The notes beneath the pieces were generated by a model, which was not told the origin of the DNA, did no database searches, and saw nothing but the letters and a program-made list of their open reading frames with translations. A stretch of DNA of 45,791 nucleotides from a virus, in IMG/VR virus record IMGVR_UViG_3300041411_000401, positions 1-45,791 of that record. One strand, given 5' to 3'. Below are positions 1 through 45,791 of the stretch, one piece after another (positions within the stretch are counted from its first letter, which is position 1; each line of letters opens with the position of its first letter). The position numbers and the translations under genes are program-made.

Positions 1-324
1 TTATATAGAGGGGCGCGCAGGTTCATAAACGGACACGACCTCGGCCGTCACTTTCCCCAGCACAATGATGCCTTCCATGCCCTCTCCGTCGATCGTCTCG
101 CCGTCTGCGGTGATGATACCTGAAAGAAACAGTCTGCCCAGTTGCGGGAACTCGCCCATCTGGAATACAACCTTGTCGCCTGGCACGGGCTTGAGTGACT
201 TGTCAGCCAGCACGAACCCGTCAGGCGTCTCAATCAAGATCATGTTGTTGCGGTGTGGCATCAGTACATCGTTCAGGTCTATGCGCCGCTCGATGTAATC
301 GGACGCTGGTGATGGAAAACCCAT
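1..324 (-). CDS. UmuD-like protein lacking the protease catalytic residues
   Basis: The first 17 residues (GFPSPASDYIERRIDLN) closely resemble the UmuD segment that follows the cleavage site, and the rest (107 aa) has the size and beta-rich look of the UmuD'/LexA peptidase fold. The Gly-Asp-Ser-Met serine motif and the later lysine of S24 peptidases are absent: an Ile-Glu-Thr-Pro-Asp stretch lies where the serine should be. It cannot be a working autoprotease. It resembles a UmuD' mimic that could bind UmuC, UmuD or RecA, which is inference. A GAGGT ribosome site precedes the ATG, 2 bp after the upstream gene's stop. Both genes sit behind a LexA box at 590-605, so SOS induction is expected. 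Confidence 0.75.
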   Translation of the reverse strand: MGFPSPASDYIERRIDLNDVLMPHRNNMILIETPDGFVLADKSLKPVPGDKVVFQMGEFPQLGRLFLSGIITADGETIDGEGMEGIIVLGKVTAEVVSVYEPARPSI

Positions 325-326
325 AG

Positions 327-566
327 TTACCTCACGTATCCCATGTTGCGTAACGACCAGGTCTTATTCTCGCTTTCCTCCGTAACCAGCTCGAAGAAGA
401 AATTCTGGTAACGCCGGATCCACCGGTTGCACTCTGCCAGCGTCCACGCGTGATTCAGGTCATCCAGACGTTTCTGGAATGCCGCAGTGGTGACAATCTG
501 CCGACCTCTGCCGTCCTTCGTTATCGCGCCAGTGAACGCCGCGTGTATGTCACTTTCTCTCGCCAT
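327..566 (-). CDS. Small SOS-operon protein of unknown function
   Basis: This 79-aa protein is the first gene after the LexA box at 590-605. It has a strong AGGAGG ribosome site and lies directly upstream of the UmuD-like gene, so the two probably form one operon. It has a VTTAAFQ segment followed by a Trp/Tyr-rich part (WTLAECNRWIRRYQNFF) and a conserved-looking RNMG end. From memory, similar prophage proteins have been labelled 'DNA polymerase V' in databases, probably from their neighbourhood; there is no polymerase domain here. The function is unknown, and a role in SOS or RecA/UmuC modulation is only suggested by position. Confidence 0.75.
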   Translation of the reverse strand: MARESDIHAAFTGAITKDGRGRQIVTTAAFQKRLDDLNHAWTLAECNRWIRRYQNFFFELVTEESENKTWSLRNMGYVR

Positions 567-589
567 GATAAATCCTCCTCTGATAAATG

Positions 590-605
590 CTGTATGGATA
601 AACAG
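590..605 (-). promoter_or_regulatory. LexA (SOS) box
   Basis: CTGTATGGATAAACAG fits the LexA consensus CTGT-N8-ACAG exactly. It ends 24 bp upstream of the ATG of the 79-aa gene. The promoter hexamers are not clear; a TTGATC (626-631 on the minus strand) could be a -35 element. The box predicts LexA repression and DNA-damage induction of the two genes ending at base 1. Confidence 0.85.
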
Positions 606-755
606 TAATATCGATCGGTAGTTTTGATCAAGGCGGAGCGGCGCACAGATTTGTAAAGGGGTTGATGGTGAAGGGTTTTTAGTTGGCGCTGGCCGTCACG
701 AGTGACTAATCTCAAATTACACCCGCAGCCCGCTGAGACTGGCGCGCTACACTCT

Positions 756-778
756 GCCCCGTCGCCGGGGCTTTTTTT
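756..778 (+). terminator. Rho-independent terminator facing right, with no gene before it
   Basis: GCCCCG-TCGC-CGGGGC forms a 6-bp GC stem with a 4-nt loop, followed by seven T on the plus strand. Read leftward it has no U tract. No plus-strand protein gene lies upstream; the region 606-755 holds only short inverted repeats (for example GTCAC-GA-GTGAC). It may end a small RNA or a transcript from the LexA-box region. Confidence 0.7.
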
Positions 779-796
779 GACCACTCTTAAGGCTCG

Positions 797-1870
797 CTAA
801 ATTTGATTTGTAACCGACAGCCCCTTGCTACGCATAAAATATTTGCGCGCTTTTTCTGAAGGTCTTTCGATAACAATGTGAGCAATGATCCCAACGATAA
901 ATGCCGACAGGATTAAAACAATGAAGTTTACAAAGCCTGAGTTTTCCATCGGAATGGCTCTCATAATGTAGTTATACAGGTATATTGAAAAAGAGCACCT
1001 GCCAATGAAGGCTAGAAATCTTATAACGACATTATCATATGTTGCTCGATTTTCCTTTACAGAGAAATACGCCAGAACCAGAGAGAACAAGCAAGAGAAA
1101 AATATCTCATATAGCCTGGCCTTGTTTTCATAAACTCCAAACTTAGAGGAAAGCATGATGACCATGGCGATAGATATTAACCAAGCTATCCCATATCGCG
1201 ACAGCATGTTATAAATGAAGTCCCTGTGCATATAACTGAGAACGCCAGCCACGAACAGGCACAGGTAGGCTGGCAGTCCAAAAGTAAGGATCGTGTTGTC
1301 AGAGCTTACGGAGACGGCAACAGCCATCACTAGCGATAGCAGGAGAGTCAAAGCCTTTCCTGGCATCGATGACAGTAAGGCGAAGATGAACGGGAGGAGA
1401 ACATAGAACTGCATCTCAGCGGCAAGAGTCCAGTATACCCCCGATATTGAATACATAGTTTGCTGGAAGAAGTTATGAATAAATAACAGGTGGGTCACTA
1501 TATCGAAAGGGGCTACAGGCTTAACGACTACATCGTATTGCGTGATAATGAAATACCAGAAAGCTATGGATGCATAATATGACGGAGCAATCCTCAGGAA
1601 TCGGTTAATTACGTAGCGAGCATATATTCTGCCACTAAACCCATCAGAGAACTTTCTTTCAGTTGACGCGCCCATGCAGAAGCCAGAGATAACGAAAAAC
1701 ATTCCGACCCCAACCCATCCGTTTCCAAAGATGTTTCCTAATGAAAATCCATCCTTGTCCATTCCAGGACCACCAAAAGTGGCCCCGAGATGGAAAAGCG
1801 TTACCAGAATTATTGAGAGAGCCCGAAAGCAATCGATAGCGTTATTTCTCATTTGAATTTGAATATGCAT
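797..1870 (-). CDS. Acyltransferase 3 family membrane protein (OafA-like)
   Basis: This 357-aa integral membrane protein has the acyltransferase-3 signature: RALSIILVTLFHLG near the N terminus, with the conserved His, then FFVISGF, then about ten hydrophobic segments. The family transfers acetyl or other acyl groups to sugars, for example on O antigen. In a phage this fits lysogenic conversion that masks the receptor. It lies after the tail-fibre genes, where cargo is usual, and is visibly richer in A+T than the virion genes, a sign of separate acquisition. The start is uncertain: ATG at 1870 or the Met codon six residues later, neither with a clear ribosome site. An inverted repeat lies just before the first ATG. 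Confidence 0.88.
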   Translation of the reverse strand: MHIQIQMRNNAIDCFRALSIILVTLFHLGATFGGPGMDKDGFSLGNIFGNGWVGVGMFFVISGFCMGASTERKFSDGFSGRIYARYVINRFLRIAPSYYASIAFWYFIITQYDVVVKPVAPFDIVTHLLFIHNFFQQTMYSISGVYWTLAAEMQFYVLLPFIFALLSSMPGKALTLLLSLVMAVAVSVSSDNTILTFGLPAYLCLFVAGVLSYMHRDFIYNMLSRYGIAWLISIAMVIMLSSKFGVYENKARLYEIFFSCLFSLVLAYFSVKENRATYDNVVIRFLAFIGRCSFSIYLYNYIMRAIPMENSGFVNFIVLILSAFIVGIIAHIVIERPSEKARKYFMRSKGLSVTNQI

Positions 1871-1897
1871 GGTAGTTTTTTGTTACGTAAAACTACC
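1871..1897 (-). repeat. Inverted repeat at the start of the acyltransferase gene
   Basis: GGTAGTTTT and AAAACTACC are perfect 9-nt arms around a 9-nt loop, directly before the acyltransferase ATG and about 30 bp after the stop of tfa. There is no U tract after it on the minus strand, so it is a weak terminator candidate. In mRNA it could hide the ribosome-loading region, or it could be a protein-binding site. Confidence 0.6.
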
Positions 1898-1924
1898 ATA
1901 ACATTAGCGGAACTTACAAAAGAG

Positions 1925-2329
1925 TTATGCGGGCTTCTGAGGCCACTTGATGTCAGGCGCACTTGATGTGTCAACGGCCTGAAGGGACTGGTAATATTTC
2001 ATCCAGGTAGTAAGGGATGCTTTGTCTGAATCTGTGATTATGCCTAGCATCAGCTGGGTTTGCCATGGCTGAGTAAAGGAATTTACCTCACTCATCAGCC
2101 ATTTCTTATCAGCATTCGCCTGCGCTACTAAATCTTCTTTTGGCGTATCCGGAACGACAGGAGAATAAAACTTACCTTTCTTATATGTCCCCCCAATCTG
2201 GCAATTTGCGTCACCGCATGCAACAGCCTGAAGACCTTCACCTGGGCTCCACTCGGTTTCTCCATCCCACACAATGGTATTGACGATATTACCTTCGGCG
2301 TCAACGACAGCGTAAACTTCGTTAGTCAT
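1925..2329 (-). CDS. tfa: Tail fibre assembly protein (Tfa family)
   Basis: The 134-aa product has the Tfa layout: a short N-terminal beta part (YAVVDAEGNIVNTIVWDG), then a C-terminal helical part with the typical ADKKWLMSEVN and TQPWQTQLMLGIITDSDKA segments. Tfa proteins act as chaperones for the trimeric tail fibre tip. The ATG at 2329 is chosen because it overlaps the fibre stop codon (TAATG) and has GGGAG upstream; a longer frame from 2344 has no such support. Translation is probably coupled to the fibre gene. Confidence 0.93.
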   Translation of the reverse strand: MTNEVYAVVDAEGNIVNTIVWDGETEWSPGEGLQAVACGDANCQIGGTYKKGKFYSPVVPDTPKEDLVAQANADKKWLMSEVNSFTQPWQTQLMLGIITDSDKASLTTWMKYYQSLQAVDTSSAPDIKWPQKPA

Positions 2330-3672
2330 TATGCATACTCCCAAATTTCCAGATAACCAGAAGTGCCAGGTCCGCCTACATCACCATTATTGCTGGCAAG
2401 CTGAGAGCATCCGCCGCCCGCCGCCCCGTACCCAAGTCCGACAGAGCCAGGTGCGCCGCCAAGGCCGCCCTGACCTCCAACCCCAAACGGAGACGATCCA
2501 CCAACTCCCCCTTTAGCCTGGTTTGTGCCTGCGCCCAGGATTAGCGCAGGCTGCCCTGCTGATGCAGGGAAGGCGATTCGAAGTGCTCCAGATGTTACTG
2601 TTGGGTATGCAGTTCCGTTAGTTATCGAACCAACAGAAATTGTCGGCGTCACTGCCGACCCTGCATAACCACCTGCACCTCCTGGTATTGTGACAACGCC
2701 AGCCATGATAGTGGCTCCTCCATTACCTCCGGCAGTAGGGGTTTTAGCCCCTGCTGTGCCTGCAGACCCCACAGTTATTGCATAGCTCGAAAGTAATGAA
2801 TCCAGCGACAGCTCGGCGTACGCCCCAGATTGCCCCCCACCAGAGGTGGATTGCTGGCTGGAAGTAGTTGCAGGACAACCGCCACCGCCACCGCCACCAC
2901 CTACGCCTCTCACGATAGCTTTTTTAGCTCCCAGCGTTGGCGTGTAGGTGCCCGATGCGGTAAATGCTTGAATCCTGATTAGACTTCCCGGGGATGCAGA
3001 TTGATTGATATTTACCCCGTCGCCTTGTAAAAAAGCATTATTTTGAGCCGGTACGGCAACACCTGTGCCGCTCGGTGTTTTAACTGTAACGCTGAATGCG
3101 CCACTGCAGTTGTTAACCACCTCCCAGCGCTTAACCCATGCTGGCACAATCAGGTTGATATTCGCCGTTAATGTACCTGCCAGCGTAATGCGATCGCGCC
3201 CTGCCTGAAGCGTAGTAAGCGTGATACTTGAGCCAGATAGGCCAGTGATTGCCGTGGTTCCATAAAAACCCGATGGCACCCAACCTGTTAATGCGGACGT
3301 GGTATTTTCCGGATTCGTGCTGTTCCCATCTGTGGTATTGAGCCAGAAGCCATCAAGCGTGGAATTAGGGATTCTTGCACCCTTTGGATAGCCGCTGATC
3401 GCGGTATTAAAGTCCGCATTGAACGGATAACCTGAGCCAGCCTGAGACCAGCGCAAAGCTGCGGTGATGTCATTAAGCACACCATTAAAGTCAGTACCAA
3501 ATGGAGGTACACCACCCGCAGCCAGAGGTGTTCTGGTCAGCGGAGGGAATCCATCAACGTATGAGGCGCGGCCCGCTGTGATGCCAATCTGTGAGTCGTT
3601 GGGGATGTTCTGTTTAGAGCCTGCGTCCGCAAATGGAACCGGCAGTAATTTAGGCTGCGAGCTGGTCTGCAT
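2329..3672 (-). CDS. Tail fibre with glycine-rich receptor-binding tip
   Basis: This 447-aa fibre protein starts with a baseplate-attachment region (ADAGSKQNIP, then GFPPLTRTPLAAGG, about residues 15-55), typical of short phage tail fibres. A middle beta region follows, then FTASGTYTPTLGAKK (about 237-251). From 255 to the end lies a glycine-rich domain opening with nine of ten residues Gly and rich in GG, GGAGG and GGVGG patches. Such domains pack as polyglycine-type helices in adhesin tips and bind surface receptors. The start at 3672 has AGGAA upstream and overlaps the previous gene by 23 bp. It is followed by tfa, its likely chaperone. Confidence 0.9.
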   Translation of the reverse strand: MQTSSQPKLLPVPFADAGSKQNIPNDSQIGITAGRASYVDGFPPLTRTPLAAGGVPPFGTDFNGVLNDITAALRWSQAGSGYPFNADFNTAISGYPKGARIPNSTLDGFWLNTTDGNSTNPENTTSALTGWVPSGFYGTTAITGLSGSSITLTTLQAGRDRITLAGTLTANINLIVPAWVKRWEVVNNCSGAFSVTVKTPSGTGVAVPAQNNAFLQGDGVNINQSASPGSLIRIQAFTASGTYTPTLGAKKAIVRGVGGGGGGGGCPATTSSQQSTSGGGQSGAYAELSLDSLLSSYAITVGSAGTAGAKTPTAGGNGGATIMAGVVTIPGGAGGYAGSAVTPTISVGSITNGTAYPTVTSGALRIAFPASAGQPALILGAGTNQAKGGVGGSSPFGVGGQGGLGGAPGSVGLGYGAAGGGCSQLASNNGDVGGPGTSGYLEIWEYA

Positions 3673-4336
3673 TTTGTATTCCTGAGTCGGGGAAGAAGGT
3701 GCCGCTTTCGAATGGCTGCATTTCAGCCTCGGCAAATCCAAAGGTGTTGTTGAAATCGAGTGACATAATGCTGACGCTGACGCCTGCAGGTTTGGCGATC
3801 GCATTTGAATTTAGCAGGATGGCCCACTCTACCGGCGTCAGGTTGAAGCCAAAGACGTAGCTCATGGACATAACGCCGGTAATGGCGACGAACGTGTCAC
3901 CCTGGTCGCCAAACAGGTAATAAAGAGCTTTATTTAGCGACGGTATAGAGCAGTCGGTGATGTTCGCCATCGCCTTAGCCATGATCAGCTTTCGGTATCC
4001 ATCGTCAGCCAGCCTGACCGTCGATGTCAGTTGCACGCCTTCAAAGAAAGGCGCTCCATCAAACGGTTTTGGCGAATCGTCACTGGCGCTGATAAACGCT
4101 TCATCAAAGCCGAAATATGTCGCCGCCTCACGAACGTTGAGCAGCCTTGAAACGCCAACTATCTTCCCCCACACATCCAGCCCGTACCCGGTTGCCGTTG
4201 AAACATCCCAAATGGCTGTCAGGAATTCGTCGGTGAATTCCGTCATGTCAATTGATGTGTTGAAGGTTTCAATCAGGCTTCGGATATTGGGGCTGGCGGC
4301 GTATTGCGTGAGGATCGTGTCTTTCACGTTCTTCAT
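3650..4336 (-). CDS. DUF2612 baseplate/tail protein
   Basis: This 228-aa protein has the DUF2612 pattern: an N-terminal helical segment with FTDEFLTAIWDVSTATGYGLDVWGKIVGVSR, then a repeat-like beta part ending in MSLDFNNTFGF. It lies directly after the J-like gene and before the fibre, where P2-type phages carry gpI, and probably links the baseplate wedge to the fibre. The start overlaps the J stop (ATGA). Assignment is by family recognition and order. Confidence 0.85.
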   Translation of the reverse strand: MKNVKDTILTQYAASPNIRSLIETFNTSIDMTEFTDEFLTAIWDVSTATGYGLDVWGKIVGVSRLLNVREAATYFGFDEAFISASDDSPKPFDGAPFFEGVQLTSTVRLADDGYRKLIMAKAMANITDCSIPSLNKALYYLFGDQGDTFVAITGVMSMSYVFGFNLTPVEWAILLNSNAIAKPAGVSVSIMSLDFNNTFGFAEAEMQPFESGTFFPDSGIQNADQLAA

Positions 4337-5571
4337 ACAAGGCTCACTGAGATATCACTGGCGTCAAGGGAGGGTATCTGGTCAACGCCATACTCGACAG
4401 ATGAGGCGTAGTTAACGCCGTCCAGGCTGATGGTTACTGACAGCACGTTAACTGACGCTGTATCGATGTTGTTCAGCACAGAGTAATAGCCGCCGGCAAA
4501 GACCTTCGACGCGATACGCGCTTTAGGCACCAGGTCGCTATTGCCATTGAAGGCGCTGATGATTGCCGCCCGAACCTGATCGACAATGTCCGATGGAAGC
4601 GATTGTGAGTCCTCCAGTTGGACCATGAACCGGGTTCTGGTCTGCGTCGGAGTGTTCCACGTCATCGTATACTTAGGGTTGATGTTCGTGCCGCGCGAGG
4701 TGTCTGTAACCACCGCAGAAGTATTGCCAACCATTCCGCAGCCAGCCTGATTCTTCAGGTAGATAGCCTGAGCGATGTCCTGCGCGTTACCGCCATACAC
4801 GGCGATATAGACACTGTGTGCCGGTACCGGATAATTGGTTGAGCCAATGTTGACCGTCGCGCCTGAGTGATTCGACCACACATATGCGTCCACAACGCCA
4901 GCCACATCAAGCACCGCGGCATAGATTGACTCAGGGGTTCCCTTCGCATTTAGTGCGACAGACTGCTTGCGCCGGTACTCGAAGTTGGCGCGGGTCTCGA
5001 CATCATTACCTGGAACACCTGCTGCTGCGTTGGTGATGCCAGACCAGCCAGTAACCGCACGATAGATAGTGTTCAGTGAACCTGCCGGGCACGCTATCGC
5101 CCCGCTGGTCTGATTCTGGAATACGATATCGACAGCGCCAGAGGCGGGAATGGTTGCTTCTGCCAGCGAGGTGTAGATATAACCCGCCTCATCCTGTGCT
5201 GTGCTTCCCGACGGGATTACGGTGCCAACCAGACCAGTAGCTGTCGCGGTTACCGTGGTTCCCTGCGCCGCTATGCGATCGATAAAGTAAATGCGTCCAA
5301 TCGCGTCCTGAAAGCGTCCAGCCGCGTAATCCGGGTTGATGCCATTCACTATAGAAAGCAACTGGTCATTCTTATCTGCAATGATGGCAGTTTCGCTCAT
5401 GGCGACCTGCCCTTGCGGCGTGGTCAGGCTTTTGCTCATCCCGCCGCCCAGCGCGCTATCTAAATCGCTGAGCCGCCCATCTAAAATATCCTTCTCATCC
5501 GGCACTGACAGGCCGATGTCAGAGAACGTGGCCGCCGGCACCGATGTGGTAACGATTACTGTGTCTGCCAT
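4333..5571 (-). CDS. Baseplate J/gp47-like protein
   Basis: This 412-aa baseplate wedge component has the typical N-terminal ADTVIV...PDEKDILDGRLSDLDSALGG region and the central GIPGNDVETRANFEYRRKQSVA-like segment (here with AAGVPGNDVETR) shared by P2 gpJ, Mu gp47 and T4 gp6 families. Together with the gp25-like protein and DUF2612 protein it forms the wedge of a contractile tail. It follows the gp25-like gene after a short gap and overlaps the next gene by ATGA. Confidence 0.92.
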   Translation of the reverse strand: MADTVIVTTSVPAATFSDIGLSVPDEKDILDGRLSDLDSALGGGMSKSLTTPQGQVAMSETAIIADKNDQLLSIVNGINPDYAAGRFQDAIGRIYFIDRIAAQGTTVTATATGLVGTVIPSGSTAQDEAGYIYTSLAEATIPASGAVDIVFQNQTSGAIACPAGSLNTIYRAVTGWSGITNAAAGVPGNDVETRANFEYRRKQSVALNAKGTPESIYAAVLDVAGVVDAYVWSNHSGATVNIGSTNYPVPAHSVYIAVYGGNAQDIAQAIYLKNQAGCGMVGNTSAVVTDTSRGTNINPKYTMTWNTPTQTRTRFMVQLEDSQSLPSDIVDQVRAAIISAFNGNSDLVPKARIASKVFAGGYYSVLNNIDTASVNVLSVTISLDGVNYASSVEYGVDQIPSLDASDISVSLV

Positions 5572-5578
5572 TTTGGCC

Positions 5579-5938
5579 TCAGAGATTGATGGTGCTTTGG
5601 TCGTAGTTGGTGTCGGTTATTGTCATGACGCCGGATGCGATTCGGTTCTGTTTGCCGATCACAGTCGTGCAAGTTGCGGTCTGCACGTAATCGAGCTTTT
5701 GCGCCTCAGACTGCATCTTGGTGTTGATGAGCTGCGTTCCCGGCCAGTGACCGAGGATGCGCTGGTAATAAGGGATGCCGAGCGATGTGTCATACCATGC
5801 TTCGCCGAGGAATGTTTTGCATGCGCAGGCCACATCCTGCGCGACAGCGTAGGGGTTTGGCGTGGAGGCAAGGTTGCCGGATCCGTCAAGAGTCAGGTCC
5901 CATGCGTCGGTATTTAGCAGGAGAGATTTGGTTATCAT
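5579..5938 (-). CDS. gp25/gpW-like baseplate wedge protein
   Basis: This 119-aa protein carries the gp25-like pattern: WDLTLDGSGNLA, AVAQDVACACKTFLGEAWYDTSLGIPY, then a C-terminal beta strand pair. Members sit at the contact between sheath and baseplate. GGAGAAAG precedes the ATG. It starts just after the terminator of the upstream periplasmic-protein gene, so read-through or antitermination is needed for late transcription to reach it. Confidence 0.88.
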   Translation of the reverse strand: MITKSLLLNTDAWDLTLDGSGNLASTPNPYAVAQDVACACKTFLGEAWYDTSLGIPYYQRILGHWPGTQLINTKMQSEAQKLDYVQTATCTTVIGKQNRIASGVMTITDTNYDQSTINL

Positions 5939-5952
5939 GCTTTCTCCGGGCG

Positions 5953-5975
5953 AAAAAAAACCCGCCGGAGCGGGT
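5953..5975 (-). terminator. Rho-independent terminator of the secreted-protein gene
   Basis: On the minus strand ACCCGC-TCCG-GCGGGT forms a 6-bp stem, followed by a run of T. The stem begins inside the stop codon of the gene ending at 5975. It cuts across the baseplate operon, which fits an independently expressed cargo gene. Confidence 0.8.
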
Positions 5976-6352
5976 CATTGTGATGTCAGCTTCCCGGCTC
6001 GAAGTAGCCGTTGATAGCTTGGTATGTATTTAGATGGTTCAGTCATACAGGCATGCATAAATTCGGGGTCTGACTGCCCCGCACCTGTGCGAGAAAATCT
6101 GTCTGCAATATCCTTATTGCTTCGCAATGAGGTGATGATTCTGTCTGCTTCATCGTTTCCGATCATCAGCTCACTGGCAACCTGGTAAGTTGACTGCCGC
6201 CACTTACCATCGTCTTTATCAAAGGCTGCAAGTGATGCCACAGAATAAAGGCGCGGCACCGTGCTACATGCAGTAATGACGGCTGATGTATCTAATTGCT
6301 GAGCGCTGGCGAAACAGGAAAATCCGAGTAGTAGCAGCGTGAGTAGTCTCAT
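5975..6352 (-). CDS. Small exported protein inserted in the baseplate operon
   Basis: This 125-aa protein opens with a clear signal peptide (MRLLTLLLLGFSCFASAQQ, cleavage probably after ASA). The mature part has two cysteines that may form a disulfide and helical segments, so it is probably periplasmic. No family is recognised. The start at 6352 is supported by GGAGGAATT just before the ATG; a longer frame from 6388 has no ribosome site. Its own terminator, position between the spike and gp25-like genes, and unrelated product mark it as a cargo ('moron') gene, perhaps expressed in lysogens to alter the envelope. Confidence 0.82.
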   Translation of the reverse strand: MRLLTLLLLGFSCFASAQQLDTSAVITACSTVPRLYSVASLAAFDKDDGKWRQSTYQVASELMIGNDEADRIITSLRSNKDIADRFSRTGAGQSDPEFMHACMTEPSKYIPSYQRLLRAGKLTSQ

Positions 6353-6409
6353 AATTCCTCCATGGGTCTGTATGAATTCTACTCCCACCTGACCGCAATT
6401 GAATGCAAT

Positions 6410-7126
6410 TTATTGCGGCTTCCCAGTGTTTCCACCACCTGTCTGTACTCCAGTATGAACATGGTCAGATAGCTTGATGCCCTTGCCTGTAACCTCGCCC
6501 TGCGCCGTGATGTTTCCTTTGAAATTGAAGTCACCTGCATAGCTTCCTGAGCCCTGATTTACGGGGCCATTCAGTACTATGCTTGCAGAGTTAAGGGTGA
6601 CACTGGTGGCGGCGTTTATTTCGACTGTAGGGGCCGTCATGCTCACCACCAGAGGTGAAACGATATCAATGCCGTCATCAGCGAATCTCACATACTGCAC
6701 CGGCAACGCGTTCAGCATTCCACCCAGATAAACACCGTCAGCTTCATTGTGCGTGCGTGATGATCCTGGCATATCCTCTTTCTTAGTCTCGCGCACGCGG
6801 CTGGTATCACGGTCACAGCAAAGCATCAGGCCAATATCACCGACCACCGGATCCATAATCAACGCACTGCTGCCTCGCTGTATTCGCCAGACCGGGATGT
6901 TAAACACCTGGCTGTTCTCTATCGGAGTTCCTTCACCAGAAAAACCCGAAACCAAAGGCATTACATTCACCAGTGGCGGCTCTTCGTCAGAGATGAATTT
7001 AACTTTCTCGACACGAACTATCTGGATGAAGGCATTTTTGTTAAGCATTGCCCTGAACATGAATGCCTGAGCGTTGGAGTCATGATTAATATCTTCCGGC
7101 CTGACAGCCATTCTTTTCTCTGTCAT
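6410..7126 (-). CDS. Baseplate central spike protein (gp138/gpV-like)
   Basis: The 238-aa protein has a gp138-type N terminus with an OB-fold-like region (NVMPLVSGFSGEGTPIENSQVFNIPVW, then DPVVGDIGLMLCCDRD), a beta-helix-like middle rich in T/V/S, and a C-terminal DHVHTGV. The His-Val-His pair is the iron-binding HxH motif found at the tip of phage spikes. It pierces the outer membrane when the tail contracts. The start at 7126 overlaps the hub stop (ATGA); a frame extending to 7195 is an artefact inside the hub gene. Confidence 0.9.
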   Translation of the reverse strand: MTEKRMAVRPEDINHDSNAQAFMFRAMLNKNAFIQIVRVEKVKFISDEEPPLVNVMPLVSGFSGEGTPIENSQVFNIPVWRIQRGSSALIMDPVVGDIGLMLCCDRDTSRVRETKKEDMPGSSRTHNEADGVYLGGMLNALPVQYVRFADDGIDIVSPLVVSMTAPTVEINAATSVTLNSASIVLNGPVNQGSGSYAGDFNFKGNITAQGEVTGKGIKLSDHVHTGVQTGGGNTGKPQ

Positions 7127-7980
7127 TGCGTAATAACTCCAAGATCTGTGCTGGCTGCATAGACTACTGTGCACCATGGGCCGCCCTCCATCCATGTAGA
7201 TAGATGATGGTTGGCAGATATAACAGTGTATTCACCGCTTGCGTTAGGTAGTTCCGTGTTGAGCGTCACCTTTCTGCCGAGGCAAAATAGGTTGCTGAAT
7301 GTCGATGTGAAGTTAATGCCGTATCCGCTCATGACCGGGTAACCTATCAACCCGCTTTCCTTTGATACATAAGGCCTGACGTCGTCCACCCTTCCACCCT
7401 GCGGCCAGATATAAATCACACCCAGCCGGAAGTCGGAGTTAATACCGGCCGCGCTGCATATCTGCCTGATCTGACTTATCGGGTCGCCCCGGAAATAGAC
7501 GCCGGACAACTTAGCCTTTACACCACTATTAACAACTGTGTAGTTGATGGTTTTGGCGATCGACTCAATTACCGTCGCAACATCCACAGAACCTTCTGCC
7601 GAGAAAGGCGAGGCGTTGATGGTTTGCTCAAATCCGGTAGCAAAGGCGCTGATTATCAGCGGCGCATCTGGCATCTGGTTCATGTCGGCAAAGCAATTGG
7701 TGATTGAGCCCAGGAATATCGGGGTGTCATCGGCCCACACCTTGATCATATTTTGCTTAATGCTGCTTAGCTGGCGGCCCTTGTAGCTCAGAAGGGCCAT
7801 GTTAGCCATGCTCAGTCCAAACACACGAGCATTCATCTCCGAGCCAGCTACGCCACCGTATGCACCCATCTCGACCTCAGCCTTGATATTATCGATGGTC
7901 AGGATGTCGTTGCCTTTATCATCGAAAGCGCCGTCTTTGAGGGTGAACTGAAATTTAAGACTGCGTTTTTTGTAGGTCAT
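7123..7980 (-). CDS. Baseplate hub protein (gpD/gp27-like)
   Basis: This 285-aa protein lies between the plug-like and spike genes, the usual position of the hub. It has a tube-like N-terminal fold ([32 protein letters not shown]), then segments [16 protein letters not shown] and a C-terminal [27 protein letters not shown] typical of hub proteins. It should bind the spike trimer. Similarity to phage late-control D proteins is structural and positional, judged by eye. Overlaps of 4 bp join it to both neighbours. Confidence 0.8.
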
Positions 7981-8288
7981 GCTGCAGCACTCATCTCATC
8001 TGGCGTGGCATAAAACAGCAGGAAGCGATCACCCAGACCTTCATAGCTAGGGTCATCACTTCCCTTTGTGTCAGCAAAAAACAGTTCACCCAAGAATCCC
8101 AGATACGGATAGCGCACCAGCCGGTTGCCGTTCAGGCATGTCACGCCCTGCGCAATCCATTCATCACCTAAGCCGATATCCATGTACAGGCCGGTTGAGC
8201 GCTGGAAGATTCGAAGGGTGACTGACTGCTCACCCAGCTTTACCGTAAGCTCCTGAGCTTTGATTGGCTGCAATGTGATTGTCTGCAT
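7977..8288 (-). CDS. Baseplate plug-like protein
   Basis: This 103-aa all-beta protein has the pattern of the phage baseplate plug family ([25 protein letters not shown], then [23 protein letters not shown]). It is thought to close the tube at the hub. Gene order, with a Dit-like protein before it and the hub after it, supports this. Start and stop overlap the neighbours (TGATG and ATGA). Confidence 0.82.
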
Positions 8289-9094
8289 CAGGTAAGCACC
8301 TTAACCAGGGCTGTGACCGAGGATGAGAGTTTATTGATAGCCGAGGTCGCAGCGCCGTTTATCGAAGCCGTGGTTGTCTGTGTGATGTTATTAACCGTGG
8401 ACGAAACCTTGTCTGCCACCTGCGTAGCCGCGCTGGAAACGGAGTTCTTCAGGCCAGTCAGGGCCGAAGAAACGCCGCTCTGCGTGGCTTCAGTGGTGGA
8501 TGAGTTCACCTTTTCCGTCACGGCGCTGGGAGCCAGACTGGTTGCGTTAGCCGTGGTCTTGCTCTGTGCCGTGGTGCTGGTCAGGGTGACTTCTGCAGAC
8601 TCAAGCACAGACTGGAAAATAGCCTCAACTGTCAGCAGGGTGACGTCCCGGTCAGAGGTCCGGTAGTTGTAGCGCACCAGATCGTACTTCTCGTACGTGG
8701 TATCCGGCGTTTCGATGTCATACGTCATCGTATCTTCAACCATCGCATCCAGAGCAGCCAGCATATCTGCGCGGCTTGTCAGAGAGAAGTTGGTGAGGTT
8801 GGGAAGCGAGCCTGTTAAGCCAGACCATCCCTCAAGCACAAACAGCACCCTGATAACCGGTGGCCGCTTCACCTTGTTGTAAGAATTGTACGAGCCCGCC
8901 TCAATTGGCGCGGAGACAACCGAAGCATCAGCCCCGTACTCAACGCCGAGGAAAGACGAAGGCGATAGCGCTTTGCCCGTACCGTTGTTGAAGTAGATGC
9001 CATAGCCGGGGCCGATGATGCTGTTGATTACCGAGAAGATGCCGCCACCCTGCACGGCATTAAGTAGCGTCGTTTCATTCAGAGAGAAATTCAT
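8288..9094 (-). CDS. Dit-like/tail hub-proximal protein with repetitive C terminus
   Basis: This 268-aa protein follows the tape measure. The N-terminal 165 residues look like the Dit-like phage tail domain ([23 protein letters not shown], then [31 protein letters not shown]). The last 90 residues are low-complexity, rich in Ser, Thr, Ala and Val, with possible coiled-coil character, which may reflect a trimeric rod. It probably forms the ring joining tube and hub. Confidence 0.78.
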
Positions 9095-9096
9095 AA

Positions 9097-10890
9097 TCAG
9101 CCCTGCCCTGACATAGATGGAACCAGCAGACTGTTGCGGCTGACGTTGCGCTGCACATCCTGACCGAGGGCATTAACAGAGGTTGCATTGCTCTGCACAG
9201 TCATCTCGCCAATGTGGACTTCGGTTTTAGCTGAAGGCTGTTGCTGCATGGTCTGCTGGCGCATTGCTGTTGCCGTCGAGCCAACCTGAATGCCGCTGAG
9301 AATGTCCTGGTCGGATACGTAGCCTTTGCCGTTCTCATGGTTGATGATGCCGCGGATCAGCTTGAAGACTGTTTCTGTGTCTTCCCCTGAAAGCTTTTCA
9401 TCAGCCTGCTTACCGGTTGCGCCGACCAGTTGCTTGATGTACGCCTGAACATTGTTGTTATCGCCTGCCGGTGCATACTTGTTCACCACGGACTCAATCG
9501 TGTTTACACCGCGACTGAAGTAAAGCTGGATTTGCTTGTAGAGGGCAGAAATTCCATCCCGCATGCTTTCGAAAACAGCAAAACGGCCATTCTCTCCGCT
9601 CTCTTTGGTTGCGCCCGCCTGTCCAGCAAAGTTCAGGTTGCCGGGGTTGTTGTTGCGAATGCCGCGGGGCTTGGTGCCATACGCGTCATATTTGTTATCC
9701 GCGCCATTGGTGGACGATACCTTGTTCCACCATCCAATAGCCTTGCCTACCCAGCTGTCTTTATAATACTGACCATTCTCGCTGAGTTGCTTTTTGGGTC
9801 CGCTATTTTTATCTATCCAGTCCGCATATTCGTAAGCTCCGAATCCAACCGCACCGATAACTCCCCCGCGCCCGATTGAAGCAAGCGTGGTTCCCAGTCC
9901 GCCAGCTGATAACCCCACCCTGGATATTGCTGCAATCATACCCAGCGCCCATTTGCCAGCCATGAACCCCAGCAGTAGCTCTAATGCGTTCTGCCAGCCG
10001 CCAACAGCATCAACAACCTGGCTGATTTCATTGGATGTGTCGGAAAAGAACTTCTGAATCTCCGGGCCATGCTCAGTTATCCAGATGCCAACCTTTTCAA
10101 TCAGCGGGATCAGCTTTTCTACGTATGGAATCAGAGCCTCATAAAGCACCTGAGACGCTGCAGAGAAGTTCTGCTTCATCTCCGCCAGGCGGCGGTTAAA
10201 CTCTTGCGCCTTGCGCGTCGCATCCTCAGTAGCGCGGGACATCTTCGTGAAACGGTCAGCATCGGTAACGAGGTTGCCGTTGGTCAGCGCCTGCTGAGTC
10301 TGATTATCAAAGTTGAACATGCCACCAAAGCGGCGCTGTGCATCTTTACTCAGCTTGCCCCAGTTATCCGCAATTTTGCGCATAACCTCTTCGGAGTTGT
10401 CGTTCTGGTAGTCGAAATTGGCACCGGTTGCGCCAGCGAACGAGGATAAAGCCGCGAACAGGGGATTATCCTGCCCGCCGCCCGTTCTGATTTGAGTCAG
10501 TACGTTCTGGAATCCGCTCAGTGTGCCGGTAATCTTTTCAGCACTCGAACCGGCCGCCTCTGCCGCTCTCTGCCAGCCATCAAGAGACTTAGCAGACATA
10601 TCCAGAGACTGAGAGTTAACTGCAAGCTGCTGCAGATTATCGGTCATGCCGGTGATGAAGTTTTTGAAACCCTGAACGGACAGCGTTACGCCTACCAGCG
10701 CCAGCAGTTCAGTACGGATAGAGCCAAAGAAAGAGGCCGCCCTTTTACCTGCGGACTCCATGTCTTTAGCAACTTGCTCCGACTGCTTTCTGGTGTCGTC
10801 CAGCCCACCTTTAACGTCTTTCTGACCCTTCTTAAACCCGGTCGCGTCGAGGCCCAGCGTGACAACCAGCGCGTCAATGATTGTTGCCAT
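9097..10890 (-). CDS. Tail tape measure protein with muramidase-like domain
   Basis: This 597-aa protein sets tail length and is ejected with the DNA. The N terminus (IDALVVTLGLDATGFKKGQKD) is typical of tape measures and is followed by coiled-coil regions (about 30-130 and 215-290) and a hydrophobic stretch (about 300-355). Residues 409-418 (RGIRNNNPGN) begin a domain seen in phage peptidoglycan-degrading virion proteins, running through a SRGVNTIESVVNKYAPAGDNN segment typical of that family. It should open the cell wall locally during entry. Its ATG overlaps the upstream stop (TGATG). Confidence 0.92.
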   Translation of the reverse strand: MATIIDALVVTLGLDATGFKKGQKDVKGGLDDTRKQSEQVAKDMESAGKRAASFFGSIRTELLALVGVTLSVQGFKNFITGMTDNLQQLAVNSQSLDMSAKSLDGWQRAAEAAGSSAEKITGTLSGFQNVLTQIRTGGGQDNPLFAALSSFAGATGANFDYQNDNSEEVMRKIADNWGKLSKDAQRRFGGMFNFDNQTQQALTNGNLVTDADRFTKMSRATEDATRKAQEFNRRLAEMKQNFSAASQVLYEALIPYVEKLIPLIEKVGIWITEHGPEIQKFFSDTSNEISQVVDAVGGWQNALELLLGFMAGKWALGMIAAISRVGLSAGGLGTTLASIGRGGVIGAVGFGAYEYADWIDKNSGPKKQLSENGQYYKDSWVGKAIGWWNKVSSTNGADNKYDAYGTKPRGIRNNNPGNLNFAGQAGATKESGENGRFAVFESMRDGISALYKQIQLYFSRGVNTIESVVNKYAPAGDNNNVQAYIKQLVGATGKQADEKLSGEDTETVFKLIRGIINHENGKGYVSDQDILSGIQVGSTATAMRQQTMQQQPSAKTEVHIGEMTVQSNATSVNALGQDVQRNVSRNSLLVPSMSGQG

Positions 10891-11503
10891 CAGTTAGACT
10901 CCTGCGATTTATTGACGACCATCCGGTTGTAGTTGTCGACAGTAATGATTTCCAGCCACCACCATAAATCTTCAACGCCAAGCGTCGTGCTCAGCTCTGT
11001 GAGAGAGCACTTACCAGAAGAAAGGACAGTAGCTATGGTCTTGGGTACGTTGACGTATTCAGCAAGCCCGTGGACCTGCTCATGCATCATTGGTGGGATA
11101 TCTATTGGGCGGCGGCCTGAAAAAAATCCACATGAAGCTTGAACACCTCCGCCCTCAGTTTCAGGCGGGTAGTGATCTCTTCGATATCATCATCGATGAG
11201 GCGGCGCTTAATGTTCTGGTTTGCAGCATCTGGCACGCACTGAACACACTCCATCAACTCATCGAGCAGTGGTTTTGCTTCTGCCGGCGGAATCTGCGAG
11301 ACCATTTTCAGTCCGGTGCCAGCCATTGCAGCGATACCCATATCCGCGAAGTTATCCGGCAAATCGACGCCGCTGCGAGCCATGGCCATGCCTGCGCGAA
11401 TAGCCCACCATTCAGCCTGAGCGGCTGACATTTCGCGGATGTAGAACACCTTGCCAGCATCGCGCCCGGCTGTTTCTGTGTAGAAGAGTTCTTTGCGTGC
11501 CAT
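10890..11503 (-). CDS. Tail chaperone fusion GT made by -1 frameshift
   Basis: The 133-aa chaperone frame and the following short frame (10890-11090, 66 aa from its own Met) are joined if ribosomes slip back one base at T-TTT-TTT (11126-11120). After the slip the frame continues open (Ser-Gly-Arg-Arg-Pro-Ile-Asp-Ile-Pro-Pro-Met-Met...) to the stop at 10890, giving about 204 aa. This is the lambda G/GT arrangement: two overlapping products before the tape measure that coat it during tail assembly. The T part alone has only a weak start. Frame, slip site and position agree; use of the site is inferred. Confidence 0.82.
11102..11503 (-). CDS. Tail assembly chaperone (G-like)
   Basis: This 133-aa mainly helical protein lies between the tail tube and tape measure genes. 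ELFYTETAGRDAGKVFYIREMSAAQAEWWAIRAGMAMA is typical of chaperones in this phage group. It is the in-frame product; a fraction of ribosomes should shift at the T7 slippery run near its 3' end (codons Phe-Phe before Gln-Ala-Ala-Ala-Gln) to make the longer GT form. Confidence 0.87.
   Translation of the reverse strand: MARKELFYTETAGRDAGKVFYIREMSAAQAEWWAIRAGMAMARSGVDLPDNFADMGIAAMAGTGLKMVSQIPPAEAKPLLDELMECVQCVPDAANQNIKRRLIDDDIEEITTRLKLRAEVFKLHVDFFQAAAQ
11120..11126 (-). other. Programmed -1 frameshift slippery heptamer
   Basis: T TTT TTT in the zero frame of the chaperone (GAT TTT TTT CAG), 16 bases before its stop codon. It matches X-XXY-YYZ. The -1 frame is open across the junction and through to the tape measure start. 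Confidence 0.8.
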
Positions 11504-11511
11504 GTTATGCC

Positions 11512-11958
11512 TTATGGATTGTAAGCTTCAGGTGTTACCGATTCCCAACTGATCTGGAAGGTGCCCGCTGCAAGTACGCGCTGAGCATCCGGCATGGCTT
11601 TGGTGCGCTGCAGGACACCATTAGTTAGGGTGTATTTCCGGCCTGTAGATGGCAGGATTACTGTGGCGTTACAGCGGAAAACCGCCTTAGCAGTCAGAGA
11701 TGTGAGCATCCACGTCTCGAAGATCTGCCAACTTGGGCTGTCTGGCATGACGGTAATTGTCTGAAGGTATTCGCCAAAGACGAAGCCAGCAGAGAGCTTC
11801 CCGTCAGCACCACGGACGGTGTTTGCCATCTCGGTGTCACCGAAAGCAAACATTGCGTCGGCGGCGTAACCTTCCAGCACCTGCGCTGTTGGATAAAGAT
11901 TTGTCACAGTGAGCGAAAAAATAGCGTCAGCACTGGTGATCGTGTTATTTCCGGCCAT
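11512..11958 (-). CDS. Tail tube protein (DUF3277-like)
   Basis: This 148-aa beta-rich protein lies directly after the sheath gene, where the tube gene is expected. Its pattern (SADAIFSLTVTNLYPTAQVLEGYAADAMFAFGD, then LSAGFVFGEYLQTITVMPDSPSW and FRCNATVILPSTGRKYTLTNGVL) is that of DUF3277 tube proteins. It stacks as hexamers inside the sheath. Confidence 0.88.
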   Translation of the reverse strand: MAGNNTITSADAIFSLTVTNLYPTAQVLEGYAADAMFAFGDTEMANTVRGADGKLSAGFVFGEYLQTITVMPDSPSWQIFETWMLTSLTAKAVFRCNATVILPSTGRKYTLTNGVLQRTKAMPDAQRVLAAGTFQISWESVTPEAYNP

Positions 11959-11970
11959 TTATTCGGCTCC

Positions 11971-13449
11971 TTACTGGACCATCGTCGAAGGTAATGAAAT
12001 TTTCTGCACGCTGCCGCCGTCGCAATACCAGAACTGCATTGGTGGAGAGCCACGTTCCGCCCTAACGGCCGGTGTAGCGTCGCCGATATTCAGGTAGTAG
12101 CCTTTGGCATTCAGTGAGGATGAGATGTCAGCGCCGACAGCGTTGTTGATTTCTGAAATCTGGGAAGAGGACAGCGTTACGCCAGAACGAATACCGCCAA
12201 AAGCCACGCCCTGAGCAAACGTGTCAGCAAAGCCTGCCTCAATGATTGCCTTGCCTCGCGCGTTATACGGGAATGAGCGATTCGATTTCATTGTCTGGAT
12301 AGCGGCACCTAACAAAGCAGCATTCAGCCAGATTTCGAAACAGAAGCTATCTACCCACTTGAATGAGCCAGAGACGGTGCCGTCAGCCCAGTAGTTTTCT
12401 GAGATGTTGTTCTCGCCGTAATCGCCGTAGAAGTTGTATCCGTTGGCGATTAGCGCATCGTAAGTTGTTGAGTCATCGACCTTGGCAGCCAACCCATCAG
12501 TCTCGCGATATTTCAGAGTGACCCGACCTTCAAGTCGATCAAAGTCCAGAGATGCTGAGTAGCCAAGCACGGCCGCCGCGTCGAGGTGATTGCCATACAC
12601 CGGAATCACGCTGGCATAGTTATTCGCTGTGATGATTTTGTATGCCAGGCAGTCAATGCTTCCACTGACGGTCGCAGCTTCAGAGTCGTCATGTGGCACA
12701 TAGCCATAGCGGTAGTTCTGAGCGCTAACCCATGCAGATAGATCGAGATGCGTTGCTTCATCGGCCGCAAAGATAGTCGTGAAGAGCGCCCAGTTCTGAG
12801 ACTTGGCTTTAATGGCCGCAAGTGCATCCGCAGCAATTGCCGGCTCCGCACCCTGTGAGATAACAGCGCCTGTTGCTGAGGTAAATTTCAGTGCGTTCGA
12901 AATAGAGCCTGTGGCATAGGTAATTGTGCTGCCTTCGCCTGTCGTTGCAGAAGTGATAATGAAGGCTTTCTGCGTGGTGTCGAAGGTTACGACTACTGAA
13001 TTGCCAATCGCTGATTCAATCAGGTCTGCGGCTGCCGCAAAGCTATTCGCGCCGCTGAGATCGATATTGGTGGAGGTTTTTACCGTGCCATCTACTGTCA
13101 GCGTCAGGATGCCGCTCATTAACTTAAGCTGGTCAATGGTAACTTTCGCCATCGTTCCAGAGCGCAGAAATGCTGAGACGGTTTCAGTGTTATATCGGGC
13201 AAGTAGCAGAGCGCCCGGCTTTTTTGTCGAGTTCACATAACCGTTAAAGTAAATGCGGGCGAATGCATACTCGTCGGATGTTGAGCCAAAATAACTACGC
13301 ACATCATCCGGACTTGTAAACGCCGTAACACCGCCAACAGGGGCATACTCGCTATCAGTAAGCGCCAACCCGTTCAGGTAGAGTGCTGTACCACCGGCAG
13401 AGAGCACGCCGGGGATGATGGAAATATCTTTACTTAAAGGGATTGGCAT
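11971..13449 (-). CDS. Tail sheath protein (DUF3383)
   Basis: This 492-aa protein has the DUF3383 sheath start (IPLSKDISIIPGVLSAGG), the LALTDSEYAPVGGVTAFTSPDDVRSYFGSTSDEYAFARIYFNGY region, and a C-terminal domain with GVTLSSSQISEINNAVG. Sheath subunits contract to drive the tube through the envelope, so the virion is myovirus-like. Confidence 0.93.
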   Translation of the reverse strand: MPIPLSKDISIIPGVLSAGGTALYLNGLALTDSEYAPVGGVTAFTSPDDVRSYFGSTSDEYAFARIYFNGYVNSTKKPGALLLARYNTETVSAFLRSGTMAKVTIDQLKLMSGILTLTVDGTVKTSTNIDLSGANSFAAAADLIESAIGNSVVVTFDTTQKAFIITSATTGEGSTITYATGSISNALKFTSATGAVISQGAEPAIAADALAAIKAKSQNWALFTTIFAADEATHLDLSAWVSAQNYRYGYVPHDDSEAATVSGSIDCLAYKIITANNYASVIPVYGNHLDAAAVLGYSASLDFDRLEGRVTLKYRETDGLAAKVDDSTTYDALIANGYNFYGDYGENNISENYWADGTVSGSFKWVDSFCFEIWLNAALLGAAIQTMKSNRSFPYNARGKAIIEAGFADTFAQGVAFGGIRSGVTLSSSQISEINNAVGADISSSLNAKGYYLNIGDATPAVRAERGSPPMQFWYCDGGSVQKISLPSTMVQ

Positions 13450-13989
13450 TTAAGCATTCTCCGGTGGGTATTTCAGGTCTGCTGCAATCGCCGTGACGTT
13501 AATTTCGTCGAAGAAATACAAGGGCGTCGTAACGACTGCGTTAAATTGCGCGATGAAGTCGAGCGTCCAGCGGCTTTCATACTGCTGTTCGGCGTTAATC
13601 ATCGTTGTCTGGTGCGGCTCTCCCGCGTAAAGCGGGGTGACCGGCATATTGCTCTGGCGAAACCAGTTAGCGGAGTATTCAGAGCGGATCATGGTGCCGA
13701 CAATGGCGGCCATCTCCTGAGCTGAATTGCCGTAGAAATCCAACTGACATCGCCACTGGTTGCTGCGCTGCGTTAGCTCACTACCCTGACCGACTCCCGG
13801 GTCGTTGTATCCGACGCGGTTTGTTGACAGTCCGGTGATAAACATTGGCGTCATGGTGACGAAATCACCGATCGGCATTGGCGTGTTGTTTTCCTGAGAA
13901 AGGAACACCTCAGCGTCGACGAGGGATAATAAAAAACCGCGCAAGGCGGCTGTAAGATCATCCTGTGTAATGCTTATGGTCGCGCTCAT
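13450..13989 (-). CDS. Neck/tail terminator-like protein (LIC_12616 family)
   Basis: The 179-aa product has the LIC_12616-type pattern (ISITQDDLTAALRGFLLSLV, QGSELTQRSNQWRCQLDFYG and YESRWTLDFIAQFNAVVTTP). Such proteins cap the tail tube or join it to the neck. The ATG at 13989 overlaps the previous stop (ATGA); a start at 14022 would add an unsupported leader. Confidence 0.83.
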   Translation of the reverse strand: MSATISITQDDLTAALRGFLLSLVDAEVFLSQENNTPMPIGDFVTMTPMFITGLSTNRVGYNDPGVGQGSELTQRSNQWRCQLDFYGNSAQEMAAIVGTMIRSEYSANWFRQSNMPVTPLYAGEPHQTTMINAEQQYESRWTLDFIAQFNAVVTTPLYFFDEINVTAIAADLKYPPENA

Positions 13990-14357
13990 GTGGATACCTG
14001 CAGCGTGACAGCGAAGGAGCACCAGTCAGGCCACTCTTCCAGTGGTTGCGTAATCAGCCAGATCTCGCCGTTAACAATGAGCTTGTCGCCGCCCTTTTGC
14101 TTGGGTCGGTTGACGCCTTCAAAGTTACCGTTAACGTAGGCCTTCTTTTTGATGCCCTGCAGGTTTAACCCGTCGAGCTTCATCAGATCGGTATAGGCCA
14201 GCGGCTGAAGCTGCACGGTTACGCTCTGTTCTGCGTAAGCAGGCACACGATGTCCTGCCGCATCTGTCGTATATGTGCCAAGGCTTACCATCATCACGGC
14301 TGGAACGTCCGGATTAACAACGGTGATTGCCCGGCGCACAATGCCATGGAGATTCAT
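13986..14357 (-). CDS. Head-tail connector/neck protein
   Basis: This 123-aa beta-rich protein lies between two other neck genes. It resembles small head-tail joining proteins of contractile-tailed phages (HGIVRRAITVVNPDVPAVMMVSLG, then NGEIWLITQPLEEWPDWCSFAVTLQV). The role is inferred from order and size. It overlaps both neighbours by 4 bp. Confidence 0.75.
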   Translation of the reverse strand: MNLHGIVRRAITVVNPDVPAVMMVSLGTYTTDAAGHRVPAYAEQSVTVQLQPLAYTDLMKLDGLNLQGIKKKAYVNGNFEGVNRPKQKGGDKLIVNGEIWLITQPLEEWPDWCSFAVTLQVST

Positions 14358-14806
14358 ACGCCGTCCTTAACGTCATAGTCGACAGAGTTGAGCATGTGAG
14401 AGGTTTCGATAAGAGGCTTTTCGAATCCCTTTCTGTCGATCGTAGAGGGTGCCAGCGCAGGGTCCGTAAACTCACGAATTGACTCCTGCAGCTGATCTTT
14501 AATGCGCTCACCCATCAGGGAGAAAAGAGTGGTCGCATCATAGTTGGTGGCAACCGCGATCTTTCCGATGTCATCACCCCATTGAGGTGACTTATCTTCA
14601 ATCATGCGGCGGAAGAATGGTCGGGGTGGACGATTCATGCCGGGGTCACCAAACTCATTCGCTGCAGCCACCATCGGAACCGACTCACCATCAGGATATG
14701 TCGCTCCCTCAAGGAACCCGACACGGAGAGTTTTGGCATCACCGAGGCTTTGCGCCAGCTCAGCCAGCTTCTTCTCCAGCGCGTCACCACCTGAAAATGA
14801 ACTCAT
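14354..14806 (-). CDS. Tail completion/neck protein (gp10-like)
   Basis: This 150-aa protein has the gp10-type pattern (LRVGFLEGATYPDGESVPMVAAANEFGDPGMNRPPRPFFRRMIEDK), in which a small residue-rich EFG...RPFFR motif is conserved. It helps finish the tail or join it to the head. The ATG at 14806 lies 2 bp after the previous stop; a longer frame up to 14947 overlaps that gene and is rejected. Confidence 0.85.
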   Translation of the reverse strand: MSSFSGGDALEKKLAELAQSLGDAKTLRVGFLEGATYPDGESVPMVAAANEFGDPGMNRPPRPFFRRMIEDKSPQWGDDIGKIAVATNYDATTLFSLMGERIKDQLQESIREFTDPALAPSTIDRKGFEKPLIETSHMLNSVDYDVKDGV

Positions 14807-14808
14807 CG

Positions 14809-15252
14809 CTACCTCCGGTATGAACCTCTGCGGTTGTAGTGATAGGGGTACATCGACGGCGACCCACCGGGCAGGTAACGAATCGTCCGGAATGGCAGCG
14901 TGGCCTGCCAGTACGCCGCACCATATGGCGTTTGCAGATACCACCATGATGCTGAGTTGGACGGCCCGGCATCTACCGACACAGAGACCGAACCTTCCGA
15001 CGCGCTCGTTACCCGCCCAACCAACCCGCTTGATGCCTGCCCGCCCACGCCGCTATTCATCGCAGCAAGGTGAGCAACCAGCATATTCAGGAATACAGCC
15101 CGCTGATTCACATCATCTACCGGGCTTGTATCTGTGTTATTCAGGTAGACCGTTGCCTCAACGAAATACGCTTTCAGCAGGTCATCACTCACCGAGCTGA
15201 ACTCGGGATAACGCGCCCTGAACGCGTCCACATCAAAGACAACGACTGCCAT
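14809..15252 (-). CDS. DUF4054 head-tail connector protein
   Basis: This 147-aa protein shows the DUF4054 pattern: [34 protein letters not shown], then [15 protein letters not shown] and a [22 protein letters not shown] segment, ending in a Tyr/Arg-rich tail. It forms the adaptor ring below the portal. Confidence 0.9.
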
Positions 15253-15254
15253 GA

Positions 15255-15584
15255 TTATTTACCGTCTGCTTTGGTTACGCCCGGAGATGGGTTGTCCTGC
15301 GGCAGGCCTTCGAGACCTGACTTAACGTCAGCGTTTTCTTTGGCTTTCGACTCCGCGCTATTGGTTTTAGCCTGAGCGAACACCAGTTCGTTTTTGACGT
15401 ATGGCTGGTCTTTGTGCTGCTCCAGCCATTTATCAAAAACCGCTTTATCGACGTTTTCGGTCAGGCCGTAGCCGCCGATGACGCTTGATGCGTTAGCGCC
15501 AGCCAGCACGACTGGCTGCGCGCCATCAACATCAATCACCAGGCCATTCGGCAGCTTGCATCCTACAGTTACGACTTCAGCCAT
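15255..15584 (-). CDS. Small head-region protein of unknown function
   Basis: This 109-aa protein lies between the capsid and connector genes. The N-terminal half is hydrophobic and beta-like ([13 protein letters not shown]); the C terminus is charged and probably disordered ([18 protein letters not shown]). Short proteins with this layout are common next to DUF2184 capsids. The function is not known. Confidence 0.8.
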
Positions 15585-15587
15585 TTC

Positions 15588-16622
15588 TTACACTCCCAGC
15601 ATGGTGGCGATTGCCAGCGGTTGACGGATGATTGCACCCCAGGTGCCACCAGATTTTTTCTGCTTCCAGGATGACTCTTCGGTCACCACTGCATGCGCAC
15701 GCATCTTCTCAGTGAAGGCGGCGTAAGCGGTGTCCTGCTCACCCAAGCGATCTGCGATCAGCTGAACCATTTCACCGGCTGGAGTTGAGTACTCGATAGC
15801 AGTCTCAATCTTCAGGTTCGGGAAGTTTTTCTTCAGCAGGTCAGAGACGTTCACGTTGTACATGTTCGTCTTAGCCAGATTCACAGACATAGCCGGAGAC
15901 ATCGCAAGCGTCATCGGAGTGCTCATGTCCAGCAGGCCTTTGGTCTGTGATACCAACTGACCGAACAGCTTCAGAATGTCGTCATAGACCGCTTGTCCGT
16001 CTTTGGTTGACCAGGTCAGCGCACTACCGGTGCCAGTTGCACTTGGCGTGATTGATGCTGGCAGAGACGGGTCGTTCAGGAGGCCATAGTTCTGCAGGCC
16101 AGCAATGCCGTAGAAGTAAGACTTGTTCTGGAACTTGTTCAGCACCAGCGCAGAAGCTACGTTCAGCTCGGCTGCATAACCGATACGCGCTGCACCGTAC
16201 ATATCCAGCTCGCGCTCACCCCAGCGGGTGTGGGTCTGGTAGTGGTAGGATTGGCGTGCCACCCAGTTGACGTTAGCCGCGGTCATGCCGTTGTGGTTGT
16301 AGTCACCATAGGAGCTGGTTTCACCTGCAGATTCCACGATTGGGAATTGCGCGGTAAGCGTGGTCCAGTCGCCTTTTTTAACTTCACCGATGATTTCAGC
16401 TGCTTTCATCGGAGTAACCAGAACGCGGATCAGTTCAGGGTCAACATAGTTGGTGAAGTAAGCCGGGATACCTGAGCTGCCGGTGGTAACCATGGTCGGC
16501 TGAGCATCCATAGCCAGCGCGAAGTTTTCCGCGAACTCTGGCTTCAGATATTCTTTCGCGCCCGGCAGCACGATGCCGTACTTGCCGCTTGCCGCGGAGT
16601 AGTGTTGTTGAAACTTATTCAT
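15588..16622 (-). CDS. Major capsid protein (DUF2184)
   Basis: This 344-aa protein has the DUF2184 capsid features: an N-terminal [18 protein letters not shown] segment, [29 protein letters not shown]-like [11 protein letters not shown], and the [33 protein letters not shown]-terminal part. It forms the HK97-fold icosahedral shell. The cement and protease/scaffold genes lie immediately upstream. Its ATG overlaps the cement-gene stop (TAATG). Confidence 0.93.
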
Positions 16623-17104
16623 TAATTGCTCCAGGTGCTGATTTTGACCAGTTCGCCTGCTGCTGCGACGCTACCGGCTTTGAATGGGGTTTCGACATAA
16701 CCGGCGATCGTTGCGCCCGCTGCGCCAGTCTGAACCTGACCAGTGGTCAGTGATGCGAAGATTTTCTGTCCACGCGTGGCGGCAGTTGATGTACGCGCCC
16801 AGAAGTCACCAGCAACCATCAGTGTTACTTCGCGGCCAGACTGGATAACGTTTGAGTCCGTACCCAGCCAGGTGGTGATGACTGCCTGACCGTCACGGTG
16901 AACGAAGCCAGCAGGCGCGCCGGTGCCAGCGTTTGATGCGACGCCGTTAACGTCCCACGCAAAGCGGCCGATTGTCAGGCCATTGGTGCCCGCAACCAGT
17001 GCTGCTTCACCTGCCAGATAGGTTGCGTGCTCGTTGGTGCTGGCAAAGCCACCCTCAACACCCGGTGCTGGATATTGGTTAATTACACTCTGAAAACCTG
17101 CCAT
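16622..17104 (-). CDS. Capsid decoration/cement protein
   Basis: This 160-aa protein directly precedes the capsid gene. It resembles the structural cement protein group ([30 protein letters not shown], then [16 protein letters not shown], then [17 protein letters not shown]). It binds outside the shell to stabilise it after DNA packaging. Confidence 0.88.
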
Positions 17105-17105
17105 G

Positions 17106-18422
17106 TTAGAAACCTCGTTTCAGCTTGCCAGCGGTAGGGAAATCTTTCTCAAACTCACTGATTGATGCGGAGTCCTGAGCGATAACAGGACGTGAATTTT
17201 CTTTCTGCTGGATTGCCATGCGCACCAGTGAAGGGAATGCCGATGGATGCACGCCAGTGATATCCACTTCAGCCTGCTCAAGCGCGGTACGGTAGACGTC
17301 CTCAGCGGAGTCCATAGCAACCACATCACCAATCAGTGGACGAACAGCCTGCTCTGCCTCACGCACACGGCGGAAGTTTTCAGCGGCGGTCTTGGTGGCG
17401 CTGTCAGCAGCCAGACGGATAGCGGAGTCCATGGCGGTTTTGGATACCTTGTCTTTCTCGTCTTTCTTGTCGTCGTCTTTGTCTTCATCTTCAGCGACGG
17501 CAGGCGACAGGGCAGCGGCGATTTTGGCGATCACCTCTTCGGACACGCCGGCTTCACGCAGCAGAGAGATGATCGACTCGTTGTCGTCATCACCAGCCAC
17601 TTTCGGCTCTTCTTCTGGCTCCACTTCTTCAGCAGATGCCTCGATGATTTCAACCAACTCTTCAGGCTCTAACTCCATATCGGCAGCGAGCTTGGTTTTG
17701 TATTTGGCGATAATGGCCTGTGCGATCGTCTTTGGTGATTTGTTCGCATTCAGGATGGCGGTGAGGTCTTTGGGTGCAGCATCCTGAGCCAGACGCGGCT
17801 TCAGAAACGCTCCCAGCGCGGCACGTGCGGCAACGCCTTTGCGGTCTAACTTCATGTATTTAAGCTCCAGTGGGAGTGAATCCCCGACAAGTACATCGGG
17901 ACCAGCGCGGCCTGTTTCGACCAGTGCTTCGTGGTTAGCGACGATGTCACGCATGATGCCGTCATGTTCTTCGCCATCAGGTGTCACGCCGGAGGTCATG
18001 TCTGCCACGTACTGATACGAGGCAGACAATTCGCGTTGTTCTCCGGTTTCAATTCCCGCAATTGCTGAGTTATCCCAAATGGATAGACCCACCGAGAGGT
18101 AGGTTCCATCAAACTCACAATTTGAATGGGTCGTACCTACGCGGTATTCGCGAGGCGGGTCGCCAGGGAAATCGGGGGTGTGGATACAGAGAATGGGAAT
18201 ATTGTTGAATGTTGGTGCGGCTTTCTTCAGTTCGTCAGGATGACGCCAGAGCCGGTAAATTTTGTCTGGCTCTAAACCCAGCGCCTCAGCATTCGGAATC
18301 TCGCGCCCATAGTAAGGGCAGACGTTCGCCTTGCTGATGTTGCTCTTGGTGACCTGAAGCCTGCCGTTACCATCGAATGAGCGCACGGATGCGCGGTCAA
18401 ACGCTAACCGTTCGATAGTCAT
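17106..18422 (-). CDS. Capsid maturation protease with scaffold domain (DUF2213)
   Basis: This 438-aa protein combines a DUF2213 protease-like N-terminal half with a charged, helical scaffold-like C-terminal half. The N part includes [40 protein letters not shown] and [24 protein letters not shown]; the His of NHEALVE and the Ser of RELSASY are likely catalytic, as in prohead proteases. The C part has long Glu/Asp/Lys tracts (about residues 255-320). The scaffold is probably cleaved during head maturation. Confidence 0.9.
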
Positions 18423-18445
18423 TTGCTTTCTCGTATTTCAGGCAA

Positions 18446-18471
18446 TAAAAAAGGCTGCCCATTGGCAGCCT
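18446..18471 (-). terminator. Rho-independent terminator after the 93-aa gene
   Basis: On the minus strand AGGCTGCC-AATG-GGCAGCCT is a perfect 8-bp stem with a 4-nt loop, followed by a run of T. It ends the transcript of the small gene at 18491-18772 and lies just before the DUF2213 gene. Confidence 0.85.
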
Positions 18472-18490
18472 CGTTAGCTATTCTAAAATT

Positions 18491-18772
18491 CTAATCAGGG
18501 ATTCTGTAATCGAATGAGACGCTGTAACGATATTCGTTTTGCTCTTCTGTACGGATTGGATGCAACTCACAAAGCACAACACCGTTGTGAATAACTTCCC
18601 TTACACCTGTTTTTGGATCTGTGTATGTTGAGCACAACTTAGCATTATTCTCAAAATCGTCATTACCGAAGTGCTGACTAACAGCCTCTTTAATTATTTG
18701 ATTTTCTTTTTCAGTGATTGAGGCCATCACTTGTATTCTTTTCTTATGAGCTAAATCAATATACTCACTCAT
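18491..18772 (-). CDS. Small hypothetical cargo protein in the head operon
   Basis: This 93-aa protein has no recognised domain. The first half is helical and charged; the second half has beta-like segments (GVREVIHNGVVLCELHPI, NEYRYSVSFDYRI). It stands alone between the portal/Mu-F region and the capsid genes, with its own promoter candidate (18841-18869) and strong terminator. Its base composition is somewhat richer in A+T than its neighbours. This is the usual signature of an independently expressed moron. Confidence 0.75.
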   Translation of the reverse strand: MSEYIDLAHKKRIQVMASITEKENQIIKEAVSQHFGNDDFENNAKLCSTYTDPKTGVREVIHNGVVLCELHPIRTEEQNEYRYSVSFDYRIPD

Positions 18773-18840
18773 AACAACCTCGCCTTAGTCGTTTCGTCAA
18801 AGATATCTGGCTGGCGGTGACGTGCCGCTTTTCGGGAGCT

Positions 18841-18869
18841 ATCCTACCCAGATATGTATTTTAACTCAA
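18841..18869 (-). promoter_or_regulatory. Promoter candidate for the 93-aa gene
   Basis: On the minus strand TTGAGT and TAGGAT are separated by 17 bp, each matching the sigma-70 consensus in four of six positions. An inverted repeat (CCAGATAT at 18848-18855 with ATATCTGG at 18803-18810) lies in the leader. The 249-bp region 18773-19021 holds no other gene I can support. Confidence 0.5.
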
Positions 18870-19021
18870 TCCTGGTATTAATGCTCGCCATCCACACTTT
18901 CACACAGGCTCTTATCCGGGAAGGATGAGCTCCCCATCTATAAGGCATCCTCTATCCACGCGGAATCGGTGTTTCTCTTTACCTGCATGCGCGTTCGGTA
19001 GTCATGTTTGCTTCCGTTTAA

Positions 19022-19210
19022 TTAACGCTTTTTAGGTGGAGGGGCGGGTTCGTGTATTGATGGATCAGGCTGATAACCATAACCAGGAAGCCGTGGAATT
19101 TTTGGTCCGGGCATTGGCGTGAAGTTTTTTGATGGTTTCATTTCTTCAAAACACTTCCAGCATCCCACTGGCGGCCTCAGCCATATGTTGTGCTTATTGC
19201 ATTTGACCAT
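19022..19210 (-). CDS. Small Cys-rich, Pro-rich protein
   Basis: This 62-aa protein starts immediately after the Mu-F-like stop codon (TAA then ATG). The N terminus has a possible zinc-binding set (KCNKHN, then CWKC); the rest is rich in Pro and Lys and probably unstructured. Its place after the minor head gene suggests a packaging or head role. No family is recognised. Confidence 0.7.
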   Translation of the reverse strand: MVKCNKHNIWLRPPVGCWKCFEEMKPSKNFTPMPGPKIPRLPGYGYQPDPSIHEPAPPPKKR

Positions 19211-20002
19211 TTATGACTCCAATCCGGGAATGACCGGGGACCACGTGCAGCGGCAGTTAATCTCTTCTCCCGGAAGAGTCCACTTGCCATCCAGATAAAG
19301 CCCTTTCGACAGGTCGAACTTCTCACCGTCAGCTTTCACATGTGATTGCCGTGGTTCTTTACCTGCGTGAGAGTGTCGCCAGATGCCCTCAGTGATGCCG
19401 AGAGACTGCTGTCTGGCCGTCTGCATAACTGCGGTGGCTTTGTTGTTCTGATCACGTGCGATGAGCGCTGCGCGGCGGCGGGTGATGCCATATCGCTTTT
19501 GCAGCTCATCAGTCAACGTCGAAAGGTCACGCCCGCGGCTGACAGACTGCATTACCAGCGTCTGCACCTGCGTCAGATACTGCTCGGGGATGCTGGTAAT
19601 CAGGTTCACGTTTTCCGTGATGGTCGCCTGCAATGCGTTATTCATCGCTGGCGTCATCTTGAACGGGACTGTAAATCCTGCCGTTTCCAGGGCGTTATAG
19701 AGCGACACGTCAGAGTTCTTCTGTGCCTGCCCTGCGAACCGGTCAGCCAGCTTTGCGGCCACATCGTCAAAACGCTTCTGCCACTGCCTGGCTAACTTCT
19801 TCATGGCGTCACGCATGAATACTGCGGGCGATGCGTCCATTGCCATTGCGCCGGATGCCCGGTAATTAGCCTTCAGCCAGTACACAACCGAGTCGTTCAT
19901 TTCGGTAATGAGTGAATCCAGCTTCTTTCGATACCAGGCTTCGACACCGGCATTAGGCCTTGTCGGGCGGATCGCCTTTACCGTCACCTTCCTCGTCGTC
20001 AT
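19211..20002 (-). CDS. Minor head morphogenesis protein (Mu gpF-like)
   Basis: The product (263 aa) has the phage Mu F / SPP1 gp7 domain: a helical first part, LTDELQKRYGITRRRAALIARDQNNKATAVMQTARQQSLG, and the C-terminal DLSKGLYLDGKWTLPGEEINCRCTWSPVIPG with the NCRC signature. It is carried on or near the portal and is needed for head assembly. The start is set at ATG 20002 because a start at 20032 would overlap the portal by 80 bp; GAAGAAGAAG upstream can serve for ribosome binding. Confidence 0.88.
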   Translation of the reverse strand: MTTRKVTVKAIRPTRPNAGVEAWYRKKLDSLITEMNDSVVYWLKANYRASGAMAMDASPAVFMRDAMKKLARQWQKRFDDVAAKLADRFAGQAQKNSDVSLYNALETAGFTVPFKMTPAMNNALQATITENVNLITSIPEQYLTQVQTLVMQSVSRGRDLSTLTDELQKRYGITRRRAALIARDQNNKATAVMQTARQQSLGITEGIWRHSHAGKEPRQSHVKADGEKFDLSKGLYLDGKWTLPGEEINCRCTWSPVIPGLES

Positions 20003-21479
20003 CGAGGTCTTCTTCTTCGATTTCGAGGTCATCGCTTAAGTCCAGTGAGTGATATGGGCTATCAGGGTCGTCGGCGATCTTCTGCCTGATTTCCTGTCCA
20101 GATAGCGATTGCGTCTGGTTGACGTAAACCGCATCAGTCTGCGCATCCACCAGGCGGATATCTGCACGCTCTTTCGCGCTCATCTCGTACAGCGGCTCAA
20201 ACTCGAAGTAAATCTCAGGGTCGATGTCGCCAAACTCTGATAACTGAATAACGTCCAGAACGCGCTTCAGAGGATCTTTGAACATTGCCTGTTGCAGTGA
20301 GTGGATGTAGTCGTAGAAAACGCGAATCTCGCCGTCTGATGAAGCATTCAGGCCATTCGGTGTAATACCCAGCAATTTAACCAGCGGGATGCCGGAAACT
20401 GCCGCCATATGCTCCTGTGACTGAGCCTGTAACGTGTCGAGGCCAGACAATGGAGCATTGACGAACTCAACCGTCTCCGGGCTCGTTGTGTCGTTGTCTT
20501 TCGCAAAAGCACCGCGGTTATCCCGGCAGCGGTTAAACAAGTCGAGGCGGGCCAGTACTGAATCAGCGCCACCACCCTGCAGTACCGTGCTCATGTTCGT
20601 ACCGATGACCGGGATACTGAACGAGTGGATCATGTCACTTACGCTGTCACGCGTGCGCAGCCAGTTGTTCACGTATGGCTCTGCCATCTGCACCAGTGAC
20701 AGCCCGCGGAAGTTGTAGCTGGCTTTCAGCAGGTCTGGCACCTGACGTGATACGAAGTCGACCATGCGGCTGGCGTGAACCGTCTTACCCATCACAAACC
20801 ATTCAGTAGGCTTGTAGAAGTCAGGGCTTAACGGGTTCTGCGCGTTATAGACGCCGGGGTATGTCCAGACAGGCTCAATCACCTGCAAACCCTTCAGGCT
20901 GCCTTTCGGGATTTTCTTGTCAGAGATGAAAAGCTTCTGCTTCAGCTCATTCTCATCCGTCCAGGCCGATACGTTTTTTGGTGACAGGACGTCGATATAA
21001 ATCTGCCCACCGCCAAAGTAACCATCGTGCTCTGCAGCCTCTCTGAACTTCTCACGCACATGGAATCGCTCCAGTGCATCAGTAATGGCCTTCACGCGCT
21101 CTGACTTGTCGTCATCACCAACCGTGCGGAGCTTTATCCACTTACGCGTCATCTCCTCAGCGATAGTGCCAACCATCTTGCGGTATTCAGGCTTCTGCGC
21201 CATTGCCGCCAGATAGGGATAGCCCGGGAATGAATCCAGCGTGCCGTAGCCCATGCCATACGCATCATTCAGCGCGCCGTAATCGGTGGAGTCCATCGCA
21301 AGGATGGCTCTCTCAACCGATGCCGGGATAACACCTTTGGGTGGCTCGTATCGCTGGAATTCACGCTGAGGCTTAGGCTGTACTGAGGCGACCGCTTCGG
21401 GGTTAATCTTCATCTGAACCTTTTCAGGCTCTTTCACCGGCTCAGGCGCGGCGATTTCTTTTTTCTTAAACCACCACAT
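19953..21479 (-). CDS. Portal protein (DUF1073)
   Basis: This 508-aa protein shows the DUF1073 portal pattern: AMDSTDYGALNDAYGMGYGTLDSFPGYPYLAAMAQKPEYRKMVGTIAEEMTRKWIKL, HDGYFGGGQIYID, then SIPVIGTNMSTVLQGG and IPLVKLLGITPNGLNASSDGEIRVFYDYIHSLQQ. It forms the dodecameric vertex for DNA entry and exit. The C terminus is strongly acidic. The ATG at 21479 overlaps the terminase stop (TGATG). Confidence 0.92.
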   Translation of the reverse strand: MWWFKKKEIAAPEPVKEPEKVQMKINPEAVASVQPKPQREFQRYEPPKGVIPASVERAILAMDSTDYGALNDAYGMGYGTLDSFPGYPYLAAMAQKPEYRKMVGTIAEEMTRKWIKLRTVGDDDKSERVKAITDALERFHVREKFREAAEHDGYFGGGQIYIDVLSPKNVSAWTDENELKQKLFISDKKIPKGSLKGLQVIEPVWTYPGVYNAQNPLSPDFYKPTEWFVMGKTVHASRMVDFVSRQVPDLLKASYNFRGLSLVQMAEPYVNNWLRTRDSVSDMIHSFSIPVIGTNMSTVLQGGGADSVLARLDLFNRCRDNRGAFAKDNDTTSPETVEFVNAPLSGLDTLQAQSQEHMAAVSGIPLVKLLGITPNGLNASSDGEIRVFYDYIHSLQQAMFKDPLKRVLDVIQLSEFGDIDPEIYFEFEPLYEMSAKERADIRLVDAQTDAVYVNQTQSLSGQEIRQKIADDPDSPYHSLDLSDDLEIEEEDLDDDEEGDGKGDPPDKA

Positions 21480-23155
21480 CAAATTCTCCTGAGTTGATTC
21501 GGGTCGATAGCCATAGGTGCGCGACCTGAAATCAGGTTGTCGTCAATGGCATCCATCCATGTATCGAGAATGTCGTCATTGTCATGGCTGTCATCAGCAG
21601 AGAACGCCGCGCATTCGGTCATAGCCGTCAGCACCCACGATGTGGTGCCAGCAACCGTGCCGTCTTCGTAATAGACGTGCATGATCGCCGCACCATCATG
21701 GTTGTGCGTTGCAGGGACGTAGACCTTGCCGGTTTTAATCTGAGGGATAACGTTCAGGCACCTGACCAGTTTGTTCTGACCGGCACCTCGGGGGATTTCT
21801 TTAACCGGGATACTCAACTGGCCGGGTGTGGCGCTGCGCTTCTTCAGGGTGGTAATCAGACCCTGTCCGGCCTGCTTCTCTTCAATGGCCGCATAACGCA
21901 TCGGCATTGTCCGCAATGAACCGGCAGCACTCCATTTCACCCAAAGCTCTTCTGCCTTTTTCAGCAGGTCTTCAGGGTCCCAGCGACCACGCACCACATC
22001 GATGATGTAGAGATTGCCATCAACGCCCATGCCAACCAGCGTAAACACGGTGTAATCAAGCCAGTCCTCTACCTTGCCGCTGTTCGTATCGACATATATA
22101 GCGCGGTACTGAAGTTTTGGCAGCGTAGTGTAGGTCTGGAACCAGTCGGTATCAATGATGCCGCCGGTGAGCGCCATCGGGCTCTGCTGATACTGAGACA
22201 GGAAGGTGTAGCGGTCTTTCTCCCATAACTGCAGGAGGTCGTTCACATCTTCCATCTGAGGCCAGTACGACCAGTATCTGGTGCCTGATACCTCAACAGA
22301 GTCGGTGTCTTTAACCGTCTCCCAGCACAGTGAACGCCACGGCTCAGCAAGCGACTGAATGTACTTCTCATCAATCATTGCCGGGATGGCCACGTGATGG
22401 AAGTTGACACCCATCCCGCCTGAAAGCATGAATCCTGTTGCGTCATCCGTGTGGAGGCGCTGCTGAATGCTCACAAATGGCGTGGGATGGTCTTTCGACT
22501 TATCACCACGGCGCGAACGTATGGTGTTAACCAGAAGCGTGTTGGCGCTGTTTCTGCGCGACTCGCTGAGCATATCGACCGGCTTGTTATAGTCGTCGAG
22601 CATTACCATGCCGGAGAAGTCAGGGCCGTAGTAACCACCACGACCACCGGTAATCTGTCCGTTGCTGGAGCGAGATACCGTCTGGCCGGTTGAGCGACCG
22701 CGGGTATCGATGATTTCCCACTCTTCAGCCTGGTTGACGCCGAAGCCACACGGCCACAGCTCCTGATACTCTTTGCTGGCTATGATGTCGCGGGTGCGGC
22801 GTGAGTTGCGCTTAACCAGCGTGTCAGCAAATGAAATGTTCAGGTTACGAAAGCGTTTAAGCCTGCCTTCCTGAACCAGTGCATTCACGTAGGCCGGAAA
22901 GTGGATGGAGAAGAATTCTGTCTTTGTGCCGCCTGGTGGGATGTTGATGATCAGGTTGCGCGGCTGTAATCGACCGGCGATCAGGTCGTCAATCTTTGAA
23001 GCCATCAGGCGGTGATGCCAGTTAACCAGCAGACGATCACCCTGCACCATTTCAAACCATAGCCGGGTAAAGTTGAGAAACGATTTAGTCGATTTGGTCT
23101 TGATAGCGACACGCTCGGGGAATGACATATCATCCCATTCGATAACTTTTGTCAT
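21479..23155 (-). CDS. Terminase large subunit
   Basis: This 558-aa packaging motor has an ATPase domain with Walker A IPPGGTKTE (about residues 72-80) and Walker B MVMLDDY (about 183-189), and an RNase H-like nuclease domain beginning at YVDTNSG (about 354-360), whose Asp is the first metal ligand, with a later DDILDTWMDA acidic patch. The small subunit lies just upstream and the portal just downstream. Confidence 0.95.
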   Translation of the reverse strand: MTKVIEWDDMSFPERVAIKTKSTKSFLNFTRLWFEMVQGDRLLVNWHHRLMASKIDDLIAGRLQPRNLIINIPPGGTKTEFFSIHFPAYVNALVQEGRLKRFRNLNISFADTLVKRNSRRTRDIIASKEYQELWPCGFGVNQAEEWEIIDTRGRSTGQTVSRSSNGQITGGRGGYYGPDFSGMVMLDDYNKPVDMLSESRRNSANTLLVNTIRSRRGDKSKDHPTPFVSIQQRLHTDDATGFMLSGGMGVNFHHVAIPAMIDEKYIQSLAEPWRSLCWETVKDTDSVEVSGTRYWSYWPQMEDVNDLLQLWEKDRYTFLSQYQQSPMALTGGIIDTDWFQTYTTLPKLQYRAIYVDTNSGKVEDWLDYTVFTLVGMGVDGNLYIIDVVRGRWDPEDLLKKAEELWVKWSAAGSLRTMPMRYAAIEEKQAGQGLITTLKKRSATPGQLSIPVKEIPRGAGQNKLVRCLNVIPQIKTGKVYVPATHNHDGAAIMHVYYEDGTVAGTTSWVLTAMTECAAFSADDSHDNDDILDTWMDAIDDNLISGRAPMAIDPNQLRRI

Positions 23156-23156
23156 A

Positions 23157-23708
23157 TCAGTCCAGCCCGTCTAGTTTCTCCTCCAGCTGCGATTGTGCTG
23201 CTGCGTAATCTGCCGGTGTGTAGTTCACCACCTGCACCATTCCTGATTGTTCAGTCTTCACATTCTCTTTGAAGGCTTGCACTGTTACGTGCTTGCCTAG
23301 GAGCTCAAGGTTCTTCACCTTGTCCGGCCATTTAATCTTTTTGAGGAAGCCTGGGTCATCGCCTGCCATCTCGGTGACGTCCATTCCCGACAGGGTTGTG
23401 CGCCATGTCTTCGGCCAGTCTTTAATTGGCTTGAGCTCGCCGTTGGGCAGCAGGATGTCGAGTACATCCATCTGATCAATCTCTACCAGGCGGCGTAACA
23501 CGTAAGCGGCATCTATGCCAACCTCGTCATTGCGCTCGTTCTTCAGCTCAATGATGCGTTCTGCGACATTAGGTTTTATAAGGTTCTCACAGCCTTGAGC
23601 GGCGGCAGATTTCTCGCTGTAGCCCGCCCTGATAGCTGCCTGAGTGGCATTGAGGTCTTTCAGGTACTCACGGGCAAACAGCTCTTGTTTGTCGGTGAGC
23701 TTTGCCAT
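23157..23708 (-). CDS. Terminase small subunit
   Basis: This 183-aa protein has the terminase_2 pattern: KLTDKQELFAREYLKDLNATQAAIRAGYSEKSAAAQGCENLIKPNVAERI, a DNA-binding helix-turn-helix, then a helical oligomerisation part and a C-terminal tail that should touch the large subunit. Terminase_2 small subunits recognise pac or cos sites; the site is not identified here. Confidence 0.92.
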   Translation of the reverse strand: MAKLTDKQELFAREYLKDLNATQAAIRAGYSEKSAAAQGCENLIKPNVAERIIELKNERNDEVGIDAAYVLRRLVEIDQMDVLDILLPNGELKPIKDWPKTWRTTLSGMDVTEMAGDDPGFLKKIKWPDKVKNLELLGKHVTVQAFKENVKTEQSGMVQVVNYTPADYAAAQSQLEEKLDGLD

Positions 23709-23719
23709 TTATGTTTCTC

Positions 23720-24769
23720 TTAATTTCCAATCACGAACATGCGGAACGCGGCATTAGCTGCGGCATTCTCGAATGGCCCAGTTGTCAGAAGTAAGGTGCC
23801 TCGCGACTGCATTACCGTTACGTTGCAGCCCGTGGTGGTTATCTCTGACGCCTGTCCGATAATCATCTGTGTTCCATTCCATATAGGGGATGGCTGCACA
23901 ATCGGTGGAGCGGTGAATGCTTTGGTGAACTTGATGGCTACCTTTGTTCCGGCAGTGACTACTTTTGATTCGACGGTTTCAAATAGGGTGGGAGTTGCGT
24001 TTGCACCAGGAACACCCTGCGGCCCTTGCGGACCAGTATCACCTTTTGGGCCCGTCGCTCCGGTGTCGCCTTTAACACCCTGAGCACCTGTATCACCCTT
24101 AACTCCGGCATCTCCTTTTGGTCCCTGAGGCCCGATTGCCCCGGCTTCACCTTTTGCACCAGGATCCCCTTTAGGGCCAGCAGGCCCGGTTAGTCCAGTG
24201 TCGCCTTTTGGACCCTGAATACCCGCATCACCTTTATCGCCCTTCTGTCCGGAAGCACCCGTTAAACCAGTGTCACCCTTTAATCCTTTTTCTCCGGCGG
24301 GTCCGGATGGGCCTGTATCTCCCTTTTCGCCTTTTTCACCCACATCGCCTTTCATGCCTTGCGCGCCAGCTTCGCCCTTCTCACCTTGCAGACCTTGATC
24401 GCCCGGAGCACCCTGGGGGCCAGTCTCTCCGGCATCACCCTGATCGCCTTTGTCACCTTTCAGTGAGGAAAGGAAATCTTCAAAGGTTCCCTCAAACAGT
24501 CCGTCACTAACTGCCTGCTCATAAGCAGAAGGACCAGTGGGACCGGTATCACCCTTCACGGCAATCTGTGATTCCTGAATGCCTGCGGCGTCGCGGATGT
24601 CTTTTGGTGACTTGGCATGAATCACGTCACTTACTGCGCTACTCATGCCGGTTAATTGATTGATGCTGATTTCGCGACTCATTACGTCGCCGGTAATGTC
24701 ACTGGCTATCTCATCTGCATCTGGCAGCTTTACCGGATAACCACCTGTAGTCATTACTCGCTGTGCCAT
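23720..24769 (-). CDS. Collagen-like protein
   Basis: The 349-aa product has an N-terminal non-repeat part, a short GDTGPTGPS stretch, an acidic helical linker (YEQAVSDGLFEGTFEDFLSSLKG), then 51 uninterrupted Gly-X-Y triplets, many GDT, GPK, GDK or GEK, then a globular C-terminal part of about 90 aa. It should trimerise as a bacterial-type collagen helix. In phages such repeats occur in fibres and head decorations; here the gene lies apart from the fibre genes, between spanins and terminase, so its place in the virion is open. The ATG at 24769 is preceded by GGAGGA. Confidence 0.9.
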   Translation of the reverse strand: MAQRVMTTGGYPVKLPDADEIASDITGDVMSREISINQLTGMSSAVSDVIHAKSPKDIRDAAGIQESQIAVKGDTGPTGPSAYEQAVSDGLFEGTFEDFLSSLKGDKGDQGDAGETGPQGAPGDQGLQGEKGEAGAQGMKGDVGEKGEKGDTGPSGPAGEKGLKGDTGLTGASGQKGDKGDAGIQGPKGDTGLTGPAGPKGDPGAKGEAGAIGPQGPKGDAGVKGDTGAQGVKGDTGATGPKGDTGPQGPQGVPGANATPTLFETVESKVVTAGTKVAIKFTKAFTAPPIVQPSPIWNGTQMIIGQASEITTTGCNVTVMQSRGTLLLTTGPFENAAANAAFRMFVIGN

Positions 24770-24832
24770 GGAGTCCTCCACAGGCTTGTTAAGCATTATC
24801 AAAGCCACTCAGTGAATGGCTTCTGTAATGCC

Positions 24833-25069
24833 TTACTGCTTATCTCCGCACAACTTCACCCATAGGTCGTTGTGATCGTTAATGGCTCGCACAGTGCGGA
24901 TATCCATCACGTCAGCGTCTTTGCCGTGGGTTCTGATTGGGCTATCGAGAGTGCAGAGGGAATCAACGGTCCTGGTGGCCTGCTCAGTCGTCGGAGTTGA
25001 ACTGTGACTGACGCAACTTGTCGCGCTGAGCGCCATCGCTAAGAGCAGCATTGCTTTGCCTGACTTCAT
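24833..25069 (-). CDS. Rz1: Rz1-like outer membrane spanin lipoprotein
   Basis: The 78-aa product starts within the Rz gene in another frame, as in lambda. It opens with a lipoprotein signal (MKSGKAMLLLAMALSATSC), with Cys as the expected lipidated residue. GAGAAGG precedes the ATG. With Rz it fuses inner and outer membranes at lysis. A longer frame from 25129 would run against the lipoprotein signal and is rejected. Confidence 0.85.
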   Translation of the reverse strand: MKSGKAMLLLAMALSATSCVSHSSTPTTEQATRTVDSLCTLDSPIRTHGKDADVMDIRTVRAINDHNDLWVKLCGDKQ

Positions 25070-25268
25070 TGGCCTTCTCCGTGTTCTCTGACTGCTGCTT
25101 AGCCACATCGGCGACCTGATTCGATTCAACCTGTGCGGCCGCTACATCCGCTTTTGCCTGCGTCTGAGTTGACCCAATTTTCTTGCCGCCGAAGTAGGCG
25201 CTGACGAAAGCGGCGATGATTGCCAGCCCGGCAAGTATCTCTGTCCACCAGTTTGCAATCAGGCTCAT
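24984..25268 (-). CDS. Rz: Rz-like inner membrane spanin
   Basis: This 94-aa protein has one N-terminal membrane segment (ILAGLAIIAAFVSAYFGG) and a periplasmic Gln/Ala/Lys-rich helical part, the layout of i-spanins. It overlaps the holin stop by 4 bp, and the last 86 bp overlap Rz1 in a different frame. It completes the endolysin-holin-spanin cassette. Confidence 0.85.
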   Translation of the reverse strand: MSLIANWWTEILAGLAIIAAFVSAYFGGKKIGSTQTQAKADVAAAQVESNQVADVAKQQSENTEKANEVRQSNAALSDGAQRDKLRQSQFNSDD

Positions 25269-25609
25269 GGCTGCCCATCCATCTGTTGCTTCTTATCTGC
25301 CAGGCTTCTTTGCCGGATGAACTGAGCGATCACACCCAGCGCCACGATGAAGTAACTCACGTACTGCGCGATGTTGACCGGCAGCATTGCTTTGAGGTCA
25401 GGCGGTAGCATGTTCCAGGCGGAGATAATCGCATCAGGTGCAGAGGCGAGGTAAACGCCCAGCAATGTACCGGCACCGGTAAGCCAGACTGACCAGGCAC
25501 GAAACAGCAACCGGGCATGAGCAACGAACTCAACTGAGCTGTACTTGCGCACCAGTAGCACAACCGCGATCACAACGATAACCAACGCGAGGAAGGCGAT
25601 AACGTTCAT
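25265..25609 (-). CDS. Holin
   Basis: This 114-aa protein has three likely membrane segments (about residues 2-20, 38-57 and 80-99) and a charged C terminus (RQRSLADKKQQMDGQP). It directly follows a cytoplasmic T4-type endolysin without a signal peptide, which needs a large-hole holin. No alternative start with a dual-start motif is obvious. Confidence 0.82.
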   Translation of the reverse strand: MNVIAFLALVIVVIAVVLLVRKYSSVEFVAHARLLFRAWSVWLTGAGTLLGVYLASAPDAIISAWNMLPPDLKAMLPVNIAQYVSYFIVALGVIAQFIRQRSLADKKQQMDGQP

Positions 25610-26073
25610 ATCTTCCCCTTGTAGATGTCGTACGAGCCAGTGCGCATAACTTCGGCATGGCGGCGGGCTCGACCGGGTGTCTGTTTAGCCCACAGGCTAT
25701 TCAGCATCCCTTCAGCTGCTCCAGTGAAGTTACCGTTGGATATCATGACCAGCGTGTTTTTGAAGGCTGCAAGACCATCGACACCCATCTGGTAAGCCAT
25801 GCTGTAAAGGACATCTGCGCGCGCCGGGTTACATTGCTTCAGTGCTGCGTAGATGGACGGGCGGGTGTTCATGTCGATAACCTTCTCATCCACGATCACC
25901 TGCTTCCACACATCCCCTACCTTGCGCGGAACCCGGAAGGTGTAGCTGCTGATTGGCGCACCTTTTGGCCCTATGCGGATGCCACCGGCGACAGTAGGAA
26001 AACCCAGCGTGTCGAGGTAAGGCGTTTCTACGTAGCCCTCCTCAAAATTGAGGATTGGGATAATCTGGCTCAC
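25606..26073 (-). CDS. Endolysin, T4-lysozyme-like (GH24)
   Basis: This 155-aa muramidase keeps the catalytic Glu-8aa-Asp-5aa-Thr spacing of T4 lysozyme: E12 (in FEEGYVETPYLDTLGFPT), D21 and T27. It later has a helical core with LYSMAYQMGVDGLAAFKNTL and MLNSLWAKQTPGRARRHAEVMR. It lacks a signal or SAR segment, so release depends on the holin. It cuts peptidoglycan between MurNAc and GlcNAc. Confidence 0.92.
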   Translation of the reverse strand: MSQIIPILNFEEGYVETPYLDTLGFPTVAGGIRIGPKGAPISSYTFRVPRKVGDVWKQVIVDEKVIDMNTRPSIYAALKQCNPARADVLYSMAYQMGVDGLAAFKNTLVMISNGNFTGAAEGMLNSLWAKQTPGRARRHAEVMRTGSYDIYKGKI

Positions 26074-26309
26074 TTTGAATCCTCCCTTACCACCTGCTTA
26101 AGTTCTTTTTGAGTGGGAAGCTGATCGACCTGCTTCTTAATCTCTTCAACTACCTTGTCGCGAGCCTCCGCCTTTGGCAGGTACTCAGCACGAAAATAGA
26201 AGTAACCGGATGAAACCCCGCCAAGGAATATTGCGAATGACGTTAATGAAATAATCACCAGCATTTGCCAGGTGAGGATGGTTTCACCTTGGGAGTTCTT
26301 GATCATCAT
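26070..26309 (-). CDS. Small membrane protein upstream of endolysin
   Basis: This 79-aa protein has one membrane segment (MLVIISLTSFAIFLGGVSSGYFYF) and a charged C-terminal helix (EARDKVVEEIKKQVDQLP). It overlaps both neighbours (ATGA). Being in the lysis cassette, it could regulate the holin or act as a second small holin. This is inference; no family is recognised. Confidence 0.72.
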   Translation of the reverse strand: MMIKNSQGETILTWQMLVIISLTSFAIFLGGVSSGYFYFRAEYLPKAEARDKVVEEIKKQVDQLPTQKELKQVVREDSK

Positions 26310-26713
26310 TGAACCCTCAGGGATTCTCGAAGCTCGATGAGTTGCTTAACCATCTCCATATTCGAAGTGGTCAGCTCTCTTACCTGCTCCTTAAGTAGGG
26401 TGTTTTGTTCTTCGAGGTGTTTTTGGGATAACTGGATTATCTGGAGCGTAGTTTTGGTTTCTGATATCTCAGCCCAATACTTTCTGATCGTCTCGTCACG
26501 CTCTTCTATCTCATCACGCAGCTGCTTGTTCTCTTCCTTGGAAAGCTTTAACTGATCCATCTGCCACTGCAGCATGTTGATCTGAGATTTGTCGTTAGCG
26601 TTCTGAGCCCTACTACTAACCCAGTAACGCCCAAACGCCATGACTCCAGCAATGGATGCAGCCAGAGAACCGCCAGCACCAATGAAGAACTCTTTGGTTA
26701 TATCAAATGCCAT
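26306..26713 (-). CDS. Membrane-anchored coiled-coil protein, first gene of late operon
   Basis: This 135-aa protein has an N-terminal hydrophobic segment (about residues 10-30, GAGGSLAASIAGVMAFGRYW) and then a long heptad-like coiled coil to the end. It is the first protein gene after the late leader region and begins the lysis cassette. It may regulate lysis timing or serve in exclusion; neither is shown by sequence. Confidence 0.75.
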   Translation of the reverse strand: MAFDITKEFFIGAGGSLAASIAGVMAFGRYWVSSRAQNANDKSQINMLQWQMDQLKLSKEENKQLRDEIEERDETIRKYWAEISETKTTLQIIQLSQKHLEEQNTLLKEQVRELTTSNMEMVKQLIELRESLRVQ

Positions 26714-26820
26714 AGCCGTCTCCGGCGATCCCGGTCAGACCGGCTCTTTTGCTGTTGGAAGAAAGGTCGCCCGCTACCACTTAGGGAAATCCATGAGGTC
26801 GCAGTGATTGGTAGGGGCGA

Positions 26821-26851
26821 AAACAGAAAAGGCCCGCCGTAGCGAGCCTTA
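26821..26851 (-). terminator. Terminator in the late leader, before the lysis genes
   Basis: On the minus strand AAGGCTCGC-TACG-GCGGGCCTT forms a 9-bp stem with one wobble, followed by TTCTGTTTT. It lies between the Sib-like RNA and the lysis genes, so late transcription probably needs antitermination to pass. Confidence 0.65.
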
Positions 26852-26891
26852 ATAATTATTTGATATTTCTGCTAAAACGCTTAGAAACTGC

Positions 26892-26920
26892 TTGCGCCTA
26901 GCTGTAGGTTAACCTACAAT
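26892..26920 (+). promoter_or_regulatory. Promoter for the Ibs-like toxin mRNA
   Basis: TTGCGC (26892-26897) and TACAAT (26915-26920) are spaced by 17 bp. Seven bases after the -10 element begins CATCAGCAGGACGCTG, identical in sequence and register to the predicted start of the pL-type transcript at 36693. A 16-bp palindrome covers the spacer and half of the -10 element, so the promoter is probably repressed by a dimeric protein. Confidence 0.65.
26903..26918 (+). promoter_or_regulatory. Perfect 16-bp palindromic operator
   Basis: TGTAGGTTAACCTACA is its own reverse complement and overlaps the toxin promoter. It differs from the CI operators (ATGCG-N5-CGCAT) and from LexA boxes. The neighbouring ribbon-helix-helix-like protein (27112-27297) is one candidate ligand, which is inference. 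Confidence 0.6.
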
Positions 26921-26944
26921 GTATTTCATCAGCAGGACGCTGAA

Positions 26945-27086
26945 ACGGGAAGGCCTCTACCGAAGCAGAGGCCAACATGAGGTAAGGGTTATGATGAAGT
27001 TAATCATCATCCTGATTGTTCTCTTAGTGATTAGCTTGCCAGCATACTAAGTCAGTCAGGAGGAGGGGGAAACCCCTCCAACCCCA
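26945..27086 (-). ncRNA. sib: Sib-like antisense RNA (antitoxin of the Ibs-like peptide)
   Basis: A strong promoter (TTGATT-17 bp-TAAAAT, 27093-27121 on the minus strand) would start an RNA near 27086. It begins with a G-rich hairpin (GGAGGGG-tttc-CCCCTCC), runs antisense to the entire toxin frame and its ribosome site, and ends with the GGCCTCT-GCTTCGGT-AGAGGCC hairpin (26952-26973). The length, about 140 nt, the early G/C-rich hairpin and the UUCG-type terminal hairpin all match Sib RNAs, which are 136-145 nt. Ends are predicted, and the U tract after the last hairpin is weak. Confidence 0.82.
26991..27050 (+). CDS. ibs: Ibs-like type I toxin peptide (19 aa)
   Basis: The peptide MMKLIIILIVLLVISLPAY differs from E. 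coli IbsC, as I remember it, at five of 19 positions, mostly conservatively. Ibs peptides are hydrophobic inner-membrane toxins that depolarise the cell when in excess. The GAGGTAAGGGTT before the double ATG also matches the ibs translation start region. A Sib-like antisense RNA is encoded across the whole gene on the other strand. The locus lies in the Q-lysis interval of this phage, on the strand opposite to late transcription. It is too short for routine gene callers. Confidence 0.88.
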   Translation: MMKLIIILIVLLVISLPAY

Positions 27087-27092
27087 CCCCAG

Positions 27093-27121
27093 ATTTTAGA
27101 GTGATGACGTTATGAAATCAA
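27093..27121 (-). promoter_or_regulatory. Promoter of the Sib-like RNA
   Basis: On the minus strand the -35 TTGATT (27116-27121) and -10 TAAAAT (27093-27098) are 17 bp apart, four and five matches to consensus. The -35 lies inside the first codons of the oppositely oriented 61-aa gene. Confidence 0.7.
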
Positions 27122-27297
27122 CTAACGACGATCGGCAAAAGCGTAGTGATGAGAAGCGCGGCGTTAAGGTGAAAGGCATCAAGCTTCACACCGACACAAT
27201 CGCGCTACTGGAATCTCTTGCAGAGCAGACGGGACAGCCACAATCAGCGGTAGTCACAAAGGCTTTAGCGATGTTCGCCGAAAGTCTGAAGCCTTAA
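27112..27297 (+). CDS. Small ribbon-helix-helix-like protein
   Basis: This 61-aa protein has a basic N terminus (KSTNDDRQKRSDEKRG), a beta strand (VKVKGIKLH), then two helices (DTIALLESLAEQTG and QSAVVTKALAMFAESL), the order of ribbon-helix-helix DNA-binding proteins such as Arc or CopG. It lies 61 bp downstream of the Ibs-like gene on the same strand and may share its mRNA. Autoregulation through the palindrome at 26903-26918 is plausible. The ribosome site is weak (GAGTGATG). A small hairpin (TATCCC-AAGGAA-GGGATA) at 27326-27343 may end the transcript. Confidence 0.72.
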   Translation: MKSTNDDRQKRSDEKRGVKVKGIKLHTDTIALLESLAEQTGQPQSAVVTKALAMFAESLKP

Positions 27298-27370
27298 GTG
27301 CCACTTCGCTGCTGTTAGGAACACCTATCCCAAGGAAGGGATAATTTATTGCTCATCCCCTGTAGCGGAT

Positions 27371-27412
27371 AATAAAAGAGCCCCGCCGACTGGTGAGGTC
27401 GCGAGGCTCTTT
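27371..27412 (-). terminator. Late-operon terminator after Q (tR'-like)
   Basis: On the minus strand AAAGAGCC ... GGCTCTTT pair, with a second inner stem CG-GAC/GTC-CG, and a T/A-rich tail follows. It lies about 125 bp past the end of the Q-like gene, where lambdoid phages have the terminator that Q overcomes. The late promoter should lie between 27413 and 27535, but I cannot assign its hexamers with confidence. This 123-bp gap has no gene. Confidence 0.75.
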
Positions 27413-27535
27413 GGCATCCACATTTATGCAACTGACCGGTAAAGCTGCGATCTGTTCGCTTCTCTTCCCGATCATGCCGTTAATGTGCCAGGTCGCATGC
27501 CCTTTGTCTTTGGCAATTCGTGCTATTTTGTATAA

Positions 27536-28159
27536 TCACGCAGCGATTTTAGGAATATCCTTCTCCATTTCTCGCTTAATTGCATAAAACATTTCTCCTT
27601 CGATGATATCCATCGCCCATTCCATTCTGTTGCGGGCCTCTTTCGGTGAGATGCTGCAGTAATAAATCAGGGATGAGCCGATATTTTGCACGCTCTTGCG
27701 CTTGCAGTATCGTAATCTGGCTACGTTCCGAAGCGGGTTATCCCTTCCGAATGTCTTTACCATGACTGATTCAACAAAGGCGGCATCATCTGATTCTTTG
27801 GCGAGAGCGATGATGTTTGCCGTTGATGACTGAGGAATAAGCAGGTCACGCGCCTTGCGGAATAACTCTTCACCCCGCAGCCCATCACAATGCAGCTGTG
27901 ACACGATTTTCTCTATCTGCTTTCCCTTCTGCTCACTCCATTCGCATCGCATCATCAGGCGCCCGATAACGTTAACCTCTGCACGGTCGTAATCTTCTCC
28001 GCCCAGGTGATCGCCCCATACGCCCAGCAGATGCCTGACCCAAGCCTGCTGTGATTTGTTGATGGTCTTCCAGCCATTGCCGAATAACCGGCGCATATCC
28101 GCTGCTGTTCTTACGCCTGACAGCCTGACGATTTGCTGATAGTCACGCTCAATGCGCAT
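27536..28159 (-). CDS. Late antiterminator, Q-like (DUF1133)
   Basis: This 207-aa protein has the DUF1133 pattern (SQQAWVRHLLGVWGDHLGG, NVIGRLMMRCEWSEQKGKQIEKIV, then LRYCKRKSVQNIGSSLIYYCSISPKEARNRMEWAMDIIEGEMFYAIKREME). Members replace Q at the end of the nin region in many lambdoid prophages and are taken to allow late transcription past terminators. The downstream terminator and divergent orientation of the TA locus fit this role. The start overlaps the YlcG-like frame by 11 bp. Confidence 0.85.
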   Translation of the reverse strand: MRIERDYQQIVRLSGVRTAADMRRLFGNGWKTINKSQQAWVRHLLGVWGDHLGGEDYDRAEVNVIGRLMMRCEWSEQKGKQIEKIVSQLHCDGLRGEELFRKARDLLIPQSSTANIIALAKESDDAAFVESVMVKTFGRDNPLRNVARLRYCKRKSVQNIGSSLIYYCSISPKEARNRMEWAMDIIEGEMFYAIKREMEKDIPKIAA

Positions 28160-28274
28160 GCTTAACCCCCATCATCTTCGCCGTGTTCCGGATTATCCGG
28201 TAGTTGATCTCGTACATGCCGCGCATCTTTAGAATGCGAAGGCGGAGCCACTTCTCTCTGAGGTATTCGGTCAT
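28149..28274 (-). CDS. ylcG: YlcG-like small basic protein
   Basis: This 41-aa frame (MTEYLREKWLRLRILKMRG, then MYEINYRIIRNTAKMMGVKHAH) resembles YlcG of the DLP12 prophage, with its conserved W-RLR and NYRI-RN parts. It starts by ATGA overlap with the HNH gene stop and ends inside the start of the Q-like gene, the same place ylcG occupies near Q in lambdoid prophages. The function is unknown. Confidence 0.78.
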   Translation of the reverse strand: MTEYLREKWLRLRILKMRGMYEINYRIIRNTAKMMGVKHAH

Positions 28275-28690
28275 GCTGCACGCTCCTGCATGTATTTCTC
28301 GAACCAGAAAACAATCGGGGATTCGGTGACCTTCACTTGCCCGAATCTTTCAGCGGTGCGAAAGTTGACGCTGTATTGCCTGGCTCGATCAGCCTGCTCG
28401 GCTATCTGCTCTCTGAACATCTCAAGACTGAAAGTCGCCTTGAACAGGTTGCAGGGCGCGCACGCGGGGAAAAGGTTATCCATCACGTCATTCTCAGGCC
28501 GCCAGTGGTCGCCAGTAGCTATTGCCCGGCGCGTTCCATCCTGACGGCGTGGGCCAAACTCCCATTTGCGCAATGCAGCCTCTACATGGTCGGCATGCCA
28601 GCCCTTCTCAGGTAGTTCGCATCCACAGTAGGCGCAGCGTCCGCCAAATTTGAGGCGCAACACGCCACGCTGTTTAGGTGATAACTTCAT
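28271..28690 (-). CDS. HNH endonuclease of the nin-like region
   Basis: This 139-aa protein has C19-x2-C22 near the N terminus, a HADHVEA core (His-Ala-Asp-His, about 32-35), and NLFPACAPCN with a second Cys pair, the zinc-stabilised HNH fold. Such genes between ninG and Q in lambdoid phages may act in Holliday-junction or recombination processing. It overlaps ninG by 4 bp and the YlcG-like gene by 4 bp. Confidence 0.85.
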   Translation of the reverse strand: MKLSPKQRGVLRLKFGGRCAYCGCELPEKGWHADHVEAALRKWEFGPRRQDGTRRAIATGDHWRPENDVMDNLFPACAPCNLFKATFSLEMFREQIAEQADRARQYSVNFRTAERFGQVKVTESPIVFWFEKYMQERAA

Positions 28691-29265
28691 GCTGCCTCTC
28701 TTTGCTTATTCAGTTCACGCAGAGCCGCTCTGTAACGCGCCCGGAGGCTGTCCAGCTCTTCTCTGGTGTATCGGTGAGGTTCGTTGTTTGATTCGAGCGC
28801 CAGAACGCGCTGAAGGCCGATTTTGGTGATGAGGTTGATACGGTAAGGACCAATCGCGCCGGAGTGATGCACGTTGCACGCTGCACACTGGCTGTGAACA
28901 TTGTCCTCGTTGAAACGTAACTGCGAAGCTGCTGCTGTTGTCCTGTAATGCCCTGCGTGATAGCTCACTGCTGTTGTGCTGCCACAGCTGATGCAGATAT
29001 TCCCGTCCCGCGCCCTGATGTAATCGTTAAACGCTCGCTGGGTCATGTTCATCCAGTGGCTTAACGGCTTAACATCGGCTTTGCGTTTGTTCCATGCAGC
29101 GCGCTGCTCTTTCTCCAGGCGCTTTTGCTTGCGCTCGGACATCTGGTTCGCGAGTTGGATGGCACATTTGGGAGAACAGACGGTCTGGAGGCTATTGCGG
29201 GGTATAAACTTTTCAGGACATATTTTGCATTTCTTCGGCTTCGGCGGCTTTATGCCTTTAGCCAT
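28687..29265 (-). CDS. ninG: NinG (Rap) recombination protein
   Basis: This 192-aa protein has the NinG pattern: CKICPEKFIPRNSLQTVCSPKCA zinc motif at the N terminus, a basic helix, then CISCGSTTAVSYHAGHYRTTAAASQLRFNEDNVHSQCAACNVHHSG, an HNH-like zinc core. NinG/Rap is a structure-specific endonuclease that aids recombination between phage and plasmid or host DNA. It overlaps the upstream gene by 8 bp. Confidence 0.93.
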   Translation of the reverse strand: MAKGIKPPKPKKCKICPEKFIPRNSLQTVCSPKCAIQLANQMSERKQKRLEKEQRAAWNKRKADVKPLSHWMNMTQRAFNDYIRARDGNICISCGSTTAVSYHAGHYRTTAAASQLRFNEDNVHSQCAACNVHHSGAIGPYRINLITKIGLQRVLALESNNEPHRYTREELDSLRARYRAALRELNKQREAA

Positions 29266-29563
29266 GTGTCAGTTCCTTCTGTCGCTCGTCTTCGTGCTGG
29301 AAGTCGTCGCCGTCGATTGGCATTAGCTGATTTCTTCGCATGAGATGCCAGCCATCTTCACCGGCGAACGCATTCTTGATATTTCCAGATACCAGGTAAA
29401 GAACCTCACCACTTGCGTTCTCACACATCCCATTAGTCTTAGGGCTCCTGAATCTCTTTCCATCAGCTATCAAGCGCTCAACTACTACCGACCTGCCGAG
29501 GTTTTCATGAACGTTATATGTTTTCACTACTAAGGCAAGGCAGCCTATTTTAATTTCAGCCAT
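29258..29563 (-). CDS. Conserved-looking hypothetical protein in the nin-like region
   Basis: This 101-aa beta-rich protein (IKIGCLALVVKTYNVHENLGRSVVVERLI, then GWHLMRRNQLMPIDGDD) has no domain that I can name. The pattern of a small SH3-like barrel with a conserved RNQLMPI-type end is common in phage early operons. Start and stop overlap the neighbours. Confidence 0.75.
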   Translation of the reverse strand: MAEIKIGCLALVVKTYNVHENLGRSVVVERLIADGKRFRSPKTNGMCENASGEVLYLVSGNIKNAFAGEDGWHLMRRNQLMPIDGDDFQHEDERQKELTHG

Positions 29564-29838
29564 TATCTTCCCCTCCGCACATGTTGAAGTTTGCGTATTT
29601 CATCCAGCCGACAGCGCAGGTATCGCATGCATAGGTTTCCTGCGGTGACAGGTGCGCCTCGCAACCAGCGCACACAGAAGCACACTGCACGCCATCGCCA
29701 GTAGGCAGATTTGATTGGGTTATCTCGCTCATGGTTCTCCCATTCGATATCGCATTCGCACTGCTCGCAGCTAATGGAGTAGTGATACTTGTCTTCTGAG
29801 GTGAGTGTTATGTGACAGCGGCAGCAGCGTTCACGCAT
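29563..29838 (-). CDS. Small Cys-rich protein in the nin-like region
   Basis: The 91-aa product from ATG 29838 starts with a zinc-ribbon-like array (RCCRCHI ... CEQCECDIEW), then a basic tail with three more cysteines. GAGGAG lies upstream and the start overlaps the previous stop. Longer frames up to 30066 are shadows of the DUF5664 gene. The function is unknown. Confidence 0.7.
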   Translation of the reverse strand: MRERCCRCHITLTSEDKYHYSISCEQCECDIEWENHERDNPIKSAYWRWRAVCFCVRWLRGAPVTAGNLCMRYLRCRLDEIRKLQHVRRGR

Positions 29839-30118
29839 TGGGTTGCTCCTCATCCAGCCAGAGAAGAAACAGGAGGCAGCAGATTGCGTGTGCAAGGTGT
29901 GGCAGTCCGCTTTCGCCATCGTCTTTCTCTCCACTCCACCACGCGGTGACGTGACGGATGGTCGCATCGAAATATCTCGTCCTGGCATCAGGCACCGTCT
30001 TCCAGTTGTCCGGGGCGTATTTCTTGGCTCCGAATTCCAGCACATCGATAACCGAACTGATCGCATTCATTGGCACCAGGCTGAACCGCCACTTACCGGC
30101 GTCATGCTTTGTTGTCAT
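29831..30118 (-). CDS. DUF5664 protein (dATP/dGTP diphosphohydrolase-like)
   Basis: This 95-aa protein has the pattern of the DUF5664/MazG-related phage family: KHDAGKWRFSLVPMNAISSVIDVLEFGAKKYAPDNWKTV, then RYFDATIRHVTAWWSGEKDDGESGLPHLAHAICCLLFL. The Glu, Asp and His residues fit a metal-dependent nucleotide pyrophosphatase acting on the dNTP pool. The ATG at 30118 is used; a GTG four codons earlier is possible. Confidence 0.82.
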   Translation of the reverse strand: MTTKHDAGKWRFSLVPMNAISSVIDVLEFGAKKYAPDNWKTVPDARTRYFDATIRHVTAWWSGEKDDGESGLPHLAHAICCLLFLLWLDEEQPNA

Positions 30119-30120
30119 CT

Positions 30121-30321
30121 TCAGCTCCACATTGGGTTTTTATACTGCCTGCTCGGTATTGGCTCGTTCCGGAACTCAGGCAGCAGCGCGCTGACCAGCC
30201 AGAGGCGTGGGTCGGTTGCGAGTGTCTTCTGAGTTTTGATATTGCGAGAGACATATCGGGAAAGGAGTTCGTTAGCGGTTTCAGTGTCTACAGGGTCATG
30301 GCAAAACCATGTCATTTGCAT
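30121..30321 (-). CDS. Hypothetical nin-region protein
   Basis: This 66-aa protein has a DPVDTETANELLSRYVSRNI helical part and a TDPRLWLVSALLPEF segment that looks conserved. No named family is recognised. The ATG at 30321 has GGGGG upstream and overlaps the previous gene by 26 bp. Confidence 0.7.
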   Translation of the reverse strand: MQMTWFCHDPVDTETANELLSRYVSRNIKTQKTLATDPRLWLVSALLPEFRNEPIPSRQYKNPMWS

Positions 30322-30604
30322 GATGCCCCCTTGCGGCTTTTAACAGCTGATTGAAATCTGCCATGACCGGGCTGACGCCAAATCCAGCCTGCTCGTTTGC
30401 CAGCCTGTAGCGGCATGAATTGTGTTTTGCGCCGGTGATATGCTCTTTTACAACGTGATGGCCGCCACAGAGTGTGCTGAGGGTGTTAGACACATTTGCC
30501 CGATTTGTGCGGCATGACTTACATACCGGCCCTATAAGCTCTGAAGTCTGGTGCCACTTCCCGTCAGATAGAATGCCCAGCAATGCTGCTTTGATTTTAC
30601 TCAT
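30296..30604 (-). CDS. Hypothetical protein, possible winged helix
   Basis: This 102-aa protein starts by ATGA overlap with ninB. Its first 60 residues (SKIKAALLGILSDGKWHQTSELIG, then RANVSNTLSTLCGGHHVVKEHI) look like a winged helix-turn-helix fold, with a Cys pair (CKSC) between. It could be DNA-binding. No family is recognised. Confidence 0.75.
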   Translation of the reverse strand: MSKIKAALLGILSDGKWHQTSELIGPVCKSCRTNRANVSNTLSTLCGGHHVVKEHITGAKHNSCRYRLANEQAGFGVSPVMADFNQLLKAARGHHANDMVLP

Positions 30605-31035
30605 GGTGTACTCCCGAATCTTCCTGCCCATTCAGCCGCGCGCGCTGACTCGTCACTGAATCTGACGTCATGCTCAATGCCGAAGCTGTGGATTAGAGTT
30701 ATGAGGTCACGCATCTCACTGACGCGCATTTTGCTTGTTGACTGGCCCAGCACCACAAAGCCGCCATTGATACCCGGCACCGTCTCCTGTCCTTTCAGGC
30801 TGGCGCTGAAAATATGCTTCCAGCATTCCGGGTTGAGTTTTCTGCCGTACCACACCACCTGGCTCGATACGTCATGCAGGCAGGCCCAAAGCATGCGGTT
30901 TTGCGCAAGGCTTCTGGTGTCTTCCTGGATGGTTACCTGCAGAGGTTTGTCGGGATTGGCGGGGAGTTGCTGGATGGCGGTGATGCAGTTCTGTCGGATG
31001 TTGTCGCTCCTAAGCAGGAACGTTGCTTTCTCCAT
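30601..31035 (-). CDS. ninB: NinB recombination protein
   Basis: This 144-aa protein has the NinB pattern: ATFLLRSDNIRQNCITAIQQLP, then RSLAQNRMLWACLHDVSSQVVWYGRKLNPECWKHIFSASLKGQE and a FVVLGQSTSKMRVSEMRDLITLIHSFGIEHDVRFSD end. NinB (Orf) loads or replaces RecFOR functions by binding ssDNA and SSB. Here it fits the phage's own Sak4-SSB recombination set. Confidence 0.93.
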   Translation of the reverse strand: MEKATFLLRSDNIRQNCITAIQQLPANPDKPLQVTIQEDTRSLAQNRMLWACLHDVSSQVVWYGRKLNPECWKHIFSASLKGQETVPGINGGFVVLGQSTSKMRVSEMRDLITLIHSFGIEHDVRFSDESARAAEWAGRFGSTP

Positions 31036-31204
31036 CGCGTTTTTCTCGCTTTAATGCGTCGCTAAGGGTTTTGCGGATAGCTGCAGGGAGTGACATAAAG
31101 CCTGCATAGCGCGTAGCGATAACAGTAAGGTCATTTGCCAGCTTATCCAGTTCAGCATCTGATATGACGTGCTCAGAGCGTTTTAAGGGGATTACGTTGT
31201 TCAT
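31010..31204 (-). CDS. Small helical hypothetical protein
   Basis: This 64-aa protein begins NNVIPLKRSEHVISDAELDKLANDLTVIATRY and ends in a basic helix. It overlaps ninB by 26 bp and its upstream neighbour by 4 bp, which supports translation in the operon. No domain is recognised. Confidence 0.68.
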   Translation of the reverse strand: MNNVIPLKRSEHVISDAELDKLANDLTVIATRYAGFMSLPAAIRKTLSDALKREKRDGESNVPA

Positions 31205-31467
31205 GGCTTGCGCTCTCCGCGATACATGAAAATATTCAGGTCGCTTTTCGTAGCTACACGCATGGTGCTATCGTCTTTCAGTTGGTCCAGTTCGAAAGCG
31301 TCGTATAGCTCGTTAACTGCCTTCTGCCGCCGGGTTTCCTTCCTTCGCTTATCCCACTGCTTCGCCAGCAGCAGAACAAACCACTCAAAGGCTTTGATGA
31401 GAATAAAGACGTAGCCAATACCCATCAGGCCAATCATCATCCATTCGCCAAAATCGATGTGCTTCAT
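31201..31467 (-). CDS. Small membrane protein of early operon
   Basis: This 88-aa protein has one hydrophobic segment (MMIGLMGIGYVFILIKAFEWFVLLLA) followed by a basic cytoplasmic part. GGAGGAAGC precedes the ATG, which overlaps the previous stop (ATGA). A longer frame from 31536 that would read as a lipoprotein lies inside the upstream gene and is rejected. Confidence 0.72.
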   Translation of the reverse strand: MKHIDFGEWMMIGLMGIGYVFILIKAFEWFVLLLAKQWDKRRKETRRQKAVNELYDAFELDQLKDDSTMRVATKSDLNIFMYRGERKP

Positions 31468-31652
31468 GCTTCCTCCGGTGGTAATGGGAGTGGTTGTTGT
31501 GACACTAGCGCAGCCTGATAACATAACCAGAAACACTGAATTTCCGGCCCAACCTGATAATGAGTTTCGCTTGCGCGGTGTGATTTAACCCACTCAACCG
31601 TCTGCCCGAAGAAATCCGCATACCATGCTTCAAACTTATCTCTCGTTTCCAT
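31464..31652 (-). CDS. Small hypothetical early protein
   Basis: This 62-aa protein (METRDKFEAWYADFFGQTVEWV, then CFWLCYQAALVSQQP) resembles the short 'FEAWY...CFWLCYQAA' module common in lambdoid Ea22-type and other early proteins, often found as a domain in longer proteins. The function is unknown. It starts 1 bp after the previous stop. Confidence 0.72.
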   Translation of the reverse strand: METRDKFEAWYADFFGQTVEWVKSHRASETHYQVGPEIQCFWLCYQAALVSQQPLPLPPEEA

Positions 31653-31653
31653 A

Positions 31654-32001
31654 TCACTGCTCTCCGTTCTGATTGGTGGGCTGCTCCGGGATGATGCGGT
31701 AGGCGATAATGTCATTAATGCTCCCGGTATTTCGCCATCCCCAATTTATTGCGGGCTTGCCATCTCTGATATTTCCACTCCGCAACTTAACCATTAATTT
31801 TGATACATGTGGCACTGGACAATTTCCACCACCCCACTCAATCCACTCTCCCTCGCCCCGCTCCTGCTGCTCCAGTATGGGGAGTGCAATCCGGTAGGCT
31901 TGAAGGTGACGCTCAACCATGACGGCGATATCGGATGCGCTCATCATGCGCTCCCACTCTGCAATCTGCTCTCTGCACTTCTCAGCTGTTAGCTTTTTCA
32001 T
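31654..32001 (-). CDS. Hypothetical early protein with a DUF551-like C terminus
   Basis: This 115-aa protein has a helical N terminus typical of phage early proteins (KKLTAEKCREQIAEWERMM) and a C-terminal GEWIEWGGGNCPVPHVSKLMVKLRSG...DIIAYRI module seen in DUF551-type proteins. The function is not known. It overlaps the upstream gene by 4 bp. Confidence 0.72.
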   Translation of the reverse strand: MKKLTAEKCREQIAEWERMMSASDIAVMVERHLQAYRIALPILEQQERGEGEWIEWGGGNCPVPHVSKLMVKLRSGNIRDGKPAINWGWRNTGSINDIIAYRIIPEQPTNQNGEQ

Positions 32002-32414
32002 TTTGCCACCCCGCTAAGGCGCAGAACGTCTTCAATCGCAAATTCAGCCGCGTTATAAAATGACCCTCGAATCTGTTGGCACTTAAAATGTGCAGAGTGT
32101 GCAATGGCCTTTTTTTGCTCAGATGTAAGCTCAATCAGCTTCTGCGCAGTAACTGTCGGCGATGGAGGGGTATACCCACTATGCTTATTGCCATCATAGG
32201 ACAGGATGCTAGGTTTTTTATCCAGCTCGCCAATGACGTAGCGCATGCGGTCTGCTTCATAGCGAACGCGGTCGGGATATTCAGAACGGTCAATAGTGAC
32301 ACCTGTCGAGATGCACTCGCCCTTACGATGTAAAATCGCTGTCCAGTTGGATTTTCCATTAGTTTCAGGCATCGAGCCGTACCATACGGTCAGTACTGGC
32401 ATAGTATTAATCAT
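31998..32414 (-). CDS. Hypothetical early protein
   Basis: This 138-aa protein has an N-terminal beta-like part (PVLTVWYGSMPETNGKSNWTAILHRKGEC), a middle helix (SEYPDRVRYEADRMRYVIGELDKKP) and a C-terminal helix. No family is recognised. It sits after the replication genes and overlaps both neighbours. Confidence 0.72.
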   Translation of the reverse strand: MINTMPVLTVWYGSMPETNGKSNWTAILHRKGECISTGVTIDRSEYPDRVRYEADRMRYVIGELDKKPSILSYDGNKHSGYTPPSPTVTAQKLIELTSEQKKAIAHSAHFKCQQIRGSFYNAAEFAIEDVLRLSGVAK

Positions 32415-32623
32415 TGGTGACTCCTCGCATCTTCCTGCTCAAACTCAGCGTCAACAATCGTGTCGTGTGCTTCCCGCGCCAGCATGTCGATAGCGTGCAG
32501 GCGGCCCCGGAACTGCTCCGGCGTCAGGTCGCGCTTCTTAGCCAGGTCGATGATTGCCAGCGTCATGTTGCGAGCCTGACGCATCAGCGGTGGAGTGATT
32601 ACCAGTTGAGTTACCTGTGTCAT
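32411..32623 (-). CDS. Small helical protein following the helicase loader
   Basis: This 70-aa protein (TQVTQLVITPPLMRQARNMTLAIIDLAKKRDLTPEQFRGRLHAIDML) overlaps the DnaC-like stop by ATGA; the longer frame to 32671 is unsupported. It may be a replication accessory. No family is recognised. Confidence 0.7.
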   Translation of the reverse strand: MTQVTQLVITPPLMRQARNMTLAIIDLAKKRDLTPEQFRGRLHAIDMLAREAHDTIVDAEFEQEDARSHQ

Positions 32624-33471
32624 GCTGCACCTCGTGAGCGGTAGGAATCCCATGTGAAAGCCAGCGTGCATCCGCCGCCATCGTTCATGCGGTCGATAAC
32701 GCGCTCCCCGATGAAGGCTGCCAGCTCGTCTTTCGGCAGGTTGCTAATCAGGATTGTCGGCATCATGCGCTCATAGCGGGTGTTGATGATTTCAAAAAGG
32801 ATCAGCTTCTCTGCCTCACTGCCGAACTGCACACCCACTTCATCGATGATAAGAAGCTCAGGGTCGGTATAAATCCGGATAACCTCAGCCTCGGTGCGCT
32901 CAGAGTTCTTTGACCAGGTGGATTTAAACAGGCGTGCGATGCGCAGAGCTGTCGTGAACAGCGCAGAGTTCTGGTGCTCGTTGATAACGTGTTTAGCGAT
33001 AGCCAGAGCGAGGTGGTTTTTACCAGTTCCGGGCTTGCCACACATAACGAGACCGCCGCCCTGCTTCAGGCGTTCCGGCCATTTGGCTGCGTAGGCTTTG
33101 CAGAGCTTTAGGCATCGCGCTGCGTCATCGTTGACGGCCTGATAGTTATCCAGCGTTGCGCCGGCGAAGCGCTCTGGTAACTGCAGGTCTCCCATCATTC
33201 GGTCAATCTGGCTTTGCTTCCAGCGCTTCTCTGATGCGGCTTCGTCTGCTTCCAGCTTCGCCAGCTTTTCAGCTAGGCAGGCCGGACATTCGCTTTTGGT
33301 TTCCAATACGCGGGTCAGCAGGTTCGCTTTCTTGCAGCGCTGCTGAAATATGCCGTGCTTGTCACATACCGCCTGAATTTCTTCAAAGGTGACGTGATCA
33401 AGCTGCTTTGGAGGATGGTTTAGGTCATCCAGTTTCCGACGTACCGATTCAATTTCAGTTCTGTAATCCAT
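32620..33471 (-). CDS. dnaC-like: DnaC-like helicase loader
   Basis: This 283-aa AAA+ ATPase has a Cys-rich N-terminal part (C36, C46, CPAC at 62-65), Walker A GKPGTGKNH (about 145-153), Walker B LLIIDEVG (about 206-213) and TILISNLPKDELAAFIGERVIDRM sensor/box VII regions. It loads the host DnaB helicase at the phage origin. The replication/initiator gene lies directly upstream. Confidence 0.92.
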   Translation of the reverse strand: MDYRTEIESVRRKLDDLNHPPKQLDHVTFEEIQAVCDKHGIFQQRCKKANLLTRVLETKSECPACLAEKLAKLEADEAASEKRWKQSQIDRMMGDLQLPERFAGATLDNYQAVNDDAARCLKLCKAYAAKWPERLKQGGGLVMCGKPGTGKNHLALAIAKHVINEHQNSALFTTALRIARLFKSTWSKNSERTEAEVIRIYTDPELLIIDEVGVQFGSEAEKLILFEIINTRYERMMPTILISNLPKDELAAFIGERVIDRMNDGGGCTLAFTWDSYRSRGAA

Positions 33472-33473
33472 GG

Positions 33474-34352
33474 TTAACCCTCCATCCAGGCTGGCATCTC
33501 AGTGGTGCCGTAGTTTTTGGCAGCGAAGTTTTCGTTGACCGCGCGGCGGGCTGGCTGAGCAGGTCGCGATGTCGCCTGCTTGTTCTGGTAGCTGAGTTTC
33601 TGGCTGGCAGTGATAAACCAGTTCTTCGGCTTTTCGTGGGTGAATTCAATATCGAGCTTCTGCAGTTCGTAGTTCAGGTCAATGTTCGGGTAGAGCAGCT
33701 TCCAGGCTTCGTAGTCCTTGTGATTTAGCCGAACGATATTTCCTTCGAACGCATAGCGACCTGACATTGCATGAACCGTTGCCTGACCCTCCCCTTCGCA
33801 AGTCGCGTCAGCGGCTTGGGTGTTATAGGGAATCAGGTTAAGGGAATCAGGAATCAGGTTAAGGGAATCAGCAGGATTTAAATTGTTCTCCACTGGTTCC
33901 TGCACCGTACCAGCACTGTGCTTTTCTGGTGCTGCTTTAATTTCAACAGGTTGAATCTCTTTTGCCTGTTCTTTTGCTGAATCAGTCTCGTGCTTTACTG
34001 GTGCTTGTTCCGGTTCAGGTTGTGCGTCGCATTGTTCTGGTATCTCGCTAGCCGCTTCTTTGCAGTGTGGATTCTGGTGCTTCTTCCAGTTAGCGATCTG
34101 GATATACGGGTTACCTTCTACTGAGTAGCGACTGATGAACTGACGCTCGTGAAGCTGATTAAGGCAGTCATCGCAGTCGACGTTATCGAATGGCAAAACG
34201 AGTGCTTTAATCTTCTTGGGGCGGTCATCTAAGCGACCTTCCTTATCTGCAATAGTCCACAGCCCAGCGAATAGCAGACGGGCAAGTGGTGAGCATTCGG
34301 CCAGTTCATCATTAGTGAAAAAGCCTGGTTTGATGTTTCTGGATCTGGCCAT
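33474..34352 (-). CDS. Replication initiation protein (O/DnaT-like)
   Basis: This 292-aa protein has an N-terminal winged-helix region (RSRNIKPGFFTNDELAECSPLARLLFAGLWTIADKEGRLDDRPKKIKALVLPFD...ANWKKHQNPH), a Pro/Glu/Lys-rich middle, and a C-terminal DnaT-like part (YEAWKLLYPNIDLNYELQKL...KNWFITASQKLS). It should bind the origin and recruit DnaC/DnaB. The middle contains two tandem seven-codon repeats (SLNLIPD, SLNLIPY) arising from iteron-like DNA at 33830-33871. The ATG at 34352 overlaps the previous stop (TAATG), with GGAG upstream. Confidence 0.87.
   Translation of the reverse strand: MARSRNIKPGFFTNDELAECSPLARLLFAGLWTIADKEGRLDDRPKKIKALVLPFDNVDCDDCLNQLHERQFISRYSVEGNPYIQIANWKKHQNPHCKEAASEIPEQCDAQPEPEQAPVKHETDSAKEQAKEIQPVEIKAAPEKHSAGTVQEPVENNLNPADSLNLIPDSLNLIPYNTQAADATCEGEGQATVHAMSGRYAFEGNIVRLNHKDYEAWKLLYPNIDLNYELQKLDIEFTHEKPKNWFITASQKLSYQNKQATSRPAQPARRAVNENFAAKNYGTTEMPAWMEG
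33828..33871 (-). repeat. Iteron-like tandem repeats, probable replication origin
   Basis: A 21-bp unit starting GAATCAGGTTAAG occurs twice with no mismatch, end to end (33830-33850 and 33851-33871). Each unit holds GAATCAG twice, giving four copies. An A+T-rich stretch (GGATTTAAATTG) follows. Location inside the initiator gene is as in lambda O, where the origin iterons lie. Confidence 0.68.
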
Positions 34353-35053
34353 TAAAAGCTCCAAGGTTTTCGCGGACCATAAGCCCCAGCCTCATTCAGC
34401 TGCTTCTCATGTTCGCGCATCATTTGAGAGGAATAAGATAGGAGTGGGGTTGCGCATGCTTTGTCGATAAGCAGCGAACAACCGCGGCGGTTTAGCTTCG
34501 TAATACTGTCAGCGGCAAGCTCAACCAGCCTTTTGATGGCTGCATACTTACAGCCAAAGACAGTGAGATTCAGATCGTCCAGTAAGCCATCAAGCGACCA
34601 TGGCTCTGACTTTTCCAAGCAAATGACATCGTGAGAGTCAGCAATCACTTCTAAAGGTGTGCTCCTCTCAACTAGCCCTTCGCCAGAAAAAACATCTTCA
34701 ATGATATCCAGAGAGTAATGAAAGAATTCACGGTTAGAACTGATCCGATACTCTTTCAAAATCTCATGAATTACCGATTCATGACGCTGTGGATTGTCTG
34801 AATAGTAAGCAGAGTGAACCTCAAATGGGAAAGGTATTCCCGTCCCCTGAGATATCTGCCCAGCTCGGATTTCAGGCTCGTTAGTGGTCATGCCGATCTT
34901 ATAAACATCAGGCATGTACTCATTTGAAAGAACGTAAACCCAGCCTGAAAGGCGCATATCCTTTGGCATTGGGAAGTTCTTTAATGTTTCAGTATTTATT
35001 GTGAGTGGCTCAGTGATGCTTTCACTGTTTACATATCCAGTTAGTCCTGGCAT
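34352..35053 (-). CDS. GIY-YIG family protein (T5orf172-like)
   Basis: This 233-aa protein has a GIY-YIG-related domain at about residues 37-112: GWVYVLSNE, VYKIGMTTNEPEIRAGQISQGTGIP, HESVIHEILKEYR and NREFFHYS, the T5orf172/MUG113 pattern, with catalytic-type Tyr, Arg and Glu. The rest is helical and unassigned. Such proteins in phages may be nucleases or defence-related. It is placed between cII and the initiator gene, an unusual insertion, and is preceded by a strong GGAGGAA. Confidence 0.82.
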   Translation of the reverse strand: MPGLTGYVNSESITEPLTINTETLKNFPMPKDMRLSGWVYVLSNEYMPDVYKIGMTTNEPEIRAGQISQGTGIPFPFEVHSAYYSDNPQRHESVIHEILKEYRISSNREFFHYSLDIIEDVFSGEGLVERSTPLEVIADSHDVICLEKSEPWSLDGLLDDLNLTVFGCKYAAIKRLVELAADSITKLNRRGCSLLIDKACATPLLSYSSQMMREHEKQLNEAGAYGPRKPWSF

Positions 35054-35088
35054 AATTTCCTCCAGTTATTTGTGTTCGCAAATTGCTA

Positions 35089-35388
35089 TCAAGCGTCGAA
35101 ACTGTTCCCGCAGTTCGGCGCTTTTTCTTTTGTCAGTAGCTGCTCTATGCGCAACAACCTCTGCGCCATTTCTGATTCAGGTGAAACCACGTCCAGATAA
35201 GCCAGTGCCAGACTCATCATCTGGAAGAAGCTGTGACGCTGCTTTCCTGATGGACGCTTCATGCGGCTTACGGCTGCGTCGTCCAGGTCGAGTACCTTCG
35301 CCAGTGTTCCCTGTCCACGTTCAGCCAGTTTGTTCAGTAACTGGCTTTCAATCTCTCTCGCTTTTTTGCGATAGCTTGCAATTTCCAT
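35089..35388 (-). CDS. cII: CII-like transcription activator
   Basis: This 99-aa protein has the CII pattern: EIASYRKKAREIESQLLNKLAERGQGTLAKVLDLDDAAVSRMKR, the helix-turn-helix, then a helical tetramerisation part and an acidic/Lys tail that may serve as degradation tag. It follows the Cro-like gene and nutR, as in lambda. A TTGC-N6-TTGC site at 35418-35431 is the expected pRE target. Confidence 0.9.
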   Translation of the reverse strand: MEIASYRKKAREIESQLLNKLAERGQGTLAKVLDLDDAAVSRMKRPSGKQRHSFFQMMSLALAYLDVVSPESEMAQRLLRIEQLLTKEKAPNCGNSFDA

Positions 35389-35417
35389 GATGTAAAATTC
35401 CTTTGTTGGTTAAGTAA

Positions 35418-35431
35418 TTGCGTGACATTGC
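35418..35431 (+). promoter_or_regulatory. CII binding site (pRE-type)
   Basis: TTGCGTGACATTGC gives TTGC-N6-TTGC exactly, on the plus strand between the CII- and Cro-like genes. In lambda this places RNA polymerase to transcribe antisense through cro into cI. No clear -10 element is visible, as is usual for CII-dependent promoters. Confidence 0.72.
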
Positions 35432-35458
35432 GGTGAGCAAGTCACTTCGGTTTTTGGG

Positions 35459-35494
35459 GGCCGAAACAGCCTCCGGTCAGATTGATAAAGAGCG
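35459..35494 (-). promoter_or_regulatory. nutR: boxA and boxB for N antitermination
   Basis: On the minus strand boxA CGCTCTTTA (35486-35494) is followed by a boxB-like hairpin GGCT-GTTTC-GGCC (35459-35471), a 5-nt loop closed by a T-G pair. The nutL boxB has a related GATTC loop, also closed by T-G. Confidence 0.7.
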
Positions 35495-35501
35495 GTGTTG
35501 C

Positions 35502-35729
35502 TTAAGCCGCTGTGTCGGCTGACTTCATGTATCGCTGCGGATAGAGAATCTGCATTTCGGTGATCTTCCCTTTGAAGAACCGGGACAATTTCTCTGCCGT
35601 TTCGAGAGAGGGAACCTGAATTCCCCTTTCAATCCGGCTGAGGTTTCCAACGTCAAGTTGCGTTGCGATGGCTACCTCGGAAATTGTCAGCTTTTTCTCT
35701 ACACGCATTTTCCTTAATGGTGTTGGCAT
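35502..35729 (-). CDS. cro: Cro-like repressor
   Basis: This 75-aa XRE-type helix-turn-helix protein (MRVEKKLTISEVAIATQLDVGNLSRIERGIQVPSLETAEKLSRFF) is divergent from CI and lies first in the early leftward operon. It shares the recognition helix VGNLSRIERG with CI (VGNLSRLERG), so both should bind the same operators. AGGAGGT precedes the ATG. Confidence 0.88.
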   Translation of the reverse strand: MPTPLRKMRVEKKLTISEVAIATQLDVGNLSRIERGIQVPSLETAEKLSRFFKGKITEMQILYPQRYMKSADTAA

Positions 35730-35743
35730 AATGCACCTCCTAA

Positions 35744-35758
35744 ATGCGCTATACGCAT
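35744..35758. promoter_or_regulatory. CI/Cro operator, OR site near cro
   Basis: ATGCG-CTATA-CGCAT, a 15-bp inverted repeat. It covers the start region of the cro promoter. Confidence 0.78.
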
Positions 35759-35785
35759 AATATGCGAATTGAAAAATATGCGCAA
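35757..35785 (-). promoter_or_regulatory. pR-type promoter for the cro operon
   Basis: On the minus strand the -35 TTGCGC (35780-35785) and -10 TATTAT (35757-35762) are separated by 17 bp. Operators overlap both elements, so CI or Cro binding would block it. Confidence 0.75.
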
Positions 35786-35792
35786 GGCGCTT
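35778..35792. promoter_or_regulatory. CI/Cro operator, OR middle site
   Basis: ATGCG-CAAGG-CGCTT, one mismatch from the 15-bp operator consensus. It overlaps the -35 element of the cro promoter. Confidence 0.6.
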
Positions 35793-35806
35793 TGCGTGTC
35801 ACGCAT
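35792..35806. promoter_or_regulatory. CI/Cro operator, OR site near cI
   Basis: TTGCG-TGTCA-CGCAT, one mismatch from consensus and directly next to the middle site. It lies close to the cI start, so it may govern cI autoregulation. The cI promoter itself could not be assigned. Confidence 0.65.
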
Positions 35807-35827
35807 AAAAAAGGTTGAATACACGCC

Positions 35828-36517
35828 ATGAAAATAGGCGACAAGATTAGACAGATTCGCAAAGCGAATAAGATGACCCTGACAGAACTCGCGTTGCGCG
35901 TGGATAGCGACGTGGGCAACCTGTCACGCCTTGAGCGTGGAATGCAGGGTTACAGCGATTCCCTTATACATAAGATTGCGGAAGCTCTCGCAGTTCCTGT
36001 ATCTGAGCTATTCTCTTCCAATGAAGCTAATGATACTGTAGATTCATACAGTATCGGTTCCATTATAAAAAAGGGGAGAAAAGATGTGTACAGGATTGAT
36101 GTTCTTGATGTTTCAGCAAGCGCCGGAGATGGTTCACCCTCGAAGGACGTCGTTGAAGTCATAAGGTCTATTGAATATGTTCCCGATCAAGCAAGGGTCA
36201 TATTCGGTAACCGGCCGGAGTCATCCGTGAAGCTTATTAACGTTCGTGGTGACAGTATGGAAGGCACTATTGAGCCAGGCGACCTGATTTTTGTCGACGT
36301 CGCTGTGAGCTGCTTCGATGGTGATGGTATTTATGTCTTTGACTACAACGGCGACATGTTTGTTAAGCGCCTGCAGAAGGTTAAAAGCGAACTGATCGTC
36401 ATATCGGACAACCCGCGCTATCGCGAATGGACTATATCCGCTGAAGAAATGGATATGCTTCATGTTGCCGGGCGCGTGATGCTTAGCCAATCCCAGCAAT
36501 ACCGCCGTCACGGATAA
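35828..36517 (+). CDS. cI: CI-like repressor with S24 autoprotease domain
   Basis: This 229-aa lysogeny repressor has an N-terminal helix-turn-helix (KANKMTLTELALRVDSDVGNLSRLERG) and a C-terminal S24 peptidase domain with S143 in GDSMEG and K180 in GDMFVK. The expected RecA-stimulated cleavage site is Ala99-Gly100 in SASAGDG. Prophage induction by DNA damage is therefore likely. A strong LexA-box sequence lies within codons 70-75, and a good antisense promoter lies about 10 codons further. The gene ends before a terminator at 36537. Confidence 0.95.
   Translation: MKIGDKIRQIRKANKMTLTELALRVDSDVGNLSRLERGMQGYSDSLIHKIAEALAVPVSELFSSNEANDTVDSYSIGSIIKKGRKDVYRIDVLDVSASAGDGSPSKDVVEVIRSIEYVPDQARVIFGNRPESSVKLINVRGDSMEGTIEPGDLIFVDVAVSCFDGDGIYVFDYNGDMFVKRLQKVKSELIVISDNPRYREWTISAEEMDMLHVAGRVMLSQSQQYRRHG
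36036..36051. promoter_or_regulatory. LexA-type box inside cI
   Basis: CTGTAGATTCATACAG fits CTGT-N8-ACAG, and the flanks extend it to TACTGTA ... TACAGTA, matching the outer half of the LexA consensus in all positions. The palindrome arms are 9 bp (GATACTGTA and TACAGTATC). It lies at +4 to +19 of a predicted minus-strand promoter. Confidence 0.65.
36062..36090 (-). promoter_or_regulatory. Antisense promoter candidate inside cI
   Basis: On the minus strand TACACA (36085-36090) and a perfect TATAAT (36062-36067) are 17 bp apart. Transcription would start near 36055, directly at the LexA-type box, and run antisense through the start of cI toward the operators and cro. Confidence 0.45.
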
Positions 36518-36536
36518 CCTCCCCTTTCGCAAATTA

Positions 36537-36559
36537 GCCCGCCACGTGCGGGCTTTTTT
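36537..36559 (+). terminator. Terminator after cI
   Basis: GCCCGC-CACGT-GCGGGC, followed by six T, lies 20 bp after the cI stop codon. Confidence 0.88.
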
Positions 36560-36651
36560 GTGCCTGCAACATATCCCGCTTAAAAATAAATCCATTTCTG
36601 TTTCAAACACATAACCCAATATCGATGAAAAACAGACACACCCAATCAATT

Positions 36652-36666
36652 ATGCGCTTGACGCAT
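36652..36666. promoter_or_regulatory. CI/Cro operator, OL1-type
   Basis: ATGCG-CTTGA-CGCAT, a consensus operator. It covers the -35 element of the pL-type promoter. Confidence 0.8.
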
Positions 36667-36686
36667 ATGCGCTGTACGCATAATAT
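36658..36686 (+). promoter_or_regulatory. pL-type early promoter
   Basis: TTGACG (36658-36663) and TAATAT (36681-36686) are spaced by 17 bp. Seven bases later the transcript begins CATCAGCAGGACGC, resembling the start of lambda pL. Two tandem operators cover -35 and spacer. Confidence 0.82.
36667..36681. promoter_or_regulatory. CI/Cro operator, OL2-type
   Basis: ATGCG-CTGTA-CGCAT, directly next to the previous operator. It covers the spacer of the pL-type promoter. Confidence 0.8.
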
Positions 36687-36727
36687 CTATCCCATCAGCA
36701 GGACGCTGGCAGGCCACAGGGAACGGA

Positions 36728-36952
36728 GTGGCGGGTTCTTTAACAAAAGAGATTGAGACTGATTCGGTCTCACCAAAGTGCAGTTGGCTTTGGGATTGGA
36801 TGAATGCGCAGGCTGATGCGCAGTGGGACGTGGCTGACTCACAAGGATGGCTCAAGCGAATAAGCAAGCTCGATGCCGCCGAACAAGCGCCTTATGCCGG
36901 AGATCAGCACCGGCCATCCAATCACCTAAGCCAATTACCGGAGGCAACATGA
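36728..36952 (+). CDS. Possible small protein between pL and N
   Basis: An open frame from GTG 36728 (ACAGGGAACGGA upstream) encodes 74 aa (ETDSVSPKCSWLWDWMNAQADAQW, then WLKRISKLDAAEQ). Its stop overlaps the N start by ATGA, which favours a real, translationally coupled gene. The frame overlaps nutL, however, and the start could be the later ATG at about 36802. Family not recognised; could also be leader RNA only. Confidence 0.4.
   Translation: MAGSLTKEIETDSVSPKCSWLWDWMNAQADAQWDVADSQGWLKRISKLDAAEQAPYAGDQHRPSNHLSQLPEAT
36735..36772 (+). promoter_or_regulatory. nutL: boxA and boxB for N antitermination
   Basis: GTTCTTTAACA (36735-36745) differs from consensus boxA at one base. A hairpin TGAGACT-GATTC-GGTCTCA (36754-36772) follows, with a 7-bp stem including a T-G closing pair. 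It lies about 40 nt after the pL-type start. Confidence 0.7.
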
Positions 36953-37194
36953 ACAACAAGCAACGCAAGAAGCTGCAACGCGCAGTAGAGCATCGGGCCA
37001 TGAAGCTGCAACAGCAGAGCTTCGAGCGCCGCATCGTCAGCACCTTATCCAGCTGCAACCAGAGAGTAGAGAAAGCAGTTATCTCCCCTTCTCTGCGTGA
37101 CAGGCATGAGAGCACATCACAGTGCTTACCAGAAATCGCGATATTCGCTGCAGGCTATCGCAACTCAAAAGACATCGTAACGGCGAGAGGCTGA
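36949..37194 (+). CDS. N: Early antiterminator N (P22-type)
   Basis: This 81-aa protein has a short arginine/lysine-rich N terminus (NNKQRKKLQRAVEHRAMKLQQQ) fitting an RNA-binding arginine-rich motif, and a C-terminal PEIAIFAAGYRNSKDIVTARG that closely matches the end of P22 N (ALYAAGHRKSKQITAR, from memory). It should bind boxB RNA and NusA so polymerase passes terminators such as 37460-37484. GGAGGCAAC precedes the ATG. nutL and nutR sequences are both present. Confidence 0.85.
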   Translation: MNNKQRKKLQRAVEHRAMKLQQQSFERRIVSTLSSCNQRVEKAVISPSLRDRHESTSQCLPEIAIFAAGYRNSKDIVTARG

Positions 37195-37196
37195 AT

Positions 37197-37457
37197 ATGC
37201 CTACATATGAACAGTTGTATGACTTTCTTCTCCAGAACTACAGGCCATCGAGATTTGAGCAGCACAGTGACAAAGGAAAGGCTGATCGTATTTGTAGAAT
37301 GTATCTAGATGACCTTCAAAAGTACGGAGTAGCTCATATTTCACGACATGAAGACCCGCTTGGACAGGGTTTTAAATTCTTTCCTGACTTAAAGATTGAG
37401 CGTGGCGTTAAGGTTGAATACCAAAATAAAGCCGGTCATTTGACGCACTTGTTTTAG
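37197..37457 (+). CDS. Hypothetical protein following N
   Basis: This 86-aa protein (PTYEQLYDFLLQNYRPSRFEQH, then CRMYLDDLQKYGVAHISRHEDP) has no recognised domain. The ATG at 37197, with GAGAGG upstream, lies 2 bp after the N stop. It precedes a tL-like terminator. Confidence 0.75.
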   Translation: MPTYEQLYDFLLQNYRPSRFEQHSDKGKADRICRMYLDDLQKYGVAHISRHEDPLGQGFKFFPDLKIERGVKVEYQNKAGHLTHLF

Positions 37458-37459
37458 CT

Positions 37460-37484
37460 AGGCTGCCTAACCCGCAGCCTTTTT
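37460..37484 (+). terminator. tL-type early terminator
   Basis: AGGCTGC-CTAACCC-GCAGCCT, followed by TTTTT, lies just after the gene next to N. Genes downstream lie beyond it, so they are probably N-dependent. Confidence 0.82.
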
Positions 37485-37500
37485 CATATCTGGAGGCTCC

Positions 37501-37581
37501 ATGATAAGCACTGGAAATTACATATTCATTTGGTTGGTGACTGGTGTGTTGATGGGGCTGGGGTTTATAGCAGGAGGTTGA
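37501..37581 (+). CDS. Small membrane peptide (26 aa)
   Basis: A short frame with TGGAGG before the ATG encodes a single hydrophobic segment (YIFIWLVTGVLMGLGFIAGG). The next gene starts 2 bp after its stop. Function unknown; short membrane peptides are common in pL operons. Confidence 0.65.
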   Translation: MISTGNYIFIWLVTGVLMGLGFIAGG

Positions 37582-37582
37582 G

Positions 37583-37858
37583 ATGGGTGAGTTTAAAGGT
37601 ACGCCGGGGCCGTGGTCTCGTGATGGATATGAGTTTTTTAACTCAGACGGCGCAAATATATTCGACCTCACTTACGGGTCACATACTGGAATAAATGAGG
37701 ACGAAGCCAATACCAACCTGATAGCGGCAGCGCCTGAGCTTTTTGAGGCGCTTCAATGTGCGATTCACCACGTTCGTGAGCAGGCAAAGTCAGATGCTCA
37801 CGCTGCTGGGGTTCTTAAAGCGTGCGATGCCGTAATCAACAAGGCATTGGGCCAGTAA
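37583..37858 (+). CDS. Hypothetical phage protein (GTPGPW type)
   Basis: This 91-aa protein begins FKGTPGPWSRDGYEFFNSDG and continues EANTNLIAAAPELFEALQ, a pattern very common in small early proteins of enterobacterial phages. The function is unknown. It is preceded by GGAGGTTGAG. Confidence 0.82.
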   Translation: MGEFKGTPGPWSRDGYEFFNSDGANIFDLTYGSHTGINEDEANTNLIAAAPELFEALQCAIHHVREQAKSDAHAAGVLKACDAVINKALGQ

Positions 37859-37875
37859 CCACTGAGGATTTTGAG

Positions 37876-38085
37876 ATGGAAAAAGATACAGGCGGTACAG
37901 CTTTCCCGCTGCCATTAGGCAATGAAACGGTTGAAGGAAATGAAGGCATGACGCTGCGTGATTACTTCGCAGCTAAGGCGATGCAAGGAGAGCTGGCTAG
38001 CGGTCGTGCATCAAATAACCTAGATAGAATCGCATCACGTTCATATGAGATTGCCGACGCAATGCTACGCGCACAAGCCCAATAA
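37876..38085 (+). CDS. Hypothetical phage protein
   Basis: This 69-aa protein (TGGTAFPLPLGN ... GMTLRDYFAAKAMQGELA ... YEIADAMLRA) follows the common phage 'GGTAFP...GMTLRDYFAAKAMQ' pattern. The function is unknown. GAGGATTTTGAG precedes the ATG; a longer frame from 37822 overlaps the previous gene. Confidence 0.8.
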   Translation: MEKDTGGTAFPLPLGNETVEGNEGMTLRDYFAAKAMQGELASGRASNNLDRIASRSYEIADAMLRAQAQ

Positions 38086-38105
38086 AAAACCGAGAGGAGA
38101 AACCA

Positions 38106-38270
38106 ATGACTAAAGAAAATAAATCATCATTTGAAGAGGCAGCAAAACCGTTAATTAAGTGGCTTGCCGAAAACGTGAATCCGCACCATCAGGCGGTAGT
38201 AACAAGCACTGACGCTGAGCTGCTTTCAACGGAGTGCTTCGTCAAAAACGAGTCATTTCTGAAAGACTGA
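38106..38270 (+). CDS. Small hypothetical phage protein (54 aa)
   Basis: TKENKSSFEEAAKPLIKWLAE, then NPHHQAVVTSTDAELLSTECF, is a recurring short protein in lambdoid pL operons. AGAGGAG lies upstream. Function not known. Confidence 0.78.
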   Translation: MTKENKSSFEEAAKPLIKWLAENVNPHHQAVVTSTDAELLSTECFVKNESFLKD

Positions 38271-38412
38271 GTGACACCGTAAAGCCGCCTACTCAGACGG
38301 CTTTGAGGTGCTACGCACCAACGCTGTGAAGTTTCAAATGATAGAGACAGAACAGGATGCGATTTGGCCGCTTAGTGCGGCCTTCTTTTTTACCAAAATT
38401 CAGGAGACGGAA

Positions 38413-39414
38413 ATGACTGAAGCTACCGATTTAGCAGTGCTGGAGATTAAACCTGAACAGGCTCCGGCACTGTATGTACCAAACGGACTCGACGCTTACC
38501 TTGAGCAGATTCGCCAGCAGGTTAACGAAGTGCCTGACCTGAGCACTGCTAAAGGCCGGGCCCGCGTTGCATCACTTGCGGCTCAGGTATCACGTAGCAA
38601 GACGGCAATTGAGAAGCCGGGACGTGACTACCTTAAGCGCCTCAAAGAGGCTGTGAAGCCTGCTGAAGCAGAGATTAAGCGTTTCGTTGATGCCTGTGAC
38701 AATCTCCGTGACCTGACGCGCAAGCCACTCACTGAATGGGAAGAAGAACAGGAACGCATAGCCGCAGAGAAAGCTGCTGAAGATGAGCGCCTGCGCATTG
38801 AAGCCGAGCAGAAAGCAGCTGCAGAAGCACTGAAAAAGCAGATTGAGTCCGATCACGAAATGGCTCTGCTGCTGAACGATAAGTTTGATCGCGACGCTGC
38901 AGAAGCGAAAGCCGAAGCAGAACGCCAGCGCGCAGCACACGAAGAAGAGATTCGTCGTCAGGCTGCTGAGCAGGCTCGCATTGAAGCAGAGCAGGCAGCA
39001 CAGCGTGAGCGTGAAGCAGCGGCTAAACGTGAAGCCGAGCTGCAGGCAGCCAAGGAAAAGGCAGAGGCCGACGCTAAAGCCGCGCAGGAGCGCGCAGAGC
39101 GTGAAGCAATAGAGACGCAGGAGCGAGCAGAGCGACAGGCGAAGGAGGCTCGTGAGAAGGCTGAGCGTGAGAAACAGGCCGCTATCGAAGCTGAGCAGCG
39201 CAAGGCCCGTGAAGCAGAAGCTGCCCGCCTGGCTGAAGAGAAAATAATTGCTGACGAAGCGGCCGCCCGCGCAGCAGATGTTGCTCACCGCAAAGCAGTA
39301 AACAACAAAGCGCTGGCAGACTTAGTCGCTGTCGGCCTGACCGAAGAAATGGCGCGAACCGTAATCACGGCCGTCGCCAAAGGCGAAGTTACTGCCATCC
39401 GCATCACCTACTAA
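38413..39414 (+). CDS. Long coiled-coil protein of the recombination region
   Basis: This 333-aa protein has a folded N-terminal part (VLEIKPEQAPALYVPNGLDAYLEQIRQQV, then GRARVASLAAQVSRSKTAIEKPGRDYLKRLKE), a very long Glu/Ala/Arg/Lys-rich coiled coil (about residues 115-300), and a short C-terminal helix (NNKALADLVAVGLTEEMARTVITAVAKGE). Similar proteins lie next to phage recombinase genes; their role is unclear. The ATG at 38413 has GGAGACGG upstream; the longer frame from 38308 is unsupported. Confidence 0.82.
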   Translation: MTEATDLAVLEIKPEQAPALYVPNGLDAYLEQIRQQVNEVPDLSTAKGRARVASLAAQVSRSKTAIEKPGRDYLKRLKEAVKPAEAEIKRFVDACDNLRDLTRKPLTEWEEEQERIAAEKAAEDERLRIEAEQKAAAEALKKQIESDHEMALLLNDKFDRDAAEAKAEAERQRAAHEEEIRRQAAEQARIEAEQAAQREREAAAKREAELQAAKEKAEADAKAAQERAEREAIETQERAERQAKEAREKAEREKQAAIEAEQRKAREAEAARLAEEKIIADEAAARAADVAHRKAVNNKALADLVAVGLTEEMARTVITAVAKGEVTAIRITY

Positions 39415-39441
39415 AAACTCACCAACACCAAGGAATCACCC

Positions 39442-39585
39442 ATGCAAGCTTTCGCTATAGCTGGGGCTACCCACATGGGTGGCTTCGGATTTAACACGTC
39501 TCAACTCGACCGTATCACCCGCCGTCTTCGTGCGAGCTTACGCAGTCTCATCGACACGCTTAACCAGAAAGGAAATCCGCAATGA
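39442..39585 (+). CDS. Small basic phage protein (47 aa)
   Basis: MQAFAIAGATHMGGFGFN, then TSQLDRITRRLRASLRSLID, is a short Arg-rich protein recurrent in lambdoid pL operons. AAGGAAT lies upstream and the stop overlaps the next start (ATGA). Function unknown. Confidence 0.75.
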   Translation: MQAFAIAGATHMGGFGFNTSQLDRITRRLRASLRSLIDTLNQKGNPQ

Positions 39586-39779
39586 CCATTATCCCAGTGA
39601 ACGGAACCATTCTGGTTCAGCAGGGCTGCAGCCACTTTAACAAGTTGTACGAGGAGGCGTTCCCCGATACGCAGGAGGGCATGCACAAAGCCTATGAGTG
39701 GGCATCAGAGATTGCCCTGGGCTGGCACAACTGTCAGGACGAAGACTGGAACAAGAGGTTCAACCACCATGCAGCATGA
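39582..39779 (+). CDS. Small hypothetical protein
   Basis: This 65-aa protein (TIIPVNGTILVQQGCSHFNKLYEEAFPD, then YEWASEIALGWHNCQ) is linked by overlap to both neighbours in the recombination operon. No domain recognised. Confidence 0.7.
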   Translation: MTIIPVNGTILVQQGCSHFNKLYEEAFPDTQEGMHKAYEWASEIALGWHNCQDEDWNKRFNHHAA

Positions 39780-39915
39780 TGAAGATGAATTTGTCGCACT
39801 GATGCGCGGCATGCTTGGCGAGTTAGCTGAGCCAATGACATATGAGCAGGCCGCAATGGATGCGGCGGCTGATTACCGTACGGAGCAGCAGGCAAGCAGA
39901 ATGGGGATTAACTGA
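39769..39915 (+). CDS. Small acidic hypothetical protein (48 aa)
   Basis: QHDEDEFVALMRGMLGELAEPM, then AAMDAAADYRTEQQ. The ATG at 39769 overlaps the previous stop by 11 bp, and its stop overlaps the recombinase start by 1 bp. A longer frame from 39694 is a shadow. Confidence 0.68.
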   Translation: MQHDEDEFVALMRGMLGELAEPMTYEQAAMDAAADYRTEQQASRMGIN

Positions 39916-40595
39916 TGGGTACAGCAACGCTAATTCTCGGTGAGTCAGGCACTGGTAAATCTACCAGCCTGCGCAACATCGATCCCAGTATGGCAATGCT
40001 GGTTAAGCCAGTTGGTAAGCCGCTGCCATTCAAATCAAAGGACTGGCTCCCGTGGGATAAAGATAAAAAGACAGGGACTGTCGTAGCCACCGATAAATCA
40101 GATGCCATCGTGAACGTCATTAAGTGGGCGCATCACCTTGGCAAGCGGATCGTAATCATCGACGACTTCCAGTATGTGATGAGCAATGAATTCATGCGCC
40201 GTTCCGAAGAGAAATCCTTCGATAAATTTACCGAAATCGGCCGGCACGCATGGGACATCATCAAAGCTGCTCAGGATGCGCCGGATGACCTTCGCGTTTA
40301 CTTCATGGCTCACACAGAAGAGACGCAGATGGGCCGCGTGAAGATGAAAACGATCGGCAAAATGCTGGACGAGAAAATCACCGTTGAAGGCATGTTCACT
40401 ATCGTTCTGCGCACGCTAACACGTGATGAGCAATTCTTCTTCACCACCAAAAATAACGGTGCCGATACGGTTAAATCACCTATGGGCATGTTTGAAACCA
40501 ACGAAATCGACAATGACCTGGCTTTCGTGGATGCGACTATCTGCGAGTACTGGGGCTTATCAAATGTTCATAACCTGAAGGAATCAGCCGCATGA
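39915..40595 (+). CDS. Sak4-like single-strand annealing recombinase/ATPase
   Basis: This 226-aa RecA-like ATPase has Walker A GESGTGKST (residues 9-17) and Walker B RIVIIDDFQ (about 77-85), followed by MAHTEETQMGRVKMKTIGKMLDEKITVEG. The size, motifs and pairing with an SSB-like gene match the Sak4 group, where Sak4 of phage HK620 anneals strands with its SSB. It should promote phage recombination. The next gene overlaps its stop by 4 bp. Confidence 0.85.
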   Translation: MGTATLILGESGTGKSTSLRNIDPSMAMLVKPVGKPLPFKSKDWLPWDKDKKTGTVVATDKSDAIVNVIKWAHHLGKRIVIIDDFQYVMSNEFMRRSEEKSFDKFTEIGRHAWDIIKAAQDAPDDLRVYFMAHTEETQMGRVKMKTIGKMLDEKITVEGMFTIVLRTLTRDEQFFFTTKNNGADTVKSPMGMFETNEIDNDLAFVDATICEYWGLSNVHNLKESAA

Positions 40596-41185
40596 GTAAT
40601 GTGATTTTCACCTACAACCAAGAAGCAGCGTTAACCGCCGGGCAAGGCGGTTTCATCAATGAGTCAGGTGCATACGTGCTGACTATCACTGAGGCGGCGC
40701 TGACCACCTCTCAGGGTGGCGCGAAGGCTATCGAGTTCTCAGGCGAGTCAGATGATGGTCGCAAGGTTCAGTATCTCAGTGTTTATGTGTCCAAAAAGGA
40801 CGGCAGTGAGAACACGTTCGGCGTCAACATGGTGCATGCAATCATGGGCTGCGCCGGAGTGAGCCAGTTAACCAATCAGATGAAGGACGCGAAGACATTC
40901 GTGGCGCCTGAATTTGCAGGGAAGAAAGTTGGACTGGTGCTCCAGAAAGTACTTCGCAGCAAAAGTGACGGCTCAGATACGTACGGTCTGGAGATTCGCC
41001 TGCCATTCATTGCTCAGACCCGTCAGACGCTTCTGGAGAAGTCTGAAGGCAAGAACGCAGAGGCGGTTGATCGTATGGTGTCCGGCCTGAAAGACAAGGA
41101 TGAGCGTAAGAAAGGTGGCGGCCAGCAAGGCAATGATTACGGCAACTACCCTCAGCAAGACGATTCAGGCTTTACCCCCTTCTAA
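40592..41185 (+). CDS. SSB-like partner of Sak4 (DUF669-like)
   Basis: This 197-aa protein has an OB-fold-like region (SGAYVLTITEAALTTSQGGAKAIEFSGESDDGRKVQYLSVYV), then a glycine- and Gln-rich linker and an acidic end with final Pro-Phe (DDSGFTPF), as in SSB tails that bind partner proteins. It resembles DUF669 phage proteins and is coupled to the Sak4-like gene by a 4-bp overlap. Confidence 0.83.
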   Translation: MSNVIFTYNQEAALTAGQGGFINESGAYVLTITEAALTTSQGGAKAIEFSGESDDGRKVQYLSVYVSKKDGSENTFGVNMVHAIMGCAGVSQLTNQMKDAKTFVAPEFAGKKVGLVLQKVLRSKSDGSDTYGLEIRLPFIAQTRQTLLEKSEGKNAEAVDRMVSGLKDKDERKKGGGQQGNDYGNYPQQDDSGFTPF

Positions 41186-41208
41186 CACCCACCAATAAGG
41201 CACTGACC

Positions 41209-41517
41209 ATGAACCTCACCGAACCTTCGGCGGACTCTGCACGCCCTGATGAAGCTGAATCACAGCGATTGCACAGGCTGGCTATAGAAAGCGCTCAGAG
41301 AATAGCTGAGGCGAAATATGGCGGTCGGTGCCGGATTGAATCACGGACGACAGAATCACTGGAAGCACGGCGCAGGGAGCGCGCCACCCGTGAATATGCA
41401 CGACAGGCAGCCTTCTATCCGCAGCTTCCACGCATCGTAATGACGAAGCCTGATGTTGTCTGGAATGACTATCAGACAGAGCTGCGTGGCCGGTTCGGTG
41501 CCGTGGTGCAGGACTAA
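41209..41517 (+). CDS. Hypothetical protein after SSB
   Basis: This 102-aa charged protein (ESQRLHRLAIESAQRIAEAKYGGRCRIESR, then VWNDYQTELRGRFGAV) has no recognised family. It lies in the recombination operon. Confidence 0.72.
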   Translation: MNLTEPSADSARPDEAESQRLHRLAIESAQRIAEAKYGGRCRIESRTTESLEARRRERATREYARQAAFYPQLPRIVMTKPDVVWNDYQTELRGRFGAVVQD

Positions 41518-41565
41518 CTATTTCGCCGCGGCATTGAGCCTGACAGCGGCATAAGGGGTAAGAGC

Positions 41566-42108
41566 ATGGACTGGCATTCGTTATTGACCTATCTCCCTCT
41601 TGAGGGGGTCGCAATATGGAAAGCAAGGCCCGCATCCTTATTTGCATCGAAGAGAGCCTGCACTATCTGGAACAACAGATTCCCGGGGGCGGTTGCTGGA
41701 TCGCTTCATGTTGATGATACCGGACACAGAACAATTCATATCAAGGTTGCCGGTAAGCAGTACAAGGCCCACAGGGTATTTTGGGAGATGGTTCATGGTG
41801 AAATCCCACAAGAAATGACCATTGATCATATTGACCAAGACTCCACAAACAATCGCATCGAGAATCTCAGGCTTGCATCTCAAACAGACCAGCATAGAAA
41901 CCGACCAGTACAGCGCAACAATTTTTGTGGATGCGCAGGAGTTTCATGGGTTGGCAGTAAAGGCATGTGGAGATCGAGAATAACCGTAGGAAGAAAAACA
42001 ATAGAGCTGGGCATGCGATGTTCCCTCCTTGACGCAATTGCTATCAGAAAAAGCGCAGAGATTAATTATGGATTCCATCCAAACCATGGCCGACAGAGAA
42101 GAGATTAA
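41566..42108 (+). CDS. HNH homing-type endonuclease with AP2-like tail
   Basis: This 180-aa protein has an HNH core (AHRVFWEMVHGEIPQEMTIDHIDQDSTNNRIENLRLAS) with the catalytic Asp-His pair, and a C-terminal GCAGVSWVGSKGMWRSRITVGRKTIELGMR segment like an AP2 DNA-binding fold. This is typical of free-standing homing endonucleases inserted between phage genes. GGGGTAAGAG precedes the ATG. Confidence 0.88.
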   Translation: MDWHSLLTYLPLEGVAIWKARPASLFASKRACTIWNNRFPGAVAGSLHVDDTGHRTIHIKVAGKQYKAHRVFWEMVHGEIPQEMTIDHIDQDSTNNRIENLRLASQTDQHRNRPVQRNNFCGCAGVSWVGSKGMWRSRITVGRKTIELGMRCSLLDAIAIRKSAEINYGFHPNHGRQRRD

Positions 42109-42111
42109 CTT

Positions 42112-42321
42112 ATGAAGTTATCTAAATTAGAAAGAGAAAGGCTAATAAATAACGAATCTGAGTTCGACGCCTACCTCAACTCTGTGCGGGCTGACACGCT
42201 GACCAGAATTATCAATACCGGGGAGTTTTCTAACTGGGTGAATCAGGGGTTACAGGTGTGGGTCAACAGATTCAATGCTAATAGTGACGCCCAACTCCGT
42301 GCCGGTAAGGATGGTGAGTGA
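42112..42321 (+). CDS. Small hypothetical early protein
   Basis: This 69-aa helical, charged protein (LSKLERERLINNESEFDAYLNSVRADTLTRI) has no recognised family. It starts 3 bp after the HNH stop. Confidence 0.68.
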   Translation: MKLSKLERERLINNESEFDAYLNSVRADTLTRIINTGEFSNWVNQGLQVWVNRFNANSDAQLRAGKDGE

Positions 42322-42773
42322 TGGAAAAGCTGAATGAAGTTAAACAGGCGCTAAAATATTTAGAGATTGATGCTAAGGCGTATGCCGACAACTTTAGCGC
42401 AAGCATGATTGTCAGCACCAAAAACATACTCGCCATTGCCGAAGCATTCCGGGATCTGGAGCAGCGGGCAGAAGCAGCAGAGGCGATAGTCAGCGATGTC
42501 AAAGAGGTGATCAGCCTGTTAACTGAGCGTGAATGGGCGGAACATTGCACGAAAACAAAAACAGGAAAGCTGCTTGAAGAGCTTATCACTGAGCTGCACG
42601 ATGACGCCTCAACTGCCTACAGCCTTACAGAGCTGGTGCCGGATGAAATTCCAGGAGCATTCGTGTACCACGGAGCTAAAGGCGCTTTTGATGCTGGTAA
42701 AAGTGCCGGCTGGAATGCATGTCGAGATGAGGTTTTAAAAAATATCGAGGAAAGGGAAAGTGAGAAAGCCTGA
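42321..42773 (+). CDS. Hypothetical early protein, Ea22-like in layout
   Basis: This 150-aa protein has an acidic helical N-terminal half (AEAFRDLEQRAEAAEAIVSDVKEVISLL) and a C-terminal part ending AFDAGKSAGWNACRDEVLKNIEE, the modular layout of lambdoid Ea22-type proteins. The ATG at 42321 follows a GTG that is less likely to be the start. Function unknown. Confidence 0.72.
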   Translation: MEKLNEVKQALKYLEIDAKAYADNFSASMIVSTKNILAIAEAFRDLEQRAEAAEAIVSDVKEVISLLTEREWAEHCTKTKTGKLLEELITELHDDASTAYSLTELVPDEIPGAFVYHGAKGAFDAGKSAGWNACRDEVLKNIEERESEKA

Positions 42774-42855
42774 GCCATTCGAGGCAGCGTGCATAGTCAT
42801 GGCTGTATCCCTGTTCCTTCTCGCAGTATTTACCTTCTTTTTTGTGACCTATTAA
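42760..42855 (+). CDS. Very small membrane peptide (31 aa, GTG start)
   Basis: A frame from GTG 42760 (GGAAAGGGAAA upstream) encodes RKPEPFEAACIVMAVS, then a hydrophobic LFLLAVFTFFFVTY segment. It overlaps the end of the previous gene by 14 bp. A real but unrecognised membrane peptide is likely. Confidence 0.5.
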   Translation: MRKPEPFEAACIVMAVSLFLLAVFTFFFVTY

Positions 42856-42918
42856 CAACTTCACTTCGGCACCATTTGTGATTATATAAAGCGCACGCCC
42901 TGACTGTTAGGTGTCGCT

Positions 42919-43131
42919 ATGTCTGATTACGATGAACTGTCCGAGAGTATCTATCAGGAAGCCTGCCGCATCGTCGGCCAGCTCTGCTTTATGCTGGCTG
43001 AAAACGATGCTGAGACCGACAGAGAGCAGCTAGTGTATCAGCTGCATATGCTGCTGGACCTCATGCAGGAATACGCCAGCGATTACACCATTGCTTTAGA
43101 GCTAGCTTTAGAGCAACTTTCGAAGAAATAA
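42919..43131 (+). CDS. Small helical hypothetical protein
   Basis: This 70-aa acidic helical protein (SDYDELSESIYQEACRIVGQL, then LLDLMQEYASDYTIALELAL) has no recognised family. TTATATAAAG 30 bp upstream might be a -10 element, without a clear -35. Confidence 0.7.
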   Translation: MSDYDELSESIYQEACRIVGQLCFMLAENDAETDREQLVYQLHMLLDLMQEYASDYTIALELALEQLSKK

Positions 43132-43141
43132 CAGGTGAACA

Positions 43142-43330
43142 ATGAAACAGACAATTGTAATTCTGTCCGCAGAAGGGCTTTTCACGTCCGCACCATCGCT
43201 GTCTGGCGTGGAGGACATTATCGGCTACCTCCTGACTCGCGATTCCTACGCGTGCCCGGAAGATGCAGACGGAGAGCCAGTGAGGCGCTACAGAATATCA
43301 GCTCACATTGAAGCTGAAGAAATCGACTAA
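43142..43330 (+). CDS. Small hypothetical protein
   Basis: This 62-aa protein (KQTIVILSAEGLFTSAPSLSGVEDIIGYLL, then RRYRISAHIEAEEID) is of unknown family. Its gene is followed by a strong terminator. Confidence 0.7.
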   Translation: MKQTIVILSAEGLFTSAPSLSGVEDIIGYLLTRDSYACPEDADGEPVRRYRISAHIEAEEID

Positions 43331-43333
43331 CGA

Positions 43334-43355
43334 CCTCGCCGCGGCGGGGTTTTTT
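43334..43355 (+). terminator. Early-operon terminator
   Basis: CCTCGC-CGCG-GCGGGG, with one wobble pair, followed by TTTTTT. N antitermination may be needed for the genes beyond it to be reached from pL. Confidence 0.8.
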
Positions 43356-43381
43356 ATTTCCTTCACTCAGGAGTAACTACT

Positions 43382-43591
43382 ATGCGTCCAGACATGCTCG
43401 ATGAGGCTGCTGAGCACACTCAGCATATGATTGACCTGGCATTAGCCAACCGCAATAAGCCTCAGATGGAATTTAAAGGTGCCTGCTATAACTGCGAGGA
43501 GTCAGTAGATAAAGGCTTCTTCTGCTGCCCGGAGTGCTGTGAGGACTTCCAGCGTATTGAGCGTGCTAAGCAGCAACGGAGGGTTGCATGA
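43382..43591 (+). CDS. Small zinc-ribbon protein
   Basis: This 69-aa protein has four cysteines in CYNCEESVDKGFFCCPECC with CxxC spacing, a small zinc ribbon next to a helical N terminus. It resembles TraR/DksA- or DUF2116-type phage proteins in size only. Function not known. CAGGAG precedes the ATG. Confidence 0.75.
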   Translation: MRPDMLDEAAEHTQHMIDLALANRNKPQMEFKGACYNCEESVDKGFFCCPECCEDFQRIERAKQQRRVA

Positions 43592-43992
43592 TTACAGGTG
43601 CGATTTGCAAAACATGCGGGACAGATCATTCTGCGACGAATGGGAAGTGCCCCGGACTATTTAGAAAGCCAGAGTGGAATGGCGAAGGTCTGCCGCCGGT
43701 TGGATGTGAGTGTGAGCGAGAGGCTCCGCGCGGGTGGTCACGGTGCAGAATAAATTACGTTTCTAACGCGCTTATCGTTTATCAGATGCTGGAGACCGGT
43801 AACGAATATGCATCCACTTTATCAGCTTTCAAGTTTCGCCCCATCCGTACAGAAGCAGAGCGCAAGCGTGATGAAAGAATTGCATGTCTCGATAACTTTA
43901 TCAGCGGATTTATGAAGTCTACAAATGGCGATCATGCGCATCTTGGTGCAGCTATTTATGAATGGCTAGCTGTGCTAGATAGACTCAAGTAA
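43588..43992 (+). CDS. Hypothetical protein with Cys-rich N terminus
   Basis: This 134-aa protein has CKTCGTDHSATNGKCP (possible zinc site) and a helical C-terminal part (ERKRDERIACLDNFISGFMKS). It starts by ATGA overlap. No family recognised. Confidence 0.72.
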   Translation: MITGAICKTCGTDHSATNGKCPGLFRKPEWNGEGLPPVGCECEREAPRGWSRCRINYVSNALIVYQMLETGNEYASTLSAFKFRPIRTEAERKRDERIACLDNFISGFMKSTNGDHAHLGAAIYEWLAVLDRLK

Positions 43993-44072
43993 CAGTTTCG
44001 CCAGCCCCCACATCACCCTGCAGTAACCCCCACCAACCCTATTCACTATCGCGCTCTGCGTGAGGAGTTGTT

Positions 44073-44435
44073 ATGTCTGAAGCACCTTCCGTTTTTAGGA
44101 CGGCATATCGCACTGCAAGGAAGGAGCATAAATGTTGCGAGTGCAGGCAGCCCATAGTTACCAGTGAGCGGTATCTTTATTCCTCTGGCATTTGGGATGG
44201 AGAGCCGAGTGATTACAAGCAGTGCCTAATCTGCGCAGAGGTCATGGCGTGCGCGGCTGCAATTTCAGACGAACCTGAGGAAAACCCCTGCTTCACAGCG
44301 CTCAGGGAATGGTTTGCCAACCAGGTCTGCCGAGAGTTTCAGGGCGATGAGTTTGTCGCGGTATTTGCAAGAGATATGCAAATAGCACCCGAAAAGATAC
44401 GACATGTACTTGGCGATGGGTTCTTTGATGAATGA
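44073..44435 (+). CDS. Hypothetical protein with Cys-rich N terminus, near xis
   Basis: This 120-aa protein has HKCCECRQPIVTSERYLYSSGIWDGEPSDYKQCLICAEV, a probable zinc site, and a helical C terminus. GAGGAG precedes the ATG. The 80 bp before it show nothing further. No family recognised. Confidence 0.74.
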   Translation: MSEAPSVFRTAYRTARKEHKCCECRQPIVTSERYLYSSGIWDGEPSDYKQCLICAEVMACAAAISDEPEENPCFTALREWFANQVCREFQGDEFVAVFARDMQIAPEKIRHVLGDGFFDE

Positions 44436-44530
44436 ACACCATCTGCGACATCACCCCCGGCGAGTTCCTTTCATGGCTCGCCTTTTTTATTTGCATCGTG
44501 CTGGTCTGGAACTGGCCGTATAAGGAGTAG
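44432..44530 (+). CDS. Very small membrane peptide (32 aa)
   Basis: NTICDITPGEFLSW, then LAFFICIVLVWNWPYKE. It starts by ATGA overlap and ends 2 bp before xis; its last codons carry the GGAG ribosome site of xis. Probably real, function unknown. Confidence 0.62.
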   Translation: MNTICDITPGEFLSWLAFFICIVLVWNWPYKE

Positions 44531-44532
44531 AT

Positions 44533-44871
44533 ATGCCGGACGAGGCATTCATGAAAGTCAGAGAGTACGCTGCGCTTATCAGAGTGTCAGCGTCAACTAT
44601 CTATCGCGACCCGGCCAGGTTCCACATGTTCAAGGTGGGCGGCTGCTGGCGCGCCAATTCCGAAAGCATGAAAAAGTTTGAACAGCAGGCAGCAAACGAC
44701 AACAATGTTTTCCGGCTGGCTGTTGTAGGCGGTAAGGAGAAGAGGAAATGCCGATCTACAAACGAGGAAATACGTACTGGATTGATATATCGAAGCCAGA
44801 CGGCTCGCGAATTAGACGCTCTGCTGGCACCAAAGAAAAAGAGAAGGCACAGCAGCTGCACGACAAACTGA
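44533..44871 (+). CDS. xis: Excisionase
   Basis: This 112-aa protein has an N-terminal winged-helix-like region (MKVREYAALIRVSASTIYRDPARFHMFKVGGCWRANSESMKKF) typical of phage excisionases, and a basic C terminus. It overlaps the integrase gene by 124 bp in another frame, as xis/int overlap in lambdoid phages. It directs Int toward excision. Confidence 0.85.
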   Translation: MPDEAFMKVREYAALIRVSASTIYRDPARFHMFKVGGCWRANSESMKKFEQQAANDNNVFRLAVVGGKEKRKCRSTNEEIRTGLIYRSQTARELDALLAPKKKRRHSSCTTN

Positions 44872-45791
44872 AGCATGAGGCGTGGGCCGTTAAGAATCTG
44901 GATAAGCGACCGGAACGCCTGTTTGAAGACCTAATCATGCTGGCGCTCCGGGATGCTGAGCACAACTCCAATATCGAGAACATCAAAATCTATGCCCGAT
45001 ACTGGCACAGCCTTTTCGAAGGCCGCCTGGTATCATCAGTAAGCGGCGAGGAGATTACGGATAATCTCCCGACTCACAGCCGCATCACGCATAAGCGACT
45101 GTCTAATGCGACGAAGAACCGCTACCGGGCATTCATCATGCGTGGATTCTCTCTGGCCTATAAAAGTGGCTGGATTGACCAGATACCTTACTCGCAGACA
45201 CTGCGTGAGCCAAAGGTTCGCATCCGGTGGATTGATAAGAATGAAGCCCGATCGCTAATCAGTAACCTTCAGAACGAATGGATGAGAAACCTGTGCTCAT
45301 TCGCGCTGCTGACGGGGGCAAGGTTACGGGAGATTCTTTCGCTGACCTGGCAGGATATTGACTTGGGCCGGCGGCGGGCGGTAGTGAAGGCTGAGAATGC
45401 AAAGTCGGGGCGGGCGAGGCAACTGCCTCTGAGTGATGAGGCTGTTTCAATCCTGCGGAAAATACCGGTCGAGCGTGAATATGTTTTTTCTTCCGATGGA
45501 ACCATGCAGGACTATTTCGTCCGCAGTGATTTCAACAGGGCACTGAAGCTTTCAGGGATAAAGGATTTCCGGTTTCACGACCTGAGACACACCTGGGCGA
45601 GCTGGCATGTTCAGGACGGAACTCCGTTGATGGTTCTGAAGGAATTGGGGGGATGGGAGAAGTTGGAGATGGTGAACAAGTACGCGCATCTGAGTGGTGA
45701 ACATTTGAGCAAATTCAGCGGCGTTGTCACATTTCTGGCACAGGAAGGAAGTTACGAGAGTGAATCTGGCCGGATAGCTCTCGTAAGTTGA
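44748..45791 (+). CDS. int: Tyrosine integrase
   Basis: This 347-aa protein has an N-terminal arm-binding part (PIYKRGNTYWIDISKPDGSRIRRSAGTKEKEKA), a core-binding domain, and a catalytic domain with Arg192 (GARLREIL), His277-x2-Arg280 (HDLRHTW), Trp303 (GGW) and Tyr312 (NKYAHLS). It inserts the phage at attB and, with Xis, excises it. AAGAGGAA precedes the ATG. The stop is the last codon of the window, so attP or attL lies just outside. Confidence 0.95.
   Translation: MPIYKRGNTYWIDISKPDGSRIRRSAGTKEKEKAQQLHDKLKHEAWAVKNLDKRPERLFEDLIMLALRDAEHNSNIENIKIYARYWHSLFEGRLVSSVSGEEITDNLPTHSRITHKRLSNATKNRYRAFIMRGFSLAYKSGWIDQIPYSQTLREPKVRIRWIDKNEARSLISNLQNEWMRNLCSFALLTGARLREILSLTWQDIDLGRRRAVVKAENAKSGRARQLPLSDEAVSILRKIPVEREYVFSSDGTMQDYFVRSDFNRALKLSGIKDFRFHDLRHTWASWHVQDGTPLMVLKELGGWEKLEMVNKYAHLSGEHLSKFSGVVTFLAQEGSYESESGRIALVS

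Follow-up and report, generated by a model that had tools for sequence, protein, structure and literature searches.

A LexA box inside a lambdoid cI gene as the putative operator of a nested gene encoding the C-terminal domain of the same repressor

The window analysed here is a stretch of 45,791 nucleotides of viral DNA, corresponding to positions 1 to 45,791 of the IMG/VR virus record IMGVR_UViG_3300041411_000401. It carries a cI gene and, divergent from it, a gene for a cro-like protein with a helix-turn-helix (HTH) domain, and several smaller elements can be recognised within and behind cI (Table 1). Repeated GCG..CGC half-sites flank the gene at 35745-35810 and 36655-36690; they resemble right and left operators for CI.

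Table 1. Features of the cI region, in window coordinates; promoter elements, transcription start and terminator are predictions.
Feature	Position	Strand	Remarks
cro-like HTH gene, divergent from cI	35502..35729	-	HTH_3 1e-10
cI, HTH + S24 repressor, 229 aa	35828..36517	+	Pfam HTH_3 7.8e-9, Peptidase_S24 1.2e-19
Predicted -35 of nested promoter, TTCTCT	36011..36016	+	17 bp before TACTGT
LexA box; left arm TACTGT (36034-36039) is the predicted -10	36034..36053		TG precedes at 36031-36032
Predicted transcription start of nested gene, A	36046	+	Inferred from the -10; base kept in 35/36
Antisense sigma-70-like promoter, TACACA-17-TATAAT	36062..36090	-	Lineage-specific
Shine-Dalgarno of nested gene, GGGGAG	36073..36078	+	Present in 36/36 relatives
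Putative nested in-frame gene, GTG start at codon 87; CI C-terminal S24 domain, 143 aa	36086..36517	+	Pfam S24 3.7e-20
Intrinsic terminator 3' of cI	36536..36554	+	Predicted shared end of both transcripts

The product of cI has the hallmarks of an S24 CI repressor, namely the S24 fold, an intact Ala-Gly cleavage site (A99-G100) and an intact Ser143/Lys180 dyad, with all four columns invariant among 27 sequences. In an AlphaFold2 model of CI with a mean pLDDT of 79, the linker residues 66-83 have values below 50, and the strand that opens the C-terminal domain begins at residue 88, one after the start of the nested gene. Both the LexA box and the Shine-Dalgarno sequence fall in this predicted disordered linker. 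The nested protein would thus consist of the S24 domain with cleavage site and dyad, starting 13 codons before the cleavage site and devoid of the DNA-binding domain. Its fold is matched by lambda CI fragments that include the cleavage region (2ho0, 2hnf), by lambda CI on RecA filaments (8gmu), by LexA and by UmuD', the last being the closest sequence match in the PDB (1.4e-6). In two relatives (L202, KY271401; L209, MK448228) the public annotation of CI begins within the S24 half, although upstream of this point the reading frame stays open across the DNA-binding domain; annotations of cI in this group cannot be relied upon.

Codons 69-76 of cI contain the predicted LexA box TACTGTAGATTCATACAGTA, with its CTGT-N8-ACAG core at 36036-36051 and two arms of 9 bp each (GATACTGTA and TACAGTATC) separated by 6 bases. 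It is the only site of the window with three or fewer mismatches from TACTGTATATATATACAGTA, where the mean expected by chance is 0.00. Scored with a matrix built from 18 E. coli LexA sites, of which sulA was verified in the genome, the box reaches 23.3, and known E. coli sites range from 13.5 to 25.8. This score was reached by 0.025% of 20,000 recoded cI genes with the same protein and the same codon pool, and by none of 300 sequences generated with a first-order Markov model of the whole window. The match to the enterobacterial LexA consensus is that of a box of the SOS regulon and is kept in two clades. As far as sequence can confirm it, this is a real LexA box which ties cI to the SOS response. 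The original prediction had described a strong LexA match with 9-bp arms around CTGT-N8-ACAG in cI and was right on this point; the presence of so strong a box within cI also supports its proposal that the gene is linked to SOS by more than the RecA-driven cleavage of CI.

Conservation of the box was followed in relatives drawn from GTDB genomes and IMG/VR, of which 36 representatives with less than 97% DNA identity form group 1. Here, synonymous diversity within cI reaches its minimum at codons 69-75 (0.043 over the seven codons, median 0.514). The shared ancestry of the representatives was taken into account, for group 1, with a tree from which the box region had been left out; on it, third-position changes are rarest in the same codons (1.57 steps per codon, median 8.3), and the ratio of third-position to first-plus-second-position change is lowest there as well (0.31, median 2.93). 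At the same time the encoded residues vary, with codon 72 occurring as GAT, AAT, CAT or TAT and codon 73 as TCA, ACA, AAA or TTA. With wobble bases that stay fixed where residues are exchanged, the sequence comparison indicates that the box is under selection at the DNA level.

A second clade (group 2), of the ST64B/mEp460/Eeyore type, was found via the named phages ST64B, mEp460, Eeyore, phiNP and Flotzy and then extended in IMG/VR. Its members carry the box at the same place in cI with other linker residues, and synonymous diversity falls to 0.007 against a median of 0.516 among 34 representatives. In the scored set, all 40 representatives have the box at codons 69-71, with scores of 19.6-27.5. 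No box is present in CI relatives that share the S24 domain and have another N-terminal half or linker (L012, L072, L076, HK022, BTP1, SaltyDalty and ST15-VIM1phi2.1), three of which (L072, L076 and HK022) visibly lack the internal start too. The box was also looked for in the e14 repressor of K-12, where there is none.

On the sense strand, the box overlaps a predicted promoter, with its left arm TACTGT taking the place of the -10 element. A -35 element lies exactly 17 bp upstream in each clade, as TTCTCT, TTCTCA or TTTTCA in group 1 and mostly as TTTAC(A/C/G/T) in group 2. Third-position change is low at codons 61-62, with one step each against a gene mean of 7.7, and CTA is kept in 32 and TTC in 34 of the 36 members of group 1. 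The spacing is shared with E. coli sulA (TTGATC-17-TACTGT) and with further viral genes of the LexA type that a pattern search recovered, which read TTTACG-17-TGATACTGT. The layout is that of the SOS regulon, in which the box overlaps the promoter; 32 nt lie between the box and the GTG, and in many published SOS genes the distance from box to start is 6-105 nt. As a match to the promoter consensus the sense promoter is weak, scoring 5.6 on a simple matrix on which the antisense promoter in the window scores 10.7.

Downstream of the predicted promoter lies an internal ribosome site. The nested Shine-Dalgarno sequence has the strongest mean among the in-frame cI starts common to at least ten representatives (-6.4 to -12.2 kcal/mol), and it survives a shift of codon register, as in L057 (AAGGAGGG, read as AAG-AAG-GAG-GGT) and L060 (AAGGAG..ATG). 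Of the 36 members of group 1, 34 have GTG as the start at codon 87 and 2 have ATG, while the other valine columns mix all four codons. The nested start is GTG in 28 of 34 representatives of group 2. An own start with a Shine-Dalgarno sequence under selection, as is expected of a nested gene, is therefore found in all 36 members of group 1 and, with GTG, in this share of group 2. Four representatives of the second clade with a strong box (L343, L344, L347 and L360) have GTT at codon 88, and the internal start may be lost or moved in them; three of the four have a GTG at codon 96. The ST64B/mEp460 types have no GTG at the nested start; a possible start lies 3-4 codons earlier, with a weaker Shine-Dalgarno sequence. 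The full arrangement of promoter, box, Shine-Dalgarno sequence and start is present in Salmonella phage Fels-1 (L200). When viral contigs were queried with box, Shine-Dalgarno sequence and start, without any CI sequence, the hits comprised small genes of the SOS type as well as nested CI domains, the latter exactly 143 aa long.

Other LexA-type sites were also observed. A second strong box (22.1) lies at 588-607 of the window on the minus strand, ahead of a two-gene operon for a small protein (327-566, minus strand, phrog_3893) and a UmuD-like protein (1-324, minus strand, phrog_3469), which makes it an ordinary phage SOS operon. A LexA-like site at 35023-35042 (20.2) extends across codons 4-10 of a gene with a T5orf172 domain (34352-35053, minus strand); sites near this position in relatives score 12 to 22, and it could be either a genuine box within this gene or a by-product of the codons used. 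In many viral contigs (L084, L096, L105, L111, L117, L131 and others), a 59-aa gene (LMDIDNLSETVARIQFIADVSLIAHCKEDELKMAL...) lies behind LexA boxes with TTTACG-17-TGATACTGT, and these genes look like a family of LexA-controlled antirepressors.

It is established that LexA represses its target genes in the absence of damage and that these are transcribed in the SOS response. On this basis, and from the sequence features described above, we consider it probable that the box serves as operator for a promoter within cI, on the same strand and repressed by LexA, and that the nested 143-aa S24 domain is made in SOS, where it would likely act as an antirepressor. In the undamaged cell, LexA would occupy the -10 element TACTGT so that only full-length CI is produced. 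Once RecA filaments inactivate LexA, a short mRNA would run from about 36046 to the terminator behind cI, and translation from the internal GTG would give the C-terminal S24 domain of CI alone. CI dimerizes through its S24 domain, so that surplus copies of this domain would lead to dimers carrying a single DNA-binding domain, and such a pairing with full-length CI is the favoured and most likely action of the fragment. The nested product would then add to the RecA-driven cleavage of CI in the manner of a LexA-controlled antirepressor, making induction faster or sharper without being essential for it. In more general terms, we judge it likely that the linker of a large clade of lambdoid cI genes encodes a LexA-switched gene for the repressor's own dimerization and RecA-binding domain, an SOS-induced antagonist or RecA decoy, so that the induction threshold is set by two SOS inputs from one gene.

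Published work on Fels-1 bears on the proposed role of the nested product. Activation of a Fels-1 late-operon fusion by mitomycin was not prevented by lexA3 (Ind-) (PMC3121763), which suggests that in this phage the nested product modulates induction and is not essential for it. A dependence of prophage SOS induction on LexA cleavage, which characterises the class of LexA-controlled antirepressors, is thus not seen in the Fels-1 literature (PMC3121763), and the nested gene is said here only to work like a member of this class and is not filed as one. For the C-terminally 3xFLAG-tagged Fels-1 repressor FsoR, the same paper reports “cleavage products”, in the plural, after mitomycin C (PMC3121763, Fig. 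2D); one of these could be the nested product, for which a band 13 residues longer than the cleavage product is predicted. Peroxide and NO shock are accompanied in ST64B (L389) by high expression of STnc1310 and of two genes that lie downstream of CI (PMC7067206), and this could reflect read-through from the nested SOS promoter.

The same nested, LexA-controlled gene might also have the opposite effect, which we regard as a serious but unlikely alternative. Here the free domain would be a decoy for RecA filaments that slows the cleavage of both CI and LexA, so that a mild or brief SOS response spares the prophage. The nested product is nearly identical in extent to lambda CI(101-229), a fragment that binds to RecA filaments and in vivo holds back the SOS response in proportion to its level (PMC6363387), and the nested start 13 codons before a retained cleavage site would fit such a role, as does the induction of Fels-1 in lexA3 (PMC3121763). 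Also, Hex of phage 434, from an ORF overlapping cI, blocks cleavage of CI (PMC3564112). By contrast, the inhibitory lambda fragment is catalytically dead and monomeric, whereas the nested domain keeps the Ser/Lys dyad and would be turned over. The known LexA-controlled phage proteins that act on repressors are antirepressors, and this speaks against a decoy.

The original prediction had assigned the box to an antisense promoter whose LexA-controlled RNA, antisense to cI, would continue toward cro. On this reading, the transcript would cross the 5' half of cI and reduce CI synthesis in SOS. There is a precedent for such control in OOP of lambda, a known LexA-controlled antisense RNA. The predicted promoter does exist on the minus strand, where TACACA-17-TATAAT (36090-36062) is the best of four sigma-70-like matches in 1.4 kb, with 1.8 expected; the box lies just downstream of its start, and the promoter is kept in most close relatives. 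In the more divergent ones, however, the -10 is lost or weakened while the box is kept (L005, L007, L009-L011, L050-L063 and Fels-1-like phages), and the codons that contain it (79-81) undergo ordinary third-position change, with 6-7 steps against the gene mean of 7.7. The -35 element TACACA coincides, as its reverse complement, with the GTG-TA at the conserved in-frame start. Conservation of the antisense promoter is thus confined to the closer clade, on codons that are unconstrained, and the conserved Shine-Dalgarno sequence and GTG are left unexplained by it; these two elements and the geometry of the sense promoter had been overlooked. Antisense RNA as the main role of the box is rejected on conservation and is an improbable explanation of the site. 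An additional, lineage-specific antisense transcript in the window, likewise under LexA, is possible from the sequence because the antisense promoter is the better consensus match.

A still less probable reading is that the nested start is also used from the normal cI mRNA, in which case the domain would always be present and LexA would mainly adjust cI transcription as a roadblock. The Shine-Dalgarno sequence is indeed contained in the long mRNA as well, with a predicted accessibility similar to that in the short one (0.31 and 0.39). This reading does not explain why -35 and -10 elements with sulA-like spacing accompany the box, and removal of an intragenic LexA roadblock would raise CI in SOS, which is the wrong sign for a prophage. 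Occlusion of the Shine-Dalgarno sequence by a hairpin in the long but not the short mRNA was also considered and was rejected, as the predicted difference is small and inconsistent across relatives. It is highly improbable that the palindrome is kept as a hairpin of the cI mRNA or for a protein need (T-V-x-x-Y-S) and not for LexA: although the 9-bp arms can pair in RNA and T70 and S75 are nearly invariant, a hairpin is rejected because the loop positions A36042, T36043 and A36046 are kept as well (34-35 of 36) and because CTGG/ACAG variants, as in dinB, disrupt the stem yet retain the LexA site, and protein constraint alone is rejected because the wobble bases are frozen as residues change in a linker predicted to be disordered.

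The CI switch is the textbook example of prophage induction, and for cleavable repressors “RecA cleaves CI” counts as the whole SOS input. If the LexA-repressed nested gene is real, it would provide a second input in very common phages. A cI of the mEp460 type is found in 1032 of 5426 complete E. coli genomes (about 19%), the 86-nt stretch from promoter over box to start is present at 95% identity or more in 666 of the 5426, and box-bearing cI genes also occur in the Salmonella phages ST64B and Fels-1. A further consequence would be that the C-terminal “cleavage fragments” on blots of tagged repressors can in part be a separate product, and that surveys of the SOS regulon restricted to the upstream regions of genes overlook such sites.

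In the open-access papers searched, neither a LexA site or nested start in a phage cI nor binding or expression data for this box were found. Several known systems share parts of the proposed arrangement. Tum of 186, AntC of N15 and GfoA/GftA/GfhA of Gifsy are likewise LexA-repressed small phage genes, and the product here is expected to act on a repressor as theirs do. These antirepressors are unrelated proteins whose genes stand apart, beyond the immunity region, whereas the gene proposed here lies in frame within a cleavable cI and has the C-terminal domain of that repressor as its product; the Gifsy repressors targeted by GfoA/GftA/GfhA are not cleaved (PMC3121763). Hex of 434 resembles it as a second protein from the cI region that alters RecA-driven repressor cleavage (PMC3564112), but its ORF overlaps cI only partly, lies on the PRM mRNA and is not an in-frame CI domain, and no LexA box has been reported for it. 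The small SOS-type genes of other viral contigs have the same layout of a -35 element, 17 bp and TACTGT in the box. UmuD and its phage relatives are stand-alone LexA-controlled S24 domains with a short N-terminal arm and a cleavage site; unlike these, the nested domain sits in the repressor gene and is closer to CI. OOP RNA of lambda is a further case of phage control tied to LexA and is antisense to a lysogeny regulator, but this is cII and not cI, and the conserved elements here are on the sense strand. N-terminally truncated products of the same gene, made from an internal promoter or start and acting as antagonists, are known from the repressor forms of phiC31 and the inhibitor of Tn5, neither of which is a LexA-switched S24 domain of a lambdoid cI, as the nested product would be. 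To our knowledge, a LexA-controlled protein acting on a phage repressor follows a known logic, while an in-frame, LexA-switched C-terminal domain nested in a cleavable cI is new.
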